Source: Pseudohongiella spirulinae
GTDB taxonomy: Bacteria; Pseudomonadota; Gammaproteobacteria; Pseudomonadales; Pseudohongiellaceae
Direction of reading: 5' to 3'
Length of the DNA stretch: 64,000 bases
Assembly (NCBI RefSeq): GCF_001444425.1
Contig: NZ_CP013189.1
Coordinates: 1,674,001-1,738,000, forward strand
The notes beneath the pieces are model-generated. The model was given only the letters and a program-made list of their open reading frames with translations. It did not search any database and was not told the DNA's origin. A program made the position numbers and the translations under genes. Positions 1 through 64,000 of this stretch are shown in pieces (within the stretch, counting starts at the first letter, position 1; every line of letters begins with the position of its first letter).

Positions 1-414
1 ATTCCCGCTACCGTGATCATGTTGGATCTGGATAATTTTAAAAAAATCAACGACTCACAAGGGCATACAACCGGTGACCAAATCCTGCGCAACTTGAGTC
101 TGCTGATTCAGTCGCGACTGCGACCAACCGACCGACTGTTTCGTTTTGGTGGCGAAGAATTCATAGTTATTACCGAAAATACCAGCATGAATCAGGCCGC
201 CTATCTTGCTGAAGATATCCGCAAGATCATAGAAGCCGACGGTGGATTAACCATTTCTGCCGGATTGGCAGAGCTGCGGGCTGATGAGTCAACTGATGAA
301 CTCATCAACCGCGCAGATCGTGCACTTTATAAAGCCAAGTCCATGGGCCGTAACTGGGTCTGTTTTGATCCGCTTCAGGATGGCAGGTCTTCAGGAGCCG
401 CGGTCACCGGATAA
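1..414 (+). CDS. Diguanylate cyclase (GGDEF domain), 3' part only
   Basis: The frame is open to the first base, so the start and any sensory domain lie outside the window. The 137 visible residues are most of a GGDEF domain: the DLDNFKKIND segment near the beginning, an RxxD inhibitory site (RPTD) five residues before the active-site GGEEF, and ADRALYKAK near the end. Intact GGEEF plus RxxD predict synthesis of cyclic di-GMP from two GTP with product inhibition. The last 40 bp overlap the end of the convergent multicopper oxidase gene. What signal it responds to cannot be told from this fragment. Confidence 0.93.
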   Translation: MPATVIMLDLDNFKKINDSQGHTTGDQILRNLSLLIQSRLRPTDRLFRFGGEEFIVITENTSMNQAAYLAEDIRKIIEADGGLTISAGLAELRADESTDELINRADRALYKAKSMGRNWVCFDPLQDGRSSGAAVTG

Positions 415-1649
415 GCCTGAGTACCTTCTGGCGGCTGATACCAACCAGGATCCTGGCCGGGCGCGGCATCCATCCGGTCGCGCACTTTGATCAGGGTAAA
501 CATGCCGCCCATCTCCATGCCACCGTAGGGACCCTGGCCACCCATCATCGGCAGGGTATTCTCTGGACCATTGATATGCCCCATGTCAATGTGGCTCTGA
601 TGCTCGCTCATCCCCGTCTCTCCCATGGCCATATAACCGGGCACCAGGGCGCGCATACGCTGTACTATATCGCGCTGATTAACACCAAGAGTGTTGGGAA
701 GGTCATGCCCCATGGCATTCATCGTGTGGTGTGACATGTGACAATGCAGCGGCCAGTCGCCCGCCACAGCAACAAACTCAAGATCTCGTGTCTGGCCAAC
801 GCCAACTATCTCTGTCACTTCTTTACGCCACTGCTGCCTGGGCCAGCGGCCGCCGTCGGAACCAGTGACATCAAACTGCACCCCGTGCATATGCATGGGA
901 TGATTCCACATAGAAAGGTTGCCGATCCTGACACGCACCCTTTCGCCGGTTTGAGCCAGCAGCGGATCTATGGCAGGGAAAACCTTGCTGTTCATCGTCC
1001 ACAGATCAAATTCCGTCATCACTGCGGGGTCTGGACGATAGGTGCCTGGATGAACAGCCCAGTTGTGAAGGAGCAGGGCATAATCCCTGTCGACAGGATT
1101 CTCTTCAGCTTCCCGGGGATGAATGATAAACATACCCATCATGCCCATCGCCATTTGCAGCATTTCATCAGCATGGGGATGGTACATGTGAGTGCCGTGC
1201 TGTTTAAGATCAAACTCATAAACCCAGGTTTCACCTGGCTGAATGGCTCTTTGTGTTAATCCGGCCACACCGTCCATACCAAAAGGCAGAATCAATCCGT
1301 GCCAGTGAATGGTAGTTGGTTCCGGCAGACGATTGGTAACATAGAAGCGGACCCGATCTCCTTCCACTGCCTCGATGGTAGGGCCGGGGGTAGAACCGTT
1401 GTATCCCCATGCTTTTATCTTTGTACCCGGAGCAAACTCATGTTCAACCTCTTCGGCAATCAGGTGAAATTCTTTGACTCCATCGCGTATTCGCCAGGGC
1501 AGGGAGCGCCCATTAGGGGTGATAACTCCCTGCCGGGACGGTATCCCGGAAGCAATACCTGTGGTTTGGGCAATACCGCGATTACTGGTTAAGGCCTGAC
1601 CGACCAGTCCGGCTGCACTGCCAAGCAATAACTGACGACGATTAATCAT
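375..1649 (-). CDS. Multicopper oxidase, Tat-exported, Met-rich tail
   Basis: 424-residue periplasmic copper oxidase. The N-terminus carries a twin-arginine signal (NRRQLLLG, then a hydrophobic stretch to about residue 28). Copper ligands appear in the expected order: HWHG near 115, HGTHMYHPH near 151, HPMHMHG near 255 and HCHMSHHTMNAMGH near 305. The last 100 residues are rich in Met, His and Gly, as in copper-resistance oxidases of the CopA/CueO type, suggesting Cu(I) oxidation as the role. Start is ATG with AGGAG upstream. The start overlaps the stop of the upstream outer-membrane factor gene by 8 bp, so the two are probably translationally coupled. The exact substrate is an inference. Confidence 0.9.
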   Translation of the reverse strand: MINRRQLLLGSAAGLVGQALTSNRGIAQTTGIASGIPSRQGVITPNGRSLPWRIRDGVKEFHLIAEEVEHEFAPGTKIKAWGYNGSTPGPTIEAVEGDRVRFYVTNRLPEPTTIHWHGLILPFGMDGVAGLTQRAIQPGETWVYEFDLKQHGTHMYHPHADEMLQMAMGMMGMFIIHPREAEENPVDRDYALLLHNWAVHPGTYRPDPAVMTEFDLWTMNSKVFPAIDPLLAQTGERVRVRIGNLSMWNHPMHMHGVQFDVTGSDGGRWPRQQWRKEVTEIVGVGQTRDLEFVAVAGDWPLHCHMSHHTMNAMGHDLPNTLGVNQRDIVQRMRALVPGYMAMGETGMSEHQSHIDMGHINGPENTLPMMGGQGPYGGMEMGGMFTLIKVRDRMDAAPGQDPGWYQPPEGTQAYPVTAAPEDLPS

Positions 1650-2985
1650 GCTGTTCTCCTTGCGCGACGGTCAATTGTCCACTGAATCGCGCAATTTCTG
1701 CGCTTGAATTCCAGAAGCTGGCGAGCAGCTCAACCCGTTGAAGTTGTCTGTCCAGTGCCATACCGCGAATCTTTAATAAATCGAAACTCCCACGAAGCAT
1801 AAAATCATATTCCCGGACTGCCAGATTCAGCATCTGCTCAAGACGGGGCAGGTCAGCCTGATCAAGTTGCCGAATGCTTTTTGATGATTGTTCTCTCTGG
1901 ATAAAAGCCTGTCGGAGCTGGTCACTTAGTTTATTTTCAAGTTGAGAAGCCTGCGCTTGCAGCAGTAAAGTTCGCGCGTTTAGAGCCGCAAACCGCGCCT
2001 GCCCGCGATCAAATACTACAGGTTTCAGAGATATTGCCAGGCCGTGCTTGCGCTCACCATCTGACTCGCGCTCGGTTTCAAGATGCAATCCGGGCGACAT
2101 CAACGCTATTTCCTGACTAAGCTGCGCCAAATCGGCCTCTCTGAGCTTGAGTTGTGCATTCAGCAATTGCAGCTCAGGCATAGTTTGCCGGGCTGTGTCC
2201 CAGACAGTGGCAAAGTCATGTGTTTTAACGTCCGTCCGGGTATGGATTTCCGGTAATCTGTCTGGTACCTGGAAAGATGCTTCAGCTTCCAGGCCCAGCA
2301 GTGCCCGCAAACGGCTCTCGGCAGCCTCAGCATGCGCTTTTGTCTGATCGAGACGGATCCTCTGCTCGGCCAACGCAGCCTGGTAACCAAGATAGTCCAG
2401 TTCAGTCAGATTTCCGGCCTCATACATCAGTCCAGCCAGCTCGCTGGCAACTGAAGATGCCTCCGTAATCGTTTGAATTATCGAATATTTATGTCTTTCT
2501 GAGACCAGCTCAATCCACGACTGGCGGACATCCTGCAAAAACAGCGTCAGGTCCCGTAAAGCAGTCAATTGCCAAAGCTCATGGCGTGACTCCGCGACCT
2601 CCAGACGTTTACTGCGCGTCAAAATATCCACCAGGGGAATACTGATCCCGGCATCCAGCTGCCAGCGGCCACCATCTTCCGGCATCATCAAACCCAGCTC
2701 AAATTCAGGATTTGAAAGCAGCTGTTGCTGCCATAAATCTGCATCCTGAATCTGCAGTTCAGCCAGAATCTGCTGAACCCTCGGTGACAGGCTCAAAGCA
2801 AAACGCTGAGCCTGAGCAGGATCACTGAATACCTGCTCTGTATACGCTGTATCAGCAGATTCCAAAAGCACTGCCAATTGCGAGTGTCTGTCATATTGCG
2901 GAGCTTCTGAACGCATCGATGATGCTGATACACAGGCGTTCAGAAACAGGCCGCTCAGTCCAATTATCAGGAAAGTTCGTTTCAT
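1642..2985 (-). CDS. TolC-family outer-membrane efflux lipoprotein (CusC-like)
   Basis: 447 residues. The start chosen is the ATG that gives MKRTFLII..LNAC, a lipoprotein signal with Cys at residue 18; a TTG six codons upstream (3003) is possible but spoils the signal. The body is long, helical and rich in Gln, Leu and Ala, with two repeated halves as in outer-membrane efflux proteins (SRHELWQLTALRDLTLFLQD; KLSDQLRQAFIQREQ). Proteins of this family form the outer-membrane exit duct of RND or similar pumps. Followed directly by the multicopper oxidase, which suggests copper or silver export. No CusA/CusB pump gene lies next to it, so its partner must be elsewhere. Confidence 0.85.
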   Translation of the reverse strand: MKRTFLIIGLSGLFLNACVSASSMRSEAPQYDRHSQLAVLLESADTAYTEQVFSDPAQAQRFALSLSPRVQQILAELQIQDADLWQQQLLSNPEFELGLMMPEDGGRWQLDAGISIPLVDILTRSKRLEVAESRHELWQLTALRDLTLFLQDVRQSWIELVSERHKYSIIQTITEASSVASELAGLMYEAGNLTELDYLGYQAALAEQRIRLDQTKAHAEAAESRLRALLGLEAEASFQVPDRLPEIHTRTDVKTHDFATVWDTARQTMPELQLLNAQLKLREADLAQLSQEIALMSPGLHLETERESDGERKHGLAISLKPVVFDRGQARFAALNARTLLLQAQASQLENKLSDQLRQAFIQREQSSKSIRQLDQADLPRLEQMLNLAVREYDFMLRGSFDLLKIRGMALDRQLQRVELLASFWNSSAEIARFSGQLTVAQGEQHD

Positions 2986-3081
2986 GAAAAATCCAACATT
3001 CAAATGTGTGTTACCACCGGCAATCAGATCGCTGGTGAGACAATCAGGGCAATCGCAGGCAATGCTGCGTTACATTTGAAG

Positions 3082-3441
3082 TCAGATCTGAGATGGCGGG
3101 CGTTGCAGGCTACGCGGGTAGCCATTACAAGTATCTTTGCCGCGCTCTGAATCAGGAGAGCTGACCAGAGCATAAACCAGTGCAGATGATGCAACCGGAG
3201 AAAGGTTTTTAATGGATGAACAGTGACTGTCACAATGATAGCAGGCTGCATTGTCAGCTGCTTCCTGGTGAGACTGAGAGGTTTCCAGCATGTCAGTACC
3301 ATGGCAATCAGCCTGCGGTTCTGAATGCGTGATACCCGCGGCATGCAGCTCTGCACATTCTGCCAGAATACCTGCCATAGCTGACGCCGGCAGGCAGAAT
3401 ATGCAAAGAAAACACAGTAATTTGATACGGCTGATAATCAT
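3082..3441 (-). CDS. Small secreted Cys/His-rich protein, probably metal-related
   Basis: 119 residues with a clear signal peptide (hydrophobic LLCFLCIFCLPASAMA, cleavage near residue 23). The mature part has Cys pairs and histidines spread over its first half, including CAELHAAGITH, DCHGTD and CYHCDSHC. I do not recognise a named family; small proteins of this look often precede copper or cobalt-zinc export genes. It is the first gene of the minus-strand group that continues with the outer-membrane factor and the multicopper oxidase, about 100 bp downstream. A metal-binding or sensing role is inference from composition and context. Confidence 0.65.
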   Translation of the reverse strand: MIISRIKLLCFLCIFCLPASAMAGILAECAELHAAGITHSEPQADCHGTDMLETSQSHQEAADNAACYHCDSHCSSIKNLSPVASSALVYALVSSPDSERGKDTCNGYPRSLQRPPSQI

Positions 3442-3503
3442 AGGTGCAGTTTGGCATAAATGCAGACAGCTGACAATTTAGCCAGCTGCCTGCCCGTACT
3501 CAC

Positions 3504-3533
3504 TATTTCCGGTAATAAAGATTACCGGAAATA
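3504..3533. other. Left attachment site (attL) of the satellite array; perfect hairpin
   Basis: TATTTCCGGTAAT and its exact reverse complement ATTACCGGAAATA flank an AAAG loop, a 13-bp stem. Read as a recombination site it is two 11-bp arms (ATTTCCGGTAA and TTACCGGAAAT) around a 6-bp centre, the 28-bp geometry of XerC/XerD dif sites, although the sequence is not canonical. Bases 3513-3533 recur at 5955-5975 and 8397-8417. The bases left of 3513 occur only here, so they are host DNA. Joining them to the DNA right of 8417 rebuilds the presumed empty site, which would place the hairpin 5 bp beyond the stop codon of the phosphatase-like gene ending at 8423. Confidence 0.7.
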
Positions 3534-3541
3534 ACATAACT

Positions 3542-3817
3542 CTATAGATCTAAATGAGTTTTGCCGTAAATCCGGTTGAATTGGCTGATAACCTCTTCCT
3601 GAATTGCATGAAGCCTTCGAAAACCCGCTGCCCATGAGTGAATTGCGCCAGTTTCGACGAGGATCGAAGCTCCTTGGCACAAATTAATCACCAGATAGAC
3701 AAATTTACGCTCATAGCGCCGATTATTGAAACGGCCAATTTTGGTTTGATATTTCAGAGCCATACAGATCATGGAGTTCCATACCTGATCAGAGATTTCT
3801 CTATTAAGCTTAGGCAT
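3542..3817 (-). CDS. 91-residue satellite protein of unknown function (copy 1)
   Basis: Follows the replication gene by 66 bp on the same strand and ends just inside the core repeat. ATG preceded by AGGTG at a good distance. The sequence is mainly helical by eye, basic at residues 25-40 (KIGRFNNRRYERK), then hydrophobic (FVYLVINLCQGASILVE), with a soluble helical tail. It occupies the position of RstB in RS1, or of the single-stranded DNA-binding gpV in filamentous phages, but I see no similarity to either. Function unknown. Confidence 0.7.
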   Translation of the reverse strand: MPKLNREISDQVWNSMICMALKYQTKIGRFNNRRYERKFVYLVINLCQGASILVETGAIHSWAAGFRRLHAIQEEVISQFNRIYGKTHLDL

Positions 3818-3883
3818 GACGAATCACCTGGCTAATTGACGCTGAGCAGCTCCCCCCGGCAAGCCGTGTGAATCTGCGCAGCG

Positions 3884-4912
3884 TCACGCTGCGCACTCTG
3901 GATATATCAGGCGCAGATCATAGGCCCACGTTGGCGTTTGAACCGGCTGAGCCTCAAGAACCCTGATCAACGGCACAACATTGGATCGATCAACAGAATC
4001 AACCGCAAGATTGATATCGACACCGAGTTCAAGCAACTCTTTCCTATGCTTGTAGAACGTAGGTTTAGAAAGGTTTTCACGAAGGTTTTCACCACTACGC
4101 CAAAGTATATAGGTGCCTTTCAGGTGGCGTGGCAGCTCGCTCAGCTTGTCTGTTGTTAGCGCTATTTGTTCGCTCATCTCGATTCTCTTCACATAGTCAT
4201 TAAATATCTGATAAGGGGTCTTCATTCCCCATTCATCAGCTTGTAATAGATTGATTTTTTCGAGTTCTTTAGCTCTTAATGTCAGTTCGATGCGCAACTT
4301 GTTTTGTGCAAATTCGGCTATCGGCGTTTCGGAAAACCGATCTGGCAACTTGTGTGATTTAGGTCCGTTGATCTCCTCCCCTTTACTGTATGCCTTAATG
4401 GCCCACCTTCTGGAGTTCTTGCCCCAGTATAGGGTGCCGGCCTTGCTCGATGGTCTGCCATGACGAGTTTTGCTCTTGTACTCGGCTGCTCGAAGCCAAG
4501 AGCGGACATCAGCAGCACTGGGCAGTTCGTACATGTAGTTGATATCAATACGCGTCAGCCGATAGCCTCCCGCAGCGACCCGTTCGTATACTCGCCTATC
4601 TGGATTCAGTTTGAGCACATTGCAAACGTTGATAAATGCTCCAAACACAAGCATCCTCAAATCATCGATGCCAAATACGTTATGTCCTTGCAAAAATTTA
4701 GCAGGGTTACCGTGAAGCATAAGTTCAGATGCTCGCCCTTCCCCATTGCCGCCATGACTTCTGACTTGAATGCCGGATTCGTGCGATCCCTCAACTTGGA
4801 TCCGGCATGGAGATTCCCATTCAATCTCACCCGAAGGGGCAATCTTGAGCACTGAGCCGCTGTTAAGCGGTTCATGATCGAACGGAATGATGGCTGTTAC
4901 CCAGTCAATCAT
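3884..4912 (-). CDS. Phage/plasmid replication protein, II/X family (copy 1)
   Basis: 342 residues from the MIDW start usual in this family; the same frame runs 45 codons further up, but that stretch crosses the control region and looks non-coding. Family features seen: N-terminal MIDWVTAIIPF, GNPAKFLQGHNVFG near residue 65, RLTRIDINYMYELP near 115, and KAYSKGEE near 170. These match the replication initiators of filamentous phages (gpII/gpX, Phage_CRI) and the analogous RstA of CTX/RS1. Expected role: nicking the double-stranded form to start rolling-circle synthesis of single-stranded DNA. The nearest Shine-Dalgarno-like run (AGGGA) is rather far, so the exact start is less sure than the family. 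Confidence 0.85.
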   Translation of the reverse strand: MIDWVTAIIPFDHEPLNSGSVLKIAPSGEIEWESPCRIQVEGSHESGIQVRSHGGNGEGRASELMLHGNPAKFLQGHNVFGIDDLRMLVFGAFINVCNVLKLNPDRRVYERVAAGGYRLTRIDINYMYELPSAADVRSWLRAAEYKSKTRHGRPSSKAGTLYWGKNSRRWAIKAYSKGEEINGPKSHKLPDRFSETPIAEFAQNKLRIELTLRAKELEKINLLQADEWGMKTPYQIFNDYVKRIEMSEQIALTTDKLSELPRHLKGTYILWRSGENLRENLSKPTFYKHRKELLELGVDINLAVDSVDRSNVVPLIRVLEAQPVQTPTWAYDLRLIYPECAA

Positions 4913-5117
4913 ACTGCTTGGATTATCCCTGAAAGGTAAAAATATGAGACAAAAGGACAGTATTACTAACCCCTGTCCTCCCTCCCCCGCAAACCGTGTC
5001 AATACCACTACAGAGGAATTTTTAATTATTCGCAAAGGTAAAGTCAATCAATGATTACCAAACAGGGGTATATGATTCGCCCTACAGTGAAAGGCTAACC
5101 ACAAAAAGGGGGAAATT
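4913..5117. promoter_or_regulatory. Divergent control region between replication gene and repressor (copy 1)
   Basis: About 200 bp separate the two divergent genes. A good sigma-70 promoter for the replication gene reads on the minus strand: TTGACT (5047-5042), 16 bp, TTAAAA (5025-5020). It is bracketed by an exact inverted pair, ACCCCTGT at 4969-4976 and ACAGGGGT at 5062-5069. These may be operator halves for the XRE protein and could allow looping. A shorter inverted repeat, GGACAG/CTGTCC (about 4955-4978), overlaps the left one. A TATGAT at 5071-5076 may be the repressor's -10. This is pattern-based; no binding is shown. Confidence 0.5.
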
Positions 5118-5531
5118 ATGTCTTTCGGGGAGAACCTAAGAAGACTCAGAAGGGAAAAGAATCTGACACAGGCAGAGCTGGCAGATATGACAGGGATCAA
5201 ACACGGCCACATCTCAACCATGGAGACAAGTGACAGTGCTGACCCGAAACTCTCGACGGTCTACAAGCTACTAAACGCGCTGGAGTGCTCACCAAACAGT
5301 CTTTTACAGGATCAGGCCACCATTGGGCTGTCAGGGCTTATGGCTACCACCCTGGAGCGTGCCGCTTTGCTGGATGATCACAGCCAGGCTGTGCTGATTG
5401 ATGTAATAGACCACTATTGCATGGCAAAAAGCGCACAAGCCATGCTGAACACAGAGAAAGGCCGGATATTGCCGAAGATCGTCTGGTCTGCAGGTAATTT
5501 TGATCCAGTACTCAAGAAAAATACAGACTGA
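5118..5531 (+). CDS. XRE-family HTH repressor of the satellite (copy 1)
   Basis: 137 residues. Residues 5-55 are a lambda-Cro/XRE helix-turn-helix (LRRLRREKNLTQAELADMTG, then HGHISTMET). The remaining 80 residues probably serve oligomerisation. ATG with AGGGGGA just upstream. It is divergent from the replication gene, the arrangement of rstR/rstA in RS1 and CTX phage, where the repressor silences replication; the same role and superinfection immunity are inferred here. Both copies encode the same protein. Confidence 0.85.
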   Translation: MSFGENLRRLRREKNLTQAELADMTGIKHGHISTMETSDSADPKLSTVYKLLNALECSPNSLLQDQATIGLSGLMATTLERAALLDDHSQAVLIDVIDHYCMAKSAQAMLNTEKGRILPKIVWSAGNFDPVLKKNTD

Positions 5532-5954
5532 GAGGCCCCCTGTGCGGAGCCTTGACGACAAGGCAAAAAACAGCCAGTCAATCATGACGTCGTATTTGTC
5601 TCATTTTGAGAATTTGGTGCGGTATCACTAGCACCGCACCATCGGGACATCAGAAAACCGCCCTCTATGCCGGGCGGGCAAACCCCCAAGTTACTCTATA
5701 GTAACTTGGGGGTCACAGTTAAAGGCACAGCAGACCCGGCAGGTAATTTGCGAAAAACCGACTGACAGGTCTGGCAGAGGCTTTCCAGTGCAGGATTTTG
5801 AACTGGAAGAACATCAAGCGTTGCGAAGTGGCACCCGCACAAGGACTCAAACTTAAACGCTGGCCCGGGGGGATTTTTAGACCCACCTATATGGATCCGG
5901 CCTCTTTTATCATTCCAGCCCTTAAAGTAAATAATATCGGCAACCTATTGTTAA
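5532..5954. other. Non-coding region of satellite copy 1; candidate replication origin
   Basis: No convincing gene in 423 bp. It holds four hairpins: GCCTTG/CAAGGC (5549-5564), TGGTGCGGT/ACCGCACCA (5615-5641, 9-nt loop), CCGCCC/GGGCGG (5658-5677) and a perfect 14-bp stem ACCCCCAAGTTACT/AGTAACTTGGGGGT with CTAT loop (5682-5713). None is followed by a T run, so they are poor Rho-independent terminators. Filamentous phages carry their plus- and minus-strand origins as clustered hairpins in such a region. The nick site cannot be placed. A 63-codon open frame across the right junction lacks a ribosome-binding site and family features. Confidence 0.55.
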
Positions 5955-5975
5955 TAATAAAGATTACCGGAAATA
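5955..5975. repeat. Core direct repeat at the junction of the two satellite units
   Basis: Exact 21-bp match to 3513-3533 and 8397-8417: TAATAAAG, ATTACCGG, AAATA in succession. To its left is element DNA (ATTGTTAA) instead of the host arm found at attL, so the long hairpin is not formed here. This is what repeated insertion, or circle formation between units, would leave. Confidence 0.85.
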
Positions 5976-5983
5976 ACATAACT

Positions 5984-6259
5984 CTATAGATCTAAATGAG
6001 TTTTGCCGTAAATCCGGTTGAATTGGCTGATAACCTCTTCCTGAATTGCATGAAGCCTTCGAAAACCCGCTGCCCATGAGTGAATTGCGCCAGTTTCGAC
6101 GAGGATCGAAGCTCCTTGGCACAAATTAATCACCAGATAGACAAATTTACGCTCATAGCGCCGATTATTGAAACGGCCAATTTTGGTTTGATATTTCAGA
6201 GCCATACAGATCATGGAGTTCCATACCTGATCAGAGATTTCTCTATTAAGCTTAGGCAT
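5984..6259 (-). CDS. 91-residue satellite protein of unknown function (copy 2)
   Basis: Identical to the product of 3542-3817, with the same AGGTG ribosome-binding site and the same position after the replication gene. No function recognised. Confidence 0.7.
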   Translation of the reverse strand: MPKLNREISDQVWNSMICMALKYQTKIGRFNNRRYERKFVYLVINLCQGASILVETGAIHSWAAGFRRLHAIQEEVISQFNRIYGKTHLDL

Positions 6260-6325
6260 GACGAATCACCTGGCTAATTGACGCTGAGCAGCTCCCCCCG
6301 GCAAGCCGTGTGAATCTGCGCAGCG

Positions 6326-7354
6326 TCACGCTGCGCACTCTGGATATATCAGGCGCAGATCATAGGCCCACGTTGGCGTTTGAACCGGCTGAGCCTCAAG
6401 AACCCTGATCAACGGCACAACATTGGATCGATCAACAGAATCAACCGCAAGATTGATATCGACACCGAGTTCAAGCAACTCTTTCCTATGCTTGTAGAAC
6501 GTAGGTTTAGAAAGGTTTTCACGAAGGTTTTCACCACTACGCCAAAGTATATAGGTGCCTTTCAGGTGGCGTGGCAGCTCGCTCAGCTTGTCTGTTGTTA
6601 GCGCTATTTGTTCGCTCATCTCGATTCTCTTCACATAGTCATTAAATATCTGATAAGGGGTCTTCATTCCCCATTCATCAGCTTGTAATAGATTGATTTT
6701 TTCGAGTTCTTTAGCTCTTAATGTCAGTTCGATGCGCAACTTGTTTTGTGCAAATTCGGCTATCGGCGTTTCGGAAAACCGATCTGGCAACTTGTGTGAT
6801 TTAGGTCCGTTGATCTCCTCCCCTTTACTGTATGCCTTAATGGCCCACCTTCTGGAGTTCTTGCCCCAGTATAGGGTGCCGGCCTTGCTCGATGGTCTGC
6901 CATGACGAGTTTTGCTCTTGTACTCGGCTGCTCGAAGCCAAGAGCGGACATCAGCAGCACTGGGCAGTTCGTACATGTAGTTGATATCAATACGCGTCAG
7001 CCGATAGCCTCCCGCAGCGACCCGTTCGTATACTCGCCTATCTGGATTCAGTTTGAGCACATTGCAAACGTTGATAAATGCTCCAAACACAAGCATCCTC
7101 AAATCATCGATGCCAAATACGTTATGTCCTTGCAAAAATTTAGCAGGGTTACCGTGAAGCATAAGTTCAGATGCTCGCCCTTCCCCATTGCCGCCATGAC
7201 TTCTGACTTGAATGCCGGATTCGTGCGATCCCTCAACTTGGATCCGGCATGGAGATTCCCATTCAATCTCACCCGAAGGGGCAATCTTGAGCACTGAGCC
7301 GCTGTTAAGCGGTTCATGATCGAACGGAATGATGGCTGTTACCCAGTCAATCAT
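6326..7354 (-). CDS. Phage/plasmid replication protein, II/X family (copy 2)
   Basis: Identical to the 342-residue product of 3884-4912, taken from the same MIDW start. Because the unit is intact, both copies can be expected to supply initiator; whether both origins are used is unknown. Confidence 0.85.
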   Translation of the reverse strand: MIDWVTAIIPFDHEPLNSGSVLKIAPSGEIEWESPCRIQVEGSHESGIQVRSHGGNGEGRASELMLHGNPAKFLQGHNVFGIDDLRMLVFGAFINVCNVLKLNPDRRVYERVAAGGYRLTRIDINYMYELPSAADVRSWLRAAEYKSKTRHGRPSSKAGTLYWGKNSRRWAIKAYSKGEEINGPKSHKLPDRFSETPIAEFAQNKLRIELTLRAKELEKINLLQADEWGMKTPYQIFNDYVKRIEMSEQIALTTDKLSELPRHLKGTYILWRSGENLRENLSKPTFYKHRKELLELGVDINLAVDSVDRSNVVPLIRVLEAQPVQTPTWAYDLRLIYPECAA

Positions 7355-7559
7355 ACTGCTTGGATTATCCCTGAAAGGTAAAAATATGAGACAAAAGGAC
7401 AGTATTACTAACCCCTGTCCTCCCTCCCCCGCAAACCGTGTCAATACCACTACAGAGGAATTTTTAATTATTCGCAAAGGTAAAGTCAATCAATGATTAC
7501 CAAACAGGGGTATATGATTCGCCCTACAGTGAAAGGCTAACCACAAAAAGGGGGAAATT
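7355..7559. promoter_or_regulatory. Divergent control region between replication gene and repressor (copy 2)
   Basis: Same sequence as 4913-5117: minus-strand promoter TTGACT (7489-7484), 16 bp, TTAAAA (7467-7462), and the inverted pair ACCCCTGT (7411-7418) and ACAGGGGT (7504-7511). Confidence 0.5.
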
Positions 7560-7973
7560 ATGTCTTTCGGGGAGAACCTAAGAAGACTCAGAAGGGAAAA
7601 GAATCTGACACAGGCAGAGCTGGCAGATATGACAGGGATCAAACACGGCCACATCTCAACCATGGAGACAAGTGACAGTGCTGACCCGAAACTCTCGACG
7701 GTCTACAAGCTACTAAACGCGCTGGAGTGCTCACCAAACAGTCTTTTACAGGATCAGGCCACCATTGGGCTGTCAGGGCTTATGGCTACCACCCTGGAGC
7801 GTGCCGCTTTGCTGGATGATCACAGCCAGGCTGTGCTGATTGATGTAATAGACCACTATTGCATGGCAAAAAGCGCACAAGCCATGCTGAACACAGAGAA
7901 AGGCCGGATATTGCCGAAGATCGTCTGGTCTGCAGGTAATTTTGATCCAGTACTCAAGAAAAATACAGACTGA
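7560..7973 (+). CDS. XRE-family HTH repressor of the satellite (copy 2)
   Basis: Identical to the 137-residue product of 5118-5531, with the same ribosome-binding site. Two identical repressor genes would double the dose of the putative immunity function. Confidence 0.85.
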   Translation: MSFGENLRRLRREKNLTQAELADMTGIKHGHISTMETSDSADPKLSTVYKLLNALECSPNSLLQDQATIGLSGLMATTLERAALLDDHSQAVLIDVIDHYCMAKSAQAMLNTEKGRILPKIVWSAGNFDPVLKKNTD

Positions 7974-8396
7974 GAGGCCCCCTGTGCGGAGCCTTGACGA
8001 CAAGGCAAAAAACAGCCAGTCAATCATGACGTCGTATTTGTCTCATTTTGAGAATTTGGTGCGGTATCACTAGCACCGCACCATCGGGACATCAGAAAAC
8101 CGCCCTCTATGCCGGGCGGGCAAACCCCCAAGTTACTCTATAGTAACTTGGGGGTCACAGTTAAAGGCACAGCAGACCCGGCAGGTAATTTGCGAAAAAC
8201 CGACTGACAGGTCTGGCAGAGGCTTTCCAGTGCAGGATTTTGAACTGGAAGAACATCAAGCGTTGCGAAGTGGCACCCGCACAAGGACTCAAACTTAAAC
8301 GCTGGCCCGGGGGGATTTTTAGACCCACCTATATGGATCCGGCCTCTTTTATCATTCCAGCCCTTAAAGTAAATAATATCGGCAACCTATTGTTAA
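7974..8396. other. Non-coding region of satellite copy 2; candidate replication origin
   Basis: Same sequence and hairpins as 5532-5954 shifted by 2442 bp: the 9-bp stem at 8057-8083 and the 14-bp stem with CTAT loop at 8124-8155. No gene seen. Confidence 0.55.
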
Positions 8397-8417
8397 TAAT
8401 AAAGATTACCGGAAATA
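8397..8417. repeat. Right core repeat (attR) of the satellite array
   Basis: Third exact copy of the 21-bp core. Element DNA lies to its left. To its right the sequence changes from ACATAACT (copies 1 and 2) to GTAGATCA, which is host DNA. The host stop codon at 8423-8425 follows 5 bp later, so insertion happened just past the 3' end of that gene and left its reading frame intact. Confidence 0.8.
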
Positions 8418-8422
8418 GTAGA

Positions 8423-9010
8423 TCAATTACCCAGGTTCGATGGTGTCCAGTCACACCCTTCGCATTCCGGTGAAATATTGTTTTCAGCCAGAAGCTGGAA
8501 AATAAGATCACGCCAGGTTTCATTGGGCTGCCACACTGAATTCATATCAGCTTTGGCCGCTGCCACAGGCACATCTTCATAAATCACACGATAAAGGAAG
8601 CTGAACGCCGTCGCCCGGGCATTGACCTGGCAATGCAGCAAGGTCTTCTGATCAGGACTGCGCTGCATGGCATCGGCGAATGTATAAAAATCACGCGCCG
8701 TCGGATTATTCCAGTCCACCGGGATGTGCACATAGTCCATGCCCAGACTTTTCACGACCTGATCGGCATTGGGTACAGCATTCTGATTATTGCTGAATGC
8801 GATATAAATCACGCGCTCGAAGCCTGCATCACGTATCTGCGAAAACTGTTCAATGCTGGGCTGGCCTGCACTGGCAAAATTATCACTATACTGACGAAAA
8901 TTGAGAACGTCAGACAATGTCGCTTCCTGTGCCTGAGTGCTGACTGCAGCCAGACCGCTACTAACACAAAGCACAAGCGCTGCACTTATTCTTTTATAAT
9001 TCATAGACAT
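8423..9010 (-). CDS. Secreted protein-tyrosine-phosphatase-like protein
   Basis: 195 residues with a signal peptide (cleavage near AVSTQAQ, residue 27). The core resembles the bacterial PTP/beta-lactamase-hydrolase-like family: NFRQYSDNFASAGQPS, where an incoming substrate loop is expected, a conserved strand FERVIYIAF, and a P-loop HCQVNARATAF with Cys-X4-Arg as often seen in this branch. It may hydrolyse phosphoesters in the periplasm, but activity is not assured. It starts 4 nt after the RND pump gene and is the last gene of that operon; the satellite array begins 5 bp beyond its stop. Confidence 0.75.
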   Translation of the reverse strand: MSMNYKRISAALVLCVSSGLAAVSTQAQEATLSDVLNFRQYSDNFASAGQPSIEQFSQIRDAGFERVIYIAFSNNQNAVPNADQVVKSLGMDYVHIPVDWNNPTARDFYTFADAMQRSPDQKTLLHCQVNARATAFSFLYRVIYEDVPVAAAKADMNSVWQPNETWRDLIFQLLAENNISPECEGCDWTPSNLGN

Positions 9011-9014
9011 AAAA

Positions 9015-12000
9015 TTACCCGCTAAATTTTATTCTGAACAGCAATGCATATAGAACCGGCACTGCCACCAGGGTTAATACGGATGCAAATGCCAATCCGC
9101 CCATTATAGTGACTGCCATGCTGGCAAAAAACGCATCTCCCAACAGTGGAATCATACCCAATATTGTGGTCGCTGCGGCAAGAAAAACCGGTCGAAGACG
9201 GCTTACCGAGGCATCAATAATAGCCGGGGCACCTGCTTTGCCTTCACGCAGTTGCTCGTCAATTTCATCCACCAGCACGATCGCGTTTTTCATAAGCATA
9301 CCCGAAAGACTCAGGAAGCCCAGCAAGGCAGTAAAACTGAACGGCAAATCGCTTAGCAGCAATCCGGCCACCACACCCACCAATGACATCGGCACAACAA
9401 GCCAGATAATCAATGGCTGGCGAACCTTGCCAAAAATCAGGACCGAAATGATGAGCATGACAACAAAGCTTAGCGGTAATTGAGCGCCCAGCGATTGTTG
9501 CGCTTCCGCCGAGGCCTCAAACTCACCACCCCAGCTCATGGAGTACCCTGGCGGTAACGGGATTGCTTCAACAGCGCTACGAATTTCGCGCAGGACTTCA
9601 TCGGCGGTTGCGCCAGGGCGAGGCTCTGCCTGCACGGTAATCGTGCGCGCCCTGTCCCGTCGCATGATCAGCGTGTCTTCTGCCTGCGTTGCAAACTGAT
9701 CCACAACCTGAGTAATTGGTACGTAACGCTGCTCGCCGGCACTCCAGATCAGACGCTCCTGAATTCGCTCAACATTGAGCCGTTCTGCATCAGGCGGGCG
9801 AATAATAATCGGTATCTGCTCATCAGATTCACGGTATGTACCTGCCTGTACACCTGTTGTGGCAAATTCCAGTGTCTGAGCCAGCTCGCTGCGCGCCACA
9901 CCAGCTATACGGGCGCGTTCTTCATTGAATTGTGGTGCGATGATCAGTTCCCGCTGGTACCAGTTATGGCGCAGGTCGATCAGTTTGTCGTTGGCAGCAA
10001 ACACTTCCAGAACCTGATCAGCCAGGCGACGCAGCTCGCGAGGATCCTCACCAGCGAACCGGGCCTCAATCTTTGCGCCTCCGCCGGGTCCGAAAACGAT
10101 ACGTCGCGTCTGTATATCGGCGGCTGGATAACTTGCCCCCAATTCCAGCCTCAAACGCTCCGCCAGAGCATCAATCCGGGAACGGTCCTGTGTACGGATG
10201 ATCATTTGTGCATAAGCGCTGTCGGGTTGCTGCGGTTCATAAGTCAGCATGAAGCGTGATGCACCCTGCCCGATGAAACTGGCAACACTCTCGACCCCAG
10301 GCAAGCTCATTACATATTCATCAATCTGCTCTATGTCGCGAGCAACTGCCCGAATATCGCTACCCTGCGCAAGGCGGTAATCCACAAAGAACATCGGCGT
10401 ATTGGAGTCAGGAAAGAAAGCCTGCTTGACAAAGCCAAAGCTCCAAAAGCTGACAACGGTAATCAGAATCAGCCCGCTGACGGTTAGTGTCCGGGCTCTC
10501 AAGCCGCCCTGCAATACCTGTCGATATAACTGATAAAACAAACCCTTATAAGGGTCTTCTCCTGCCGTGCCGCCTCTTACTTTAAGCAGGTATTCGCCAA
10601 ACAGGGGAGTGACAGTTACCGCCAGCACCCAGCTCAGCAGCAGCGACATGCCGATTACCGCAAACAGCGAGAACAGGAACTCACCGGTTGTATCCTGTGA
10701 CAGACCGATACCGGAAAATGCCATAATGCCAATTAAAGTGGCCCCCAGCAGCGGCCATTGAGTGCGGGCCGCGGCATCACTGGCGGCCTTGTGAGCTTTC
10801 ATGCCGCGTTGCATATTAATGAGCATACCTTCGGCTATCACGATGGCATTATCCACCAGCATACCCATGGCAATGATCAGCGCACCCAGGGAAATACGTT
10901 CCATCTCGATATTGAAGATACGCATCATGAAGACCGTGCCGAGCACTGTCAGCAGCAATGTCAGTCCCACAACAAGTCCAACTCGCCAGCCCATGAACAG
11001 GCACAGCACACCGATCACAATGGCCACAGAGGTCGCCAGATTAACGATGAAATCGTTGATCGCCTCATCCACCACTTCGTGTTGTTCATAAATTGGATGC
11101 AGCTCAACACCCAGTGGTATTTGTTCGCGCAGATCGTCAAGTGCGCGGCTGACCGCCCTGCCCACTTCTACGATATTGGCATCGGCAACGCCGGCTACAG
11201 CCAGCGTGAATGCGCGCTCACCATCGTAGCGAATCTCATGATCCGGAATTTCTACGGCCTCGCGACTAACCGTGGCCATATCCACCAGGCTTATCTGCTC
11301 GGTACTGCCCGCCCGCCCTATACGCAAGGCTTCAATATTGGCAACACTGTCCAGACCCGGCTCATTACTGATGCGTACATTGAGATCTCCGATTCTGGCC
11401 GCCCCGGCACTTTGCACCGCGTTCTCTGACTGAATGCTGCTGATCACCTGAGACAGCGGCAAACCTGAACTGATCAGTTTTTCATTGGGTAGATCAACGT
11501 AAATGGCCTCTTCCGGCAAGCCGCGAATTTCAATTTTTGCCACCCCGTCAACGGTCAACAGCTGGCGGCGCAGAAAGCGCGCGATATCCCTTATCTCGCG
11601 AATACTGAATCCGTCAGCGGTTACGGCGTAGAAAATACCAAAAACATCGCTGAAGTCATCATTCACCATCGTCGGGCCGGCACCTTCAGGAAGATTTCGT
11701 TGAAAATCGCCTACTTTTCGCCGCAGTTCATCCCATATTTGCGGTATTTGTTGTCCGGTATAGGTGTCCTGGATTTCAACGGTAATTTCGGATCGACCGG
11801 GTACTGACTTGGAGGTGATGCGTTTGAGTTGTCCCAGCTGCTGAATAGCGGATTCGAGATGTTCGGTCACCTCCTGTTCAACCTCAATCGCCGAAGCTCC
11901 CGGATAAGGTGTGACTACAACAGCCTGTTTAAGCGTGAACGCCGGATCCTCCAAACGACCGACGGTGTTAATTCCCCACCAACCGCCTAGCACCAGAATG

Positions 12001-12056
12001 ATTATCAAAAGCCAGGTATTAACTGGCTTATCAATGGCATAACGAGCAAAATCCAT
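9015..12056 (-). CDS. RND-family efflux transporter, inner-membrane pump
   Basis: 1013 residues, the usual size of AcrB-type proton-driven pumps. TM1 near residues 12-30, a large periplasmic porter domain, TM2-6 from about 335 with the proton-relay helix GMLVDNAIVIAEG, a second periplasmic half, and the C-terminal TM bundle with GMLMKNAIVLVDE. The relay has DN where AcrB has DD, common in the more distant members. It lies 17 nt after the adaptor gene and shares its tetR-controlled promoter. No outer-membrane factor gene is in the operon. The substrate is unknown; organic toxicants are the usual load, while metal-exporting HME pumps look different. Confidence 0.93.
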   Translation of the reverse strand: MDFARYAIDKPVNTWLLIIILVLGGWWGINTVGRLEDPAFTLKQAVVVTPYPGASAIEVEQEVTEHLESAIQQLGQLKRITSKSVPGRSEITVEIQDTYTGQQIPQIWDELRRKVGDFQRNLPEGAGPTMVNDDFSDVFGIFYAVTADGFSIREIRDIARFLRRQLLTVDGVAKIEIRGLPEEAIYVDLPNEKLISSGLPLSQVISSIQSENAVQSAGAARIGDLNVRISNEPGLDSVANIEALRIGRAGSTEQISLVDMATVSREAVEIPDHEIRYDGERAFTLAVAGVADANIVEVGRAVSRALDDLREQIPLGVELHPIYEQHEVVDEAINDFIVNLATSVAIVIGVLCLFMGWRVGLVVGLTLLLTVLGTVFMMRIFNIEMERISLGALIIAMGMLVDNAIVIAEGMLINMQRGMKAHKAASDAAARTQWPLLGATLIGIMAFSGIGLSQDTTGEFLFSLFAVIGMSLLLSWVLAVTVTPLFGEYLLKVRGGTAGEDPYKGLFYQLYRQVLQGGLRARTLTVSGLILITVVSFWSFGFVKQAFFPDSNTPMFFVDYRLAQGSDIRAVARDIEQIDEYVMSLPGVESVASFIGQGASRFMLTYEPQQPDSAYAQMIIRTQDRSRIDALAERLRLELGASYPAADIQTRRIVFGPGGGAKIEARFAGEDPRELRRLADQVLEVFAANDKLIDLRHNWYQRELIIAPQFNEERARIAGVARSELAQTLEFATTGVQAGTYRESDEQIPIIIRPPDAERLNVERIQERLIWSAGEQRYVPITQVVDQFATQAEDTLIMRRDRARTITVQAEPRPGATADEVLREIRSAVEAIPLPPGYSMSWGGEFEASAEAQQSLGAQLPLSFVVMLIISVLIFGKVRQPLIIWLVVPMSLVGVVAGLLLSDLPFSFTALLGFLSLSGMLMKNAIVLVDEIDEQLREGKAGAPAIIDASVSRLRPVFLAAATTILGMIPLLGDAFFASMAVTIMGGLAFASVLTLVAVPVLYALLFRIKFSG

Positions 12057-12073
12057 GTCTGTTGACCTTTTTT

Positions 12074-13162
12074 TCAGCGCTCTGATCGGTAAGGTGTAAC
12101 ACGCATCTGCGGTCGCAACAGGTGTGCACCGGCAGTGACAATCTGCTCACCTGGCTGCAACCCGGACTCGATCAGAACGCGCTGCGAACCCAGTGCGCCG
12201 GTGAGCACCCGACGGGGGTTAACCTGCTGCGTCGCAGGGTCATAAATCCAGACACGAAAAGATCCATCTGCCTCAGTATCAAGCGCTGATGCCGGCACGG
12301 TTATTGATGCCGGCAGCGAACCAGCCCGGGACTTGACTGTGACTGTCGCGGTCATACCAGGCAGCAGCTGGGGCGCCTCTGCACGAGGCAATCCAAAACT
12401 GATCTGGTAGGTCTGGGTCACCGGGTCAGCCTCTGTCGCATGTTCGCGATAGGACAAAGTAAAGGTTTTGCCCGGATAAGCAGCGACTTCTGCAGTCACA
12501 TCAAAGCGCTCAGGCGTCTGAAGCATGCTCATCAGCGTTTCAGGTACGGCAATATGAACACGCAATTCAGTAACATCCTGGACTCGCACCACACGGGCTC
12601 CAGCCTGCACCTGGGTAAAAGCATCCACCAGCCGCCGCGTGACCAGGGCATCAAAAGGCGCTTCGATCGATGCATAACCCAGATTACGCTGTGCCGCATC
12701 CAGCGCCAGTCGACGCATTTCCAGGTCAGCCAGACTCCTGTCATAGCTCGCCTGCGGGATGGCACCCCGCTCCAGCATCTGACTGCTTCGATCATGGTCA
12801 AGCTCAGCCAGATCAAGAGCGACCTGAGCTTCACGAACAGCTCTGTCATAGTCCGCTTTGTCCAGTTCGGCCATCAGACCGCCAGCGGGTACGATGGCTC
12901 CCTGTTGAACCGGCATATTCAGAATACGTCCGCCCACCTGAAAAGACAGATCAACGGTTCTTAACGCATCAACCCGGCCAACAAAACGGCGCTGCCCCTC
13001 TGACGGACCTGTGCCTACAGTTTCCAGGCGAACGGTTCGCAAACCTTCATCGGGCTGCTGTTCGGCAGTCGATTCCTGGCAGGCTGACAACTGCACAACC
13101 AGCAACAACAGGGTGAGCAAACTGCCTGCACGGCACAGTTGATTTCTCATGATACTGCTCAT
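12074..13162 (-). CDS. RND efflux periplasmic adaptor (membrane fusion) lipoprotein
   Basis: 362 residues. Lipoprotein signal ending LLLVVQLSAC with Cys at residue 28. Then the adaptor order: beta-barrel/lipoyl start (GRILNMPVQQGAIVPAGGLMAELDKADYDRAV), a short alpha-hairpin (AELDHDRSSQMLERGAIPQASYDRSLADLEM), the second lipoyl half (NLGYASIEAPFDALVTRRLVD) and C-terminal barrels. It links the pump to an outer-membrane duct. Its ATG overlaps the tetR stop by 4 bp (ATGA), so translation is coupled. Confidence 0.92.
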   Translation of the reverse strand: MSSIMRNQLCRAGSLLTLLLLVVQLSACQESTAEQQPDEGLRTVRLETVGTGPSEGQRRFVGRVDALRTVDLSFQVGGRILNMPVQQGAIVPAGGLMAELDKADYDRAVREAQVALDLAELDHDRSSQMLERGAIPQASYDRSLADLEMRRLALDAAQRNLGYASIEAPFDALVTRRLVDAFTQVQAGARVVRVQDVTELRVHIAVPETLMSMLQTPERFDVTAEVAAYPGKTFTLSYREHATEADPVTQTYQISFGLPRAEAPQLLPGMTATVTVKSRAGSLPASITVPASALDTEADGSFRVWIYDPATQQVNPRRVLTGALGSQRVLIESGLQPGEQIVTAGAHLLRPQMRVTPYRSER

Positions 13163-13707
13163 GATACTTCTCCGGAAATTTCAAAAAGACGTTGAAACAA
13201 TTTGTTTTTTTCAGACTTGCTGTAAGGAGCGATATTCAGAATGTCATGAAACATCAAGCCTTCGGCTGCAAGCCACAAAAGCACCGCCAATTGCGGGTCT
13301 GAGGATTCGTTAGTCAGCCGCTCGTAATGAGCCGCCAGGGCCTCGCGAACCGGCGCCAACAGCTCAGGCTGCTGAGATGCGGCGGCCAGCAAGGATAAGT
13401 AAACTTCAGGATCGGCCATTTGATGACAGGCCATAGAACGCAGTATTGCTTTCAGACAACGATTCGGCTCATCACCAAGCATGCGCTCTTCTGTCGCCAG
13501 AATCTGCTGGTGCTGCTCCAGCAGGCGATCCAGCATGGCGGCCAGCAGGGCATCTTTGTTGGGGAAGTTGTACAACAGCCCGCCTTTGCTCATGCCGCAT
13601 TCGCAGGCCACTTTGTCGAGGGTGAGATTACCTGCGCCCACTTTGCCTGCGACCCGCTGTGCCGCATCCAGGATGTTGTCACGAGATTTATGACGTGATT
13701 CGCTCAT
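13159..13707 (-). CDS. TetR-family regulator of the RND operon
   Basis: 182 residues from the ATG giving MSESRHKS; a TTG eight codons upstream is possible. Residues 8-55 form the TetR DNA-binding domain (NILDAAQRVAGKVGAGNLTLDKVACECGMSKGGLLYNFPNKDALL, in segments), followed by an all-helical ligand domain. First gene of the tetR-adaptor-pump-phosphatase operon. A 14-bp palindrome lies inside its own promoter (13744-13772), so it is probably an autorepressor released by a pump substrate. Confidence 0.9.
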   Translation of the reverse strand: MSESRHKSRDNILDAAQRVAGKVGAGNLTLDKVACECGMSKGGLLYNFPNKDALLAAMLDRLLEQHQQILATEERMLGDEPNRCLKAILRSMACHQMADPEVYLSLLAAASQQPELLAPVREALAAHYERLTNESSDPQLAVLLWLAAEGLMFHDILNIAPYSKSEKNKLFQRLFEISGEVS

Positions 13708-13743
13708 CAGTTTACCGTCTGGTTGGTACAAAGAATGAGCGCA

Positions 13744-13772
13744 ATTTTAGGGTAACGTGTTACCTATAGCAA
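13744..13772 (-). promoter_or_regulatory. Promoter of the tetR-RND operon with nested operator
   Basis: On the minus strand: TTGCTA (13772-13767), 17-bp spacer, TAAAAT (13749-13744), 36 bp before the tetR start. The spacer contains the perfect palindrome GGTAACGTGTTACC (13751-13764 on the plus strand). A symmetric site between -35 and -10 is typical for TetR-type autorepression. Binding is inferred. Confidence 0.7.
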
Positions 13773-13791
13773 CACTAATGCGGAAAATAAA

Positions 13792-15105
13792 CTATTCAGG
13801 TCGCTTCAGATTGCCCAGAACATCGGCGGAGGCGCTTCTGATATGCAGATCCCGCTGCGGATATGGAATAGTAATGTCGGCTTGCTTGAACGCCCGCCAG
13901 ATCGCCAGGTTGACATCAGACTTGACCGGAGCAAAGCCGTTGTTCGCATCGGCAATCCACACCCGCAACTGGAGCTCAATACCGCTGTCTGCAAATTGGG
14001 TAAGCCTTACGGAGGGAGGGGGTTCCGCTAAGACTCTGGGCGAGGCTTTGGCACACTCCAGCATAAGCGCCATTGCCTCTTCCGGGTCATCGTCGTAGCT
14101 TATTTGCACAGCAATTGTCAGGCGCACATTGGGATCAGCATAACTCCAGTTGATTACCTCGGAAGTAATCAGATTCTCGTTCGGTATAAGGGTGTCCACC
14201 CCTTCTCGGTTACGAACCACGATGTAACGCGCATTCAGTTCCTGTACCCAGCCAAACTTGTCACCGACCGTAATGACATCACCCGGCTTGATGGAGCGAT
14301 CGAGCACCAGAATAAAACCGCTTATAAAATTGGAGGCAATGCGCTGCAGACCAAACCCCAGACCAACCCCCAATGCCCCGCCAAAAATGGCTAATGAACT
14401 CAGATTGATGCCAACCGCATTCAAAGCCAGGAGAAATGCCAGCGTTATCAACAGGAAACGGCTGAATTTGCTCACCCCCACTTTAAAGCTGGGCGTCACC
14501 CCCGGCATGCGCTGGACCTGCCGATTTACCACCTCAGCCAGCCACAACGCGACAATGAAGGCAAAAGCCACAATTAGCAGCAAGTTGAGCGCCGATAATA
14601 CAGACACACGTGACTCGCCAAGGGTAATGGCGATGCTATCAAGCATGGCCAGTACAGGATTCAACCAACCCAGCAAATGAAAAATAACCACCAGCCAGAT
14701 AGAAATTGCCAGAATGTTTTCAGAAGAGCGCAACAACGCATTTTGCGTAAATGCCTTGCGCATCAGGTAAACGCTGAATCTCACCACGGCCAAAGCAGTC
14801 AACACAGGAGAAGCAACATCCAGCACGACAGAAGGCAGCTCGTATCGATGCAGTACTGCCCTGGCCGGCAGCACCAGCGCTAAAGCCACCAGCGGCCACA
14901 ACAGGCGCTGCAGACTTCTTACAGCAATATGCCGCAGTCCGATACTGGATTCGCTGCGCGCCTGCAGCAACTGCTGGAGACGCCTATTGACAATGGCTGA
15001 CACCGCCACTGCGGTTGCCAGGGCCAATATCTGCCACCAATAGTCCGTGGTGCGCACATTTTCGAGCAGACTTTGCATCAGTGACTGAATATTTTCTGGC
15101 ATCAT
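13792..15105 (-). CDS. MscS-family mechanosensitive channel
   Basis: 437 residues from the first of two adjacent ATGs preceded by GGA; the longer frame to 15183 adds 26 unlikely residues. Four to five predicted N-terminal membrane segments, then the MscS pore and vestibule: GGALGVGLGFGLQRIASNF (pore helix TM3), VLDRSIKPGDVITVGD and YIVVRNREGVDTLIPNENLI. Opens on membrane tension to release solutes at hypo-osmotic shock. It is larger than E. coli MscS (286 residues) because of the extra N-terminal helices. Probably transcribed alone; the tetR operon has its own promoter. Confidence 0.9.
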   Translation of the reverse strand: MMPENIQSLMQSLLENVRTTDYWWQILALATAVAVSAIVNRRLQQLLQARSESSIGLRHIAVRSLQRLLWPLVALALVLPARAVLHRYELPSVVLDVASPVLTALAVVRFSVYLMRKAFTQNALLRSSENILAISIWLVVIFHLLGWLNPVLAMLDSIAITLGESRVSVLSALNLLLIVAFAFIVALWLAEVVNRQVQRMPGVTPSFKVGVSKFSRFLLITLAFLLALNAVGINLSSLAIFGGALGVGLGFGLQRIASNFISGFILVLDRSIKPGDVITVGDKFGWVQELNARYIVVRNREGVDTLIPNENLITSEVINWSYADPNVRLTIAVQISYDDDPEEAMALMLECAKASPRVLAEPPPSVRLTQFADSGIELQLRVWIADANNGFAPVKSDVNLAIWRAFKQADITIPYPQRDLHIRSASADVLGNLKRPE

Positions 15106-15224
15106 GGCTTTCCATCTCAAGCTTATGAGAATAGCATAACCGCAAACGTAGTCGAATGGTAAGCTACTCAAGTTAGCATTCACTTACAAATATAAAATTC
15201 AAAAAGATATAAGCAATTATTAAT

Positions 15225-16439
15225 GTGAAAAATTATTCCAAGAAAGCGCCGGCTGCGTTGTTTGACACCCTGGAAAACCTGCCCAACCCTTTTCGCACGC
15301 CCGCGCGGCTTCCCTTCGCCCTATCGGAAAGATCACCGTCTGGTGCCGATAAAGACTACCAATTCGCCTGTGAATTTCTTTACAGCTACCGAGGAAGCCC
15401 CGATACATTCGCGTCCTATAGACGCGAGCTGGAGCACTTTCTGCAATGGCTTTGGCTGGTAGCCGAAAAAAATCTGCCCAAGGTTGAGCGTGACGACATT
15501 GAAGCCTATGCCGAATTCGCCAGACAGCCTCCTCAAAACTGGATAGGTTCTCGTCAGGTGCCGCGATTTATCGAGCAGGACGGTGAACGCCAATGCAATC
15601 CCGACTGGCGTCCTTATCTCGCCCCGGCCGGCAAGGAATACAGTCTTTCCCAATCAGCATTACAGGCCCTGTTTGCGGTACTGGGTAGTTTTTTCAATTA
15701 CCTGGTGCAGGAAAATTTTGTATCGGCCAACCCCATTGCACGCCTGCGACAGAAAGGCAAATTTTTGCGCAAACGCCAGGCTCAGAACAAAATCCGTCGG
15801 CTTTCTCCTTTGCAATGGGATGTTGTCATTGAAACAGCCGAGGAAATGGCGGAGGAAGACCCGGTCACGCACGAACGCACCCTCTTCATCATGTGCGCGC
15901 TTTATGGCATGTACCTGCGCATCTCGGAACTGACGGAAACAGAGCGCTGGATTCCGCAAATGGGACATTTTCAGCGCGACCTTGAAGGAAACTGGTGGTT
16001 TCTCACCGTTGGCAAAGGCAACAAAGAGCGAGAAATTTCGGTCAGCGATGACATGCTGAATGCTCTGCGCCGTTATCGGCAGTCCCGGCAGATGACGCCT
16101 TTACCGTCACCCGGCGAGTCAGCACCGCTGATTCACAAGACTCGCGGCAAAGGCGGCATCACCAGTACGCGGCAAATTCGGGGCATTGTGCAAAAATGTT
16201 TTGATCGGGCTGAAGCAAAGTTGCGCCAGGAAGGGTCTATAGATGAGGCGCAACGGCTGTCTGAAGCGACGGTACACTGGCTTCGACATACGGGCATTTC
16301 GGAAGATGTGAAATATCGCCCCCGGGAACACGTGCGTGATGACGCCGGCCATGGTTCAAGTGCCATCACCGACCGCTATATTGATGTTGAGCGAACCGAA
16401 CGGCATGCGAGCGCCCGCAACAAGCGCGTAAAGCCCTGA
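15225..16439 (+). CDS. Tyrosine recombinase / phage-type integrase, stand-alone
   Basis: 404 residues from a GTG in an AT-rich leader with no good ribosome-binding site, so the start is uncertain. The N-terminal half is a SAM-like core-binding domain (SYRRELEHFLQWLW). The catalytic set is complete: Arg in LRISELTE, Lys in GKGNKERE, HWLRH, His in DDAGHGS and Tyr in ITDRYIDV. It lies between mscS and prc, with no phage genes or visible attachment site beside it. Its length exceeds XerC/XerD (about 300) by an extended N-terminus. Substrate unknown; a link to the satellite 7 kb away is only a possibility. Confidence 0.85.
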   Translation: MKNYSKKAPAALFDTLENLPNPFRTPARLPFALSERSPSGADKDYQFACEFLYSYRGSPDTFASYRRELEHFLQWLWLVAEKNLPKVERDDIEAYAEFARQPPQNWIGSRQVPRFIEQDGERQCNPDWRPYLAPAGKEYSLSQSALQALFAVLGSFFNYLVQENFVSANPIARLRQKGKFLRKRQAQNKIRRLSPLQWDVVIETAEEMAEEDPVTHERTLFIMCALYGMYLRISELTETERWIPQMGHFQRDLEGNWWFLTVGKGNKEREISVSDDMLNALRRYRQSRQMTPLPSPGESAPLIHKTRGKGGITSTRQIRGIVQKCFDRAEAKLRQEGSIDEAQRLSEATVHWLRHTGISEDVKYRPREHVRDDAGHGSSAITDRYIDVERTERHASARNKRVKP

Positions 16440-16497
16440 AACGCTCGCAAAATGAGTCGAAAAGTATCAGCTGCTGGTGCCGTGACGTTTAATTACA

Positions 16498-16533
16498 TGG
16501 CCCGCCTTGACAGAAACGGGCCAATCGTAATAT
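16498..16533 (+). promoter_or_regulatory. Hairpin and possible promoter before prc
   Basis: TGGCCCG/CGGGCCA form a 7-bp stem with 12-nt loop (16498-16523). It may close the recombinase transcript but has no T run. TTGACA at 16507-16512 and TAATAT at 16528-16533 are 15 bp apart, slightly short for sigma-70. The two features overlap, so at most one may be real. Confidence 0.35.
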
Positions 16534-16571
16534 CAAGGTGAGCATAAACGTATTAAGTAAGGCGAGGTAAG

Positions 16572-18851
16572 ATGTTGAACACTGTAGCGAGCGATGTGAT
16601 CAGAAGTTCACTCCGACACACATGGCACACGGGTACCCGTCTGCTAAAAGTTCTGACCTTTGCCAGCCTGCTGCCCATGGCCGCAGCCGTTGCCCAGGAA
16701 CCAGGCACCCCCGACATCGTCCTGCCCGACGAACTGAATATTGAAGCACTGTATGAGCAGATGGCGCCGCAGGTTATCTACGGTCGCACCGCCATCGAAT
16801 TACTCCGTGAGCTGGAAACCAAACATTATTCAACTGTCAGTTTTGACAATCAATTTGCCGAGAGAGTGTTCGACAATTTCCTGGACGGCCTGGACAGCCA
16901 GAAACTCTACTTCCTGCAGGAAGATATAGACGCACTGATCGGCTATCGGGAAACCCTTGATGACGCCCTGAAAAATGGCAACCTGCAGCCTGCCTACGAT
17001 ATCTACAACATTTATCACAAACGGGTTCTGGAAAGACTTGTCTGGACAGTCAACTTTGTCGAAAAAGAGCTGGCCGGCCTGGATTTCACGATTGACGAAT
17101 ACCTGGAAATTGATCGCGACGAAGCACCATGGGCAAGCACTCCGGAGCAACTCGATGATCTATGGCGTCAACGAATCAAAAACAGCGCGCTGAGCCTGAC
17201 GCTGACCGGCATGGAACCCGACCTGATCGAAGAACGGTTGAGCAAACGCTATCGTAATCAGTTGAGCCAGGTCGCCAAGACCAACGACCGCGACGTATTC
17301 CAGGCTTTTCTGGCCACCGTTGCGCGCACCGTTGATCCGCATACCAGCTACTTCTCGCCGCGGGACTCAGAAAACTTCAATATGGGACTGCGTGGGTCTC
17401 TGCAGGGAATCGGCGCACAACTGACTTCAGAAGATGAATACACCAAGGTTGCCGAACTCATAAAAGGCGGCCCCGCTGAACAGGCTGGCGAACTGCGTGC
17501 CGGAGACCGCATCATCGGCATAGGCCAGGGTGAAGACGGCGAAATGCAGGACGTTATTGGCTTGCGGCTCGATGACGTAGTGGACCAGATTCGCGGTGAA
17601 AAAGGCACTCTGGTGCGGCTGAGTGTGATTCCGGCCGAAGCGACCAGTGAAGCCGCCGCCCGCGAAATACGAATTGTCCGTGACACCGTTGAGCTGTCTG
17701 AACAGTTTGCCCGCAGTGAAATCATTGAAGTTGAGGTCGAAGCTGATGTTTACCAGGTAGGTGTGATCACCCTGCCCTCGTTCTACTTTGATTTCGAAGC
17801 CGCCGCGGCCGGACTGCCCAACTATCGCAGCTCTGCCCGCGACGTGCGCGCACTGCTCGAGGAACTCAAACAGGATGGCGTCGAGGCAGTGGTTGTCGAC
17901 CTGCGCTACAACGGGGGTGGATCCCTGAACGAAGCCAATGAGTTGGTGGGACTGTTTATCGATACCGGTCCCACTGTACAGATTCGCTACTCAGGTCAGC
18001 GTAATGGTTTTGTGCGCTCATATGGCGATGCCGACCAGGAAATTGTCTATGACGGCCCGCTCGCCGTGCTGGTCAACCGCGCCAGTGCATCGGCATCAGA
18101 AATTTTCGCCGGAGCAATTCAGGACTATCAACGAGGCATAGTGCTGGGCGGCCAGACATTCGGCAAAGGCACTGTGCAGGAAATCATCCCGATGAACTAT
18201 GGTCAGGTAAAATTGACCCGCTCCAAGTTCTACCGTATCTCCGGTGCGAGCACACAGCATCGTGGCGTATTGCCAGACATCGAGTTTCCGGATCGCTATC
18301 AGGCGATAGAAACCATGGGTGAAAGTAATCTGGATGGCGCCCTGCCCTGGGATACTGTGCGCCCCGTTGAATATCGCAACTATCTGCCACTGCGTGAAAT
18401 ACTGCCCGAACTGCAGGCCCGTCACCAGGAACGCGCTGCTGAAGACCCTGATTTTGTCTACCTCAACGACGCTGTGCAGCGCATGATCGAGGTTCGTCAG
18501 CGTACTTCAATTCCACTTAACAAGGATTTGCTGAAAGCTCAGCGTGAAGCTGACCGCCGTGCCGAGTTCGAGGCTAACAACCAGCGCCTGCAGGCCAAGG
18601 GTCTGCCGCTGGAGGTCTGGAAGGATGAGGAAGAACTCGCGGCCGAAGAAGAGAATGCAGAAAGTGCAGAAATAGCCGCCAACGATACTGAGAACGAAGA
18701 AGAAGCGCAGGAAGAGGATGATCCCTTGCTGCAGGAAAGCGGTCGCATTCTGGTCGACATGGCGCAGTTGCTGGGCCGCCCAATGACTGCAGCTTATCAA
18801 TCAGATAATCTGCGGGCAGCCCAGGTTGAGATTGACCGATCTGCGCAGTAA
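16572..18851 (+). CDS. prc: Tail-specific carboxy-terminal protease Prc (S41)
   Basis: 759 residues, somewhat longer than E. coli Prc (682). N-terminal membrane/signal segment near residues 25-42, ending AAAVAQ. N-terminal helical domain, PDZ domain near 250-340 (GIGAQLTSEDEYTKVAELIKG, in part), then the S41 core with the substrate-cradle segment VVDLRYNGGGSL near 440, catalytic Ser in SASASEIFAGA near 508 and Lys in GQTFGKGTVQ near 533. The C-terminal DUF3340-type region ends in an acidic Glu/Ala-rich stretch. It degrades misfolded or specifically tagged periplasmic proteins and trims PBP3 in E. coli. GAGG precedes the ATG. Confidence 0.95.
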   Translation: MLNTVASDVIRSSLRHTWHTGTRLLKVLTFASLLPMAAAVAQEPGTPDIVLPDELNIEALYEQMAPQVIYGRTAIELLRELETKHYSTVSFDNQFAERVFDNFLDGLDSQKLYFLQEDIDALIGYRETLDDALKNGNLQPAYDIYNIYHKRVLERLVWTVNFVEKELAGLDFTIDEYLEIDRDEAPWASTPEQLDDLWRQRIKNSALSLTLTGMEPDLIEERLSKRYRNQLSQVAKTNDRDVFQAFLATVARTVDPHTSYFSPRDSENFNMGLRGSLQGIGAQLTSEDEYTKVAELIKGGPAEQAGELRAGDRIIGIGQGEDGEMQDVIGLRLDDVVDQIRGEKGTLVRLSVIPAEATSEAAAREIRIVRDTVELSEQFARSEIIEVEVEADVYQVGVITLPSFYFDFEAAAAGLPNYRSSARDVRALLEELKQDGVEAVVVDLRYNGGGSLNEANELVGLFIDTGPTVQIRYSGQRNGFVRSYGDADQEIVYDGPLAVLVNRASASASEIFAGAIQDYQRGIVLGGQTFGKGTVQEIIPMNYGQVKLTRSKFYRISGASTQHRGVLPDIEFPDRYQAIETMGESNLDGALPWDTVRPVEYRNYLPLREILPELQARHQERAAEDPDFVYLNDAVQRMIEVRQRTSIPLNKDLLKAQREADRRAEFEANNQRLQAKGLPLEVWKDEEELAAEEENAESAEIAANDTENEEEAQEEDDPLLQESGRILVDMAQLLGRPMTAAYQSDNLRAAQVEIDRSAQ

Positions 18852-18860
18852 GCGACCGGC

Positions 18861-20039
18861 TTAGCGCCTGGAGTAGGCCTGCGCCTGCCGCTTGACGATA
18901 GTTTCCAGATCGCCCATGGCCACGTTGGCGTCGATCAGATGCAAACCCCAGCCAGCGTTGACAGTGCCATCCGGATTCATCACATCCCCGGCAATTACGT
19001 CGGTCCGGTTATCATCCGGATCGGCGTTCACCGTAATTTCCAGGTAACTAAAGCCGTTTCGGCTAACACACTCGCCGCTCAATAACCCCGGCACTGACAC
19101 AAAAGGTGTATGAATGGCTGTTCCGTTAGTCGTCCAGGGTGACGGCCCGGTTGACGAAAAACCCTCGGCAGCGGCATTACTTAAATAGGCATGCAAATCA
19201 TTGCTGCCCTTCGCCAGTTGTGCTGGATTAGTGCAGGCGGCTACCGTTCCCTGTCCACCACGACCAAACAAAGCGCTCGGCGGCGGCGGTACGTCAGAAC
19301 GGAAAGAGGCGTAGGCAATTACACAACCCAACTGATCCCCCCGCTCACACAGCGGCAGTTCTTTAAAGGTACCGCCGACCAGCTCACCTTCTGGTACCTG
19401 CACATTGCTGCCTAGAATCATCGCAGAAATAATCTGCTCCTGAACAGGGCTGCCCTCGACCTCATTGGCTATCAGGCGACTAAGCACGCCCGCGCCTTGT
19501 GAGTGTCCGATTAACACGACCCCACGGCCGTCGTTATGGTTTTCAAGGTAGTAATTCCAGGCATTAAGCACATCGTTGTAGCCGAGCTCCCGGTCCGGCG
19601 TCAGATTGCCCTGCCCGCTCATACCAGCGCGCAGCGCCGTCAGCGTGATCTGTCGGTAAAGCGGCGCAAAGGTCCTGCACTGCGAGCCGAGTCTTGCAAA
19701 CTGGCTACGTACCACATTGAACTCTTCGGGACCGGCGATCATGTCACTATTGGCGGTGGCATCCTGAGACACTGTGGGATACACATAAAAACAATCCACA
19801 GGTGCCAAGGGATTATCCGACCAGGGTTCCAGGCGTGTCTGACCATCTGCATTAACTATTGTCGTACTCATATCTACCGCACAGGCTCGCGGATTATCTG
19901 GCCGACATAACCAGTTCGACGCCTGACTGTAATCAACCGCCTCTGAATTTGTTTGTGCTGCAAGCTGAGATGAGAGCGTACCCAGTACGCAGCTGATACC
20001 CAGATACAGGGCACGGCGCGACGTTTGACTGAATTTCAT
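18861..20039 (-). CDS. DUF3089 family secreted alpha/beta-hydrolase-like protein
   Basis: 392 residues. The start chosen (MKFSQTSRR) has GGAGG nine bases upstream and begins a signal peptide ending SSQLAAQ; a longer frame to 20138 lacks this. Family features: CFYVYPTVSQDA near residue 75, GVVLIGHSQGAGVLSRLIA near 170, the nucleophile elbow GHSQG of serine hydrolases. Likely an esterase or lipase-like enzyme of unknown substrate. Convergent with prc, whose stop lies 9 bp away. Divergent from nhaC. Confidence 0.85.
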   Translation of the reverse strand: MKFSQTSRRALYLGISCVLGTLSSQLAAQTNSEAVDYSQASNWLCRPDNPRACAVDMSTTIVNADGQTRLEPWSDNPLAPVDCFYVYPTVSQDATANSDMIAGPEEFNVVRSQFARLGSQCRTFAPLYRQITLTALRAGMSGQGNLTPDRELGYNDVLNAWNYYLENHNDGRGVVLIGHSQGAGVLSRLIANEVEGSPVQEQIISAMILGSNVQVPEGELVGGTFKELPLCERGDQLGCVIAYASFRSDVPPPPSALFGRGGQGTVAACTNPAQLAKGSNDLHAYLSNAAAEGFSSTGPSPWTTNGTAIHTPFVSVPGLLSGECVSRNGFSYLEITVNADPDDNRTDVIAGDVMNPDGTVNAGWGLHLIDANVAMGDLETIVKRQAQAYSRR

Positions 20040-20187
20040 ACCTGAAACCTCCGTTACTGTCCTGTGGCTCTGTGAAACAAGCGATAAATGAGAAACGCTT
20101 CGAGCATATGTCAGCAACTGTCTCGTCACAAGACGCAACTGATGTTAAAGTGCAAATTTTCGGGACGAACCGAGGATCATTCACCGT

Positions 20188-21645
20188 ATGAAGAGCCAAC
20201 ACTCAGAGCCTTCCCTGCTCATTTCGATTGTCCCGCTTCTTGTTCTGTTCACACTGCTTGCTTATAACGTTGCCGTCTACGGAGATGACTCTCTCAGCGG
20301 AGCCAACCAGACCGCACTCATTATCAGCGCTGCCCTGGCTGCCGCACTGGGTCTGGCCGGTGGCCGCAAATGGGTCGATATTCAGGATCACATTATCGAC
20401 AACATCAAGGCTGCAACGCCTGCCATACTCATCCTGTTAATGGTAGGCGCGTTGACAGGCAGCTGGCTGATCGGCGGCATCGTGCCAAGTATGATTTATT
20501 ATGGGCTGCAGATTTTCAGCCCGACCTTTTTTATCGCCAGCGCCTGTCTTGTCATGGCCATTGCCGCCGTTGTCATCGGCAGTTCCTGGTCGACCTCAGC
20601 GACGTTGGGTGTGGCGTTAATGAGCATCGGTTATGCCATGGGCATCAATCCCGGCATCGTCGCCGGGGCATTGATCTCGGGCGCGTACTTCGGCGACAAA
20701 ATGTCACCACTGTCGGACACTACAAATCTGGCGTCAGGTGTCAGCAATGTCGATCTGTTCACTCATATCCGCTATCTCAGCCTGACAGCTGTCCCATCTA
20801 TTCTGATCACGCTGGTCCTGTATACCGTGATTGGACTCTTGTTGGGTTCTGACACCGCCGACAGCAGCACAACCGCAGCTTATCAGGCCATAATCCAGGA
20901 GAAATTCACTGTCAGTATTCTTTTACTGCTGGTACCGGCCGCCGTCATCTTTCTGATCATCAAAAAAGTGGCGGCCCTGCCTGCGCTGTTTGTTGGCGCT
21001 GTAGCCGGCATCGTATGCGCACTGCTGGCACAGCAGGATCTGATGGCGCAGTTATCTGCCAGTACCGGCAACACCTATCAGATAGTCATGCAGGCCGTTT
21101 ACGGGGACATGGCCATTGCCACCGGCGATACAATTCTTGATGAACTGCTCAGTACCGGTGGCATGGAAGGTATGCTGTTCACAATATGGTTGATTATTTC
21201 CGCCATGGTGTTTGGCGGCGCTATGGAAGCGTCAGGATTTCTGGCCCGTATCACACACGCTCTGATCAGTCGGGTTAAAAGTGATGCCGGCCTGGTAACC
21301 GCGACCGGGGCTACCTGCATGGTGACCAACGTGTCAGCCTCGGATCAGTACCTCTCTATCGTCGTGCCCGGTCGAATGTTTACCCGGGCCTATCAGAAGC
21401 AGGGTCTGGCACCCCAGAACCTCAGTCGAACCCTGGAAGATACTGGCACCGTCACCTCTGTTCTGGTGCCGTGGAATACCTGCGGTGCCTATCATGCCAG
21501 TGTCCTCGGCGTTGCCACGCTTGCCTATGCTCCCTGGGCGCTGTTCTGCCTGATCAGTCCCTTGATGACCCTGTTTTTTGCCTGGGGCAGAATCCGGATC
21601 CTGAAACAGGATCCGGATGCAATCGGCGGAACTCAGACCGCATAA
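20188..21645 (+). CDS. nhaC: Na+/H+ antiporter, NhaC family
   Basis: 485 residues, eleven to twelve predicted membrane helices. Family features: GGIVPSMIYYGLQ, SSWSTSATLGVALMSIG, GAYFGDKMSPLSDTTNLA near 170 and the mirrored second half ATCMVTNVSASDQYLSIVVPG, PWNTCGAYHASVLGV. Exchanges cytoplasmic Na+ for external H+, consistent with a sodium-rich habitat. Single transcription unit by position; the following TonB receptor gene runs the other way, 10 bp beyond its stop. The start is ATG with GAGGATC about 11 bases upstream. Confidence 0.93.
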   Translation: MKSQHSEPSLLISIVPLLVLFTLLAYNVAVYGDDSLSGANQTALIISAALAAALGLAGGRKWVDIQDHIIDNIKAATPAILILLMVGALTGSWLIGGIVPSMIYYGLQIFSPTFFIASACLVMAIAAVVIGSSWSTSATLGVALMSIGYAMGINPGIVAGALISGAYFGDKMSPLSDTTNLASGVSNVDLFTHIRYLSLTAVPSILITLVLYTVIGLLLGSDTADSSTTAAYQAIIQEKFTVSILLLLVPAAVIFLIIKKVAALPALFVGAVAGIVCALLAQQDLMAQLSASTGNTYQIVMQAVYGDMAIATGDTILDELLSTGGMEGMLFTIWLIISAMVFGGAMEASGFLARITHALISRVKSDAGLVTATGATCMVTNVSASDQYLSIVVPGRMFTRAYQKQGLAPQNLSRTLEDTGTVTSVLVPWNTCGAYHASVLGVATLAYAPWALFCLISPLMTLFFAWGRIRILKQDPDAIGGTQTA

Positions 21646-21655
21646 TCAGGGACAA

Positions 21656-23992
21656 TCAGAATCGGCCGCGAATACCCATCACAAGATTCCGTCCGGGCAG
21701 CGGCGCATAGTTCTTCAGGTATGATGTTGCCACCCTTGCTTCACTGTCGCCCAGATTGCGCCCCTGAATAAAGGCTTCAAACTGCGCATCACCCAGCTCA
21801 AACTGCCTCGCCAGTTTTGCGTTTATCATGGTATACCCCGCCACCGGCTCGTCCATCACTGGCACCTTATCCTGTTTCATGACGCGGGTAGCCTCAAGGC
21901 TGGCTCGCCAGGCATCACGATGCCAATCCAGACCACCGCTGAAACGGGCTGGCGAAACACGCGGCAGACGCGACCCATCACTCAATCTGGCATTAACCTG
22001 GTCATAGGCGGTGCGTAGCTCGAAGTGCCCCAGGTCATTCGTAAACAACTGCCAGACACCCTGCACTTCAACGCCGCTGAACTCCGCGTCATTCTGCCTG
22101 GTAAGCCTTACCGGGAAACCACCAATCTCGCGCCCGCTATCGGCAAGGTAAATGAAGTCCTGTATATCCTTTCGGAACAGCGTGACCTCAAAATCAAATT
22201 GCGTGCTATGTCTGTGCAAAGTCACGTCCCAAGCCTTGCTGACCTCCTTGTTCAGGCCACCATTCCCCACTTCATAGGTGAATGTCGCCAGATGCGGGCC
22301 TTCAGCAAGCAATTCTACAGCCGCAGGAGCGCGCTGCGAACGTGCAAAATTGACAGACATTTGCCAATTATCATTGAATTCGTATATCCCCCCGATACTG
22401 ACTGAGACACTATTGAATTTATGGTGCTGTATGTCAGCAAACGGCCTTTCCAGCTCATGATCATGGTCATGGTCATGGTCATGGTCATGGTCATCGTCAT
22501 GATCGTCGTCAGCATGGTGTATCGCAGTTTCCAGATTGGAAACACGACTGTTTTCGTAGCGAGCGCCCAGGCTCAGAGTAAAGTTGTCGAAGCGTCTTTC
22601 CTGCAGCACAAAAAGGCCGTAGGTTCGCGTCAGGCTGTCGGCTACAAACGCCTCGGCCCCTTCAGCCTGAAAATTTTCACGCTCGGCCTGCAGCCCTACT
22701 GCACCCTGCCATCCGGCCCACGGGGAAGTTTCCAGCAAGAGCCGAGCCTGCCAGGTCTTGACGTCAAAAACGGTGCCGCCATGATCATGACCGTCGTGGT
22801 CGTCGTGGTCGTCGTGGTCGTCGTGACCGTCGTGGTCGTCGTGGCCTGATAATTCAATCTCTGTATGCTCGTAATCGCTGAGACCATAGCGGAAATTCAG
22901 TCTCTCAACGCCTCGGAAGGGGTTATCAAGGCCAGCTTTGATATCCCAGTTGCGTTGCAGCATATCAATATAGGCGAACTCATCGTCGTGATCGTCGTGG
23001 TCGTCGTGATCGTCGTGATCGTCGTGATCGTCGTGATCGTCGTGATCGTCGTCATGATCATCGTCAAAATGCGCGTGAGGCGCCGGGATACCGTACTCCG
23101 AACTGAAGGTACCGAGAGACGCACCGATGAATCCGCGTTCACCGATCCAACTGAAACCGCCGGTGCCCGAGCGTGATTCAACAAAACTGTTGGCGACGCG
23201 ACCACCAGGTGTCATTTCCTCATGATCATCGTGATCGTCATGGTCGTCATGGTCGTCATGGTCGTCATGGTCGTCATCATGATCATCGTGGTCTTCCAGC
23301 CTGGCTATGCCCGGTATACGGTAGTCATCCGCATCACGCCAGGAACCATCCAGGTGCCACGCAAGTTGGCCCCGCGCCCCGTCCAATCTCAACACACCAC
23401 TTCGCTCTTCAGCAATGCTGTCGCCCCGCAGTTCGAAGCGCCCGCTCACAGGTTCATCCGGCAGACTCTCGGGAATACGGCCGTCTATCAGGTTGACTAC
23501 TCCCGCGGACGCAGCGGAGCCGTACAGAAGCGTCGCCGGTCCACGCAGGATTTCAATCTGATCGATCAGTAGCGGATCGGCACTGACAGCATGGTCATCG
23601 CTTTGCGTTGAGGTATCGGCTGTAGAAAGACCATCCTGCAGTACCCTGACCCTGGGACCCCCCAGACCACGTATAACAGGCCTGCCAGCTCCCGCGCCGT
23701 AAAAACTCGACTGTACACCTGGCTGTGACTGCAATGTTTCACCCAGCGTCATTCCTCGCCGATCATCCAGCAGCTCACCAGCCAATACATCGACAGGTTG
23801 CGCAGACTCCATACGCGTGCGGCTCATTGGTAACGCGCGTACGATGATCTCTTCGATTTCACTGTAGTGATGAGCTTCTGTATCGTGGTCAGCGTGTTGG
23901 ACGGTACTGTCTTGTGCCGCACTGAATTGCGCGAAAGACGCGCTAGTGGCAAGGCAGATCATAATGGCGAGTGGTGATTTTTTATAGGGCAT
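21656..23992 (-). CDS. TonB-dependent receptor with His/Asp-rich loops, probably zinc uptake
   Basis: 778 residues from ATG (a TTG two codons upstream is possible). Signal peptide to about residue 28 (FAQFSAAQ). The plug domain begins EIEEIIVRALPMSR and contains GAGAGRPVIRGLGGPRVRVLQDG; the 22-strand barrel follows and ends in the terminal Phe (GIRGRF). Four extracellular-loop stretches are made almost only of Asp and His (about residues 235-255, 310-340, 385-400, 495-515). ZnuD-like zinc receptors carry similar His/Asp loops. A Zur-like box covers its promoter. Zinc is the best guess, other divalent metals cannot be excluded. Confidence 0.88.
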   Translation of the reverse strand: MPYKKSPLAIMICLATSASFAQFSAAQDSTVQHADHDTEAHHYSEIEEIIVRALPMSRTRMESAQPVDVLAGELLDDRRGMTLGETLQSQPGVQSSFYGAGAGRPVIRGLGGPRVRVLQDGLSTADTSTQSDDHAVSADPLLIDQIEILRGPATLLYGSAASAGVVNLIDGRIPESLPDEPVSGRFELRGDSIAEERSGVLRLDGARGQLAWHLDGSWRDADDYRIPGIARLEDHDDHDDDHDDHDDHDDHDDHDDHEEMTPGGRVANSFVESRSGTGGFSWIGERGFIGASLGTFSSEYGIPAPHAHFDDDHDDDHDDHDDHDDHDDHDDHDDHDDEFAYIDMLQRNWDIKAGLDNPFRGVERLNFRYGLSDYEHTEIELSGHDDHDGHDDHDDHDDHDGHDHGGTVFDVKTWQARLLLETSPWAGWQGAVGLQAERENFQAEGAEAFVADSLTRTYGLFVLQERRFDNFTLSLGARYENSRVSNLETAIHHADDDHDDDHDHDHDHDHDHELERPFADIQHHKFNSVSVSIGGIYEFNDNWQMSVNFARSQRAPAAVELLAEGPHLATFTYEVGNGGLNKEVSKAWDVTLHRHSTQFDFEVTLFRKDIQDFIYLADSGREIGGFPVRLTRQNDAEFSGVEVQGVWQLFTNDLGHFELRTAYDQVNARLSDGSRLPRVSPARFSGGLDWHRDAWRASLEATRVMKQDKVPVMDEPVAGYTMINAKLARQFELGDAQFEAFIQGRNLGDSEARVATSYLKNYAPLPGRNLVMGIRGRF
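22455..23294. repeat. Four short-period repeat tracts encoding Asp/His loops
   Basis: Inside the TonB receptor gene. Tract 1 (about 22455-22510) has a 6-bp period (GGTCAT). Tracts 2 (about 22781-22852), 3 (22981-23067) and 4 (23221-23294) have mostly a 9-bp period built from GAT/GAC and CAT/CAC codons read on the minus strand. Slippage in units of 3, 6 or 9 bp would change loop length without breaking the frame. The tracts are near-exact within themselves, so length variation between strains is likely. Confidence 0.85.
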
Positions 23993-24023
23993 CAGCAAAC
24001 AACTCCGATTGGATTTCCAAAAC

Positions 24024-24059
24024 TATGTTATAGCATAGCATACCGACACCAATCGACAA
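24024..24059. promoter_or_regulatory. Zur-like box and overlapping divergent promoters
   Basis: TATGTTATAGCATAGCATA (24024-24042) is an imperfect 19-bp palindrome matching the Zur consensus core ATGTTATA-N-TATAACAT in all of the left and six of eight right positions. It overlaps a minus-strand promoter for the TonB receptor: TTGTCG (24059-24054), 16 bp, TATGCT (24037-24032). For the plus-strand peptidase gene, TCGACA (24053-24058), 16 bp, TAAACT (24075-24080) is a candidate promoter directly next to the box. Repression of the receptor by zinc-loaded Zur is inferred; the peptidase may share it. Confidence 0.65.
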
Positions 24060-24113
24060 GACCGTTTTCAGTGTTAAACTCGAAAACAAACTCAATACAG
24101 AGATCTATAACCG

Positions 24114-25454
24114 ATGAATCTGATTCGTACAGCCGTCCTTTTACTCCTGATATACGCCATGCCGGTTGCAGTGTCATCTGCGGACGACCCCCGACTTCAC
24201 GAAATAGCCGCTTCAGCGTCAGCCGAAAGACTCAGGCAGGATATTACTACCCTGGCAGGTTTTGGAACCCGTCACACGCTGTCCGATACCAACTCTGATA
24301 CGCGCGGTATAGGTGCTGCCAGACGCTGGTTAAAAGCGGAATTCGAGCGCATCTCCGCTGATTGTGGAGGCTGCCTGGAAGTAATCGAGGTAAGCGACAT
24401 CGTATCAGGAACGGCGCGCATCCCGGATTCAGCCGAAGTAGTGAATATCGTCGCCATCCAGCGAGGCACCCGTAACCCCAACCGCTTTGTGGTAATGAGC
24501 GGTGACATTGACAGTCGTGTCAGTGACATCATGAACTCAACAGATGATGCCCCCGGCGCCAACGACAACGCTTCAGGTCTTGCCGGCACACTGGAGGCCG
24601 CGCGTATCCTGAGTCAATACGAGTTTCCCGGCTCCATTATTTATACCGGACTGTCAGGAGAGGAACAGGGGCTAAACGGCGGTGCCATACTGGCCACTTA
24701 TGCCCGCGACCAGAACTGGCATGTACAGGCCGTCATTAATAACGACATGATCGGCAATATCCGCGGTATCAACGGCGTCATTGATAACACAACAGCCCGG
24801 GTATTTTCTGAAGGAACACGCTATGTGGAGACTGAAGATGAAGCTCGTCTGCGGCGTTTCCAGGGCGGCGAGGTCGATTCAGCCTCCCGTAATCTGGCCA
24901 GATATATTGATCAGATGGCTGACCTCTACATCCCTAACCTGGATGTCATGATGATCTATCGCCTTGATCGCTTTGGTCGCGGCGGGCATCATCGACCGTT
25001 TAACGAAGCCGGCTTTCCGGCCGTCCGCATTATGGAGACCAATGAGAATTACAACTGGCAACACCAGGATATTCGTGTTGAAAACGGCATTGCTTACGGT
25101 GATGTACTGGAACATGTCGATTTCGACTATGCGGCGAAACTGACGGCTCTGAATGCAGTCACGCTGGCATCAATGGCCTGGGCACCCGCCCCGCCCCGTA
25201 ATGTCAGCATCAGTGGTCAGGTCAGTCCGCACACAACCTTAAGCTGGGACAAGGTGGAAGGTGCCGCTGCCTATCGCGTTCACTGGCGTCTGACGACCGA
25301 ACCGCAATGGACACACGCCAGAACGGTCGGCGACGTATCGGAGTTCACCTTGCAGAACGTGGTGATTGACAACTATTTCTTCGGCGTTTCGAGTATTTCT
25401 GAAGACGGTATCCAGAGCCCGGTGGTATTTCCGGGCCCTGCCGGCGCATTCTGA
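24114..25454 (+). CDS. Secreted M28-family metallopeptidase with C-terminal Fn3-like domain
   Basis: 446 residues. Signal peptide to about residue 23 (AVSSADD). The M28 zinc-peptidase domain shows APGANDNASG, LSGEEQGLNGG, VINNDMIG and the late His in GGHHRPFNEAGFPAVR. The first zinc-ligand motif, usually GHxDS, reads GDIDSR, so Asp replaces His. Residues 360-440 look like a fibronectin type III domain (PPRNVSISGQVSPHTTLSWD). Likely an aminopeptidase acting outside the cytoplasm. Divergent from the zinc receptor and downstream of the Zur-like box. Confidence 0.88.
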   Translation: MNLIRTAVLLLLIYAMPVAVSSADDPRLHEIAASASAERLRQDITTLAGFGTRHTLSDTNSDTRGIGAARRWLKAEFERISADCGGCLEVIEVSDIVSGTARIPDSAEVVNIVAIQRGTRNPNRFVVMSGDIDSRVSDIMNSTDDAPGANDNASGLAGTLEAARILSQYEFPGSIIYTGLSGEEQGLNGGAILATYARDQNWHVQAVINNDMIGNIRGINGVIDNTTARVFSEGTRYVETEDEARLRRFQGGEVDSASRNLARYIDQMADLYIPNLDVMMIYRLDRFGRGGHHRPFNEAGFPAVRIMETNENYNWQHQDIRVENGIAYGDVLEHVDFDYAAKLTALNAVTLASMAWAPAPPRNVSISGQVSPHTTLSWDKVEGAAAYRVHWRLTTEPQWTHARTVGDVSEFTLQNVVIDNYFFGVSSISEDGIQSPVVFPGPAGAF

Positions 25455-25463
25455 AATACCCGA

Positions 25464-26837
25464 TCAATCGTACACCACGTTTCGTACAACTGCATAAAAG
25501 TCACTGACGCCGCGCCGGAAGACCGCTTCCGGCACGCGCTCGTCGTTACCGTGCACACCAGTATGCTCGCCATCATCCGTGATCATGGGGTTAAAACCAT
25601 AACTGATTATGCCCAGATCGCGGGTAAAGTGACTATCCGTAAAACCAGTACTGACCGAGGGCAGCACGCGAGATCCCGGATGCAACTCTGCAGTCACATT
25701 GCGAATCGCTTCAAATAGACGGGAATTTGTCGTTGAGATAGCCGGCGTAAACGCCATGATGACCTCCACGCTCACACCAGTATCAGCGATCAACGCTTCA
25801 AGCTCGCTCACAAACTGCTCAGCCGGTTTGTCCGGTAATATGCGGCAATCAATTTCTGCCCAGGCGGTCGGCGGCACCACGTTAATTTTATTGGACGCCT
25901 CGAAACGGGTCATGGAACAGGTATCTCGCGTCAATGCGTGATGCCCAGGCCTTTGTTCATGCAGACGCTGCAGGAAGTCCGGATCGTTTATGGCGGAATT
26001 CAGATCAGCATATGCCGCTTGCCAGGTTGGACCCATGTTCAGCGACAGGCCCGCAAAGTACTCCTGTACCGGTGCAATGACACGCGGCGGAAAGGGATTT
26101 TCCAGCATGGTGTTAAGTGCCCGCACAATCCGGGTTACAGCACTGCTGGTGCGTGGTGCTGAACCATGGCCGGGCACATCAACGGCCTCAAGCCGCAGCC
26201 AGACAGGCACTTTCTGGGTCACCTCCACACCAAAAGTGACATCATCCTCAATCCGGCTGCCTCCGCCTCCTTCGTTCAGCAGGATGCCGGCACCCTCAAA
26301 TATCTCTGGATGATTGTCAATCAACCACCCGACTCCGAACTCCCCACCAGCCTCTTCATCAGCTGTAGCCAGAAAGATGACGTCCCGATTGAGCGGCAGG
26401 CCGGCACGGTGCAGGTTTATAAAGGTGACCAGTTGCGCAATGCCCAACCCTTTCATATCCCGCGTACCTCGTCCATAAATATATCCATCACTGATATCGC
26501 CGGACAGAGGATCAAATGACCAGAATTCCCGATCAGCCGGCACCACGTCCGTATGCTGCAGCAAAATCAGGCCAGGCTCATCGCCACCTGGCAGTCGGGC
26601 CCAGATATTACCCCGGCCAGGTGCACTTTCAGCGGTCTGGTATTCAATACCCTCTGCATCAAAGATGGCCTTATAAAATTCCACAGCCCGATATTCGTTG
26701 CCAGGGGGATTGACGGTATCTATCCGGACAAATGACTGCAGCCATGCCACCGCCTGGTCTTCAGTCACTTGCTGGGCCATAGCACCCGCGCTGAACAGCA
26801 ACAACATCACAACTGGTAGTCTTCCTATTTTCATCAT
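25464..26837 (-). CDS. Secreted M20-family metallo-carboxypeptidase
   Basis: 457 residues with signal peptide MMKIGRLPVVMLLLFSAGAMA. Zinc and catalytic residues of M20: LLQHTDVVPAD near 92, GRGTRDMKGLG near 123, ATADEEAGGEFG near 157, then a dimerisation domain, and the late His near 431 (GEHTGVHGNDERVPE). Hydrolyses peptides or acyl-amino acids in the periplasm. Convergent with the M28 peptidase gene, whose stop lies 9 bp away. The two secreted peptidases may act on the same nutrient peptides, which is inference. Confidence 0.9.
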   Translation of the reverse strand: MMKIGRLPVVMLLLFSAGAMAQQVTEDQAVAWLQSFVRIDTVNPPGNEYRAVEFYKAIFDAEGIEYQTAESAPGRGNIWARLPGGDEPGLILLQHTDVVPADREFWSFDPLSGDISDGYIYGRGTRDMKGLGIAQLVTFINLHRAGLPLNRDVIFLATADEEAGGEFGVGWLIDNHPEIFEGAGILLNEGGGGSRIEDDVTFGVEVTQKVPVWLRLEAVDVPGHGSAPRTSSAVTRIVRALNTMLENPFPPRVIAPVQEYFAGLSLNMGPTWQAAYADLNSAINDPDFLQRLHEQRPGHHALTRDTCSMTRFEASNKINVVPPTAWAEIDCRILPDKPAEQFVSELEALIADTGVSVEVIMAFTPAISTTNSRLFEAIRNVTAELHPGSRVLPSVSTGFTDSHFTRDLGIISYGFNPMITDDGEHTGVHGNDERVPEAVFRRGVSDFYAVVRNVVYD

Positions 26838-26949
26838 CAGGCACCTTGATTAATCCGGGTTACACTCTCTTGTGCTGTTTCAATGGCCATGGCATGCTCA
26901 GACAGCAACCATCAGTGTGACCACCTACAACACAGTTTGGAGTTTCATA

Positions 26950-27723
26950 ATGAACAATACCACAACAAATCCGGATACCAAGCCTGTCGCACTGGTAACA
27001 GGCGCCGCAGCGGGGCTGGGGAGAGCAACAGCGTTGGCCTTCGCAAAAGAACATTGTCGTCTCGTGATCGCAGATGTAGATGAAACCGGTTTGCAGCAAA
27101 GTGAGCAGCTATTAAAAACCACTGGTTGTGAGGTGCTGGCAGTGTGCGCCAATACCGCGGATCCGGACGACGTCACGCAATTGCACAATGCGATCATGCA
27201 ACGCTTCGGGCAACTGGACTACGCCTGCAACAATGCTGGAATTGAGGGGCTGCAGGCTCCAACTGCGGAAACAAGTCTGGAAAATTTCGATAGGGTTATC
27301 GGGGTAAACCTGCGCGGTGTATTTCTGTGTATGCAGGCGCAACTTCGGATCATGCTGCCCCGCAAGCAGGGTTCAATCGTCAATATGGCGTCTGTTGCCG
27401 GGCTGGTTGGTTTCGCTGGCCTGCCAGCCTATTGTGCCTCCAAAGGTGGTGTAGTCCAGCTGACAAGAGCCGCTGCCCTGGAATACGCTGAGCAGGGAAT
27501 TCGCATCAACGCTGTCTGCCCCGGCGCCATAAAAACCGCTATGATAGATCGCATCACTCACCAAGATGCAGAGGTTGAGGCACAGTTCGCCGCACTGCAT
27601 CCGATGAATCGCATGGGCGTGCCTGACGAAGTCGCCTCTGCCGTCGTCTGGTTGTCTCTACCCGGTGCTTCTTTTGTCACAGGTCAGGCACTGGCCGTAG
27701 ACGGCGGTATGGTCGCCCGATAA
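26950..27723 (+). CDS. Short-chain dehydrogenase/reductase (SDR)
   Basis: 257 residues from MNNTTTNPD, with GGAG seven bases upstream; the 26 codons before it in the same frame look non-coding. Classical SDR features: VTGAAAGLGRATALAFA (NAD(P) loop), CNNAGIEG, SxxxYxxxK (Ser near 142, YCASK near 155), and the PGAIKTAM segment. After the first strand comes ADVDE, an Asp suggesting NAD(H). Substrate not predictable. Followed closely by two genes on the same strand. Confidence 0.92.
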   Translation: MNNTTTNPDTKPVALVTGAAAGLGRATALAFAKEHCRLVIADVDETGLQQSEQLLKTTGCEVLAVCANTADPDDVTQLHNAIMQRFGQLDYACNNAGIEGLQAPTAETSLENFDRVIGVNLRGVFLCMQAQLRIMLPRKQGSIVNMASVAGLVGFAGLPAYCASKGGVVQLTRAAALEYAEQGIRINAVCPGAIKTAMIDRITHQDAEVEAQFAALHPMNRMGVPDEVASAVVWLSLPGASFVTGQALAVDGGMVAR

Positions 27724-27766
27724 TCGTTCAAGTTTGATTCCTGTCAGGATGATAAAGGAGCTCCGT

Positions 27767-28783
27767 ATGACATCCAGCGCTACCATTGATTTTTATATTG
27801 GCAGTGCCATACCGCCCGGTAATGCAGCCGAGACGGCCAAAACCATCAATCTCTGGCAGTCTGTCAGTGATGTCTTGCAACACATTGAATTCAGTGCGCC
27901 AGAAACGGACTATCACGCTGGCGCACAATTCAGTATTGGCTGTGATTTCAGCCAGCTTGTTGAGCGTTTAGAGCAGGCACATAAGCAGTCCGGCAGCTTT
28001 GATCACTATCTGAAGCAACATATCGAGAATCACACTCTTAAAACTGACGCCACGCTACGTATGACGCTCAGCCATCCTGACGACAAGCTGTCTGACGCTG
28101 AGTTTTATCGTGTCGCCACCGTCTATCTGCAGCAACTGGTGCTGGCTGCCAACCTGGCGCAACCCGGTTCAATTCAGTTTTTACATACCCGCTTCGCTGA
28201 GTCCGTCGCACACCGCTACGAAGCTCAGGAGTTTGACAGCAGAATACTGTACGGCGCCGCCAAAGCCGCGCATTACAATGCATGGCCTTCAATAAAGCCT
28301 CTTGACTTTGCACAGGTCTGGAATTGGCTGGAAATGTGCGGCAGCAGTCAGGTCACTACGGCCATCAGCCGCATTAACAAAACACTATTCTCGCTGCTTA
28401 AAGTCGCTCAGCAGCGTCATGAATCCAGCGCCCGGACTGCTCTCATGGTGGTTTATCAGCTTGAGCAGTTGCTTGACTGTCGTCAGGCTGATTCACTCGA
28501 TCGAATCCGCAGTCGTATGCGCCTGATTCTTGGTGACATACCGGAACCGGCCAATAATCTGAACGAACTGGCACGTATCCGCAGCGACCTTTTTGTAGCC
28601 AGTCAACCTGTGCATCGCCCGCCTCTGATTTCGCATGACAGCTCCGAGGCACTGCGCAGTCAGATGGATCAGCATAACAGCGCCGTTGAATCCGGAACTG
28701 CAATGGTGCTCGCCCTGTTACACGACCTGATTAAAAACAGCGCGCAACAATACGAGTTTGCAGAAAGTTTTCAGCGTCAGTGA
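27767..28783 (+). CDS. Conserved-looking protein of unknown function between SDR and pfkB
   Basis: 338 residues from the ATG with AAGGAG seven bases upstream. I do not recognise a family. The N-terminal 120 residues are alpha/beta (TIDFYIGSAIPPGN, FSIGCDF); the rest is helical and rich in Gln, Leu and Ala (AAKAAHYNAWP; RINKTLFSLLKVAQQRHE; QLEQLLDCRQAD). No signal peptide or membrane segment. Its stop overlaps the putative start of the kinase gene (GTGA), suggesting coupled expression. Confidence 0.75.
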   Translation: MTSSATIDFYIGSAIPPGNAAETAKTINLWQSVSDVLQHIEFSAPETDYHAGAQFSIGCDFSQLVERLEQAHKQSGSFDHYLKQHIENHTLKTDATLRMTLSHPDDKLSDAEFYRVATVYLQQLVLAANLAQPGSIQFLHTRFAESVAHRYEAQEFDSRILYGAAKAAHYNAWPSIKPLDFAQVWNWLEMCGSSQVTTAISRINKTLFSLLKVAQQRHESSARTALMVVYQLEQLLDCRQADSLDRIRSRMRLILGDIPEPANNLNELARIRSDLFVASQPVHRPPLISHDSSEALRSQMDQHNSAVESGTAMVLALLHDLIKNSAQQYEFAESFQRQ

Positions 28784-29748
28784 CAGTCCCTGGAGGCACC
28801 GCCATCAAAACTATTGCGACACTTACCATGAGTCCGGCGGTAGACATGTTTGCCCGCACGGATCAGTTTTACTACGACAGCAAAACTCGCTGTCAGATTA
28901 AAGAGCGCCTGCCCGGTGGAGGTGGCATTAATGTTGCCCGTAATCTCAAACGCTTTGGGCTTGCGGTCACGGCAGTGTTTCCTGCTGGCGGGCATCACGG
29001 GGAACTACTGCGGCAGCTATTGCAAGACGGGTCACTGGATTATCTACACATACCAATCAAGCAAGAAACCACTCAGAATATTGTGCTCAGCGAAACTGCC
29101 AGCGGGCAAAATCTGCACCTGGTATTTCCGGGTGCAGAGCTAAGCGAGACGGAATGGCAGACCTGCAAACACGCCATCATGTCACTTTCTCCGCAGCCGT
29201 CCATGCTGGTCATCAGCGGCAGCCTGCCTGTTGGTGTACCTCCGCAGTTTACGGAGGAACTGGTAGCGTCATGCCAGGCCGCCGGTATTAAAGTGATACT
29301 CGACACGTCAGGACCTGCGCTGTTGAGGGCACTGGGACCTGGTGTGTTGGCTGCCAAGCTTAATCGGGAGGATTTTGAGGCGCTGGGATACCGGGGCGAA
29401 AAGGATCCGGCATCGCGCATTAAAGTTCTTCAAAGTGTGTGCGAACAGCGTCAGCTTGAGCATCTGGTACTGACGCTGGGGCCTGATGGTGCATTGCTGG
29501 CGAGTCGCTCAGGAGAACTATTGCACGCCCGCCCGCCTGTTGTTGATGTCGTCAGCCATGCTGGCGCCGGAGATGCCTTTGTGTCGGTGATGACCTGGAA
29601 GCTGTTTGAACAGCGACCCGTTCGCGAGGCCTTCGTCTATGGTGTAGCGGCAGCTGCAGCGGCAATCAGTACGCCGGGCAATCAGCTTGAGGATTTGCAG
29701 TGGCTGGAAGAGGTTTATAACGGAGTGACTGTGATGGAGTTGGGGTGA
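28780..29748 (+). CDS. PfkB-family sugar kinase, 1-/6-phosphofructokinase type
   Basis: 322 residues if started at the GTG that overlaps the preceding stop. Family features: LTMSPAVDMF near 16, GGGGINVARNLKRFG near 46, substrate/ATP regions SGSLPVGVP and DTSGPALL, KLNREDF near 197 and the catalytic GAGDAFVS near 262. It resembles E. coli PfkB and tagatose-6-phosphate kinases, so a phosphorylated ketohexose is the likely substrate. A strong GGAGG (28792-28796) sits after the GTG and directly before ATC AAA ACT ATT, so initiation eight codons later at a non-ATG codon is possible. Confidence 0.88.
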   Translation: MTVPGGTAIKTIATLTMSPAVDMFARTDQFYYDSKTRCQIKERLPGGGGINVARNLKRFGLAVTAVFPAGGHHGELLRQLLQDGSLDYLHIPIKQETTQNIVLSETASGQNLHLVFPGAELSETEWQTCKHAIMSLSPQPSMLVISGSLPVGVPPQFTEELVASCQAAGIKVILDTSGPALLRALGPGVLAAKLNREDFEALGYRGEKDPASRIKVLQSVCEQRQLEHLVLTLGPDGALLASRSGELLHARPPVVDVVSHAGAGDAFVSVMTWKLFEQRPVREAFVYGVAAAAAAISTPGNQLEDLQWLEEVYNGVTVMELG

Positions 29749-30021
29749 TTGAGACTCACTCAGACCACGGCTGCGGCATTGTTTAATGTTAATGATTGGG
29801 TAAGGCTGGCTTGCTGGTTCGATTAAGGCGCAACAACTGGGGCAGGGATTTGTTAAACAGCCTTTGGGCTGTTTAACCCTGCGGGCTTCGCGCTTTGCGC
29901 TCGTCTCAACTTGCTATGCAAGTTGTCGAACCCTGATGACGGGTTCGCATCCCTGCCCGCTTCCCGGTGATGGGAATATTTTCGGGATTGGAGATGGCTT
30001 CTGGCTTGGAAAAATATTAGA
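29749..30021. other. Intergenic stretch with a structured repeat
   Basis: 273 bp between the kinase and the tRNA, no gene seen. The left 90 bp show nothing notable; 29839-29958 is a multi-hairpin element described separately; 29961-29976 has a small TTCCC/GGGAA stem. No Rho-independent terminator is evident for the kinase or, on the other strand, the tRNA. Confidence 0.6.
29839..29958. repeat. Cloverleaf-like palindromic element sharing 12 bp with tRNA-Ser
   Basis: Closed by GGGCAGGGAT (29840-29849) and its reverse complement ATCCCTGCCC (29949-29958). Inside are three hairpins: GTTAAACAGCC/GGCTGTTTAAC with TTTG loop (about 29851-29876), CAACTTGC/GCAAGTTG with TAT loop (about 29907-29925), and GAACCC/GGGTTC (about 29928-29946). 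The opening GGGGCAGGGATT equals 30029-30040, the T-arm/acceptor end of the tRNA-Ser read on the plus strand. It looks like a REP-type or tRNA-derived mobile repeat, or a structured RNA. Confidence 0.5.
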
Positions 30022-30112
30022 TGGCGGAGGGGCAGGGATTCGAACCCTGGATAGGCTATTAACCTATGCCGGTTTTCAAGACCGGTGCATTCAACCGCTC
30101 TGCCACCCCTCC
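30022..30112 (-). tRNA. tRNA-Ser (anticodon TGA)
   Basis: 91 nt including an encoded CCA. On the minus strand it begins GGAGGGGTGGCAGAG and ends CCCTGCCCCTCCGCCA, pairing as a 7-bp acceptor stem. The anticodon arm ACCGGTC TTGAAAA CCGG places TGA in the loop. The long variable arm (CATAGGTTAATAGCCTATC) is typical of class II serine tRNA, followed by a standard TTCGAAT T-loop. Reads UCA and other UCN codons. Confidence 0.97.
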
Positions 30113-30129
30113 GCAGCGCGAGAAGCGGC

Positions 30130-30157
30130 ATGTTACTATAATTTCAGAATCAGTCAA
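30130..30157 (-). promoter_or_regulatory. Promoter of tRNA-Ser
   Basis: Minus strand: TTGACT (30157-30152), 16 bp, TAACAT (30135-30130), then a GC-rich stretch GCCGC that fits the discriminator of stringently controlled stable-RNA promoters. The mature tRNA 5' end lies 17 bp downstream. Confidence 0.55.
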
Positions 30158-30219
30158 CAGCAGAATGTAAATCTCGTGATGGCCGGTCTCATCAGATGCA
30201 GATCCGGCGACGAAATTCG

Positions 30220-30247
30220 TTGATTTCGCCCCGGCAGTCAGTATGAT
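30220..30247 (+). promoter_or_regulatory. Promoter of the Bax-inhibitor-1 family gene
   Basis: TTGATT (30220-30225), 16 bp, TATGAT (30242-30247), 48 bp before the ATG at 30296; CGGAGG precedes the ATG by nine bases. Confidence 0.55.
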
Positions 30248-30295
30248 TACACGCAGGAAGACGTTAACCATAGTTTAAACCGGAGGTTTACCTTT

Positions 30296-30979
30296 ATGAG
30301 TCAGTATCAGCTTGGAACCACGCGCAGTACCACAGCTCAGGGGCAGGATTCTGCTGTTGCTGTAAACAAGGTTCTTAAAAACACCTATCTGTTACTGGGT
30401 CTGACGCTCGCATTCAGCGCGCTCACTGCAGCCTTTGCCATGGCCAGCAACGCAGCGCCTGTGAACATTTGGGTGATGCTTATCGGTTTTTACGGCCTGC
30501 TTTTCCTGACACATAAACTGGCCAACAGCGCCTGGGGATTACTGTCAGTTTTTGCGCTGACCGGTTTCATGGGCTACACACTGGGGCCAATTCTTGGGTT
30601 CTACATGGCCAGCGCCAATGGCAGTCAACTGGTAATGACTGCTCTGGGCGGCACTGCCTTTATTTTCTTCGGCCTGTCAGCCTATGCCCTGGTCAGCCGT
30701 AAGGATTTCAGCTTCCTGAGTGGCTTCATGTTTGCCGGCTTTCTGGTCATTATTGCCATGTTTATTGCTAATCTGTTTATGCAGATTCCGGCATTGCAAC
30801 TGGCACTGTCAGGCGCATTCATGCTGTTTTCCAGCGCCGCGATCCTGATGCAGACCGGCGCCATTATTAATGGTGGCGAACGAAATTACATTCTGGCAAC
30901 CGTGACGCTGTATGTGTCGATTTATAATATTTTCATCAGCCTGCTGAATCTGCTGACAGCACTGAGCGGCGAAGAATAA
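30296..30979 (+). CDS. yccA: Bax inhibitor-1 / YccA family membrane protein
   Basis: 227 residues, seven predicted membrane helices after a soluble N-terminus of about 25 residues. The family pattern is visible: TGFMGYTLGPILGFYM near 90 and the last helices (YILATVTLYVSIYNIFISLL) before a short polar tail. In E. coli YccA binds and modulates the membrane protease FtsH. It precedes the tus genes, as I recall for Pseudomonas and, in part, E. coli. A strong terminator follows, so it is transcribed alone. Confidence 0.92.
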   Translation: MSQYQLGTTRSTTAQGQDSAVAVNKVLKNTYLLLGLTLAFSALTAAFAMASNAAPVNIWVMLIGFYGLLFLTHKLANSAWGLLSVFALTGFMGYTLGPILGFYMASANGSQLVMTALGGTAFIFFGLSAYALVSRKDFSFLSGFMFAGFLVIIAMFIANLFMQIPALQLALSGAFMLFSSAAILMQTGAIINGGERNYILATVTLYVSIYNIFISLLNLLTALSGEE

Positions 30980-31020
30980 AATCGCCCTGTCGCAGCTGGA
31001 ATAGCTGATCGCTCTGCCCA

Positions 31021-31043
31021 AGCCCCGCTCTGCGGGGCTTTTT
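31021..31043 (+). terminator. Rho-independent terminator after yccA
   Basis: AGCCCCGC/GCGGGGCT 8-bp stem with TCT loop followed by TTTTTG, 40 bp after the yccA stop. Confidence 0.9.
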
Positions 31044-31099
31044 GTTACAGGGCCGCCTCGCGTTATAATCGCGCACACGTCATCAGGAAATCATCGATT

Positions 31100-31492
31100 G
31101 TGAAAATCAGTGTGGTCATCTACGCCGCCCCCGCCGATCAGCAGGCCAATGCCAGCGCCCTGCATTTTTGCCGCGCTGCGCTGGCAGCCGGCCATCAGAT
31201 TTACCGGCTGTTTTTTTATGAACAGGGCGTCAATACTGCCAATGAGCTGAGCGTATTTCCACAGGACGAATCGCACCTTTCACAGCAATGGCAAACCCTG
31301 ATCAAGGAAAACAAACTGGATGCCGTGGTTTGTGTCGCCTCAGCACTCAAACGGGGCATTCTCAATGCAGAAGAAGCCCGACGCTATGAAAAATCCGCCA
31401 AGACACTGGCCAGCGGGTTTGAGATCTCCGGACTGGGGCAATGGGTTGATGCCTGTATTCATTCTGACCGTGTAGTGAGCTTTGGATCATGA
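31100..31492 (+). CDS. tusD: Sulfurtransferase TusD
   Basis: 130 residues from a GTG with AGGA upstream. DsrE/TusD fold with the active Cys in VVCVASALKRGILN near residue 78. The TusBCD hexamer takes persulfide sulfur from TusA and hands it to TusE for 2-thiouridine formation on tRNA by MnmA, which is also encoded in the window at 50402. Its stop overlaps the tusC start by 4 bp. Confidence 0.93.
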   Translation: MKISVVIYAAPADQQANASALHFCRAALAAGHQIYRLFFYEQGVNTANELSVFPQDESHLSQQWQTLIKENKLDAVVCVASALKRGILNAEEARRYEKSAKTLASGFEISGLGQWVDACIHSDRVVSFGS

Positions 31493-31854
31493 GCAAAAAC
31501 AAGGTCATCAGTCTCATCATCCGTCAGGCTCCCTATGGGAGCAGCCGGGCTAAAGCAACTCTGGACATGGCATTGTCGGCAGCCGTGTTTGAACAGTCCG
31601 TGCAGTTGATCTTTATGGATGATGGTGTGTTTCAATTGCTGGCCAAGCAGGATCCGGCCGCAATCGGTGCCAAAAATACCTCAGCTGCGCTTACGGCACT
31701 GCCATTATATGGCATCGAAACGGTCTATGTTGCCAGCGAATCTCTGCAGCAACGCGGGCTTGCTGCAGAGGACCTGAGTATTTCAGCGCGAGTTAGCGGG
31801 TGGCAGGAAATAAGCGCCCTGCTACATCGATCAGACACAGTGATTAGCCTATGA
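31489..31854 (+). CDS. tusC: Sulfur relay protein TusC
   Basis: 121 residues, DsrF-like: IIRQAPYGSSRAKATLDMAL at the start, IFMDDGVFQLL in the middle. Structural partner of TusD in the TusBCD complex, without the active Cys. Overlaps tusD and tusB by 4 bp each. Confidence 0.93.
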   Translation: MSKNKVISLIIRQAPYGSSRAKATLDMALSAAVFEQSVQLIFMDDGVFQLLAKQDPAAIGAKNTSAALTALPLYGIETVYVASESLQQRGLAAEDLSISARVSGWQEISALLHRSDTVISL

Positions 31855-32126
31855 CAACATTGCATATTGTCAGTTGTTCGCCGTTTTCCTCAGACAGCCT
31901 GCAGCGCTGCCTGAGCCTGCTTGCTGAGGGCGATTCCCTGCTGTTTATTGAAAACGGAGTGTATATTCTGAATAGTTCCGTGCAACTTCCGTCAACAATA
32001 GCCTGTTACCTTCTGGAAGAAGATCTACTGGCGCGAGGATTGCAGGCAAACGCGTTGCCAACAGCAAACTATGCCGATTTTGTGCGGCTGGTATGTGAGC
32101 ATGACAACAGCATCAGTTGGACATAA
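31851..32126 (+). CDS. tusB: Sulfur relay protein TusB
   Basis: 91 residues, DsrH-like: TLHIVSCSPFSSDSL at the start, LLAEGDSLLFIENGVY in the middle, ending DFVRLVCEHDNSISW. Third subunit of TusBCD. The 4-bp overlap with tusC means tight coupling. Confidence 0.92.
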   Translation: MTTLHIVSCSPFSSDSLQRCLSLLAEGDSLLFIENGVYILNSSVQLPSTIACYLLEEDLLARGLQANALPTANYADFVRLVCEHDNSISWT

Positions 32127-32130
32127 AAGG

Positions 32131-32481
32131 ATGAAAGGCAAGACGCCGGTTACACTCTGGGTAGAACAACGTGCAATTGCCCTCGATAAAGATGGTTACC
32201 TGAAAAACCTGGCAGACTGGAATGAGCGGGTCGCCGACGCGCTGGCACAGACCGAAGCGATCAAGCTCACGGATGCTCACTGGCAGATCATCAATATCGT
32301 TCGTCAGTTCTACGCCGAGACCGGCCTGTCCCCTGCCACCCGCCCCCTGATCAACCTCATCGCTGAAAAAGCGGGCGCGGAAAAAGGCAAAAGCATCTAC
32401 CTGATGCGCCTGTTTGGCGGCAAACCCGCGCTTAGCGTAAGCCGTATTGCCGGACTGCCAAGACCCGCCAACTGTTTCTGA
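32131..32481 (+). CDS. tusE: Sulfur relay protein TusE
   Basis: 116 residues, DsrC family: DKDGYLKNLADWNERVA, AHWQIINIVRQFYAETGLSPATR, and the C-terminal arm with Cys next to the end (PANCF) that accepts sulfur from TusBCD and binds MnmA. The ATG at 32131 has its purine run directly adjacent; an in-frame ATG ten codons upstream (32101), inside tusB, is an alternative start. Last of the four tus genes. Confidence 0.92.
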   Translation: MKGKTPVTLWVEQRAIALDKDGYLKNLADWNERVADALAQTEAIKLTDAHWQIINIVRQFYAETGLSPATRPLINLIAEKAGAEKGKSIYLMRLFGGKPALSVSRIAGLPRPANCF

Positions 32482-32547
32482 TGGAGTCGGCCCGGTTTCT
32501 GATATGATTCACCTTTAACTTTTCAGGCGACTTTTCAGGCAGAAAAA

Positions 32548-33657
32548 ATGACCATGAATCTTGCAGATAGTGTGCTGGCCGTAAACGATGATCTTCCAAT
32601 CCGCACGGCTCAGCCGGTGCATAGCGGTAAAGTCCGCTCAGTATACTGGCTGACGGCTGAGGACAGCGCCCGTCTTATCCGCGAACGTGACTATCCGGTT
32701 CTGCCCGATGCGCCTCTGGCCGTGATGGTCATCAGTGACCGGCTGTCTGCCTTTGATTGCATCTGGCACGCCGAAGGTGGTGTTAACGGCGTACCTGGCA
32801 AGGGTGCCGCACTGAACGCGATTGCCAGTCACTGGTTCAGTCAGTTCCGCAATCAGGGGCTGGCCGATGCCCACATACTCGATATACCCCACCCATTTGT
32901 CTGGATCGTGCAAAAAGCCCGTCCGGTAAAAATCGAGGCCATCTGTCGACAGTATATTACCGGCTCCATGTGGCGCGCCTATCAGCAGGGCGAGCGCGAA
33001 TTCTGCGGTATTCAACTGCCCGATGGTTTGCAAAAAGATCAGCGCTTACCGGAATTGCTCATAACGCCATCTACCAAGGGTATCCTGCGCGGCATACCGG
33101 GTGTCCCGGAAGCTGATGACGTTAATATTTCCCGCCAACAGATTGCCGACAACGCTGAGGCTTTTGGTTTCCGCAGCCCCGACCATATCGCTCTATATGA
33201 ACAGCTTCTGACAGAAGGTTTTGCCACCATCAGCGAAGAACTCCAGAGCATCGACCAGATTTTTGTTGATACCAAATTTGAATTTGGTTATGTGACAGAT
33301 CGAAACGGTCAGGAAAAACTGATCTATATGGACGAAGTCGGAACACCTGACTCTTCCAGAATCTGGGATGGACCGGCCTATCGCGAAGGACGCATCGTTG
33401 AGCAGTCCAAAGAGGCGTTCAGGCAGTTTTTGCTCGGCCACTTCAGCGACCCTGATATTCTGCTGAACAAATCGAGAATGAATGAACGGCTTGCGCTGGC
33501 CTGTGATACCGCACTGCCCTTACAGGCCATCATGGATGTCTCCGATACCTATATCGGCATGGCCGAAAAAATAACCGGCCAGCATGTCTATCGACCGGAA
33601 AATCCCAAGGCTGAAATCATCGCTGTGCTGCGCGATCACTATCACCTGATAGACTGA
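32548..33657 (+). CDS. purC: SAICAR synthetase PurC (long form)
   Basis: 369 residues, the long eukaryote-like form rather than the 237-residue E. coli type. Joins aspartate to CAIR in purine synthesis. Features: [10 protein letters not shown] near 25, [11 protein letters not shown] near 68, [17 protein letters not shown] near 130, [11 protein letters not shown] near 240 and [13 protein letters not shown] near 262. Placed between tusE and a MATE transporter; it has no relation to the neighbours by function. Confidence 0.94.
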
Positions 33658-33668
33658 CCCGCTTCCCG

Positions 33669-35048
33669 ATGGCCAACACACCGACGGCGCCCACTAGAAC
33701 TGTTTCCTATCGGCACATCCTGCAAAGAGCTTGGCCAGTCATGCTGGCCAATGCGTCGGTTCCGCTCTTGGGTCTTTCTGATACCGCGGTAATCGGCAAC
33801 TACGGCTCACTGGAGGCACTTGGCGCTATTGCATTCGGGTCAATTGTCTTCAGTTTTGTATACTGGAGTTTTGGCTTTCTGCGCATGGGCACAACCGGCT
33901 TTGTAGCACAGGCCGTGGGCGCGCGTGATGAAGCTGAAATCAGAGCAGCCGTTTGGCGAGCAGTGTTTATCGGCGCCATTATCGGCTTTTTACTGATCCT
34001 GATTCAATCGCCCATCAGCACCCTGTCACTTCTACTTCTTCAAGGAAGTGACACTGTTGAAGCGATGACACATAGCTATATACAAACCCGAATATGGGGT
34101 GCACCGGCTGCGCTTATACTATTTGCACTGATGGGCTGTCTGATTGGACTGGGGAAAAGTAAATCCCTGCTTGCTGTGCAGCTGTTTATGAACGGATTGA
34201 ATATTGTTCTGGATATTCTGTTTGCTGGCGTTCTGGAAATGGGCGCAACCGGTATCGCGCTTGGGACCGCAATCGCGGAGTGGAGCAGTTTACTTCTGGC
34301 GCTGTTTATTGTTGTGCGATCTTTGCGCGAAAGAGCGACTGACACAACTTTACCCCTGATTCCCTGGTCACTATTGCACGATGCGACCGGTTTGTTGCAC
34401 ACCCTGAGTGTCAACCGCGACATTATGATCAGAACCCTGTTGATGGTGGCCAGCTTTGCCTGGTTTGTACGCCAGAGTGCCACATATGGGGATGAGGTGT
34501 TGGCCGCTAACCATATCCTGTTGCAGTTGATCTCATTCTCCGCTTTTTTTCTGGATGCCTATGCTTATGTGGCAGAAGCGCTGGTCGGAGAAGCTATGGG
34601 CGCAGGCGATGACCATCTGTTTGATCAGGCATTGTGGCGCAGCTCCTGCCTTGCCGGTGGCAGCGCACTGGTATTGGCGAGCATTATCTATTGGGGCGGA
34701 GAACTAATTGTGCCGCTCCTCAGTCAGCATCCGGCTGTCTGGCTGGCGGCAACGGATTCGATGCACCTGGCAGCGCTTTATGTTGCATTGGCATTTGCCG
34801 CATTCCAGCTTGACGGGGTTTTTATCGGGACGACTCAGACCGCACAGATGCGTAACGCTTCAATACTCTCAGTATTGGTGTTTGTGCCACTCAGCGTGGT
34901 TCTGGGCGAGCAGCATGGGGTAATCGGGCTCTGGTGGGCATTTGTCATGTATGTGGTCACGCGTGCCATCACACTGGGCTATTACCTGCCCGGTTTGAGG
35001 TTCAAAGTGCAGTCTCGCCAAACCAGGCAAGCCGGTTCTGCAACCTGA
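33669..35048 (+). CDS. MATE-family efflux transporter
   Basis: 459 residues, twelve predicted helices in two similar halves. Typical N-terminus AWPVMLANASVPLLGLSDTAVIG, GFLRMGTTGFVAQAVGARD near 78, and VRQSATYGDEVLAANHIL in the second half. Exports drugs or metabolites with Na+ or H+; the DinF branch is likely. ATG 8 bp after purC, so co-transcribed. Its last 47 bp overlap the convergent cysG. Confidence 0.9.
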   Translation: MANTPTAPTRTVSYRHILQRAWPVMLANASVPLLGLSDTAVIGNYGSLEALGAIAFGSIVFSFVYWSFGFLRMGTTGFVAQAVGARDEAEIRAAVWRAVFIGAIIGFLLILIQSPISTLSLLLLQGSDTVEAMTHSYIQTRIWGAPAALILFALMGCLIGLGKSKSLLAVQLFMNGLNIVLDILFAGVLEMGATGIALGTAIAEWSSLLLALFIVVRSLRERATDTTLPLIPWSLLHDATGLLHTLSVNRDIMIRTLLMVASFAWFVRQSATYGDEVLAANHILLQLISFSAFFLDAYAYVAEALVGEAMGAGDDHLFDQALWRSSCLAGGSALVLASIIYWGGELIVPLLSQHPAVWLAATDSMHLAALYVALAFAAFQLDGVFIGTTQTAQMRNASILSVLVFVPLSVVLGEQHGVIGLWWAFVMYVVTRAITLGYYLPGLRFKVQSRQTRQAGSAT

Positions 35049-36393
35049 CCACCTGACCAATAATGATGATCGCCGGCGCTTTGACACCCAGCTCTGCGGC
35101 TCTGTGCGCAATATCGCTGACAGTTCCGGTCAGTACACGCTGTCTCGGCAGCGTTCCCTGCTCGACAATGGCGACCGGCATTGCTGTCGACATCCCGTGC
35201 GCAATCAACTGTTCACATATGGTCTGTAGAGTCAGCAGTCCCATATAAATCACCAGGGTCTGTTCTTCGTCCACCAGGGCGGACCAATTCAAATCAGGTT
35301 GCTCATTTTTCAAATGGCCGGTGACAAAGCGAACCGACTGCGAAAAATCCCGGTGGGTCAGAGGAATACCGGCATAAGCCGAACAGCCAGACGCTGCCGT
35401 AATGCCGGGTACAACCTGAAACGGAATGCCTTCGGCGGTCAGACGGTCAATCTCTTCGCCGCCACGACCAAAAATAAAGGGATCACCGCCTTTAAGGCGA
35501 AGCACCTTCAGACCCTCGCGGGCCAGAGTGACCAGGCGCTCATTGATTTCTTCCTGAGGCACCGGATGATGTTTGGCTTCCTTTCCAACAAAGATCCGTT
35601 CGGCATCCGGACGCACGCGCTGCATAATCTCCGGTGATACCAGTCGGTCGTACAGAACCACATCAGCCGCGTACATCAGACGCAGTGCCTTCAGAGTCAG
35701 CAGATCAGGATCACCGGGGCCGGCACCTACCAGATATACTTCGCCCTGCCCCGATTCATGAAGATCAGAAACCAGGGTGTCTTCAAACAGGCGCATGGCT
35801 TGCTCTTGCTGCCCGGAAAGATAAAGGTCCGGCATGGGCCCGCTCAGCAGTCGTTCCCAGAACCGGGTGCGTTGCCTGAAGTCACTGAGCTGCTGCTTTA
35901 CACGATCGCGAAAACTGCCCAGTTGCGCTGCCAGTGCACCCAGCGCTGCTGGTAATTGTATCTCGATCTGTTCCTTAATGCGCCGCGTGAGCACCGGCGA
36001 GCTGCCACCGGTAGATATCGCCACTACCACAGGCGAACGATCGACAATGGCGGGTACAATGAAACTACAAAGCTCAGTCTGATCAACGACATTCACTGGT
36101 AACTGGCGCGCCGTTGCCAGCTCCGACACACGGCGATTGACCTGGTCATCGTCTGTCGCGGCTACCACCAGAACTACACCCTCAAGATCCGAATCCTCAA
36201 ATGGCCGTTCATGGATCTCTCCGCCATGCGTATCAATCAGCGCTTTCACCGCATCACTGACCCACGGCGCAACCACGATCAGACAGGCTCCGCAGCGCAG
36301 CAGCAATGCCGCCTTGCGCGAGGCTACCTCGCCGGCGCCAACCAGCAGGCAGCGCCGACCGGTGATTTGCATGAATACCGGCAGATAGTCCAT
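35002..36393 (-). CDS. cysG: Siroheme synthase CysG (trifunctional)
   Basis: 463 residues. Residues 1-200 are the precorrin-2 dehydrogenase/sirohydrochlorin ferrochelatase part (LLVGAGEVASRKAALLL; the active-site ISTGGSSPVLTRRIKEQIE near 125). Residues 215-460 are uroporphyrinogen-III methyltransferase (VYLVGAGPGDPDLLTLKAL; RLKGGDPFIFGRGGEE; GITAASGCSAYAGIPLTHR). It makes siroheme from uroporphyrinogen III for sulfite and nitrite reductases. Downstream of serS by 1 bp, probably the last gene of a transcript with it. Confidence 0.96.
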   Translation of the reverse strand: MDYLPVFMQITGRRCLLVGAGEVASRKAALLLRCGACLIVVAPWVSDAVKALIDTHGGEIHERPFEDSDLEGVVLVVAATDDDQVNRRVSELATARQLPVNVVDQTELCSFIVPAIVDRSPVVVAISTGGSSPVLTRRIKEQIEIQLPAALGALAAQLGSFRDRVKQQLSDFRQRTRFWERLLSGPMPDLYLSGQQEQAMRLFEDTLVSDLHESGQGEVYLVGAGPGDPDLLTLKALRLMYAADVVLYDRLVSPEIMQRVRPDAERIFVGKEAKHHPVPQEEINERLVTLAREGLKVLRLKGGDPFIFGRGGEEIDRLTAEGIPFQVVPGITAASGCSAYAGIPLTHRDFSQSVRFVTGHLKNEQPDLNWSALVDEEQTLVIYMGLLTLQTICEQLIAHGMSTAMPVAIVEQGTLPRQRVLTGTVSDIAHRAAELGVKAPAIIIIGQVVRLQNRLAWFGETAL

Positions 36394-36394
36394 A

Positions 36395-38117
<1,723 letters not shown>

Positions 38118-38121
<4 letters not shown>

Positions 38122-39476
38122 TTTGAATCACCGTCTGTCGACGATGAGTCGACATCATATCGTTTACGGCGACTGGCCTGATCCTGGGCCTTCAGATGTC
38201 TTAACTTCTCGCCAATTTTCATCTCCAGCCCCTGTGAAGCCGGGTAATAATACTGAACGCCGTGCAAAACCTTTGGCATATAGCTTTCACCAGCGGCATA
38301 GGCGCCAGGCTCATCATGTGCATAACGGTACCCAGCCCCATAACCCAGCCCCTTCATCATGCTTGTCGGTGCGTTTCGCAGATGCTCGGGTACATCATAG
38401 GAGGGCTGCGAAACGACATCAGCCATAACCCTATTGAAAGCGGTATAAACAGCATTGCTCTTGGGCGCCACGGCAAGATAGGTAACCGCCTGGGCCAGCA
38501 CCAGCTCGCCTTCGGGCGACCCCAATCGGGTCAGTGCATCCCAGGCATTCATGGCCAACTGCAGAGCCCGCGGATCGGCATTGCCGATATCTTCCGCAGC
38601 CATCCGCACCAGTCGCCGGGCGATATAAACCGGGTCACAACCGCCATTCAGCATCCGCGCAAGCCAATACAGAGCCGCATCCGGTGCTGATCCCCTGACT
38701 GATTTATGCAGTGCCGAGATCTGCTCGTAGAAAAGATCACCACCCTTGTCGAAACGCTTACTGCCACCCTGCAGTACCTGATCCAGACAATCGCTGTCCA
38801 GCACGGCCCCATCGTCCGCCAGATCTGCGGCTATCTCGAGCAGACTTATTGCACGCCTGGCATCGCCATCGGCGGCACGCACCAGTCGCTGCATGTCCTC
38901 CGGACGGATACTGAGTCGGCGCTGTCCCAGACCGCGTTCGGTGTCTGTCAGTGCCTGCTCCAGCACAGCACACAAATCGTCCTCATCAAGACTTTTCAGG
39001 ACATAGGTTCTGGCCCGCGACAATAATGCGTTGTTCAGTTCGAATGAAGGATTTTCTGTCGTAGCGCCGATAAAGATCAGGGTTCCGTCTTCAATATGGG
39101 GCAAAAAGGCATCCTGTTGACTCTTGTTAAAACGGTGTACTTCGTCAACAAACACGATGGTGGTCCGTCCGTTCAGGTCCTTGTGTTGTCTGGCCTGAGC
39201 CACCGCCGAGCGGATATCCTTGACGCCGGCCAGCACCGCAGACAGGCTCACAAAGTCGCTGTCACAGTATTCAGCCACCAGACGAGCCAAAGTGGTTTTG
39301 CCGGTACCGGGAGGGCCCCAGAAAATCATTGAGTGCGCCAGACCGCGCTCCAGGGCTGTACGCAGTGGTCGCCCCGGTCCCAGAATATGCGCCTGGCCGA
39401 TATACTGTTCCAGCCGCACAGGGCGCATTCGCGCTGCCAATGGCTGCAGGGCACTCACCTCACGGATTCCCGCCAC
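38118..39476 (-). CDS. rarA: Replication-associated recombination ATPase RarA (MgsA)
   Basis: 452 residues, clamp-loader AAA+ family. [16 protein letters not shown], Walker [13 protein letters not shown] near 55, Walker [10 protein letters not shown] near 108, sensor [14 protein letters not shown] near 135, then the C-terminal tetramerisation region ([31 protein letters not shown]). Acts at stalled replication forks with SSB. Its start overlaps the end of lolA by 17 bp. Confidence 0.95.
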
Positions 39477-40173
39477 TGTCGGTGCTGCGATTGTCGATCA
39501 CTTCCAGCATTTCATCGTCCGGCGTCTGAAACACAAACTGCTGCGGCGCCAGGGCCAGATTCACCTGACGATTGTTGAATTCCCAGAAAGTGCGCTGACC
39601 ATTGGTGTTAACTAACAGAATCGATTCAGGCTCTCCGCCCTCAAAATACAGCGTCACCTGCTGATACAGACTGGCCGGATCCAATGGCTGCAGGACAAAT
39701 TCCATACCACCGTCGGCGATCGGCACCGCATTGATGCTGTATTGCTCAGCCACTTCATCGACCCTGCCGCTGAGTAATTGTGCCGCCAACTCTGACTGAT
39801 CGCTGTCCCAGTCGTCGATGGTCAACTGCAGCAGGTCAGGTTGGTAATTCCACAACCATTGACCATCGGTGACGATCAGTTCCGGGAAGGGTTCCAGTGT
39901 CTCCCAATAAAAACCATCGGGTCGCTGCAACATGAACAGGATATGACTCTCTTCCAGAATACTGCCGCTTGACTCCATGACCAGTTGCCGCACATCCGCC
40001 CTGAAGGTCTGCAGATCTGCCAGCAAAGTCTGCAGTTTTTCGCTGTCCTGAGCCTGCGATGGCATTACTGACAAAGTCAGCAGCAAAGCAGCTGACACCT
40101 GTCTGATACAGCGGCGCAGACCAGCAAAATTCAAAGTGTGCGACATAACTGACATAAGCCGTTGAGCGCTCAT
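39460..40173 (-). CDS. lolA: Outer-membrane lipoprotein carrier LolA
   Basis: 237 residues with signal peptide ending MPSQAQ near residue 42; MSVMSHTL six codons in is an alternative start giving a more usual signal length. Mature part: [52 protein letters not shown], typical of LolA, which ferries lipoproteins from LolCDE to LolB. Overlaps ftsK by 4 bp. Order ftsK-lolA-rarA is conserved in gammaproteobacteria. Confidence 0.94.
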
Positions 40174-42494
40174 CTGGGTGGTGGCGGGGCCAGCACTTCC
40201 CGGCTGCCGTTACTGCCCATCTCAGAGACCACACCAGCCGCCTCCATCGCTTCAATCATCCGGGCGGCCCTGTTGTAACCGATACGAAGTTTACGTTGAA
40301 CGGCCGAAATCGACGCCTTGCGGGACTCAGTTACAAAAGCAACGGCTTCGTCATACAGTGCATCGTCCTCTTCACCGCCCTCGCTGCTGCCAGAGGACAT
40401 ACCCATATTCATGTCCCGGTCTTCCACACCCTGAGTGATTTCGTCGATATAAACCGGCTCACCCCGCGATTTCCAGTCGGCAACCACGCGATGTACCTCC
40501 TCATCACTGACAAAGGCGCCGTGCACCCGCCTGGCAAGACCACCGCCAGGCGGCAGAAACAGCATGTCGCCATTGCCCAGCAACTGTTCAGCGCCGCCCT
40601 CACCCAGGATCGTGCGCGAGTCCACTTTGGACTGCACCATAAACGACAATCGCGTGGGTATATTGGCTTTGATCAGGCCAGTCAGAACGTCCACCGAAGG
40701 TCGTTGCGTGGCCAGAATCAGATGAATGCCGGCGGCCCGCGCTTTCTGCGCTATCCTGGCAATCAGTTCTTCAACCTTTTTGCCAACCACCATCATCATG
40801 TCGGCCAGTTCGTCCACGATAACCACGATGTTTGGCAACTCTTCCAGCATGGGCGCTTCCTGATCATCCTGCAGCGCCATAGGATCCGGGCGCCAGACCG
40901 GATCGGGAATCGGCTGCCCTGCTTTGTTGGCATCCTGCACTTTTTTGTTATAACCCGACAGATTGCGCACCCCCAGCGCCGACATAAGTTTGTAGCGACG
41001 CTCCATCTCTGCCACCGACCAGCGCAGCGCATTAGCGGCATCTTTCATGTCAGTGACAACGGGTGTGAGCAGATGCGGAATGCCGTCATACACCGACAAT
41101 TCCAGCATTTTGGGATCGATCATGATCATGCGCACATGTTCAGGCGTGGATTTGTACAAAAGGCTCAGTATCATGGCGTTAATACCAACAGATTTACCTG
41201 AGCCCGTCGTACCCGCCACTAATAGGTGTGGCATTTTTGCCAGGTCAACAATCACGGGCTTGCCCACTATGTCGTGTCCCAGCGCCATACTCAATGCCGA
41301 CTGTGCTTTATCAAACTCAGGTGACGCCAGCACCTGACTGAGCATGATCATCTCACGCTGTTCGTTGGGAATCTCGATGCCAATGACCGTTTTACCGGGA
41401 ATGACCTCAACCACGCGGACGCTGACAACGGCCAGGGATCGCGCCAGATCCCGGGCCAGACCGGTAATTCGACTGGCCTTCACACCCGGCGCCGGTTGCA
41501 CTTCGAAACGGGTGATAACAGGCCCGGGATGCACAGAAGTCACTTCGACTTCGACCCCAAAGTCCTGCAGTTTGAGCTCCAGCAACTTCGACATCGCCTC
41601 CAGCGACTCTGCCGAATAGCCCTTTTGCCCAGCCTTTTTATTCTCATCCAGCAAACCAATGGCTGGTAGCTCACCTGGCGTCTTGTCGTCCGTGAAAAGC
41701 CGTGTCTGGCGCTCTTTTTCTGCACGCTGACTGCGGGCGGGCGGCACACTGACCACCGGTTCGATGCGCGGCGGCGTACGTTTGCGTTCTTTTTCAACGC
41801 GCACTTCAAGCGCCTTCTGGCGACGCTCAACAGCTTGACGGACCTTGCCCGCCTCCTGGCGTTTTTCCCGCCATGCCTGCCATGACTCAAGGCCTTTGGA
41901 CCAGCCGTTCAAGGTCCAGTAACCAATCTGATCCACCAGCTTTAACCAGGAAATCTCAAACAGTACGGTCAGCCCAAACAGGAACAGCGCCAGAAAAAGC
42001 AGTGTGCTGCCCAGCAAGGCAAAAACCGGCACGCTGGCATCCGCCATCGCTGCGCCGATCAACCCGCCGGCAGGCCAGGGGCTGTTTGCAGGCATGGCGA
42101 AATGCATCGTGGACAGTGTGCAGGCACCAATCACCAGCAAAATGATGCCGCCCGATTTAATGGTTAGCATGAGACCGGAAAACGGTTTATCAGCCTCTGA
42201 CTGGCGAAACAGCCGGACGATCTTGAAACCCAGTGCAAAGGGGAACACATATGCAAAATAACCGAACATATGCAGCAGCACATCCGCAAGCCAGGCGCCC
42301 ATATGGCCGACAGCGTTATTGACTGCCCCCCCGTTACCAGTTGTCGTAAAGGCAGGGTCATCGGGTGAGTAACTGACCAGGGCGATCAGCAGAAACAATC
42401 CCAGCAAGAATGCCGCAATCAGCGTACCTTCCCTGGCTATTCGTTGTGACAGATGCTTTAGTCCGTCATCGTTTTGTGCTTTTTGCTTGGGCAT
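40170..42494 (-). CDS. ftsK: DNA translocase FtsK
   Basis: 774 residues. Four N-terminal membrane helices (to about residue 195), a short basic/Gln-Glu linker (195-290, far shorter than in E. coli), then the RecA-like motor: [18 protein letters not shown] near 425 (Walker A), [13 protein letters not shown] near 560 (Walker B), and the gamma winged helix near 705-765 ([21 protein letters not shown]) that reads KOPS and activates XerD at dif. Segregates chromosomes at the septum. Confidence 0.97.
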
Positions 42495-42618
42495 ATTTTC
42501 TATATTTTTTCAGTGGGATGCGAAAATATTTTAATTCAGTTTCAAGTTTTATGGTCGCTATCATAAGCAATTTCGGCCGTCAGTGGAACCGCCACTTCCA
42601 CAGCAACGATGAGCATAG

Positions 42619-43668
<1,050 letters not shown>

Positions 43669-43671
43669 ACC

Positions 43672-44373
43672 ATGGGACGGCTGTTCAGGCTGCGGGCTGA
43701 CAGCGTCGCCTTTCCTCCCGCCGACCAGGCCCTGAAAGAACCAGCAGGTTTGCTGGCGGTCGGAGGAGATTTACGACCGGAGCGACTACTGGCTGCTTAC
43801 CGGCAAGGTATTTTTCCCTGGTATGACGACAGCAGCCCGATATTGTGGTGGTCACCAGACCCGCGAATGGTCCTGGAACCAGCGCAGGTGCATGTTTCCC
43901 GCAGCCTGCGCAAAACCCTTCGACGCAATACCTGCCATATCAGTATGGACTGTGCTTTCGATGAGGTCATCGGGTATTGCGCCGGCCTGCGCCAGGAATC
44001 TCAGGGAACCTGGATCACCGAGGATATGCAACGCGCTTACCGCACCTTGCACAAGCTGGGCTATGCTCACTCTGTTGAAGTATGGCAGCAACAACAATTG
44101 GTGGGAGGCCTGTACGGCATAGCGCTCGGGCGGATGTTCTTTGGTGAGTCAATGTTCAGCCTGGCTGACAACGCTTCAAAGATTGCATTTGTGGCGCTTT
44201 GCCGACAGTTGTCAGAATGGCACTTTGACATGATTGATTGTCAGATGCCAACTGAACACCTGAGCAGTCTGGGTGCCCGTCCTGTGGCCCGTACTGAATT
44301 TCTGCATCGCCTGTCGCGCAATGCACAGAATCCCGATCAAACTGGCTATTGGAAATTCACGGCTGAACTGTAA
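43672..44373 (+). CDS. aat: Leucyl/phenylalanyl-tRNA-protein transferase
   Basis: 233 residues. FPPADQALKEPAGLLAVGGDL near the start, then QGIFPWYDDSSPILWWSPDPRMVL, VGGLYGIALGRMFFGESMFS near 143, and DCQMPTEHLSSLGA near 190. Adds Leu or Phe to proteins with N-terminal Arg or Lys, making N-degrons for ClpS-ClpAP, whose genes are the next ones on the opposite strand. ATG 3 bp after trxB. Confidence 0.97.
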   Translation: MGRLFRLRADSVAFPPADQALKEPAGLLAVGGDLRPERLLAAYRQGIFPWYDDSSPILWWSPDPRMVLEPAQVHVSRSLRKTLRRNTCHISMDCAFDEVIGYCAGLRQESQGTWITEDMQRAYRTLHKLGYAHSVEVWQQQQLVGGLYGIALGRMFFGESMFSLADNASKIAFVALCRQLSEWHFDMIDCQMPTEHLSSLGARPVARTEFLHRLSRNAQNPDQTGYWKFTAEL

Positions 44374-44441
44374 GCCTTTGCCATTAACACCAAAATCAGG
44401 CAAAATGCGCGCTTAATTTAATCCGTGAGACCAAGAACCAG

Positions 44442-44660
44442 ATGGCTAAAGAAGATCAAATCGAAATGGAAGGCGAAGTTGTCGACACACTTCCCAACAC
44501 CATGTTCCGCGTAAAACTTGAAAACGGTCACATAGTGACAGCTCATATTTCAGGGAAAATGCGCAAAAACTACATCCGAATTCTCACGGGTGATATGGTT
44601 AAAGTTGAACTGACACCTTACGACCTGACCAAAGGACGCATCACTTACCGCGCTCGTTGA
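44442..44660 (+). CDS. infA: Translation initiation factor IF-1
   Basis: 72 residues, exactly the usual length; OB fold: [55 protein letters not shown]. Binds the 30S A site during initiation. 68 bp after aat. Convergent with clpA; a CCGGCG/CGCCGG stem lies between them (about 44666-44693) without a T run. Confidence 0.98.
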
Positions 44661-44717
44661 CGTCCCGGCGCCTGCCCCCTGGCTGACGCCGGAAAGCCCG
44701 GCAGTAGCCGAGCGGCA

Positions 44718-47009
44718 TCAATCCTCTGTTGTGCTGAGCTCCCTGCCCTCAGCTTTGCTGCCACGCTGTTTGATATCCAGCTTGACCTCACCATCCACGA
44801 TTGAGACCTTGACTTCGCCGCCGCTGCTCAGGCTGCCAAACAGAATTTCATCAGCCAGCGCCTTTTTGAGTTTTTCCTGAATCAGGCGAGCCATAGGCCG
44901 CGCGCCCATTTGTGGACTGTAGCCATGCTCGGCAAACCAGTCGCGCGCACTGTCATCCACACTGAGAGTCACCTTTTTACTATCCAGTTGTACCTGCAAC
45001 TCAACCAGGAATTTATCGACCACAGTGCGGATAGTTTGCGGTTGCAGCGGTCCGAATTGCACAACGGCGTCCAGACGATTGCGGAATTCCGGTGTAAAGC
45101 TGCGCTTGATCACCTCCATACCATCGCTGCTATGATCCTGGCGGGTAAATCCAATAGAGGGGCGCGACATTTCCTGCGCCCCGGCATTGGTGGTCATGAT
45201 CAGAATGACATTACGGAAATCGGCCTTGCGACCGTTATTGTCCGTCAATGTACCGTGATCCATAACCTGCAACAGAATGTTGAAAACATCCGGGTGCGCC
45301 TTTTCAATCTCATCCAGCAGCAACACACAATGCGGGTGCTTGGTTACCGCCTCAGTCAGCAAACCACCCTGATCAAAACCGACATAACCAGGTGGCGCAC
45401 CGATCAGGCGGGAAACTGTATGACGCTCCATGTACTCTGACATGTCAAAACGAAGCAACTCAATGCCAAGGATACGGGCCAACTGACGACTGACTTCTGT
45501 TTTACCCACACCAGTGGGGCCAGCGAACAGATAGGAACCAATAGGTTTGTCCGGCGTATTCAATCCGGCTCTGGACAGCTTGATTGCTGTCGCCAGAGAG
45601 ACGATGGCTTCATCCTGACCAAACACTACCATTTTCAGCTTCGATTCCAGACCGCGCAAAGCCTCCACATCTGAGCTGGTAACGTGCTGCGGAGGAATCC
45701 GGGCAATTGACGCCACTACCCGCTCCATATCCGGAGCCTGAATCAGCTTTTTACGCTTACTTTCCGGTTGCAGCCGTTGCCAAGCACCAGCCTCATCAAT
45801 CACATCAATGGCTTTATCCGGCATGAACCGGTCATTGATATAGCGACCGGCCAGTTCGGAGGCCGCCCGCAGCGCATTATCGCTGTAGCGCAGATCGTGA
45901 TGAGCCTCAAAACGCGACTTCAGGCCACGCAGAATTTTATAGGTGGTTTCGACATCGGGCTCATCAATGTCGATTTTCTGGAAACGACGTGACAGCGCCC
46001 TGTCCTTGTCGAAAATACCACGGTACTCCTGATAGGTCGTTGAACCAACGCAGCGAAGATCTCCGGAGGTGAGAATCGGTTTTAACAGGTTGGATGCATC
46101 CATAACACCACCGGAGGCCGCTCCAGCACCAATAATGGTATGAATTTCATCAATAAACAGAATAGATTCCGGCTGTTTTTTAAGTTCCGCCAGCAAGGTC
46201 TTAAAACGTTTCTCAAAGTCGCCCCGATACTTGGTGCCTGCCAGCAGGGCACCCATATCAAGCGAATAAATCACATGCCCTTTCAGCACCTCAGGCACCT
46301 GATCTTCTTCGATCATGCGCGCCAAACCTTCCACCACGGCTGTTTTGCCAACACCGGATTCACCCACCAGCAGCGGATTGTTTTTGCGCCGACGGCACAG
46401 TACCTGAATCAGGCGCATGACTTCTTTGTCACGTCCAATTAACGGATCGATTTTGCCCTGCCGGGCCAGTTCATTGAGATTAGTGGCGTAATTCTCCAGA
46501 GCGCTGGAGGTACTACCCGCTTCTTCACCCTGCCCGGCCTGCATGTTTTCATCTTCGGCAGGCTCATCACCCTGCTGCTTGCTGATGCCATGGCTGATGT
46601 AATTCACCACATCAAGACGACCAATATCCTGCTGGCTTAACAGGTAGACAGCCTGACTTTCCTGTTCGCTGAAAATGGCTACCAATACATTGCCACCGCT
46701 GACTTCGTTGCGACCCGAGGATTGCACATGAAATACGGCACGCTGCAAGACTCGCTGGAAACCCAAAGTCGGCTGTGTGTCACGCTCTTCTTCCTGCTCG
46801 GCAAGCACAGGTGTGGTGGATTCGATGTAATCGACCAGCCCGCCGCGTAAACGGGCAATGTCAGCCCCGCAATGCAGCAGCACATCAATAGCGACGTCGT
46901 TATCCAGCAAAGCCAGCAGTAGATGCTCAACCGTCATGTACTCGTGGCGTTTACTGCGGGCGCTGGCAAAGGCGCTGTTCAGAGTCACTTCAAGATCACG
47001 GCTCAGCAT
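44718..47009 (-). CDS. clpA: ATP-dependent Clp protease ATPase subunit ClpA
   Basis: 763 residues. N-domain 1-145 (MLSRDLEVTLNSAFASAR), D1 AAA+ with GESGVGKTAVVEG near 215, D2 with GPTGVGKTEVSRQLA near 498 and LLDEIEKAHPDVFNILLQ near 563. No ClpB-type coiled-coil middle domain, which separates ClpA from ClpB. Unfolds substrates into ClpP; the N-domain binds ClpS. 11 bp after clpS, same transcript. Confidence 0.97.
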   Translation of the reverse strand: MLSRDLEVTLNSAFASARSKRHEYMTVEHLLLALLDNDVAIDVLLHCGADIARLRGGLVDYIESTTPVLAEQEEERDTQPTLGFQRVLQRAVFHVQSSGRNEVSGGNVLVAIFSEQESQAVYLLSQQDIGRLDVVNYISHGISKQQGDEPAEDENMQAGQGEEAGSTSSALENYATNLNELARQGKIDPLIGRDKEVMRLIQVLCRRRKNNPLLVGESGVGKTAVVEGLARMIEEDQVPEVLKGHVIYSLDMGALLAGTKYRGDFEKRFKTLLAELKKQPESILFIDEIHTIIGAGAASGGVMDASNLLKPILTSGDLRCVGSTTYQEYRGIFDKDRALSRRFQKIDIDEPDVETTYKILRGLKSRFEAHHDLRYSDNALRAASELAGRYINDRFMPDKAIDVIDEAGAWQRLQPESKRKKLIQAPDMERVVASIARIPPQHVTSSDVEALRGLESKLKMVVFGQDEAIVSLATAIKLSRAGLNTPDKPIGSYLFAGPTGVGKTEVSRQLARILGIELLRFDMSEYMERHTVSRLIGAPPGYVGFDQGGLLTEAVTKHPHCVLLLDEIEKAHPDVFNILLQVMDHGTLTDNNGRKADFRNVILIMTTNAGAQEMSRPSIGFTRQDHSSDGMEVIKRSFTPEFRNRLDAVVQFGPLQPQTIRTVVDKFLVELQVQLDSKKVTLSVDDSARDWFAEHGYSPQMGARPMARLIQEKLKKALADEILFGSLSSGGEVKVSIVDGEVKLDIKQRGSKAEGRELSTTED

Positions 47010-47020
47010 CCAGGGCTCTC

Positions 47021-47389
47021 CTATTGGTCAGCTTCTACATGGCATAGTAGCGGGTGTTTGTGCTCGCGGGCAAATTCATTGACCTGTTCGGCCTTGGTTT
47101 CAGCGACATCCCGGCTGTACACACCACAAACGGCTTTACCCTCTGTGTGTACCTTTAACATGATCTGCGTGGCTTTCTCCACCGGCATATGAAAAAAATT
47201 GACCAGAACGGTCACTACAAACTCCATCGGTGTATAGTCATCATTCATCAGCAGTACTTTGTACAGCGGTGGCCGCGCCAGCCGGGGCTTGCTGGCGGCG
47301 GTTGCAACACCACGATCTTCGTGCTCATCCTGGCCTGGCTGACCGGGCGATTGCGCTGAAATTACGGATGTAAATACCGTTTCTGTCAT
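47021..47389 (-). CDS. clpS: Clp adaptor ClpS
   Basis: 122 residues from MTETVFTS with GGAGTGA upstream; a longer frame to 47425 lacks support. Long disordered N-terminus, then [17 protein letters not shown] and [29 protein letters not shown], the N-degron pocket. Delivers N-degron proteins to ClpAP. Divergent from cspD as in E. coli. Confidence 0.96.
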
Positions 47390-47550
47390 TAATAAGTCAC
47401 TCCGATCTATTACAGACTGTTGCAATTAGACAAAAAGGATGAATAATAAGGTCCTACATGGACGATATACAAACGTTGAGGATTAACACTCAGGCCTTGC
47501 CTGGCGTGTAACAATTAAAATTAGAACTATACGTGCAATGGAGTAATATG

Positions 47551-47775
47551 ATGGCAATGGGGCAAGTTAAATGGTTCAACAACGCTAAAGGTTTTGGTTT
47601 TATCCTTCCGGAGGACGGTGGCAGCGACCTTTTCGCTCACTACTCTGCTATTGGAATGGATGGCTATAAAACTCTGAAAGCCGGTCAAACCGTAACCTTT
47701 GAAACCCTGGAAGGTCCGAAAGGGCTTCATGCAACCAACATCAAACCTGTGGCACAGTCGCAGCAACAAGCCTGA
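47551..47775 (+). CDS. cspD: Cold-shock-like protein CspD
   Basis: 74 residues from the second of two adjacent ATGs, seven bases after GGAG. The cold-shock domain [13 protein letters not shown] and LFAHYSAI carries the RNP motifs; the rest ([23 protein letters not shown]) and the position next to clpS match CspD, which in E. coli binds single-stranded nucleic acid and inhibits replication in stationary phase. A long GC hairpin follows its stop. Confidence 0.92.
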
Positions 47776-47780
47776 TGTCG

Positions 47781-47809
47781 GCGGCGGGAGCCGTTCAGGC
47801 TCCCGCCGC
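47781..47809 (+). terminator. Strong hairpin after cspD
   Basis: GCGGCGGGAGCC/GGCTCCCGCCGC, a perfect 12-bp stem with GTTCA loop, 5 bp past the cspD stop. There is no T run after it, so termination may be Rho-assisted or the hairpin may protect the mRNA 3' end. Confidence 0.5.
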
Positions 47810-47941
47810 TGTAGTCAACTTTAGTCAACTGAGCATCCTGCGAACACCTGCCATCGGGCAATCACCAGCACGCAATAACTCGATTTCGACGCAGTATAGC
47901 ACCGCCTGTACCGGGCGCTCAAATAGGCTATACTTCGCCGC

Positions 47942-48562
47942 ATGCCGCAAATCATCCTGTTTAATAAACCTTTTAATGTGCTTTCCCAGTTCAGCGGTGA
48001 TCAACCCGAGCAGACGCTGAGTCATTATATCGATGCCCCTGGTTTTTATCCGGCCGGCAGGCTGGACAAAGACTCAGAGGGTCTTTTGCTGTTGACCGAT
48101 TGTGGCCAGACTCAGGCGCGCATCAGCAACCCAACGTACAAACTCGAAAAAACCTATTGGGTACAGGTAGAGGGTTTGATTGACGAAACCGCTCTGCACG
48201 CGCTGCATTGCGGCGTCACGCTGAAGGATGGTCAGACGCGTCCCGCGCGGGCTGAAGCGATCATACCACCGAGAATCTGGGACAGACATCCCCCCATCCG
48301 AGAACGACAGCACATCCCCACCAGTTGGCTGTCCTTGAGCATTACTGAAGGCCGTAACAGACAGGTGCGACGCATGACAGCTGCCGTGGGATTCCCGACC
48401 CTGCGCCTGATCCGTTATCGCATCGGTGATTGGACAATAGAGGGCCTGGCACCGGGCGAATCCCGGACCCTGCAGATTCAGCCCTTGCCGGGTCGCCCGG
48501 CTTCGTCAAGTTCAATCGCATCGAGATCTGTATCCCCGCGCCAGCGCTCAACACGACGATAA
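47942..48562 (+). CDS. rluE: 23S rRNA pseudouridine synthase RluE
   Basis: 206 residues. ILFNKPFNVLSQFSG at the start, catalytic Asp in YPAGRLDKDSEGLLLLT near 43, KTYWVQVEG, EGRNRQVRRMTAAVGFPTLRL near 140. The RluE/RsuA family; RluE modifies U2457 in 23S rRNA. The last 85 bp overlap the convergent moaE; the Ser/Arg-rich tail after PLPGR comes from that overlap. Confidence 0.9.
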   Translation: MPQIILFNKPFNVLSQFSGDQPEQTLSHYIDAPGFYPAGRLDKDSEGLLLLTDCGQTQARISNPTYKLEKTYWVQVEGLIDETALHALHCGVTLKDGQTRPARAEAIIPPRIWDRHPPIRERQHIPTSWLSLSITEGRNRQVRRMTAAVGFPTLRLIRYRIGDWTIEGLAPGESRTLQIQPLPGRPASSSSIASRSVSPRQRSTRR

Positions 48563-49026
48563 TCAGAGTCCCGGCTGGCAACCCACACGCTGTCATCACC
48601 GTTACGCTGCTTTTTCCAGAACGGCGCATCGGTCTTCAGGTAGTCCATCATGAACTCGGCAGCCGCAAACGCGGCCTCGCGATGGGCGCTGGCGACTGCC
48701 ACCAGTACAATCTGCTCACCCGGCTGCAACTCTCCAACCCGGTGGATCAGGCGACAGGCCTGCAGCGGCCAGCGATTGGCAGCCTTATCAACAATATCGG
48801 TCAGCGCTTTTTCAGTCATGCCAGGATAATGTTCGAGAGTCAGCGATTGAGTACCTGCTGACTGTAGAGCCCCCGGGACATCATCAGCCACAAGTTCCCT
48901 GACCAGGCCACTGAAAATTGCGACAGCGCCGGGATTGCTCGCTGACTGGCACAGCTCGGCGTACTCATGAGCGAGGTCGAAATCCTCGGTTTGCACGCTG
49001 ATTTTAACATCCACTATCGCCCCCAT
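48478..49026 (-). CDS. moaE: Molybdopterin synthase large subunit MoaE
   Basis: 182 residues, longer than E. coli MoaE (150) by an acidic/basic tail. GAVAIFSGLVRE near 33, LEHYPGMTEKAL near 64, CRLIHRVGELQPGEQIVLVAVASAHR and the active Lys in DYLKTDAPFWKKQ near 132. With MoaD makes molybdopterin from cPMP. 2 bp after moaD. Confidence 0.95.
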   Translation of the reverse strand: MGAIVDVKISVQTEDFDLAHEYAELCQSASNPGAVAIFSGLVRELVADDVPGALQSAGTQSLTLEHYPGMTEKALTDIVDKAANRWPLQACRLIHRVGELQPGEQIVLVAVASAHREAAFAAAEFMMDYLKTDAPFWKKQRNGDDSVWVASRDSDYRRVERWRGDTDLDAIELDEAGRPGKG

Positions 49027-49028
49027 GC

Positions 49029-49280
49029 TCAGCCCCCGGTCATGGGTGGAAAGAAAGCAATTTCTTCATTTCCCGCCAAGCGGTGACCGCGGTCTGCGAC
49101 GGCCTGATCCACTGCCACCAGGACCTGCTGCTGATCCGATAACAATGACCACGGCGCACCCCGCGATTGTAATACATCGATTAGATCAGCCACTGTCTCC
49201 GCCCCGTCTGGCAGAGCCATTTCTTCGCCTGCACGGCCCAGCTGCTCACGGACACTGGCAAAATACTGAATAGTTAACAT
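49029..49280 (-). CDS. moaD: Molybdopterin synthase small subunit MoaD
   Basis: 83 residues from MLTIQYFASVREQLG with AGGA upstream. Ubiquitin-like, ends FFPPMTGG with the double Gly that is thiocarboxylated to carry sulfur. 4 bp after moaC. Confidence 0.95.
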   Translation of the reverse strand: MLTIQYFASVREQLGRAGEEMALPDGAETVADLIDVLQSRGAPWSLLSDQQQVLVAVDQAVADRGHRLAGNEEIAFFPPMTGG

Positions 49281-49284
49281 AAGA

Positions 49285-49785
49285 CTAATCCTGTTGGCGC
49301 AAATAATCACCGGAACGGCCACCGGACTTGCTGATCAACCGGATATTGTTGACAACCATGCCCTTATCAACGGCCTTGCACATATCATAGATGGTAAGAG
49401 CTGCCACTGATACCGCCGTCAGCGCCTCCATTTCCACTCCAGTTCGTGCATCAAGGCCGCAACTCGCCCTGACTAACACCCTGCAGTTGTCCGTATCCAA
49501 TTCAAAATCTACATTGACGGCGTTCAGCAGCAAAGGATGGCACAGCGGAATAAGATCAGGGCATTTTTTTGCCGCCATGATGCCGGCCACACGTGCCACA
49601 GCCAGCACATCGCCCTTTTTATGACCTCCGGCCGCTATCAGCGCCAGGGTCTCGGCCTGCATGTGTACTTCACCGGCAGCCACGGCTATCCGGTTGGTCA
49701 CCGCTTTCTGGCTGACATCCACCATGCGCGCATTACCCTGCGCATCCAGGTGCGACAGACCTGAGGGATGATCGGATCTAGACAT
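49285..49785 (-). CDS. moaC: Cyclic pyranopterin monophosphate synthase MoaC
   Basis: 166 residues from MSRSDHPSG with GGAGA upstream. [21 protein letters not shown] at the start (in part), [29 protein letters not shown] near 65 (split here), [26 protein letters not shown] near 118. Works after MoaA, which is not in the window. First of the three moa genes on this strand. Confidence 0.95.
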
Positions 49786-49918
49786 TGCACAGTCTCCCTG
49801 CAAAAAGAATGCATTATCCATGCTTTCACCAATCAAGTAGAGTCTTGATCAAGCATTTCACTGTGATTTCCGGTAAACTTGCGCAGCCTGAACAATCCCA
49901 TTTACACGAAATCCCGGC

Positions 49919-50395
49919 ATGACATTCTGTCCTCACAATACTGTTGCTGTTGTCGTTGAACAACCCGCTGAACTTAAAACACCGGGCGACATCACGCAGC
50001 GCTTCCTGATTGTTGAAGAAATCAGCGACGGTCGACAGGTCTTCAATCAGCCGGCTGGACATCTTGAAAAAGGCGAAACGCTGTTGCAGGCGGCACTGCG
50101 CGAAACACTGGAAGAAACTGCCTGGCAGATCAGCCTGACGGGCTGTCTGGGACAGTATCAGTATACATCTCCGGACAACGGTGAATGTTATCTGCGCACC
50201 TGCTTTGTCGGCAGGGCACTGAGCCATGACCCGGCGCTCAAACTGGATGCTGATATTGTGCAGACTCACTGGCTCAGCCAGCAGGAACTTCAACAACGTC
50301 AAGCTGAGCTGCGCAGCCCGCTGGTGATGCAGGTTATCAATGACTATCTACAGGGTCGGGTTTATCCGCTGAACAGCGTCCAACACATTGATTGA
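49919..50395 (+). CDS. nudJ: NUDIX hydrolase NudJ-like (phosphatase)
   Basis: 158 residues. Nudix box GHLEKGETLLQAALRETLEE near 51-70, followed by TAW where Gly is usual. Position directly before mnmA and hflD matches E. coli nudJ, a thiamin-pyrophosphate and nucleoside-di/triphosphate hydrolase. Start ATG; 6 bp separate its stop from mnmA. Confidence 0.9.
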   Translation: MTFCPHNTVAVVVEQPAELKTPGDITQRFLIVEEISDGRQVFNQPAGHLEKGETLLQAALRETLEETAWQISLTGCLGQYQYTSPDNGECYLRTCFVGRALSHDPALKLDADIVQTHWLSQQELQQRQAELRSPLVMQVINDYLQGRVYPLNSVQHID

Positions 50396-50401
50396 TACGG
50401 T

Positions 50402-51488
50402 ATGACTGAACAGAAAAACAGACAACAGACAAGGGTTATCGTCGGCATGTCGGGCGGCGTTGACTCCTCAGTTGCAGCCCTGTTGCTGCAAGAACAGGGC
50501 TATCAGGTTGAAGGCCTGTTCATGAAAAACTGGGAAGAAGACGACGATACCGAATACTGCACGGCCCGGCAGGATCTGGCGGATGCACAGTCTGTTGCCG
50601 ATCGCCTGGGGATTCATCTGCATACTGCGAATTTTGCCGCCGAATACTGGGATGGTGTGTTTGAGCACTTCCTGGCTGAGTACCGGGCCGGTCGCACGCC
50701 CAACCCCGATATCCTGTGCAACCGTGAAATCAAGTTCAAGGCATTCCTGGAATACGCGACCGAGCTGGGTGCTGACTATATCGCTACCGGCCACTATGCA
50801 CGGCGGCGTCAAACAGCCGATCAGACACAGCTTCTGAAAGGACTGGATAACAACAAGGATCAAAGTTACTTTTTAAGTGCGGTCACGGCAGACAGCCTGG
50901 CACGCAGCTTGTTCCCGGTCGGTGAGCTGGATAAATCACAGGTCCGGGATATTGCTGCACGGCACCAGTTTGTCACCAGCAACAAGAAAGACAGCACTGG
51001 TATCTGTTTTATCGGCGAACGTAAATTCACCGACTTTTTACAACGCTACCTGCCCGCTCAGCCCGGCATAATCGAAACGGTTGATGGGGAGCAGGTCGGC
51101 ACACACCAGGGATTGATGTACCATACTTACGGGCAACGTCAGGGGCTGGGCATTGGCGGTCTGCCAAACCACAACGAAGCGCCCTGGTATGTGGTCGGCA
51201 AGGACCTTCAGCGGAACGTTTTGATTGTCGCACAAGGTCCTGATCATCCGGCACTTTTCTCCAGCGCCCTGCGCGCGGGACAGATCTCGTGGGTCAACCG
51301 GCCGGCACCTGAGCTGCCCCTGCGATGCCACGCCAAAATTCGCTACCGTCAGGCCGATCAGGCCTGCCTTGTGAGCCAGCTTGACAGCGGTGACCTGTAT
51401 GTCACATTCGACCAGTCGCAACGAGCTGTCACACCAGGGCAAAGCATCGTTTTTTATCAGGATGATATCTGTCTGGGAGGAGGCGTCA

Positions 51489-51508
<20 letters not shown>
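50402..51508 (+). CDS. mnmA: tRNA-uridine 2-sulfurtransferase MnmA
   Basis: 368 residues. PP-loop [15 protein letters not shown] near 14, tRNA-binding [16 protein letters not shown], catalytic Cys in [10 protein letters not shown] near 102 and second Cys in [10 protein letters not shown] near 200. Thiolates U34 of tRNA-Lys, Glu and Gln with sulfur relayed by TusE. hflD begins inside its last codons. Confidence 0.97.
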
Positions 51509-53538
<2,030 letters not shown>

Positions 53539-53556
53539 ACCATCAATCAAGGAAGT

Positions 53557-53575
53557 GCCCCGGCAATGCCGGGGC
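53557..53575 (+). terminator. GC hairpin between purB and roxA
   Basis: GCCCCGGC/GCCGGGGC 8-bp stem with AAT loop, 19 bp after purB. Only TT follows, so it may slow rather than end transcription into roxA, whose GTG is 20 bp on. Confidence 0.5.
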
Positions 53576-53594
53576 TTGAACCAGGAAAAACAAC

Positions 53595-54764
53595 GTGACT
53601 GCTCGGGTACTGCCGGAAAACTTCAACCGTAACGACTTTCTGAAAAATTACTGGCAGAAAAAGCCACTATTGATTCGTGCCACTAACTCAGACTTTATTG
53701 ACCCGGTAACGCCAGAGGAATTGGCAGCACTGGCTTGTGAAGACGAAGCCGAGGCTCGTCTGGTGCAGGTGAATCCACAGCAGAGTGAATGGACATTGCG
53801 TCATGGCCCGTTCACAGAAGCTGATTTTCTGAGCCTGCCGGCATCACACTACAGCCTGCTTGTTCAGTCTGTCGATCAATGGGTTGATGATGTGGCTGCC
53901 ATGCTCGCCGATTTTGACTTTATTCCCGGCTGGCGAGTAGATGACATTATGGTCAGTTATGCCAGCGATCAGGGCAATGTCGGCCCGCATTTTGACTACT
54001 ACGACGTTTTTTTGATTCAGGGACAGGGACAGCGTCGCTGGCAAACTGGGCAACACTGCGATCACACAACTGAACTGCAAACGTCCAGCGACATGAAGCT
54101 GCTGCAGAATTTCCAGGCAACAGAAGAGTATCTGCTTGAAGCCGGCGATATTCTGTATCTGCCTCCGGGCATTGCACACTATGGTATTGCCGAGGGATCC
54201 GCCCTGACTTATTCGGTAGGCTTTCGGGCTCCTTCCTGGGCCGAAATACTCGGCGGCGTCGTTGATGAGGTGCTGGATGAGCTGAATGAAGGCGAGCGCT
54301 ACACTGACGCCTGCCCGCGGCTGCCATTGCATCGTGGCGAAATCCCGGGCGATGTTATTGATGCCCTGCAACAAGGCATCAACAAGCGCCTTGGCAACCG
54401 ACAATTGATACGCCGCTGGTTTGGCAAAACCATGACCGAACCACGTTATGTAGCACAAATCGGGACAGACGAGGTGATTGCCTGCCATCAAACACTGCAA
54501 CGTCAGCTGCTAGGCGGACAGCAATTATACCCAGCGCCGGGTGCCCGGTTTGCCTATACAATTGAAGACCAACAGGCGGAGCTTTATGCCAACGGTGATT
54601 GCATCGCTCTGCCATCGCGAGCCCTGTGCCTGCTACAGGCACTGTCGGACAGTAATCCAATGGCACCACTGCCCGACAAGATAATCAGGGCCGTGCTTAA
54701 TGACCCCGAAGTTGCACAGTTATTGCTGAAGCTGCTGAATCAGGGCAGCCTGATCATTGAATGA
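53595..54764 (+). CDS. roxA: Ribosomal protein L16 arginine hydroxylase RoxA/YcfD
   Basis: 389 residues from GTG. JmjC/cupin 2-oxoglutarate oxygenase: WQKKPLLIR near 20, iron ligands in GPHFDYYDVF near 131 and the late His in PPGIAHYGIAEG near 193, C-terminal winged-helix-like domain. Hydroxylates Arg81 of L16 in E. coli. No signal peptide. The next gene begins 19 bp after its stop. Confidence 0.93.
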   Translation: MTARVLPENFNRNDFLKNYWQKKPLLIRATNSDFIDPVTPEELAALACEDEAEARLVQVNPQQSEWTLRHGPFTEADFLSLPASHYSLLVQSVDQWVDDVAAMLADFDFIPGWRVDDIMVSYASDQGNVGPHFDYYDVFLIQGQGQRRWQTGQHCDHTTELQTSSDMKLLQNFQATEEYLLEAGDILYLPPGIAHYGIAEGSALTYSVGFRAPSWAEILGGVVDEVLDELNEGERYTDACPRLPLHRGEIPGDVIDALQQGINKRLGNRQLIRRWFGKTMTEPRYVAQIGTDEVIACHQTLQRQLLGGQQLYPAPGARFAYTIEDQQAELYANGDCIALPSRALCLLQALSDSNPMAPLPDKIIRAVLNDPEVAQLLLKLLNQGSLIIE

Positions 54765-54783
54765 TATTCAACGGATACCGTCT

Positions 54784-55491
54784 ATGACACTTTGCCGATC
54801 TCTATCTGTTTTTTTGCTGACCGTCATGTTGTGCTTCGGGCACAGCCTGCACGCCCAGACCGAGGGCAACCGCGCTGTTATTGAAATCCTGAGTCTGCAG
54901 CACCGGGATCCTTTGCTGGTTCGCAGTCAGATCCGGCCGCAACTGGATCCGCGCGGCCACATTGGTCAAATTGACAACAAGCTGGTCATCGCCACAACCG
55001 CTGCCAACCTGCAGGAACTGAGGTCTCTTATCAACCAGATTGATGTGCCTCCACGGCGGCTTGTGGTGAGCGTGGATTTTGACTTTAACAACCGCCTGAC
55101 AGACTCCAGCCAGAGCGTGCAGGCACTGGAAGGTGAACAATTACGGCTGGTGCAAAGTACACAGCCTGTGACGCAAGAGCCTGAGCAGGAGCAGCAAGCA
55201 CCCCTGCCTGATCAGCTACAGGCATCAACAGACACACAAGCGGGCGCTGAAATCATCTCTGAAACAGCTATCTGGTTGCAGGCGGATATACGCGACAATC
55301 AGGCGCAGTTGCAACTGGAGTTGCTGAATGTGGATGGGTTTACCGGACGTCACCCTTTGACACTGGATCTGGGTGTCTGGATGACCCTGAATGAAACGGC
55401 GACGCTGACCGATCCCGATCTGGAGGTCGAGACAGACTCACAGACAGCACCGGCACCGGTTATCGCTATTCGGGTGGACGTCCTGCCCTGA
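54784..55491 (+). CDS. Secreted protein with one secretin-type short domain
   Basis: 235 residues from ATG with signal peptide ending GHSLHAQ near 25. Residues 35-85 (AVIEILSLQHRDPLLVRSQI, then LVIATTAANLQELRSLINQID) match the N-terminal STN/NolW-like repeats of secretins, but no secretin channel domain follows. The middle is Gln/Glu-rich and the end (LTLDLGVWMTLNETATL) beta-like. Its TGA overlaps the pabB ATG by one base. Function unknown; a periplasmic scaffold or pilotin-like partner is conceivable. Confidence 0.7.
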   Translation: MTLCRSLSVFLLTVMLCFGHSLHAQTEGNRAVIEILSLQHRDPLLVRSQIRPQLDPRGHIGQIDNKLVIATTAANLQELRSLINQIDVPPRRLVVSVDFDFNNRLTDSSQSVQALEGEQLRLVQSTQPVTQEPEQEQQAPLPDQLQASTDTQAGAEIISETAIWLQADIRDNQAQLQLELLNVDGFTGRHPLTLDLGVWMTLNETATLTDPDLEVETDSQTAPAPVIAIRVDVLP

Positions 55492-56924
55492 TGTCACAGC
55501 TTTACCTGCAGTCGCTGCCATACCAGGCCGACAGCGACACTTTATTGAAATTGACAGGCACCCTGCCCGGCGCAATTTGTCTGGATAGCGGCAAAACCCG
55601 GCGCCGTGAAGCCCGATACGACATTCTGAGCGCCTTGCCAAGTATCCAGCTGGAGCAGCATCGCCGCCCGGGCACTGATCGCCCTGTCGTCTATCAGCGC
55701 AAAATGGCTCACGGCCGCTGGCAACCCCTGGCCCAGGTAGATATCCACGAAGCTGCCGAGCTCCTGCTGCTAGCGCATCAACCGTCAAATGCGGTGCAAG
55801 AAGCGCTGGCGCATTTGCCATTCACAGGCGGCCTGCTGGGCTGGCTGGCTTATCCTGCCGGCCAGGACAGGCGCAGTGGTTATCGGGACAACTATCTGTC
55901 TGACAACGCCGCCCGATTGCAGTCCCAGCCTGAAGCCGGCATAGGGCTTTATCACTGGGCTTTGATCAACGATCATCATCTACAGCAGTGCACCCTGTTC
56001 ATTCTTCCCGACTGTCCGCCCAGAATCCGCGACACTGTGCTTGCGCGTATGATGTTGACGCAATCCCAGCCACCGTCATCTGCCGACTTTGCACTCACAG
56101 GCGAATTTTCCCCACTCACATCCAGGCGTGACTACGAGCAGACTTTTGATCGTCTCAAACAGTACATTCTGGCCGGGGATTGCTATCAGGCCAATCTTGC
56201 CATCTGCTTCCAGGCTGATTTTCAGGGCGATCCACTCACAGCGTACCTGGCACTGCGCGACCAGAGTCGCAGCCCGTTCAGCGCTTTCATCCGCCATGGC
56301 AAAAACGCGATACTCAGCCTTTCCCCGGAGCGCTTCCTTTCGGTACGCGGTCAGACTGTCACCACCCAGCCCATCAAAGGTACACGGCGCCGACTGACGG
56401 ACAAACAGGCTGATGCCAAGGTCATTGAAGGACTGACCAACAGTGTCAAGGATCAGGCTGAAAATCTGATGATTGTTGACTTGATGCGTAATGACCTGGG
56501 CAAGGTCTGTCTGACTGGCAGTGTCAAGACACCGGAGCTGTTCACGCTGCACAGTTTTTCTCATGTCCATCACTTGATCAGCACAGTGACCGGACAATTG
56601 CCCGCCGACATCAGTCCACTGAACCTACTCAAGCACTGTTTCCCCGGCGGTTCTATCACCGGGGCACCGAAAATCCGTGCCATGCAGATCATCAGCGAGC
56701 TGGAAGCGGTGCCGCGCAGCATCTATTGCGGTTCAGTGTTTTACCTGGATTTCAACGGTAATATGGACAGCAGCATCTGTATACGCACCCTGCTCTGCGA
56801 TGAGCAACGCATATTCTGCTGGGGCGGTGGCGGCATTGTTGCAGATTCACAGTTCGAGCGGGAATATCAGGAGTGCCATGACAAAGTCATGGCACTGATG
56901 CAGACACTGGAACAGCTCAAATAA
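55491..56924 (+). CDS. pabB: Aminodeoxychorismate synthase component I
   Basis: 477 residues. AGDCYQANLAICFQADF near 229, the PabB-type PIKGTRRR near 295 (Lys of the active site), DQAENLMIVDLMRNDLGKV near 322 and FPGGSITGAPKIRAMQII near 385. Makes 4-amino-4-deoxychorismate for folate. PabA is not in view. Start overlaps the preceding stop by one base. Confidence 0.95.
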   Translation: MSQLYLQSLPYQADSDTLLKLTGTLPGAICLDSGKTRRREARYDILSALPSIQLEQHRRPGTDRPVVYQRKMAHGRWQPLAQVDIHEAAELLLLAHQPSNAVQEALAHLPFTGGLLGWLAYPAGQDRRSGYRDNYLSDNAARLQSQPEAGIGLYHWALINDHHLQQCTLFILPDCPPRIRDTVLARMMLTQSQPPSSADFALTGEFSPLTSRRDYEQTFDRLKQYILAGDCYQANLAICFQADFQGDPLTAYLALRDQSRSPFSAFIRHGKNAILSLSPERFLSVRGQTVTTQPIKGTRRRLTDKQADAKVIEGLTNSVKDQAENLMIVDLMRNDLGKVCLTGSVKTPELFTLHSFSHVHHLISTVTGQLPADISPLNLLKHCFPGGSITGAPKIRAMQIISELEAVPRSIYCGSVFYLDFNGNMDSSICIRTLLCDEQRIFCWGGGGIVADSQFEREYQECHDKVMALMQTLEQLK

Positions 56925-56925
56925 A

Positions 56926-57543
56926 TCAGGGAGTCAGTTCGCGATTACTGGCTTTAAGAAATTCTGCCTGTAGATCTTTGTACTCATGCACCGCCGGAAA
57001 CTGCGGAAACTCGCGAATGACATTCTCTGGCGCACGGAACAGAATGCCGGCCTCTGCTTCAGAGAGCATAGTGGTGTCATTATAGGAATCACCTGCCGCA
57101 ATAACGCGGTAATTCAGGGCATGGAAGGCTTTCACAGACTGCCGCTTGGGATCTTTCTGACGCAAGTGGTAATTGACGATCATGCCCTGCTCGTCGGCTT
57201 CCAGCCGATGACAGAAAAGCGTCGGAAATCCGAGCTGCCGCATCAAGGGCTGCGCAAATTCATAATAAGTGTCCGACAGAATAATGACCTGAAAACGCTC
57301 GCGCAACCAATCTACAAACTCCCGCGCACCAGGCATGGGTGACATGCCAGCAATCACTTCCTGAATATCCGGCAATCCCAGCTTATGCTCACGAAGAATG
57401 CGCAGACGCTGCTGCATCAACACATCATAGTCAGGAATATCGCGCGTGGTGGCACGCAGCTCATCGATGCCTGTACGTTCCGCAAAATCAATCCAGATTT
57501 CCGGAATCAAAACACCTTCTAGATCAAGACACGCCAGTTCCAC
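56926..57543 (-). CDS. thrH: Bifunctional phosphoserine phosphatase/homoserine phosphotransferase ThrH
   Basis: 205 residues, HAD family: nucleophile motif LDLEGVLIPE at the start (DxE where DxD is usual, as in ThrH), SDTYYEFAQPL near 92, AAGDSYNDTTML near 150. Makes serine and can phosphorylate homoserine. Stop-to-stop with pabB, 1 bp apart. The order pabB-thrH-cysH-cysB is as I recall from Pseudomonas. Confidence 0.94.
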   Translation of the reverse strand: MELACLDLEGVLIPEIWIDFAERTGIDELRATTRDIPDYDVLMQQRLRILREHKLGLPDIQEVIAGMSPMPGAREFVDWLRERFQVIILSDTYYEFAQPLMRQLGFPTLFCHRLEADEQGMIVNYHLRQKDPKRQSVKAFHALNYRVIAAGDSYNDTTMLSEAEAGILFRAPENVIREFPQFPAVHEYKDLQAEFLKASNRELTP

Positions 57544-57684
57544 ACTACACCCCTTTAGAATAAAATTTTAGTCTGAATGATAACAGCCGCCGATTTTAGC
57601 CGGTTGCCACCTGTCATGCCAGCCGCGCTGTTGTATCATGTGCGCCTGACGACGAATACACACCGCACTGCCAGCAGGATTACC

Positions 57685-58416
57685 ATGATCACAAAGGACA
57701 ACATCGGCGAATTGAATCTGCGCTTCCAGGCATTGGAGCCACGCGACATGCTGCAGGAAATATTGACTGAGATCCCCGATATCGTGCTCTCATTCTCTGG
57801 CGCAGAAGATGTTGCACTGCTGGCAATGGCCTGGAAAATCAAAAAAGACATTCGCGTCTTTACACTGGATACCGGTCGACTGCATCCGCAAACTTACCAA
57901 TTTATCGAAAAGGTACGTGAGTTTTACCAGATCGATATCGAGTTTGTTTATCCCGATACCAGAGCAATAGAAGACCTGACCCGGCGCAAGGGTCTATTCA
58001 GTTTCTATCAGGACGGACATGAAGAGTGCTGTTCGATCCGAAAAACCGAACCACTGCGTCGTCAATTGTCAACGGCGCAAGCCTGGATTACCGGTCAACG
58101 CCGCGACCAGAGCCCTACCCGGACTGATGTCGCGCTCGCCCAGGTTGATACCACGTTTGCTGCGCCCGGAGCCACGCTGCTGAAATTCAATCCACTGGCC
58201 AACTGGACATCAGCCGACGTCTGGAACTACATCCGAATGTTTGATATTCCTTACAACCCGTTGCACGACCAAGGATTCATAAGTATCGGCTGTGAACCCT
58301 GCACTCGCCCTGTCGGACCCAACCAGCATGAGCGTGAAGGCCGCTGGTGGTGGGAGGAAGCCACTGCCAAAGAATGTGGCCTGCACAGGATCAATCTGGT
58401 GACGGAGCCGAAGTAA
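57685..58416 (+). CDS. cysH: Adenylylsulfate (APS) reductase, assimilatory
   Basis: 243 residues from MITKDNIG with AGGA upstream. [15 protein letters not shown] near 31, [13 protein letters not shown] near 57, TGQRRDQSP near 137. Carries the CC pair (HEECCSIRK) and CxxC (IGCEPCTRP) that hold a 4Fe-4S cluster, plus the catalytic Cys in KECGLH near the end. The cluster Cys place it with APS reductases rather than E. coli PAPS reductase. Overlaps the convergent cysB end by 26 bp. Confidence 0.95.
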
Positions 58417-59386
58417 GCACCGGAATGTCGGTGTCGGCAAACAGGGCATCAACTTCCTGCTGCGACTGACACTGCAGCACCTGTTCAACAATGGGTCGCT
58501 GCAAGTGCTTCGCGAACATGGCAACAAAATCAAACATATAAGCACGCAATACCGTGCCTCGCCGGAAGCCAATGCGAGTGACACTGTAGTCAAAGAGATG
58601 GCTGGCATCCAACGCCACCAGATCAGCGTCTTTTTCTGAATCGTAGGCCATGCTGGCGACAATACCAATGCCCATACCCAGGCGCACATAGGTCTTGATC
58701 ACGTCGGCATCCGCGGCCGTAAACACAACTTTGGGTTGCAGACCCTGAGCTGCAAAAGCATCATCCAGCCGGGATCGCCCCGTAAAACCCAGCACATAAG
58801 TCACCAATGGAAATCGCGCCAGATCGGCCAGCGTTAATTTCCTGACATCCGCCAGTGGATGTCCGCGTGGAACCAGCACGACGCGATTCCAGCGATAACA
58901 GGGCATCATCATCAAATCGCTGAACTTCTCCATTGCTTCGGTAGCAATTGCAAAATCGGCCACACCTTTGGCAGCCAACTCGGCGATCTGTATAGGTGTG
59001 CCCTGATGCAGCTGCAGGGAAACATCGGGATAGCGAGTGATGAACTGCGAAATGACCGGCGGCAGCACATATCGACTCTGGGTGTGTGTCGTGGCCAGAG
59101 CCAGGCTGCCAGCCGCGGCGTCGCTAAACTCTGCGGCGGTACGCTTGATGTTATCAACCTGTTGCAGCAGTTCACGGGCCTGATCGACGATGGCTTTACC
59201 AGCCGGCGTCATACCAGAAATATGTTTGCCATTGCGCACGAATATCTGTATGCCCAGCTCGTCCTCCAGCGCCAGAATCTGTTTGCTGACACCGGACTGC
59301 GAGGTATGCATCCGGTCAGCAGCGGCTGACACATTCAAGCCACAGGAGGCGACCTCATTGATATAACGTAATTGTTGCAGTTTCAT
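58391..59386 (-). CDS. cysB: LysR-type regulator CysB
   Basis: 331 residues from [14 protein letters not shown]. Winged HTH ([20 protein letters not shown]), then the inducer domain with [16 protein letters not shown] near 100 and THTQ sulfate/acetylserine-binding loop, [13 protein letters not shown] near 202. Controls sulfur assimilation with O-/N-acetylserine. Start overlaps the nucleotidase stop by 4 bp. Confidence 0.96.
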
Positions 59387-60288
59387 GCTGGTTTCTCGTT
59401 GGCCACGCCATGCGGCACATGGCCGGTGGCGACATGCTGGCGTGCTGAATGGCAATGGGCTTCCTGGTCATCAAAAAAGACATCGGCGTCAAATGCCTTC
59501 AGAAACACGCCTTTTTCCATGCCGCCCAGGAACAGTGATTCATCAATTCGAATATTCCAGTTACGCAGGGTTTTCACCACACGCTCGTGGGCCGGTGCAG
59601 AGCGTGCAGTGACCAGACAGGTTCTGATGGGAGCCTCGCCTGCCGGAAACTCCATCTGCAGTTGCTGCAGAGCTGCCAAAAACGGCTTGAACGGCCCGCC
59701 GGACAGAGGCTCGTTAGCGGACTGTTTCTCGCTGCGGGCGAAGGCTTCCAGCCCCTGTGATTTGTAGATTCGCTCCGCTTCGTCTGAAAACAGGACAGCA
59801 TCACCATCAAAGGCAAATTTGACCTGTGTATCGCTGGCTGCCTGAGGTGCTGACGGCAGAATTGTAGCAGCAGCCACGCCCTGTTCAAGGGCATGACGCA
59901 CATCAGCCCCATCCATGGACAGGAACAGGTGGCTGTTAAATGCAGAAATGTAACGATAAGGACTCACGCCGCCTGAAAACGCGGCACGTGTAATTGACAA
60001 ACCATAATGTTCAATGGAATTGAAAATACGCAGGCCAGTATCTGCACTGTTGCGGGACAGCAGTATGACTTCTACTCGCTGGGTTTGCATCAGTGAATTC
60101 AGATGCAGCAGCTTTTTCACCAGGTTAAAGGCACCGCCGGCCTGCAGGGGTTCGTTTTCATGCTCAATCTGGTATTGCTGATAAGCCTCAAGCCCGTCTT
60201 CCTCGAATATACGATGGCTTTCGCTCAAGTCAAACAGGGCGCGCGAAGAAATTGCCAGTACCAGCTTATCAACTGTATTGTCGGGCAT
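59383..60288 (-). CDS. 5'-nucleotidase (NT5C1-like family)
   Basis: 301 residues from MPDNTVDK with GGAG upstream. LAISSRALFDLSESHRIFEE at the start, EVILLSRNSADTGLRIFNSI near 80, FAFDGDAVLFSDEAERIY near 160, FLGGMEKGVFLKAFDADVFFDDQ near 255 (split in two blocks). It resembles the cytosolic IA/IB 5'-nucleotidase family. Overlaps cysB by 4 bp, so it is co-transcribed with that regulator. Confidence 0.85.
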   Translation of the reverse strand: MPDNTVDKLVLAISSRALFDLSESHRIFEEDGLEAYQQYQIEHENEPLQAGGAFNLVKKLLHLNSLMQTQRVEVILLSRNSADTGLRIFNSIEHYGLSITRAAFSGGVSPYRYISAFNSHLFLSMDGADVRHALEQGVAAATILPSAPQAASDTQVKFAFDGDAVLFSDEAERIYKSQGLEAFARSEKQSANEPLSGGPFKPFLAALQQLQMEFPAGEAPIRTCLVTARSAPAHERVVKTLRNWNIRIDESLFLGGMEKGVFLKAFDADVFFDDQEAHCHSARQHVATGHVPHGVANEKPA

Positions 60289-60353
60289 TCCAGCTCCAAT
60301 AGGCAAAGAAGTAATCAGGCGTTAGAATCCTGGTCACAGATTAAGGGAATAAT

Positions 60354-61517
60354 ATGACAAGCAGAGCCGGCAATAAACCAAAAATCAGACAAAATTTATC
60401 GCACAATTCTCCACAGACCGCTCTGGTTCTGTCAGGTGGCGGTGCCCGGGCCGCTTATCAGGTCGGTGCATTGCGGGGCATAGCGACGGTCATCGACAAA
60501 GAATCGACCAATCCTTTTAATATCATCTCCGGCACCTCTGCCGGCGCACTGAATGCGACCGGACTGGCAACCCATGCACACAAATTTCGTACCGGCATCA
60601 GGATGCTGGAGTATGTATGGCGCCATATCCGCAGCGATAAAATCTATCGACTGGACTCCAACGGCCTGCTGAGCAGTGCCTCAAACTGGGTGTTTTCCTT
60701 TATCAATAACCGTGGCCGTCAGGTACCGACGTCGCTTCTGGACAACAGACCACTGGCTGATCTGCTGGCGGGTGTATTGAAAATGGAACGAGTCAACGAG
60801 AACATGAACGCCGGCTTTCTGGATAGTCTGGTAATCACCGCATCAGGTTATAGCAGCGGTGAGTCCGTGTCTTTTTTCCAGTCAGTAAATGATATCGACA
60901 ATTGGCAGCGCCCACATCGTATTGGTATCCGTACCGATCTGCGGTATATGCACCTGATGGCATCTTCCGCCATCCCCACCTTGTTTCCGGCGGTGAAAAT
61001 CAATCGGGAGTTTTTTGGTGACGGCGCCATCAGACAACTGGCACCTTTGAGTCCGGCCATTCATATGGGAGCCGATAAAATTCTTGCCATTGGCGTCAGC
61101 GGCGCTCGCACACGGCGCCCTGCAAAAGGTGAGCAGATCGCTCAGCCGTCGCTGTCACAGATAATCGGACATGTATTAAATAGTGCATTTGTGGATACGC
61201 TGGAAAGTGATATTGCGGTGCTGCAACGATACAACGGTCTGCTACCGTACTGCAAAAGTAAAAAGGATCTGGACATTCGTCCGGTAGAACTATTGGAGAT
61301 TACACCCAGTCAGGACCTGAACCGTATCGCCGAGGACCACTACAACAGTCTGCCCAAGGCGATACGGATGTTCATCCGGGACACCAACTCCAGCTCAATC
61401 GCCAGTCTGTTGATGTTCGAGAAAGAGTATTGCGAAAAGCTCATGGAAATGGGCGTCGCTGATGCGCTTGCAAAACGCGAGCAGATCCAGGCTTTTTTCA
61501 GTCATCAGAACGAGTAG
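60354..61517 (+). CDS. Patatin-like phospholipase
   Basis: 387 residues. Oxyanion loop LSGGGARAAYQVGALRG near 26, nucleophile GTSAGALNATG near 64, and the Asp of the dyad in FFGDGAIRQL near 222. No signal peptide. Probably a cytoplasmic or membrane-associated lipid acyl hydrolase. Its last 13 bp overlap the convergent porin gene. Confidence 0.92.
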   Translation: MTSRAGNKPKIRQNLSHNSPQTALVLSGGGARAAYQVGALRGIATVIDKESTNPFNIISGTSAGALNATGLATHAHKFRTGIRMLEYVWRHIRSDKIYRLDSNGLLSSASNWVFSFINNRGRQVPTSLLDNRPLADLLAGVLKMERVNENMNAGFLDSLVITASGYSSGESVSFFQSVNDIDNWQRPHRIGIRTDLRYMHLMASSAIPTLFPAVKINREFFGDGAIRQLAPLSPAIHMGADKILAIGVSGARTRRPAKGEQIAQPSLSQIIGHVLNSAFVDTLESDIAVLQRYNGLLPYCKSKKDLDIRPVELLEITPSQDLNRIAEDHYNSLPKAIRMFIRDTNSSSIASLLMFEKEYCEKLMEMGVADALAKREQIQAFFSHQNE

Positions 61518-62251
61518 CCAAATCCGATAATGATTTTGTCTTCCTGGCTCACGCCATCCCGATCTTTACCACCCACTATGTAGGTCGCAAACATTTCCGC
61601 AGGCAGATCAGCGATGCCTTTGGTCAATGTCAGATCCAGGCTGCGGAAAGCAGAGCTTTTACCTGTCGCGGCGATGAACTTGCCACTGTCCTCGTAAGTC
61701 GCATAGCTGGCTGTGACACCCAGACCAAAACCATTGCCCAGATCGAAACCAGTGCCCAGTGTGAAGAACATATCTCCCTGGTTAGACCAGGTTACGTCTT
61801 CAGCCATGTAATGCATGCCAAAATCAATACCGCCAAAGCTCAGGCCCAGATAGGGTTCGATACCGCTGGCATCAGAGTCATCCATATACCAGTAGTACAG
61901 CGCGCCGATGTCATAAGAGAAACCGTTTGCTTCTCCAGAAAAACCACCATACAGGTCATTTTCGACCGTCGTTCCCAGGTTCGGTGTGCCGTAACCCAGG
62001 TTAGAGGCCCACCAGCCCGCATAGAAACCACTGTCAGACTCCAGGTCCAGACCACCCTGCACGGCTGCGCCGTCGTTTTCTGATGCATTGGTAATGCCTC
62101 GGAAGACGTAGCCTGAAGCAACGCCGATATTACCGCTGATTTCTACCTGAGCGGCTGCAGAGGTTGACAGGGTCATGCTGCCGGCCAGCAGAATAGCGCT
62201 TGTGCCGAGGGCCGCCAGTTTTTTGTTTGATGCGTTTTTTAAAGCCTGCAT
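61505..62251 (-). CDS. TorF-family putative outer-membrane porin
   Basis: 248 residues from MQALKNAS with GGAG nine bases upstream; the 35 codons before it in the frame are spurious. Signal peptide ends STSAAAQ near 35. The mature part starts VEISGNIGVASGYVFRGIT, the family mark, alternates polar and hydrophobic residues and ends in the outer-membrane Phe (IIGFGYSF). About 12 strands are expected. Substrate unknown. Confidence 0.9.
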   Translation of the reverse strand: MQALKNASNKKLAALGTSAILLAGSMTLSTSAAAQVEISGNIGVASGYVFRGITNASENDGAAVQGGLDLESDSGFYAGWWASNLGYGTPNLGTTVENDLYGGFSGEANGFSYDIGALYYWYMDDSDASGIEPYLGLSFGGIDFGMHYMAEDVTWSNQGDMFFTLGTGFDLGNGFGLGVTASYATYEDSGKFIAATGKSSAFRSLDLTLTKGIADLPAEMFATYIVGGKDRDGVSQEDKIIIGFGYSF

Positions 62252-62583
62252 AGTGTTCACTCCTGGTTCACTGTTTTGACTTGATAGTAAGTAGTCTCTT
62301 GCACGATCCGGGTTCCTTTTCTGGATGTTGTGCCGAATCTGACAGTGAGAGAGCAATAGCTATGCCACTTTTATTTTTATAAACAATTACAAATAATTAG
62401 ATAAAAATAGGAGGTTTTTCAGGAAAAAATCAGAATTCCGGACCGCACCAGCACAGTGCACAAATAAGCAGTTTGCGCCGAGCTGGAGCGGGCGCGCACC
62501 GAATTGGTACGCGGTCATGCGGCTAGCCCTGACGCGATGAAAAACATACAATAGCGCCTGAAAAAATTGCAGAGAGTGGCTAT
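62252..62583. other. Divergent intergenic region between porin and map genes
   Basis: 332 bp without a gene. An AT-rich block (about 62365-62420) probably carries the porin promoter, but no clean -35/-10 pair is visible. A TACAAT at 62546-62551 could be the map -10 without a good -35. No riboswitch or repeat recognised. Confidence 0.4.
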
Positions 62584-63357
62584 ATGAGTATTTCCATCAA
62601 AACGCCCGAGGACATCCAGAAGATGCGTATCGCCGGTCGGCTGGCGGCTGAAGTTCTGGAAATGATTGGTGAGCATGTCAAACCAGGCGTTTCAACCGGA
62701 GAGCTGGATCGCATATGCCATGACTATATCGTTAATCAACAGCAGGCCATCCCCGCCCCGCTCAACTACAACGGTTTCCCGAAATCCATCTGCACGTCTG
62801 TCAATCACGTGGTATGCCATGGCATACCCAGTGACAGTAAAATGCTCAAAAACGGCGATATACTAAACATTGATATCACCGTTATTAAAGATGGCTTTCA
62901 TGGCGATACCAGCAAAATGTTTCTGGTCGGTGATGTTGCACCACATGCCAAGCGCCTGGTGCGAATTACGCAGGAGTGTCTTTATAAAGCGATCGAGCTG
63001 GTGCGTCCCGGCACGCGTCTCGGCGACATAGGACACGTCATTCAGACCTACGCCGAAGCCAATAATTATAGTGTGGTACGAGAATACTGCGGGCACGGAA
63101 TCGGTCAGATTTTTCATGAGGACCCACAGGTACTCCACTACGGCAAAGCAGGCACCGGCATTGAATTGCTGGAGGGTATGACCTTCACAATCGAGCCCAT
63201 GATCAATCTCGGATCCCGGCACACCAAACTTTCCAAGGCTGACGGCTGGACAGTGACCACCAAAGATCGTCGTCTGTCAGCACAATGGGAACATACCCTG
63301 GCGGTCACGGCTGATGGCTGCGAAGTCCTGACACGTCGCAGCGAAGAGTCATTCTGA
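62584..63357 (+). CDS. map: Methionine aminopeptidase, type I
   Basis: 257 residues. Metal ligands in order: Asp in LNIDITVIKDGFHGDTSKMF (two, near 97 and 108), His in GHGIGQIFHEDP near 171, Glu in FTIEPMINLG near 204 and Glu in WEHTLAVT near 236. Removes the N-terminal Met of nascent proteins. The glnD ATG follows 1 bp after the stop, matching the usual map-glnD pair. Confidence 0.97.
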   Translation: MSISIKTPEDIQKMRIAGRLAAEVLEMIGEHVKPGVSTGELDRICHDYIVNQQQAIPAPLNYNGFPKSICTSVNHVVCHGIPSDSKMLKNGDILNIDITVIKDGFHGDTSKMFLVGDVAPHAKRLVRITQECLYKAIELVRPGTRLGDIGHVIQTYAEANNYSVVREYCGHGIGQIFHEDPQVLHYGKAGTGIELLEGMTFTIEPMINLGSRHTKLSKADGWTVTTKDRRLSAQWEHTLAVTADGCEVLTRRSEESF

Positions 63358-63358
63358 T

Positions 63359-64000
63359 ATGACAACAGCTTTGTACGCCGATCAATTAGTCGACTTCAAC
63401 CGCGTTGATCAACGCTTGACGGGTGGCGAGTCGGCTGCGGAAGTTCTCCGCGAAGCACTACAGACTGCCTGTCAGGAGCTGGATAGACGTTATCGGGATA
63501 ATGTTGATATCACTTCTCTGATCACCGGTCGGGCGCAGTTTATGGATGAACTGTTAAAACGCGCCTGGCAACAGTTTGCCTGGCAACATGCCGATCAGAT
63601 CAGTCTGCTGGCGGTCGGCGGATATGGGCGCGGTGAATTACACCCTCATTCAGATATCGATCTGCTACTGCTGATGAAAGAGGATTATGCCAATTCTAAT
63701 CGTGAGGCGCTCAGCGCTTTCTTTACCTTACTCTGGGACCTCAACCTTGAGATCGGGCAAAGCGTCAGAACTGTATCACAATGCCGCGACGAAGCCCTGA
63801 AAGACATCACGGTCGCGACCAGCCTGATGGAGTCGCGCACTATTACCGGCCCTGAGACCCTGCGACAACAGATGATAGATATGACGCAGGCCAATGATGT
63901 CTGGCCTGCCAGAGAGTTTTTTAAAGCCAAACGCGACGAGCAGATTGCCCGCCATCAGAAATATTACGATATTGATTACGCACTGGAACCGAATGTCAAA
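63359..64000 (+). CDS. glnD: PII uridylyltransferase GlnD, 5' part only
   Basis: 214 codons visible, open at the window end. The nucleotidyltransferase motif VGGYGRGELHPHSDIDLLLL near residues 85-104 carries the GRGE and DxD of the active site. GlnD uridylylates and deuridylylates PII proteins according to glutamine. Start ATG lies 1 bp after the map stop. Confidence 0.95.
   Translation, partial: MTTALYADQLVDFNRVDQRLTGGESAAEVLREALQTACQELDRRYRDNVDITSLITGRAQFMDELLKRAWQQFAWQHADQISLLAVGGYGRGELHPHSDIDLLLLMKEDYANSNREALSAFFTLLWDLNLEIGQSVRTVSQCRDEALKDITVATSLMESRTITGPETLRQQMIDMTQANDVWPAREFFKAKRDEQIARHQKYYDIDYALEPNVK

Follow-up and report, generated by a model that had tools for sequence, protein, structure and literature searches.

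Probable filamentous-phage satellite in tandem at a dif-like palindrome of Pseudohongiella spirulinae

Results

Organization of the locus

The stretch of DNA analysed here (the window) comprises 64,000 nucleotides of Pseudohongiella spirulinae (NZ_CP013189.1, positions 1,674,001 to 1,738,000). It contains an array of two head-to-tail satellite units of 2442 bp each, which was found at one place in the genome (3.35-Mb assembly, one contig). The units are 100% identical across 2442 bases, and the repeat continues 21 bases past them, which gives three copies of a core (att) sequence. Each unit encodes a replication protein (Rep), a 91-aa protein (p91) and a divergent XRE protein. The features, in window coordinates, are listed below.

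3505-3532 (no strand): left array edge, a dif-like site of 28 bp that is an intact, perfect palindrome with 11-bp arms and a 6-bp centre
3513-3533, 5955-5975 and 8397-8417: copies of the 21-bp core
3513-5954 (minus, in Rep sense): satellite unit 1, 2442 bp
5955-8396 (minus, in Rep sense): satellite unit 2, same sequence as unit 1
5947-5974 (no strand): unit-unit junction of attP type; one dif arm and the 6-bp centre retained, second arm altered
8389-8416 (no strand): altered dif that closes the array on the right, identical in type to the unit-unit junction
3542-3817 and 5984-6259 (minus): p91, the att-adjacent 91-aa protein, in units 1 and 2
3884-4912 and 6326-7354 (minus): Rep, a member of the inovirus II/X family (Phage_CRI, G2P_X_C), 342 aa counted from ATG, in units 1 and 2
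4954-4979 and 7396-7421 (minus): hairpin upstream of rep, candidate origin or control site, kept in the related elements L005 and L006
5118-5531 and 7560-7973 (plus): RstR-like XRE repressor, 137 aa, divergent, in units 1 and 2
5532-5954 and 7974-8396 (no strand): hairpin-rich non-coding region of units 1 and 2
5615-5641 and 8057-8083 (minus): hairpin, candidate origin or packaging site, common to the G107 inovirus
15225-16439 (plus): host gene for a 404-aa XerL-like tyrosine recombinase, the candidate dif enzyme

Family searches (Pfam, PHROGs and NCBIfam) detected no structural, coat, pIII, pI/Zot or integrase gene among the three genes of each unit. The original prediction, made from the sequence, had described two head-to-tail 2442-bp units with three 21-bp cores, each unit with a II/X-family Rep, a 91-residue protein and a divergent XRE repressor, and with neither a structural nor an rstC-like gene. 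The open reading frames and family searches agree with this description: the units do not differ at a single base, and the sole third gene, p91, matches no RstB or RstC family. The hairpin-rich character that had been assigned to the non-coding region was confirmed as well. Folded as single-stranded DNA, the roughly 420 non-coding bp with the core are stabler than their shuffles (z -4.1; 0 of 100 shuffles were as good). The folding stability of the 205-bp leader between the XRE gene and rep was not unusual against shuffles (z +0.25).

The tandem seen in the assembly might be an artefact that arose from one integrated unit or from an episome, in line with the 100% identity of the copies. However, the array lies on one contig with unique flanks on either side, and core-to-core or core-to-start junctions also occur in L005 and in the congener G005 (draft contigs, which share the same doubt). 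We consider such an artefact very unlikely.

Replication protein, repressor and p91

Rep has the II/X replication protein character of the Inoviridae, with a score of 230 bits against PF05144 (Phage_CRI). It is not of the RstA type, as its match to PF02486 (Rep_trans), the family of RstA, reached 15 bits and stayed under the 29.6 cut-off. In inovirus collections, where the original prediction had proposed a search, relatives were indeed found: they are encoded at 67 IMG/VR loci, mostly contigs of inovirus size, and the closest named Rep is that of phage I2-2 (50.5% across 97% of the query). These 67 viral loci, set against a single plasmid record that matched weakly by DNA, led us to reject a purely plasmid origin of Rep. 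The same contrast speaks against a plasmid-like rolling-circle mini-replicon that would integrate via dif and never be packaged. Such a replicon would suit the name of the Rep family, phage/plasmid replication protein, and packaging of the satellite is something that we infer. On the other side, the satellite has a hairpin and downstream block in common with the G107 inovirus, and in G005 another satellite and the co-resident inovirus have 248 bp in common at 91.5%, partly coding. A never-packaged replicon therefore appears rather unlikely. Neither I2-2, L007 and L008 nor the rep leader of the G107 phage showed the block that is conserved upstream of rep.

The best NCBIfam match of the repressor is NF041951 with 53.5 bits (NCBI cut-off 80). 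An RstR-like repressor was detected in all four satellites scanned, each time below this 80-bit cut-off.

p91 is a real gene that by sequence comparison is under purifying selection, because a 60%-identical homologue adjoins the same core in a congener and the two differ with a dN of 0.31 and a dS of 1.77. It is not specific to satellites, as a homologue is present in the G005 inovirus, a full inovirus from the same host genus. p91 was not detected in L006 or G023, and no homologue was found in IMG/VR or among named phages. Searches with p91 gave no PHROGs or NCBIfam match, nothing above cut-off in Pfam and nothing in PADLOC.

The insertion site and the 404-aa recombinase

The 21-bp core is part of the larger 28-bp site. 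This palindrome was present in 33 of 35 genomes of the host family and in 0 of 21 genomes from other families, and almost all family genomes carry it once. Both GC skew and KOPS polarity flip at the palindrome, which is, as in XerL/dif, a single-copy palindromic site at the terminus. Canonical dif showed the reverse distribution (0 of 35 family genomes versus 14 of 21 from other families). Elements with differing Reps use the palindrome as insertion site, and the window type and the G107 type carry the 6-bp centre in opposite sense. After insertion, an intact dif stands at one edge of the array, and attP consists of one dif arm and the centre. Taken together, the insertion palindrome looks like the host dif. 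Like an element exploiting Xer (IMEX), the satellite carries a dif mimic, has no integrase of its own and is inserted at this putative dif.

The gene for the 404-aa recombinase is located 6.8 kb to the right of the array. Relatives of the protein were found in 35/35 family genomes, and none of these 35 gave a match of more than 132 bits to the XerD model; with the canonical dif search, this agrees with the lack of XerC/XerD and canonical dif that marks XerL/dif hosts. A narrow catalytic motif pattern had matched 21 of 30 recombinases before alignment. In the alignment, all 36 rows (the window's own protein accounts for two) are alike at the five catalytic columns, and the catalytic Tyr is Tyr385. 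The protein is 51-54% identical to plasmid recombinases from two Legionella species. It suggests a one-enzyme system resembling XerL/dif of Legionellales, so that chromosome separation in this host would apparently depart from the textbook in using one recombinase, not two. Among six genomes of other families, palindromic dif candidates near the recombinase revealed no clear common site. The likeness of the insertion site to dif and the likely recombinase nearby are new relative to the original prediction, which had noted neither.

Intergenic palindromes are common, and of 27 cases with site and recombinase gene on the same contig, 10 have over 3 kb between the two, once 35.5 kb. It might accordingly be a terminator or other repeat used as a chance target, with the 404-aa protein an unrelated integrase. 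This is most improbable in view of the single copy in nearly all family genomes, its place at the flip of skew and KOPS, the loss of canonical dif and high-scoring XerD from the same genomes, and the use of the site by elements with different Reps.

Related elements and the helper

Two coat-less satellites from other genera, L005 and L006, lie at the same core and encode Reps of the same clade as that of the window (support 100/99). The congener G005 harbors a full-length inovirus as well as a further satellite, and both end at this dif-like site. Zot was detected in 3 of 137 genomes, which places full inoviruses elsewhere in the host family. The picture of a coat-less inovirus relative that sits as a tandem at one particular site in a non-Vibrio host stood up. 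A helper in the same genome, for which a search had been proposed, found no support: the P. spirulinae genome gave no match to Zot, the only marker searched. PADLOC returned nothing for the small cargo genes of L005 (200 aa and 113 aa), L006 (200 aa) and C229 (117 aa), and Pfam nothing above cut-off for three of these four.

A genome in which the Zot search found no helper and a Rep of full-inovirus kind would also fit the remains of an inovirus prophage: its structural genes would have disappeared in this strain, a chance duplication would have made the tandem, and it would not live as a satellite. We regard this as unlikely, since neither unit is damaged and the two do not differ, purifying selection acts on p91, and L005 and L006 are two further coat-less elements with Reps of one clade at one core.

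Discussion

The array is likely a 2.44-kb filamentous-phage satellite that integrates at the host dif via a host-encoded, probably single, Xer recombinase, and it is best read as TLC/RS1-type. In this model, Rep would nick a hairpin origin and the tandem units would give rise to single-stranded circles. The circles would turn double-stranded and then recombine with dif via the 404-aa XerL-like enzyme. Virions might be supplied by a co-infecting inovirus of the G005, G023 or G107 type, and the RstR-like repressor would keep rep silent.

A wider reading is put forward tentatively, at somewhat less than even confidence. A one-enzyme XerL-like system may have replaced XerCD/dif in the host family and in six others of the order (one genome each), with a palindromic dif here. 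This dif would support a guild in which full inoviruses occur beside Rep-only satellites, the latter forming an old lineage of their own. Given the likeness of its two arms, an element may be able to use either half of dif. Proteins of the p91 family might serve the virus by activating the enzyme or setting its direction and, if so, would be the counterpart of FtsK-independent Xer activators.

Carnoy and Roten left open how chromosome dimers are resolved in those large-genome gammaproteobacteria where they detected no dif/Xer, including Saccharophagus, Colwellia and Legionellales (PMC2731167). XerL answered the chromosome-dimer question for Legionellales. Here, the att site of a satellite brings to light a candidate answer in one further family and hints at six others of the order; the candidate enzyme and its 28-bp site are directly testable. 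In addition, filamentous-phage satellites gain a lineage across three genera, and in G005 an inovirus and a satellite occur together naturally outside Vibrio, a setting in which hijacking and packaging signals can be studied.

Among known systems, RS1 of CTX-phi is likewise small, coat-less, in tandem at dif and equipped with a divergent repressor, to which that of the satellite is similar below the NCBI cut-off. Unlike in RS1, Rep is II/X and not RstA type, and family searches gave no RstB- or RstC-like match. The label RS1 was therefore rejected: of the predicted RS1-like satellite, the coat-less tandem stands and membership in RS1 does not. Cri, the replication protein of TLC-phi, belongs to the Phage_CRI family; TLC is about 4.7 kb in size and has XafT as its Xer activator, and in the satellite p91 occupies the corresponding location. 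Since Rep falls within the II/X (Phage_CRI) family, the nearest model is a TLC-type satellite rather than RS1. TLC-phi of Vibrio cholerae is a satellite without morphogenesis genes located at dif; its attP has preserved the centre and a single dif arm, with a degenerate second arm, and it recombines via XerC and XerD at canonical dif (PMC4246890). The satellite agrees with TLC-phi in lacking structural and morphogenesis genes and in the make-up of its attP, and differs in its smaller unit and in a host family whose genomes show neither canonical dif nor a high-scoring XerD. Phage I2-2 (Lineavirus), which carries the closest named Rep, is unlike the satellite a complete phage of 6744 bases with coat genes.

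XerL/dif of Legionellales has one recombinase with catalytic residue Tyr387 and dif arms that are uninterrupted inverted repeats near the terminus; the mobile element LME-1 has a partial dif, and its insertion results in one copy that is intact and another that is altered; the recombinase gene of Legionella pneumophila lies more than 400 kb from dif; and the search is confined to Legionellales (PMC9765430). The system proposed here from sequence differs in its host group, its 11-bp arms and a recombinase gene often near dif. It resembles XerL/dif and LME-1 in an apparent single recombinase, a palindromic site at the terminus, an element whose partial dif gives an intact and an altered copy, and the position of the catalytic Tyr.

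Two identical units of a probable satellite without coat genes

Base-for-base comparison bore out the original prediction of two identical head-to-tail 2442-bp units with three copies of a core:

3513-5954: satellite unit 1, head-to-tail with unit 2
5955-8396: satellite unit 2, identical to unit 1 over all 2442 bases

Unit 2 is followed by a third copy of the unit's first 21 bases. In the host genome (one contig, 3,345,119 bases), full-length matches to the unit were confined to this array, and two additional short matches were the unit's own hairpin. Each unit carries three genes, encoding a 342-aa Rep, a divergent 137-aa protein and the 91-aa p91. The proposed membership of Rep in the II/X family was also upheld: it matched PF05144 (E 4.5e-68), PF05155 (E 1.1e-19) and TIGR01629 (247 bits, cut-off 29), and relatives were detected in 16 of 50,697 phage records (E 1e-5), the closest named phage being I2-2 (50.5% identity, 97% of the query covered). 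The best NCBIfam match for residues 1-106 of the 137-aa protein was the RstR repressor family (53.5 bits, under the cut-off of 80), which was also the best match for the repressors of three other satellites (73.1, 65.4 and 42.6 bits). For p91, PHROGs, NCBIfam and PADLOC gave no match, and Pfam none above cut-off.

The insertion site resembles the host dif

The complete insertion site stands at the array's left edge:

3505-3532: intact palindromic site, 11-bp arms flanking a 6-bp asymmetric centre, perfect palindrome

The other two site copies retain one arm and the centre, and joining the outer flanks restores an intact palindrome, the empty site. The host genome has one copy of the intact palindrome. 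With up to three mismatches allowed, 33 of the 35 host-family genomes contained the palindrome (the two negative ones are 72% and 91% complete); 21 other families of the order, sampled with one genome each, gave no match. In a wider set of 137 family genomes, many of them incomplete, the exact 18-base core was present in 92, a count by exact matching that overlooks variants. Measured along the contig, the array sits at 50.1%. GC skew was sampled in 20 stretches of 20 kb plus the window: all 13 stretches on the left had positive skew, while the window and all seven stretches on the right had negative skew, which began before the array, in the window's first 3.5 kb. KOPS-like octamers (GGGNAGGG) showed a polarity of 18:4 to the left of the array and of 4:21 to its right (Fisher p 7e-6). 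Such features mark dif, and the insertion site looks like the host dif.

The host Xer system and a candidate recombinase

A search for the 24-base canonical gammaproteobacterial dif, allowing up to three mismatches, was negative in all 35 family genomes and positive in 14 of the 21 from other families, each represented by one genome. TIGR02225, the XerD model, which also picks up XerC, gave at most 132 bits in 35/35 family genomes versus at least 290 in 14/14 genomes with canonical dif. The host Xer system departs from the usual type. Using PF00589, two tyrosine recombinases were found in the host genome, an integron integrase (TIGR02249, 390.8 bits, cut-off 265; G000:C1:192856-193455, locus L052 1444-2433, minus strand) and a 404-aa protein:

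15225-16439 (+): 404-aa recombinase, best NCBIfam match XerC (69.5 bits, cut-off 335)

Relatives of the 404-aa protein occur in 35/35 family genomes, with 63-100% identity where one full-length match exists; the gene is fragmented in G004 and has internal stops in G032. Among the other families, six of the seven genomes without canonical dif carried relatives at 38-55% identity, whereas the canonical-dif genomes gave a 28% match in one and none in the other 13 (Fisher p 1.3e-4 for relative against dif absence, matches of at least 38% counted). The seventh genome, G036, may simply miss dif through incompleteness, because it is 75% complete and has an XerD-model match of 296 bits; G049, one of the six, also has XerD-model matches of up to 257 bits, under cut-off. 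In 27 of 33 family genomes the palindrome and the recombinase gene are on one contig, with a gap below 200 bp in nine, below 1.3 kb in 17 and above 3 kb in 10 (maximum 35.5 kb; in the host genome and G023 the inserted elements lie within the gap, and G004 has a partial gene). The catalytic residues R, H, R, H and Y agreed in 36/36 aligned rows, two of them the window's own protein, and Tyr385 is the predicted nucleophile. Relatives were also present in 1674 of 72,556 plasmid records, by name mostly Klebsiella (578), Burkholderia (252) and Pseudomonas (193), perhaps a plasmid family that gave rise to the chromosomal system.

Related satellites and inoviruses in the host family

Two further family genomes harbor related satellites. 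Locus L006 is a complete 3.0-kb element on one contig with a core copy on each side, encoding Rep (66% identical), a repressor and a 200-aa protein; L005 measures 2.96 kb from core to core and encodes Rep (67%), a repressor and other small genes. A heuristic scan revealed no P-loop ORFs in either locus, and neither genome had a Zot match. In a tree of 39 Reps, using 32 of 67 IMG/VR loci, the Reps of the window, L005 and L006 formed one clade (support 100/99). A second contig of the L005 genome joins the same left flank (97% identity) to an intact palindrome and looks like an empty site from a co-assembled strain. These findings speak for an old satellite lineage rather than a recent wreck. Between att and the repressor gene, each of the two loci encodes a 200-aa protein with long hydrophobic stretches (L005 1450-2052, L006 2473-3075, minus strand), for which family searches gave nothing above cut-off; the window unit does not contain it.

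A helper inovirus in the host genome was not recovered in a search with one family model, Zot. This model matched three of 137 family genomes: G005, of the same genus, G023 and G107. The G005 inovirus contig, C56, encodes by family match Rep, a single-strand-binding protein, a pVI-like minor protein and pI, and by gene order and features a repressor and pVIII-like and pIII-like proteins, the pIII candidate having no PHROG match; it ends with a p91 homologue (40%), the core and an intact dif arm. G005 also contains a coat-less element on C229; its genes encode Rep, an RstR-like repressor, a protein of 117 aa and, at the core, p91 (60%). The first part of the element lies on C330, which overlaps C229 by 130 identical bases and carries the core, chromosome flank and recombinase gene. 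With a Rep just 22% identical to that of the window, the C229 element is a satellite of a second type. It has 248 bp in common with C56 at 91.5% (about 70 bp of small-ORF start, about 180 bp intergenic), although the Reps of the two are 31% identical; such common sequence would be expected of a satellite borrowing its helper's cis signals. The small ORF opens both G005 elements and is close in sequence (L134 62-238, L112 2-151); it is 58 aa long in C330 and truncated by the end of the contig in C56. G023 has a 5.3-kb inovirus with a core on each side, Zot and an unrelated rolling-circle Rep. The G107 inovirus (Rep 47% identical) was pieced together from two contigs, contig order in G107 and G005 being inferred. 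It starts with a dif half site whose centre lies in the opposite sense, which the symmetry of the dif arms would allow. Between its Zot gene and an intact dif (L133 2872-4129, C105) lies a reverse transcriptase gene (best PADLOC match RT_VI, 305 bits) preceded by one for a small HTH protein, perhaps a retron as phage cargo.

Cis signals, p91 and a proposed mechanism

The window, L005 and L006 satellites share a hairpin upstream of rep almost letter for letter, though the complete rep leader is no more stable than shuffled sequence when folded. The unit's non-coding region holds a second hairpin, which is also present in the G107 phage, followed there by the same TCTCAAAATGAGAC block and with three double compensatory changes in nine outer pairs, counted by eye. 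Its loop motif, with a chance expectation of 0.04-0.10 per strand and element, was sought in C56 and G023 and not found. Both hairpins are candidates for an origin or packaging signal.

In the window, as in C229 and C56, p91 or its homologue is the gene closest to att. L005 encodes a more distant relative (profile E 4e-6 in a search of two sequences) and G107 another (44% to that of L005); L006 and G023 gave no match. The dN/dS of p91 between window and C229 was 0.18. TLC-phi has an Xer activator and, by analogy, the position of p91 next to att suggests a role in recombination there.

Gene content, site, arm usage, conservation and occurrence were observed directly; the proposed mechanism follows known inovirus and IMEX biology (PMC4246890, PMC5357621). 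Rep would drive rolling-circle synthesis across the tandem units, the DNA would be converted to double strands, and a host enzyme would perform the dif x attP exchange. A superinfecting inovirus would package the satellite, and the RstR-like protein would act as repressor. The host genome gave no match to the single Zot model, and the satellite is therefore stranded or waiting here.

Comparison with XerL/dif

Nicholson and colleagues (PMC9765430) describe XerL/dif of Legionellales, a system of one recombinase whose dif has uninterrupted inverted repeats as its arms. It was discovered via LME-1, an element containing a partial dif that leaves behind two dif copies, one of them intact and the other altered, and the XerL homologue search reported there was restricted to Legionellales. 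Carnoy and Roten (PMC2731167) noted large-genome gammaproteobacteria without dif/Xer and raised a substitute system as a question. The 404-aa protein shares about 38% identity with several recombinases of large Pseudomonas plasmids and 51-54% with those on plasmids of two Legionella species. As the comparison covered these plasmid proteins, the host system is called XerL-like here, and not XerL.
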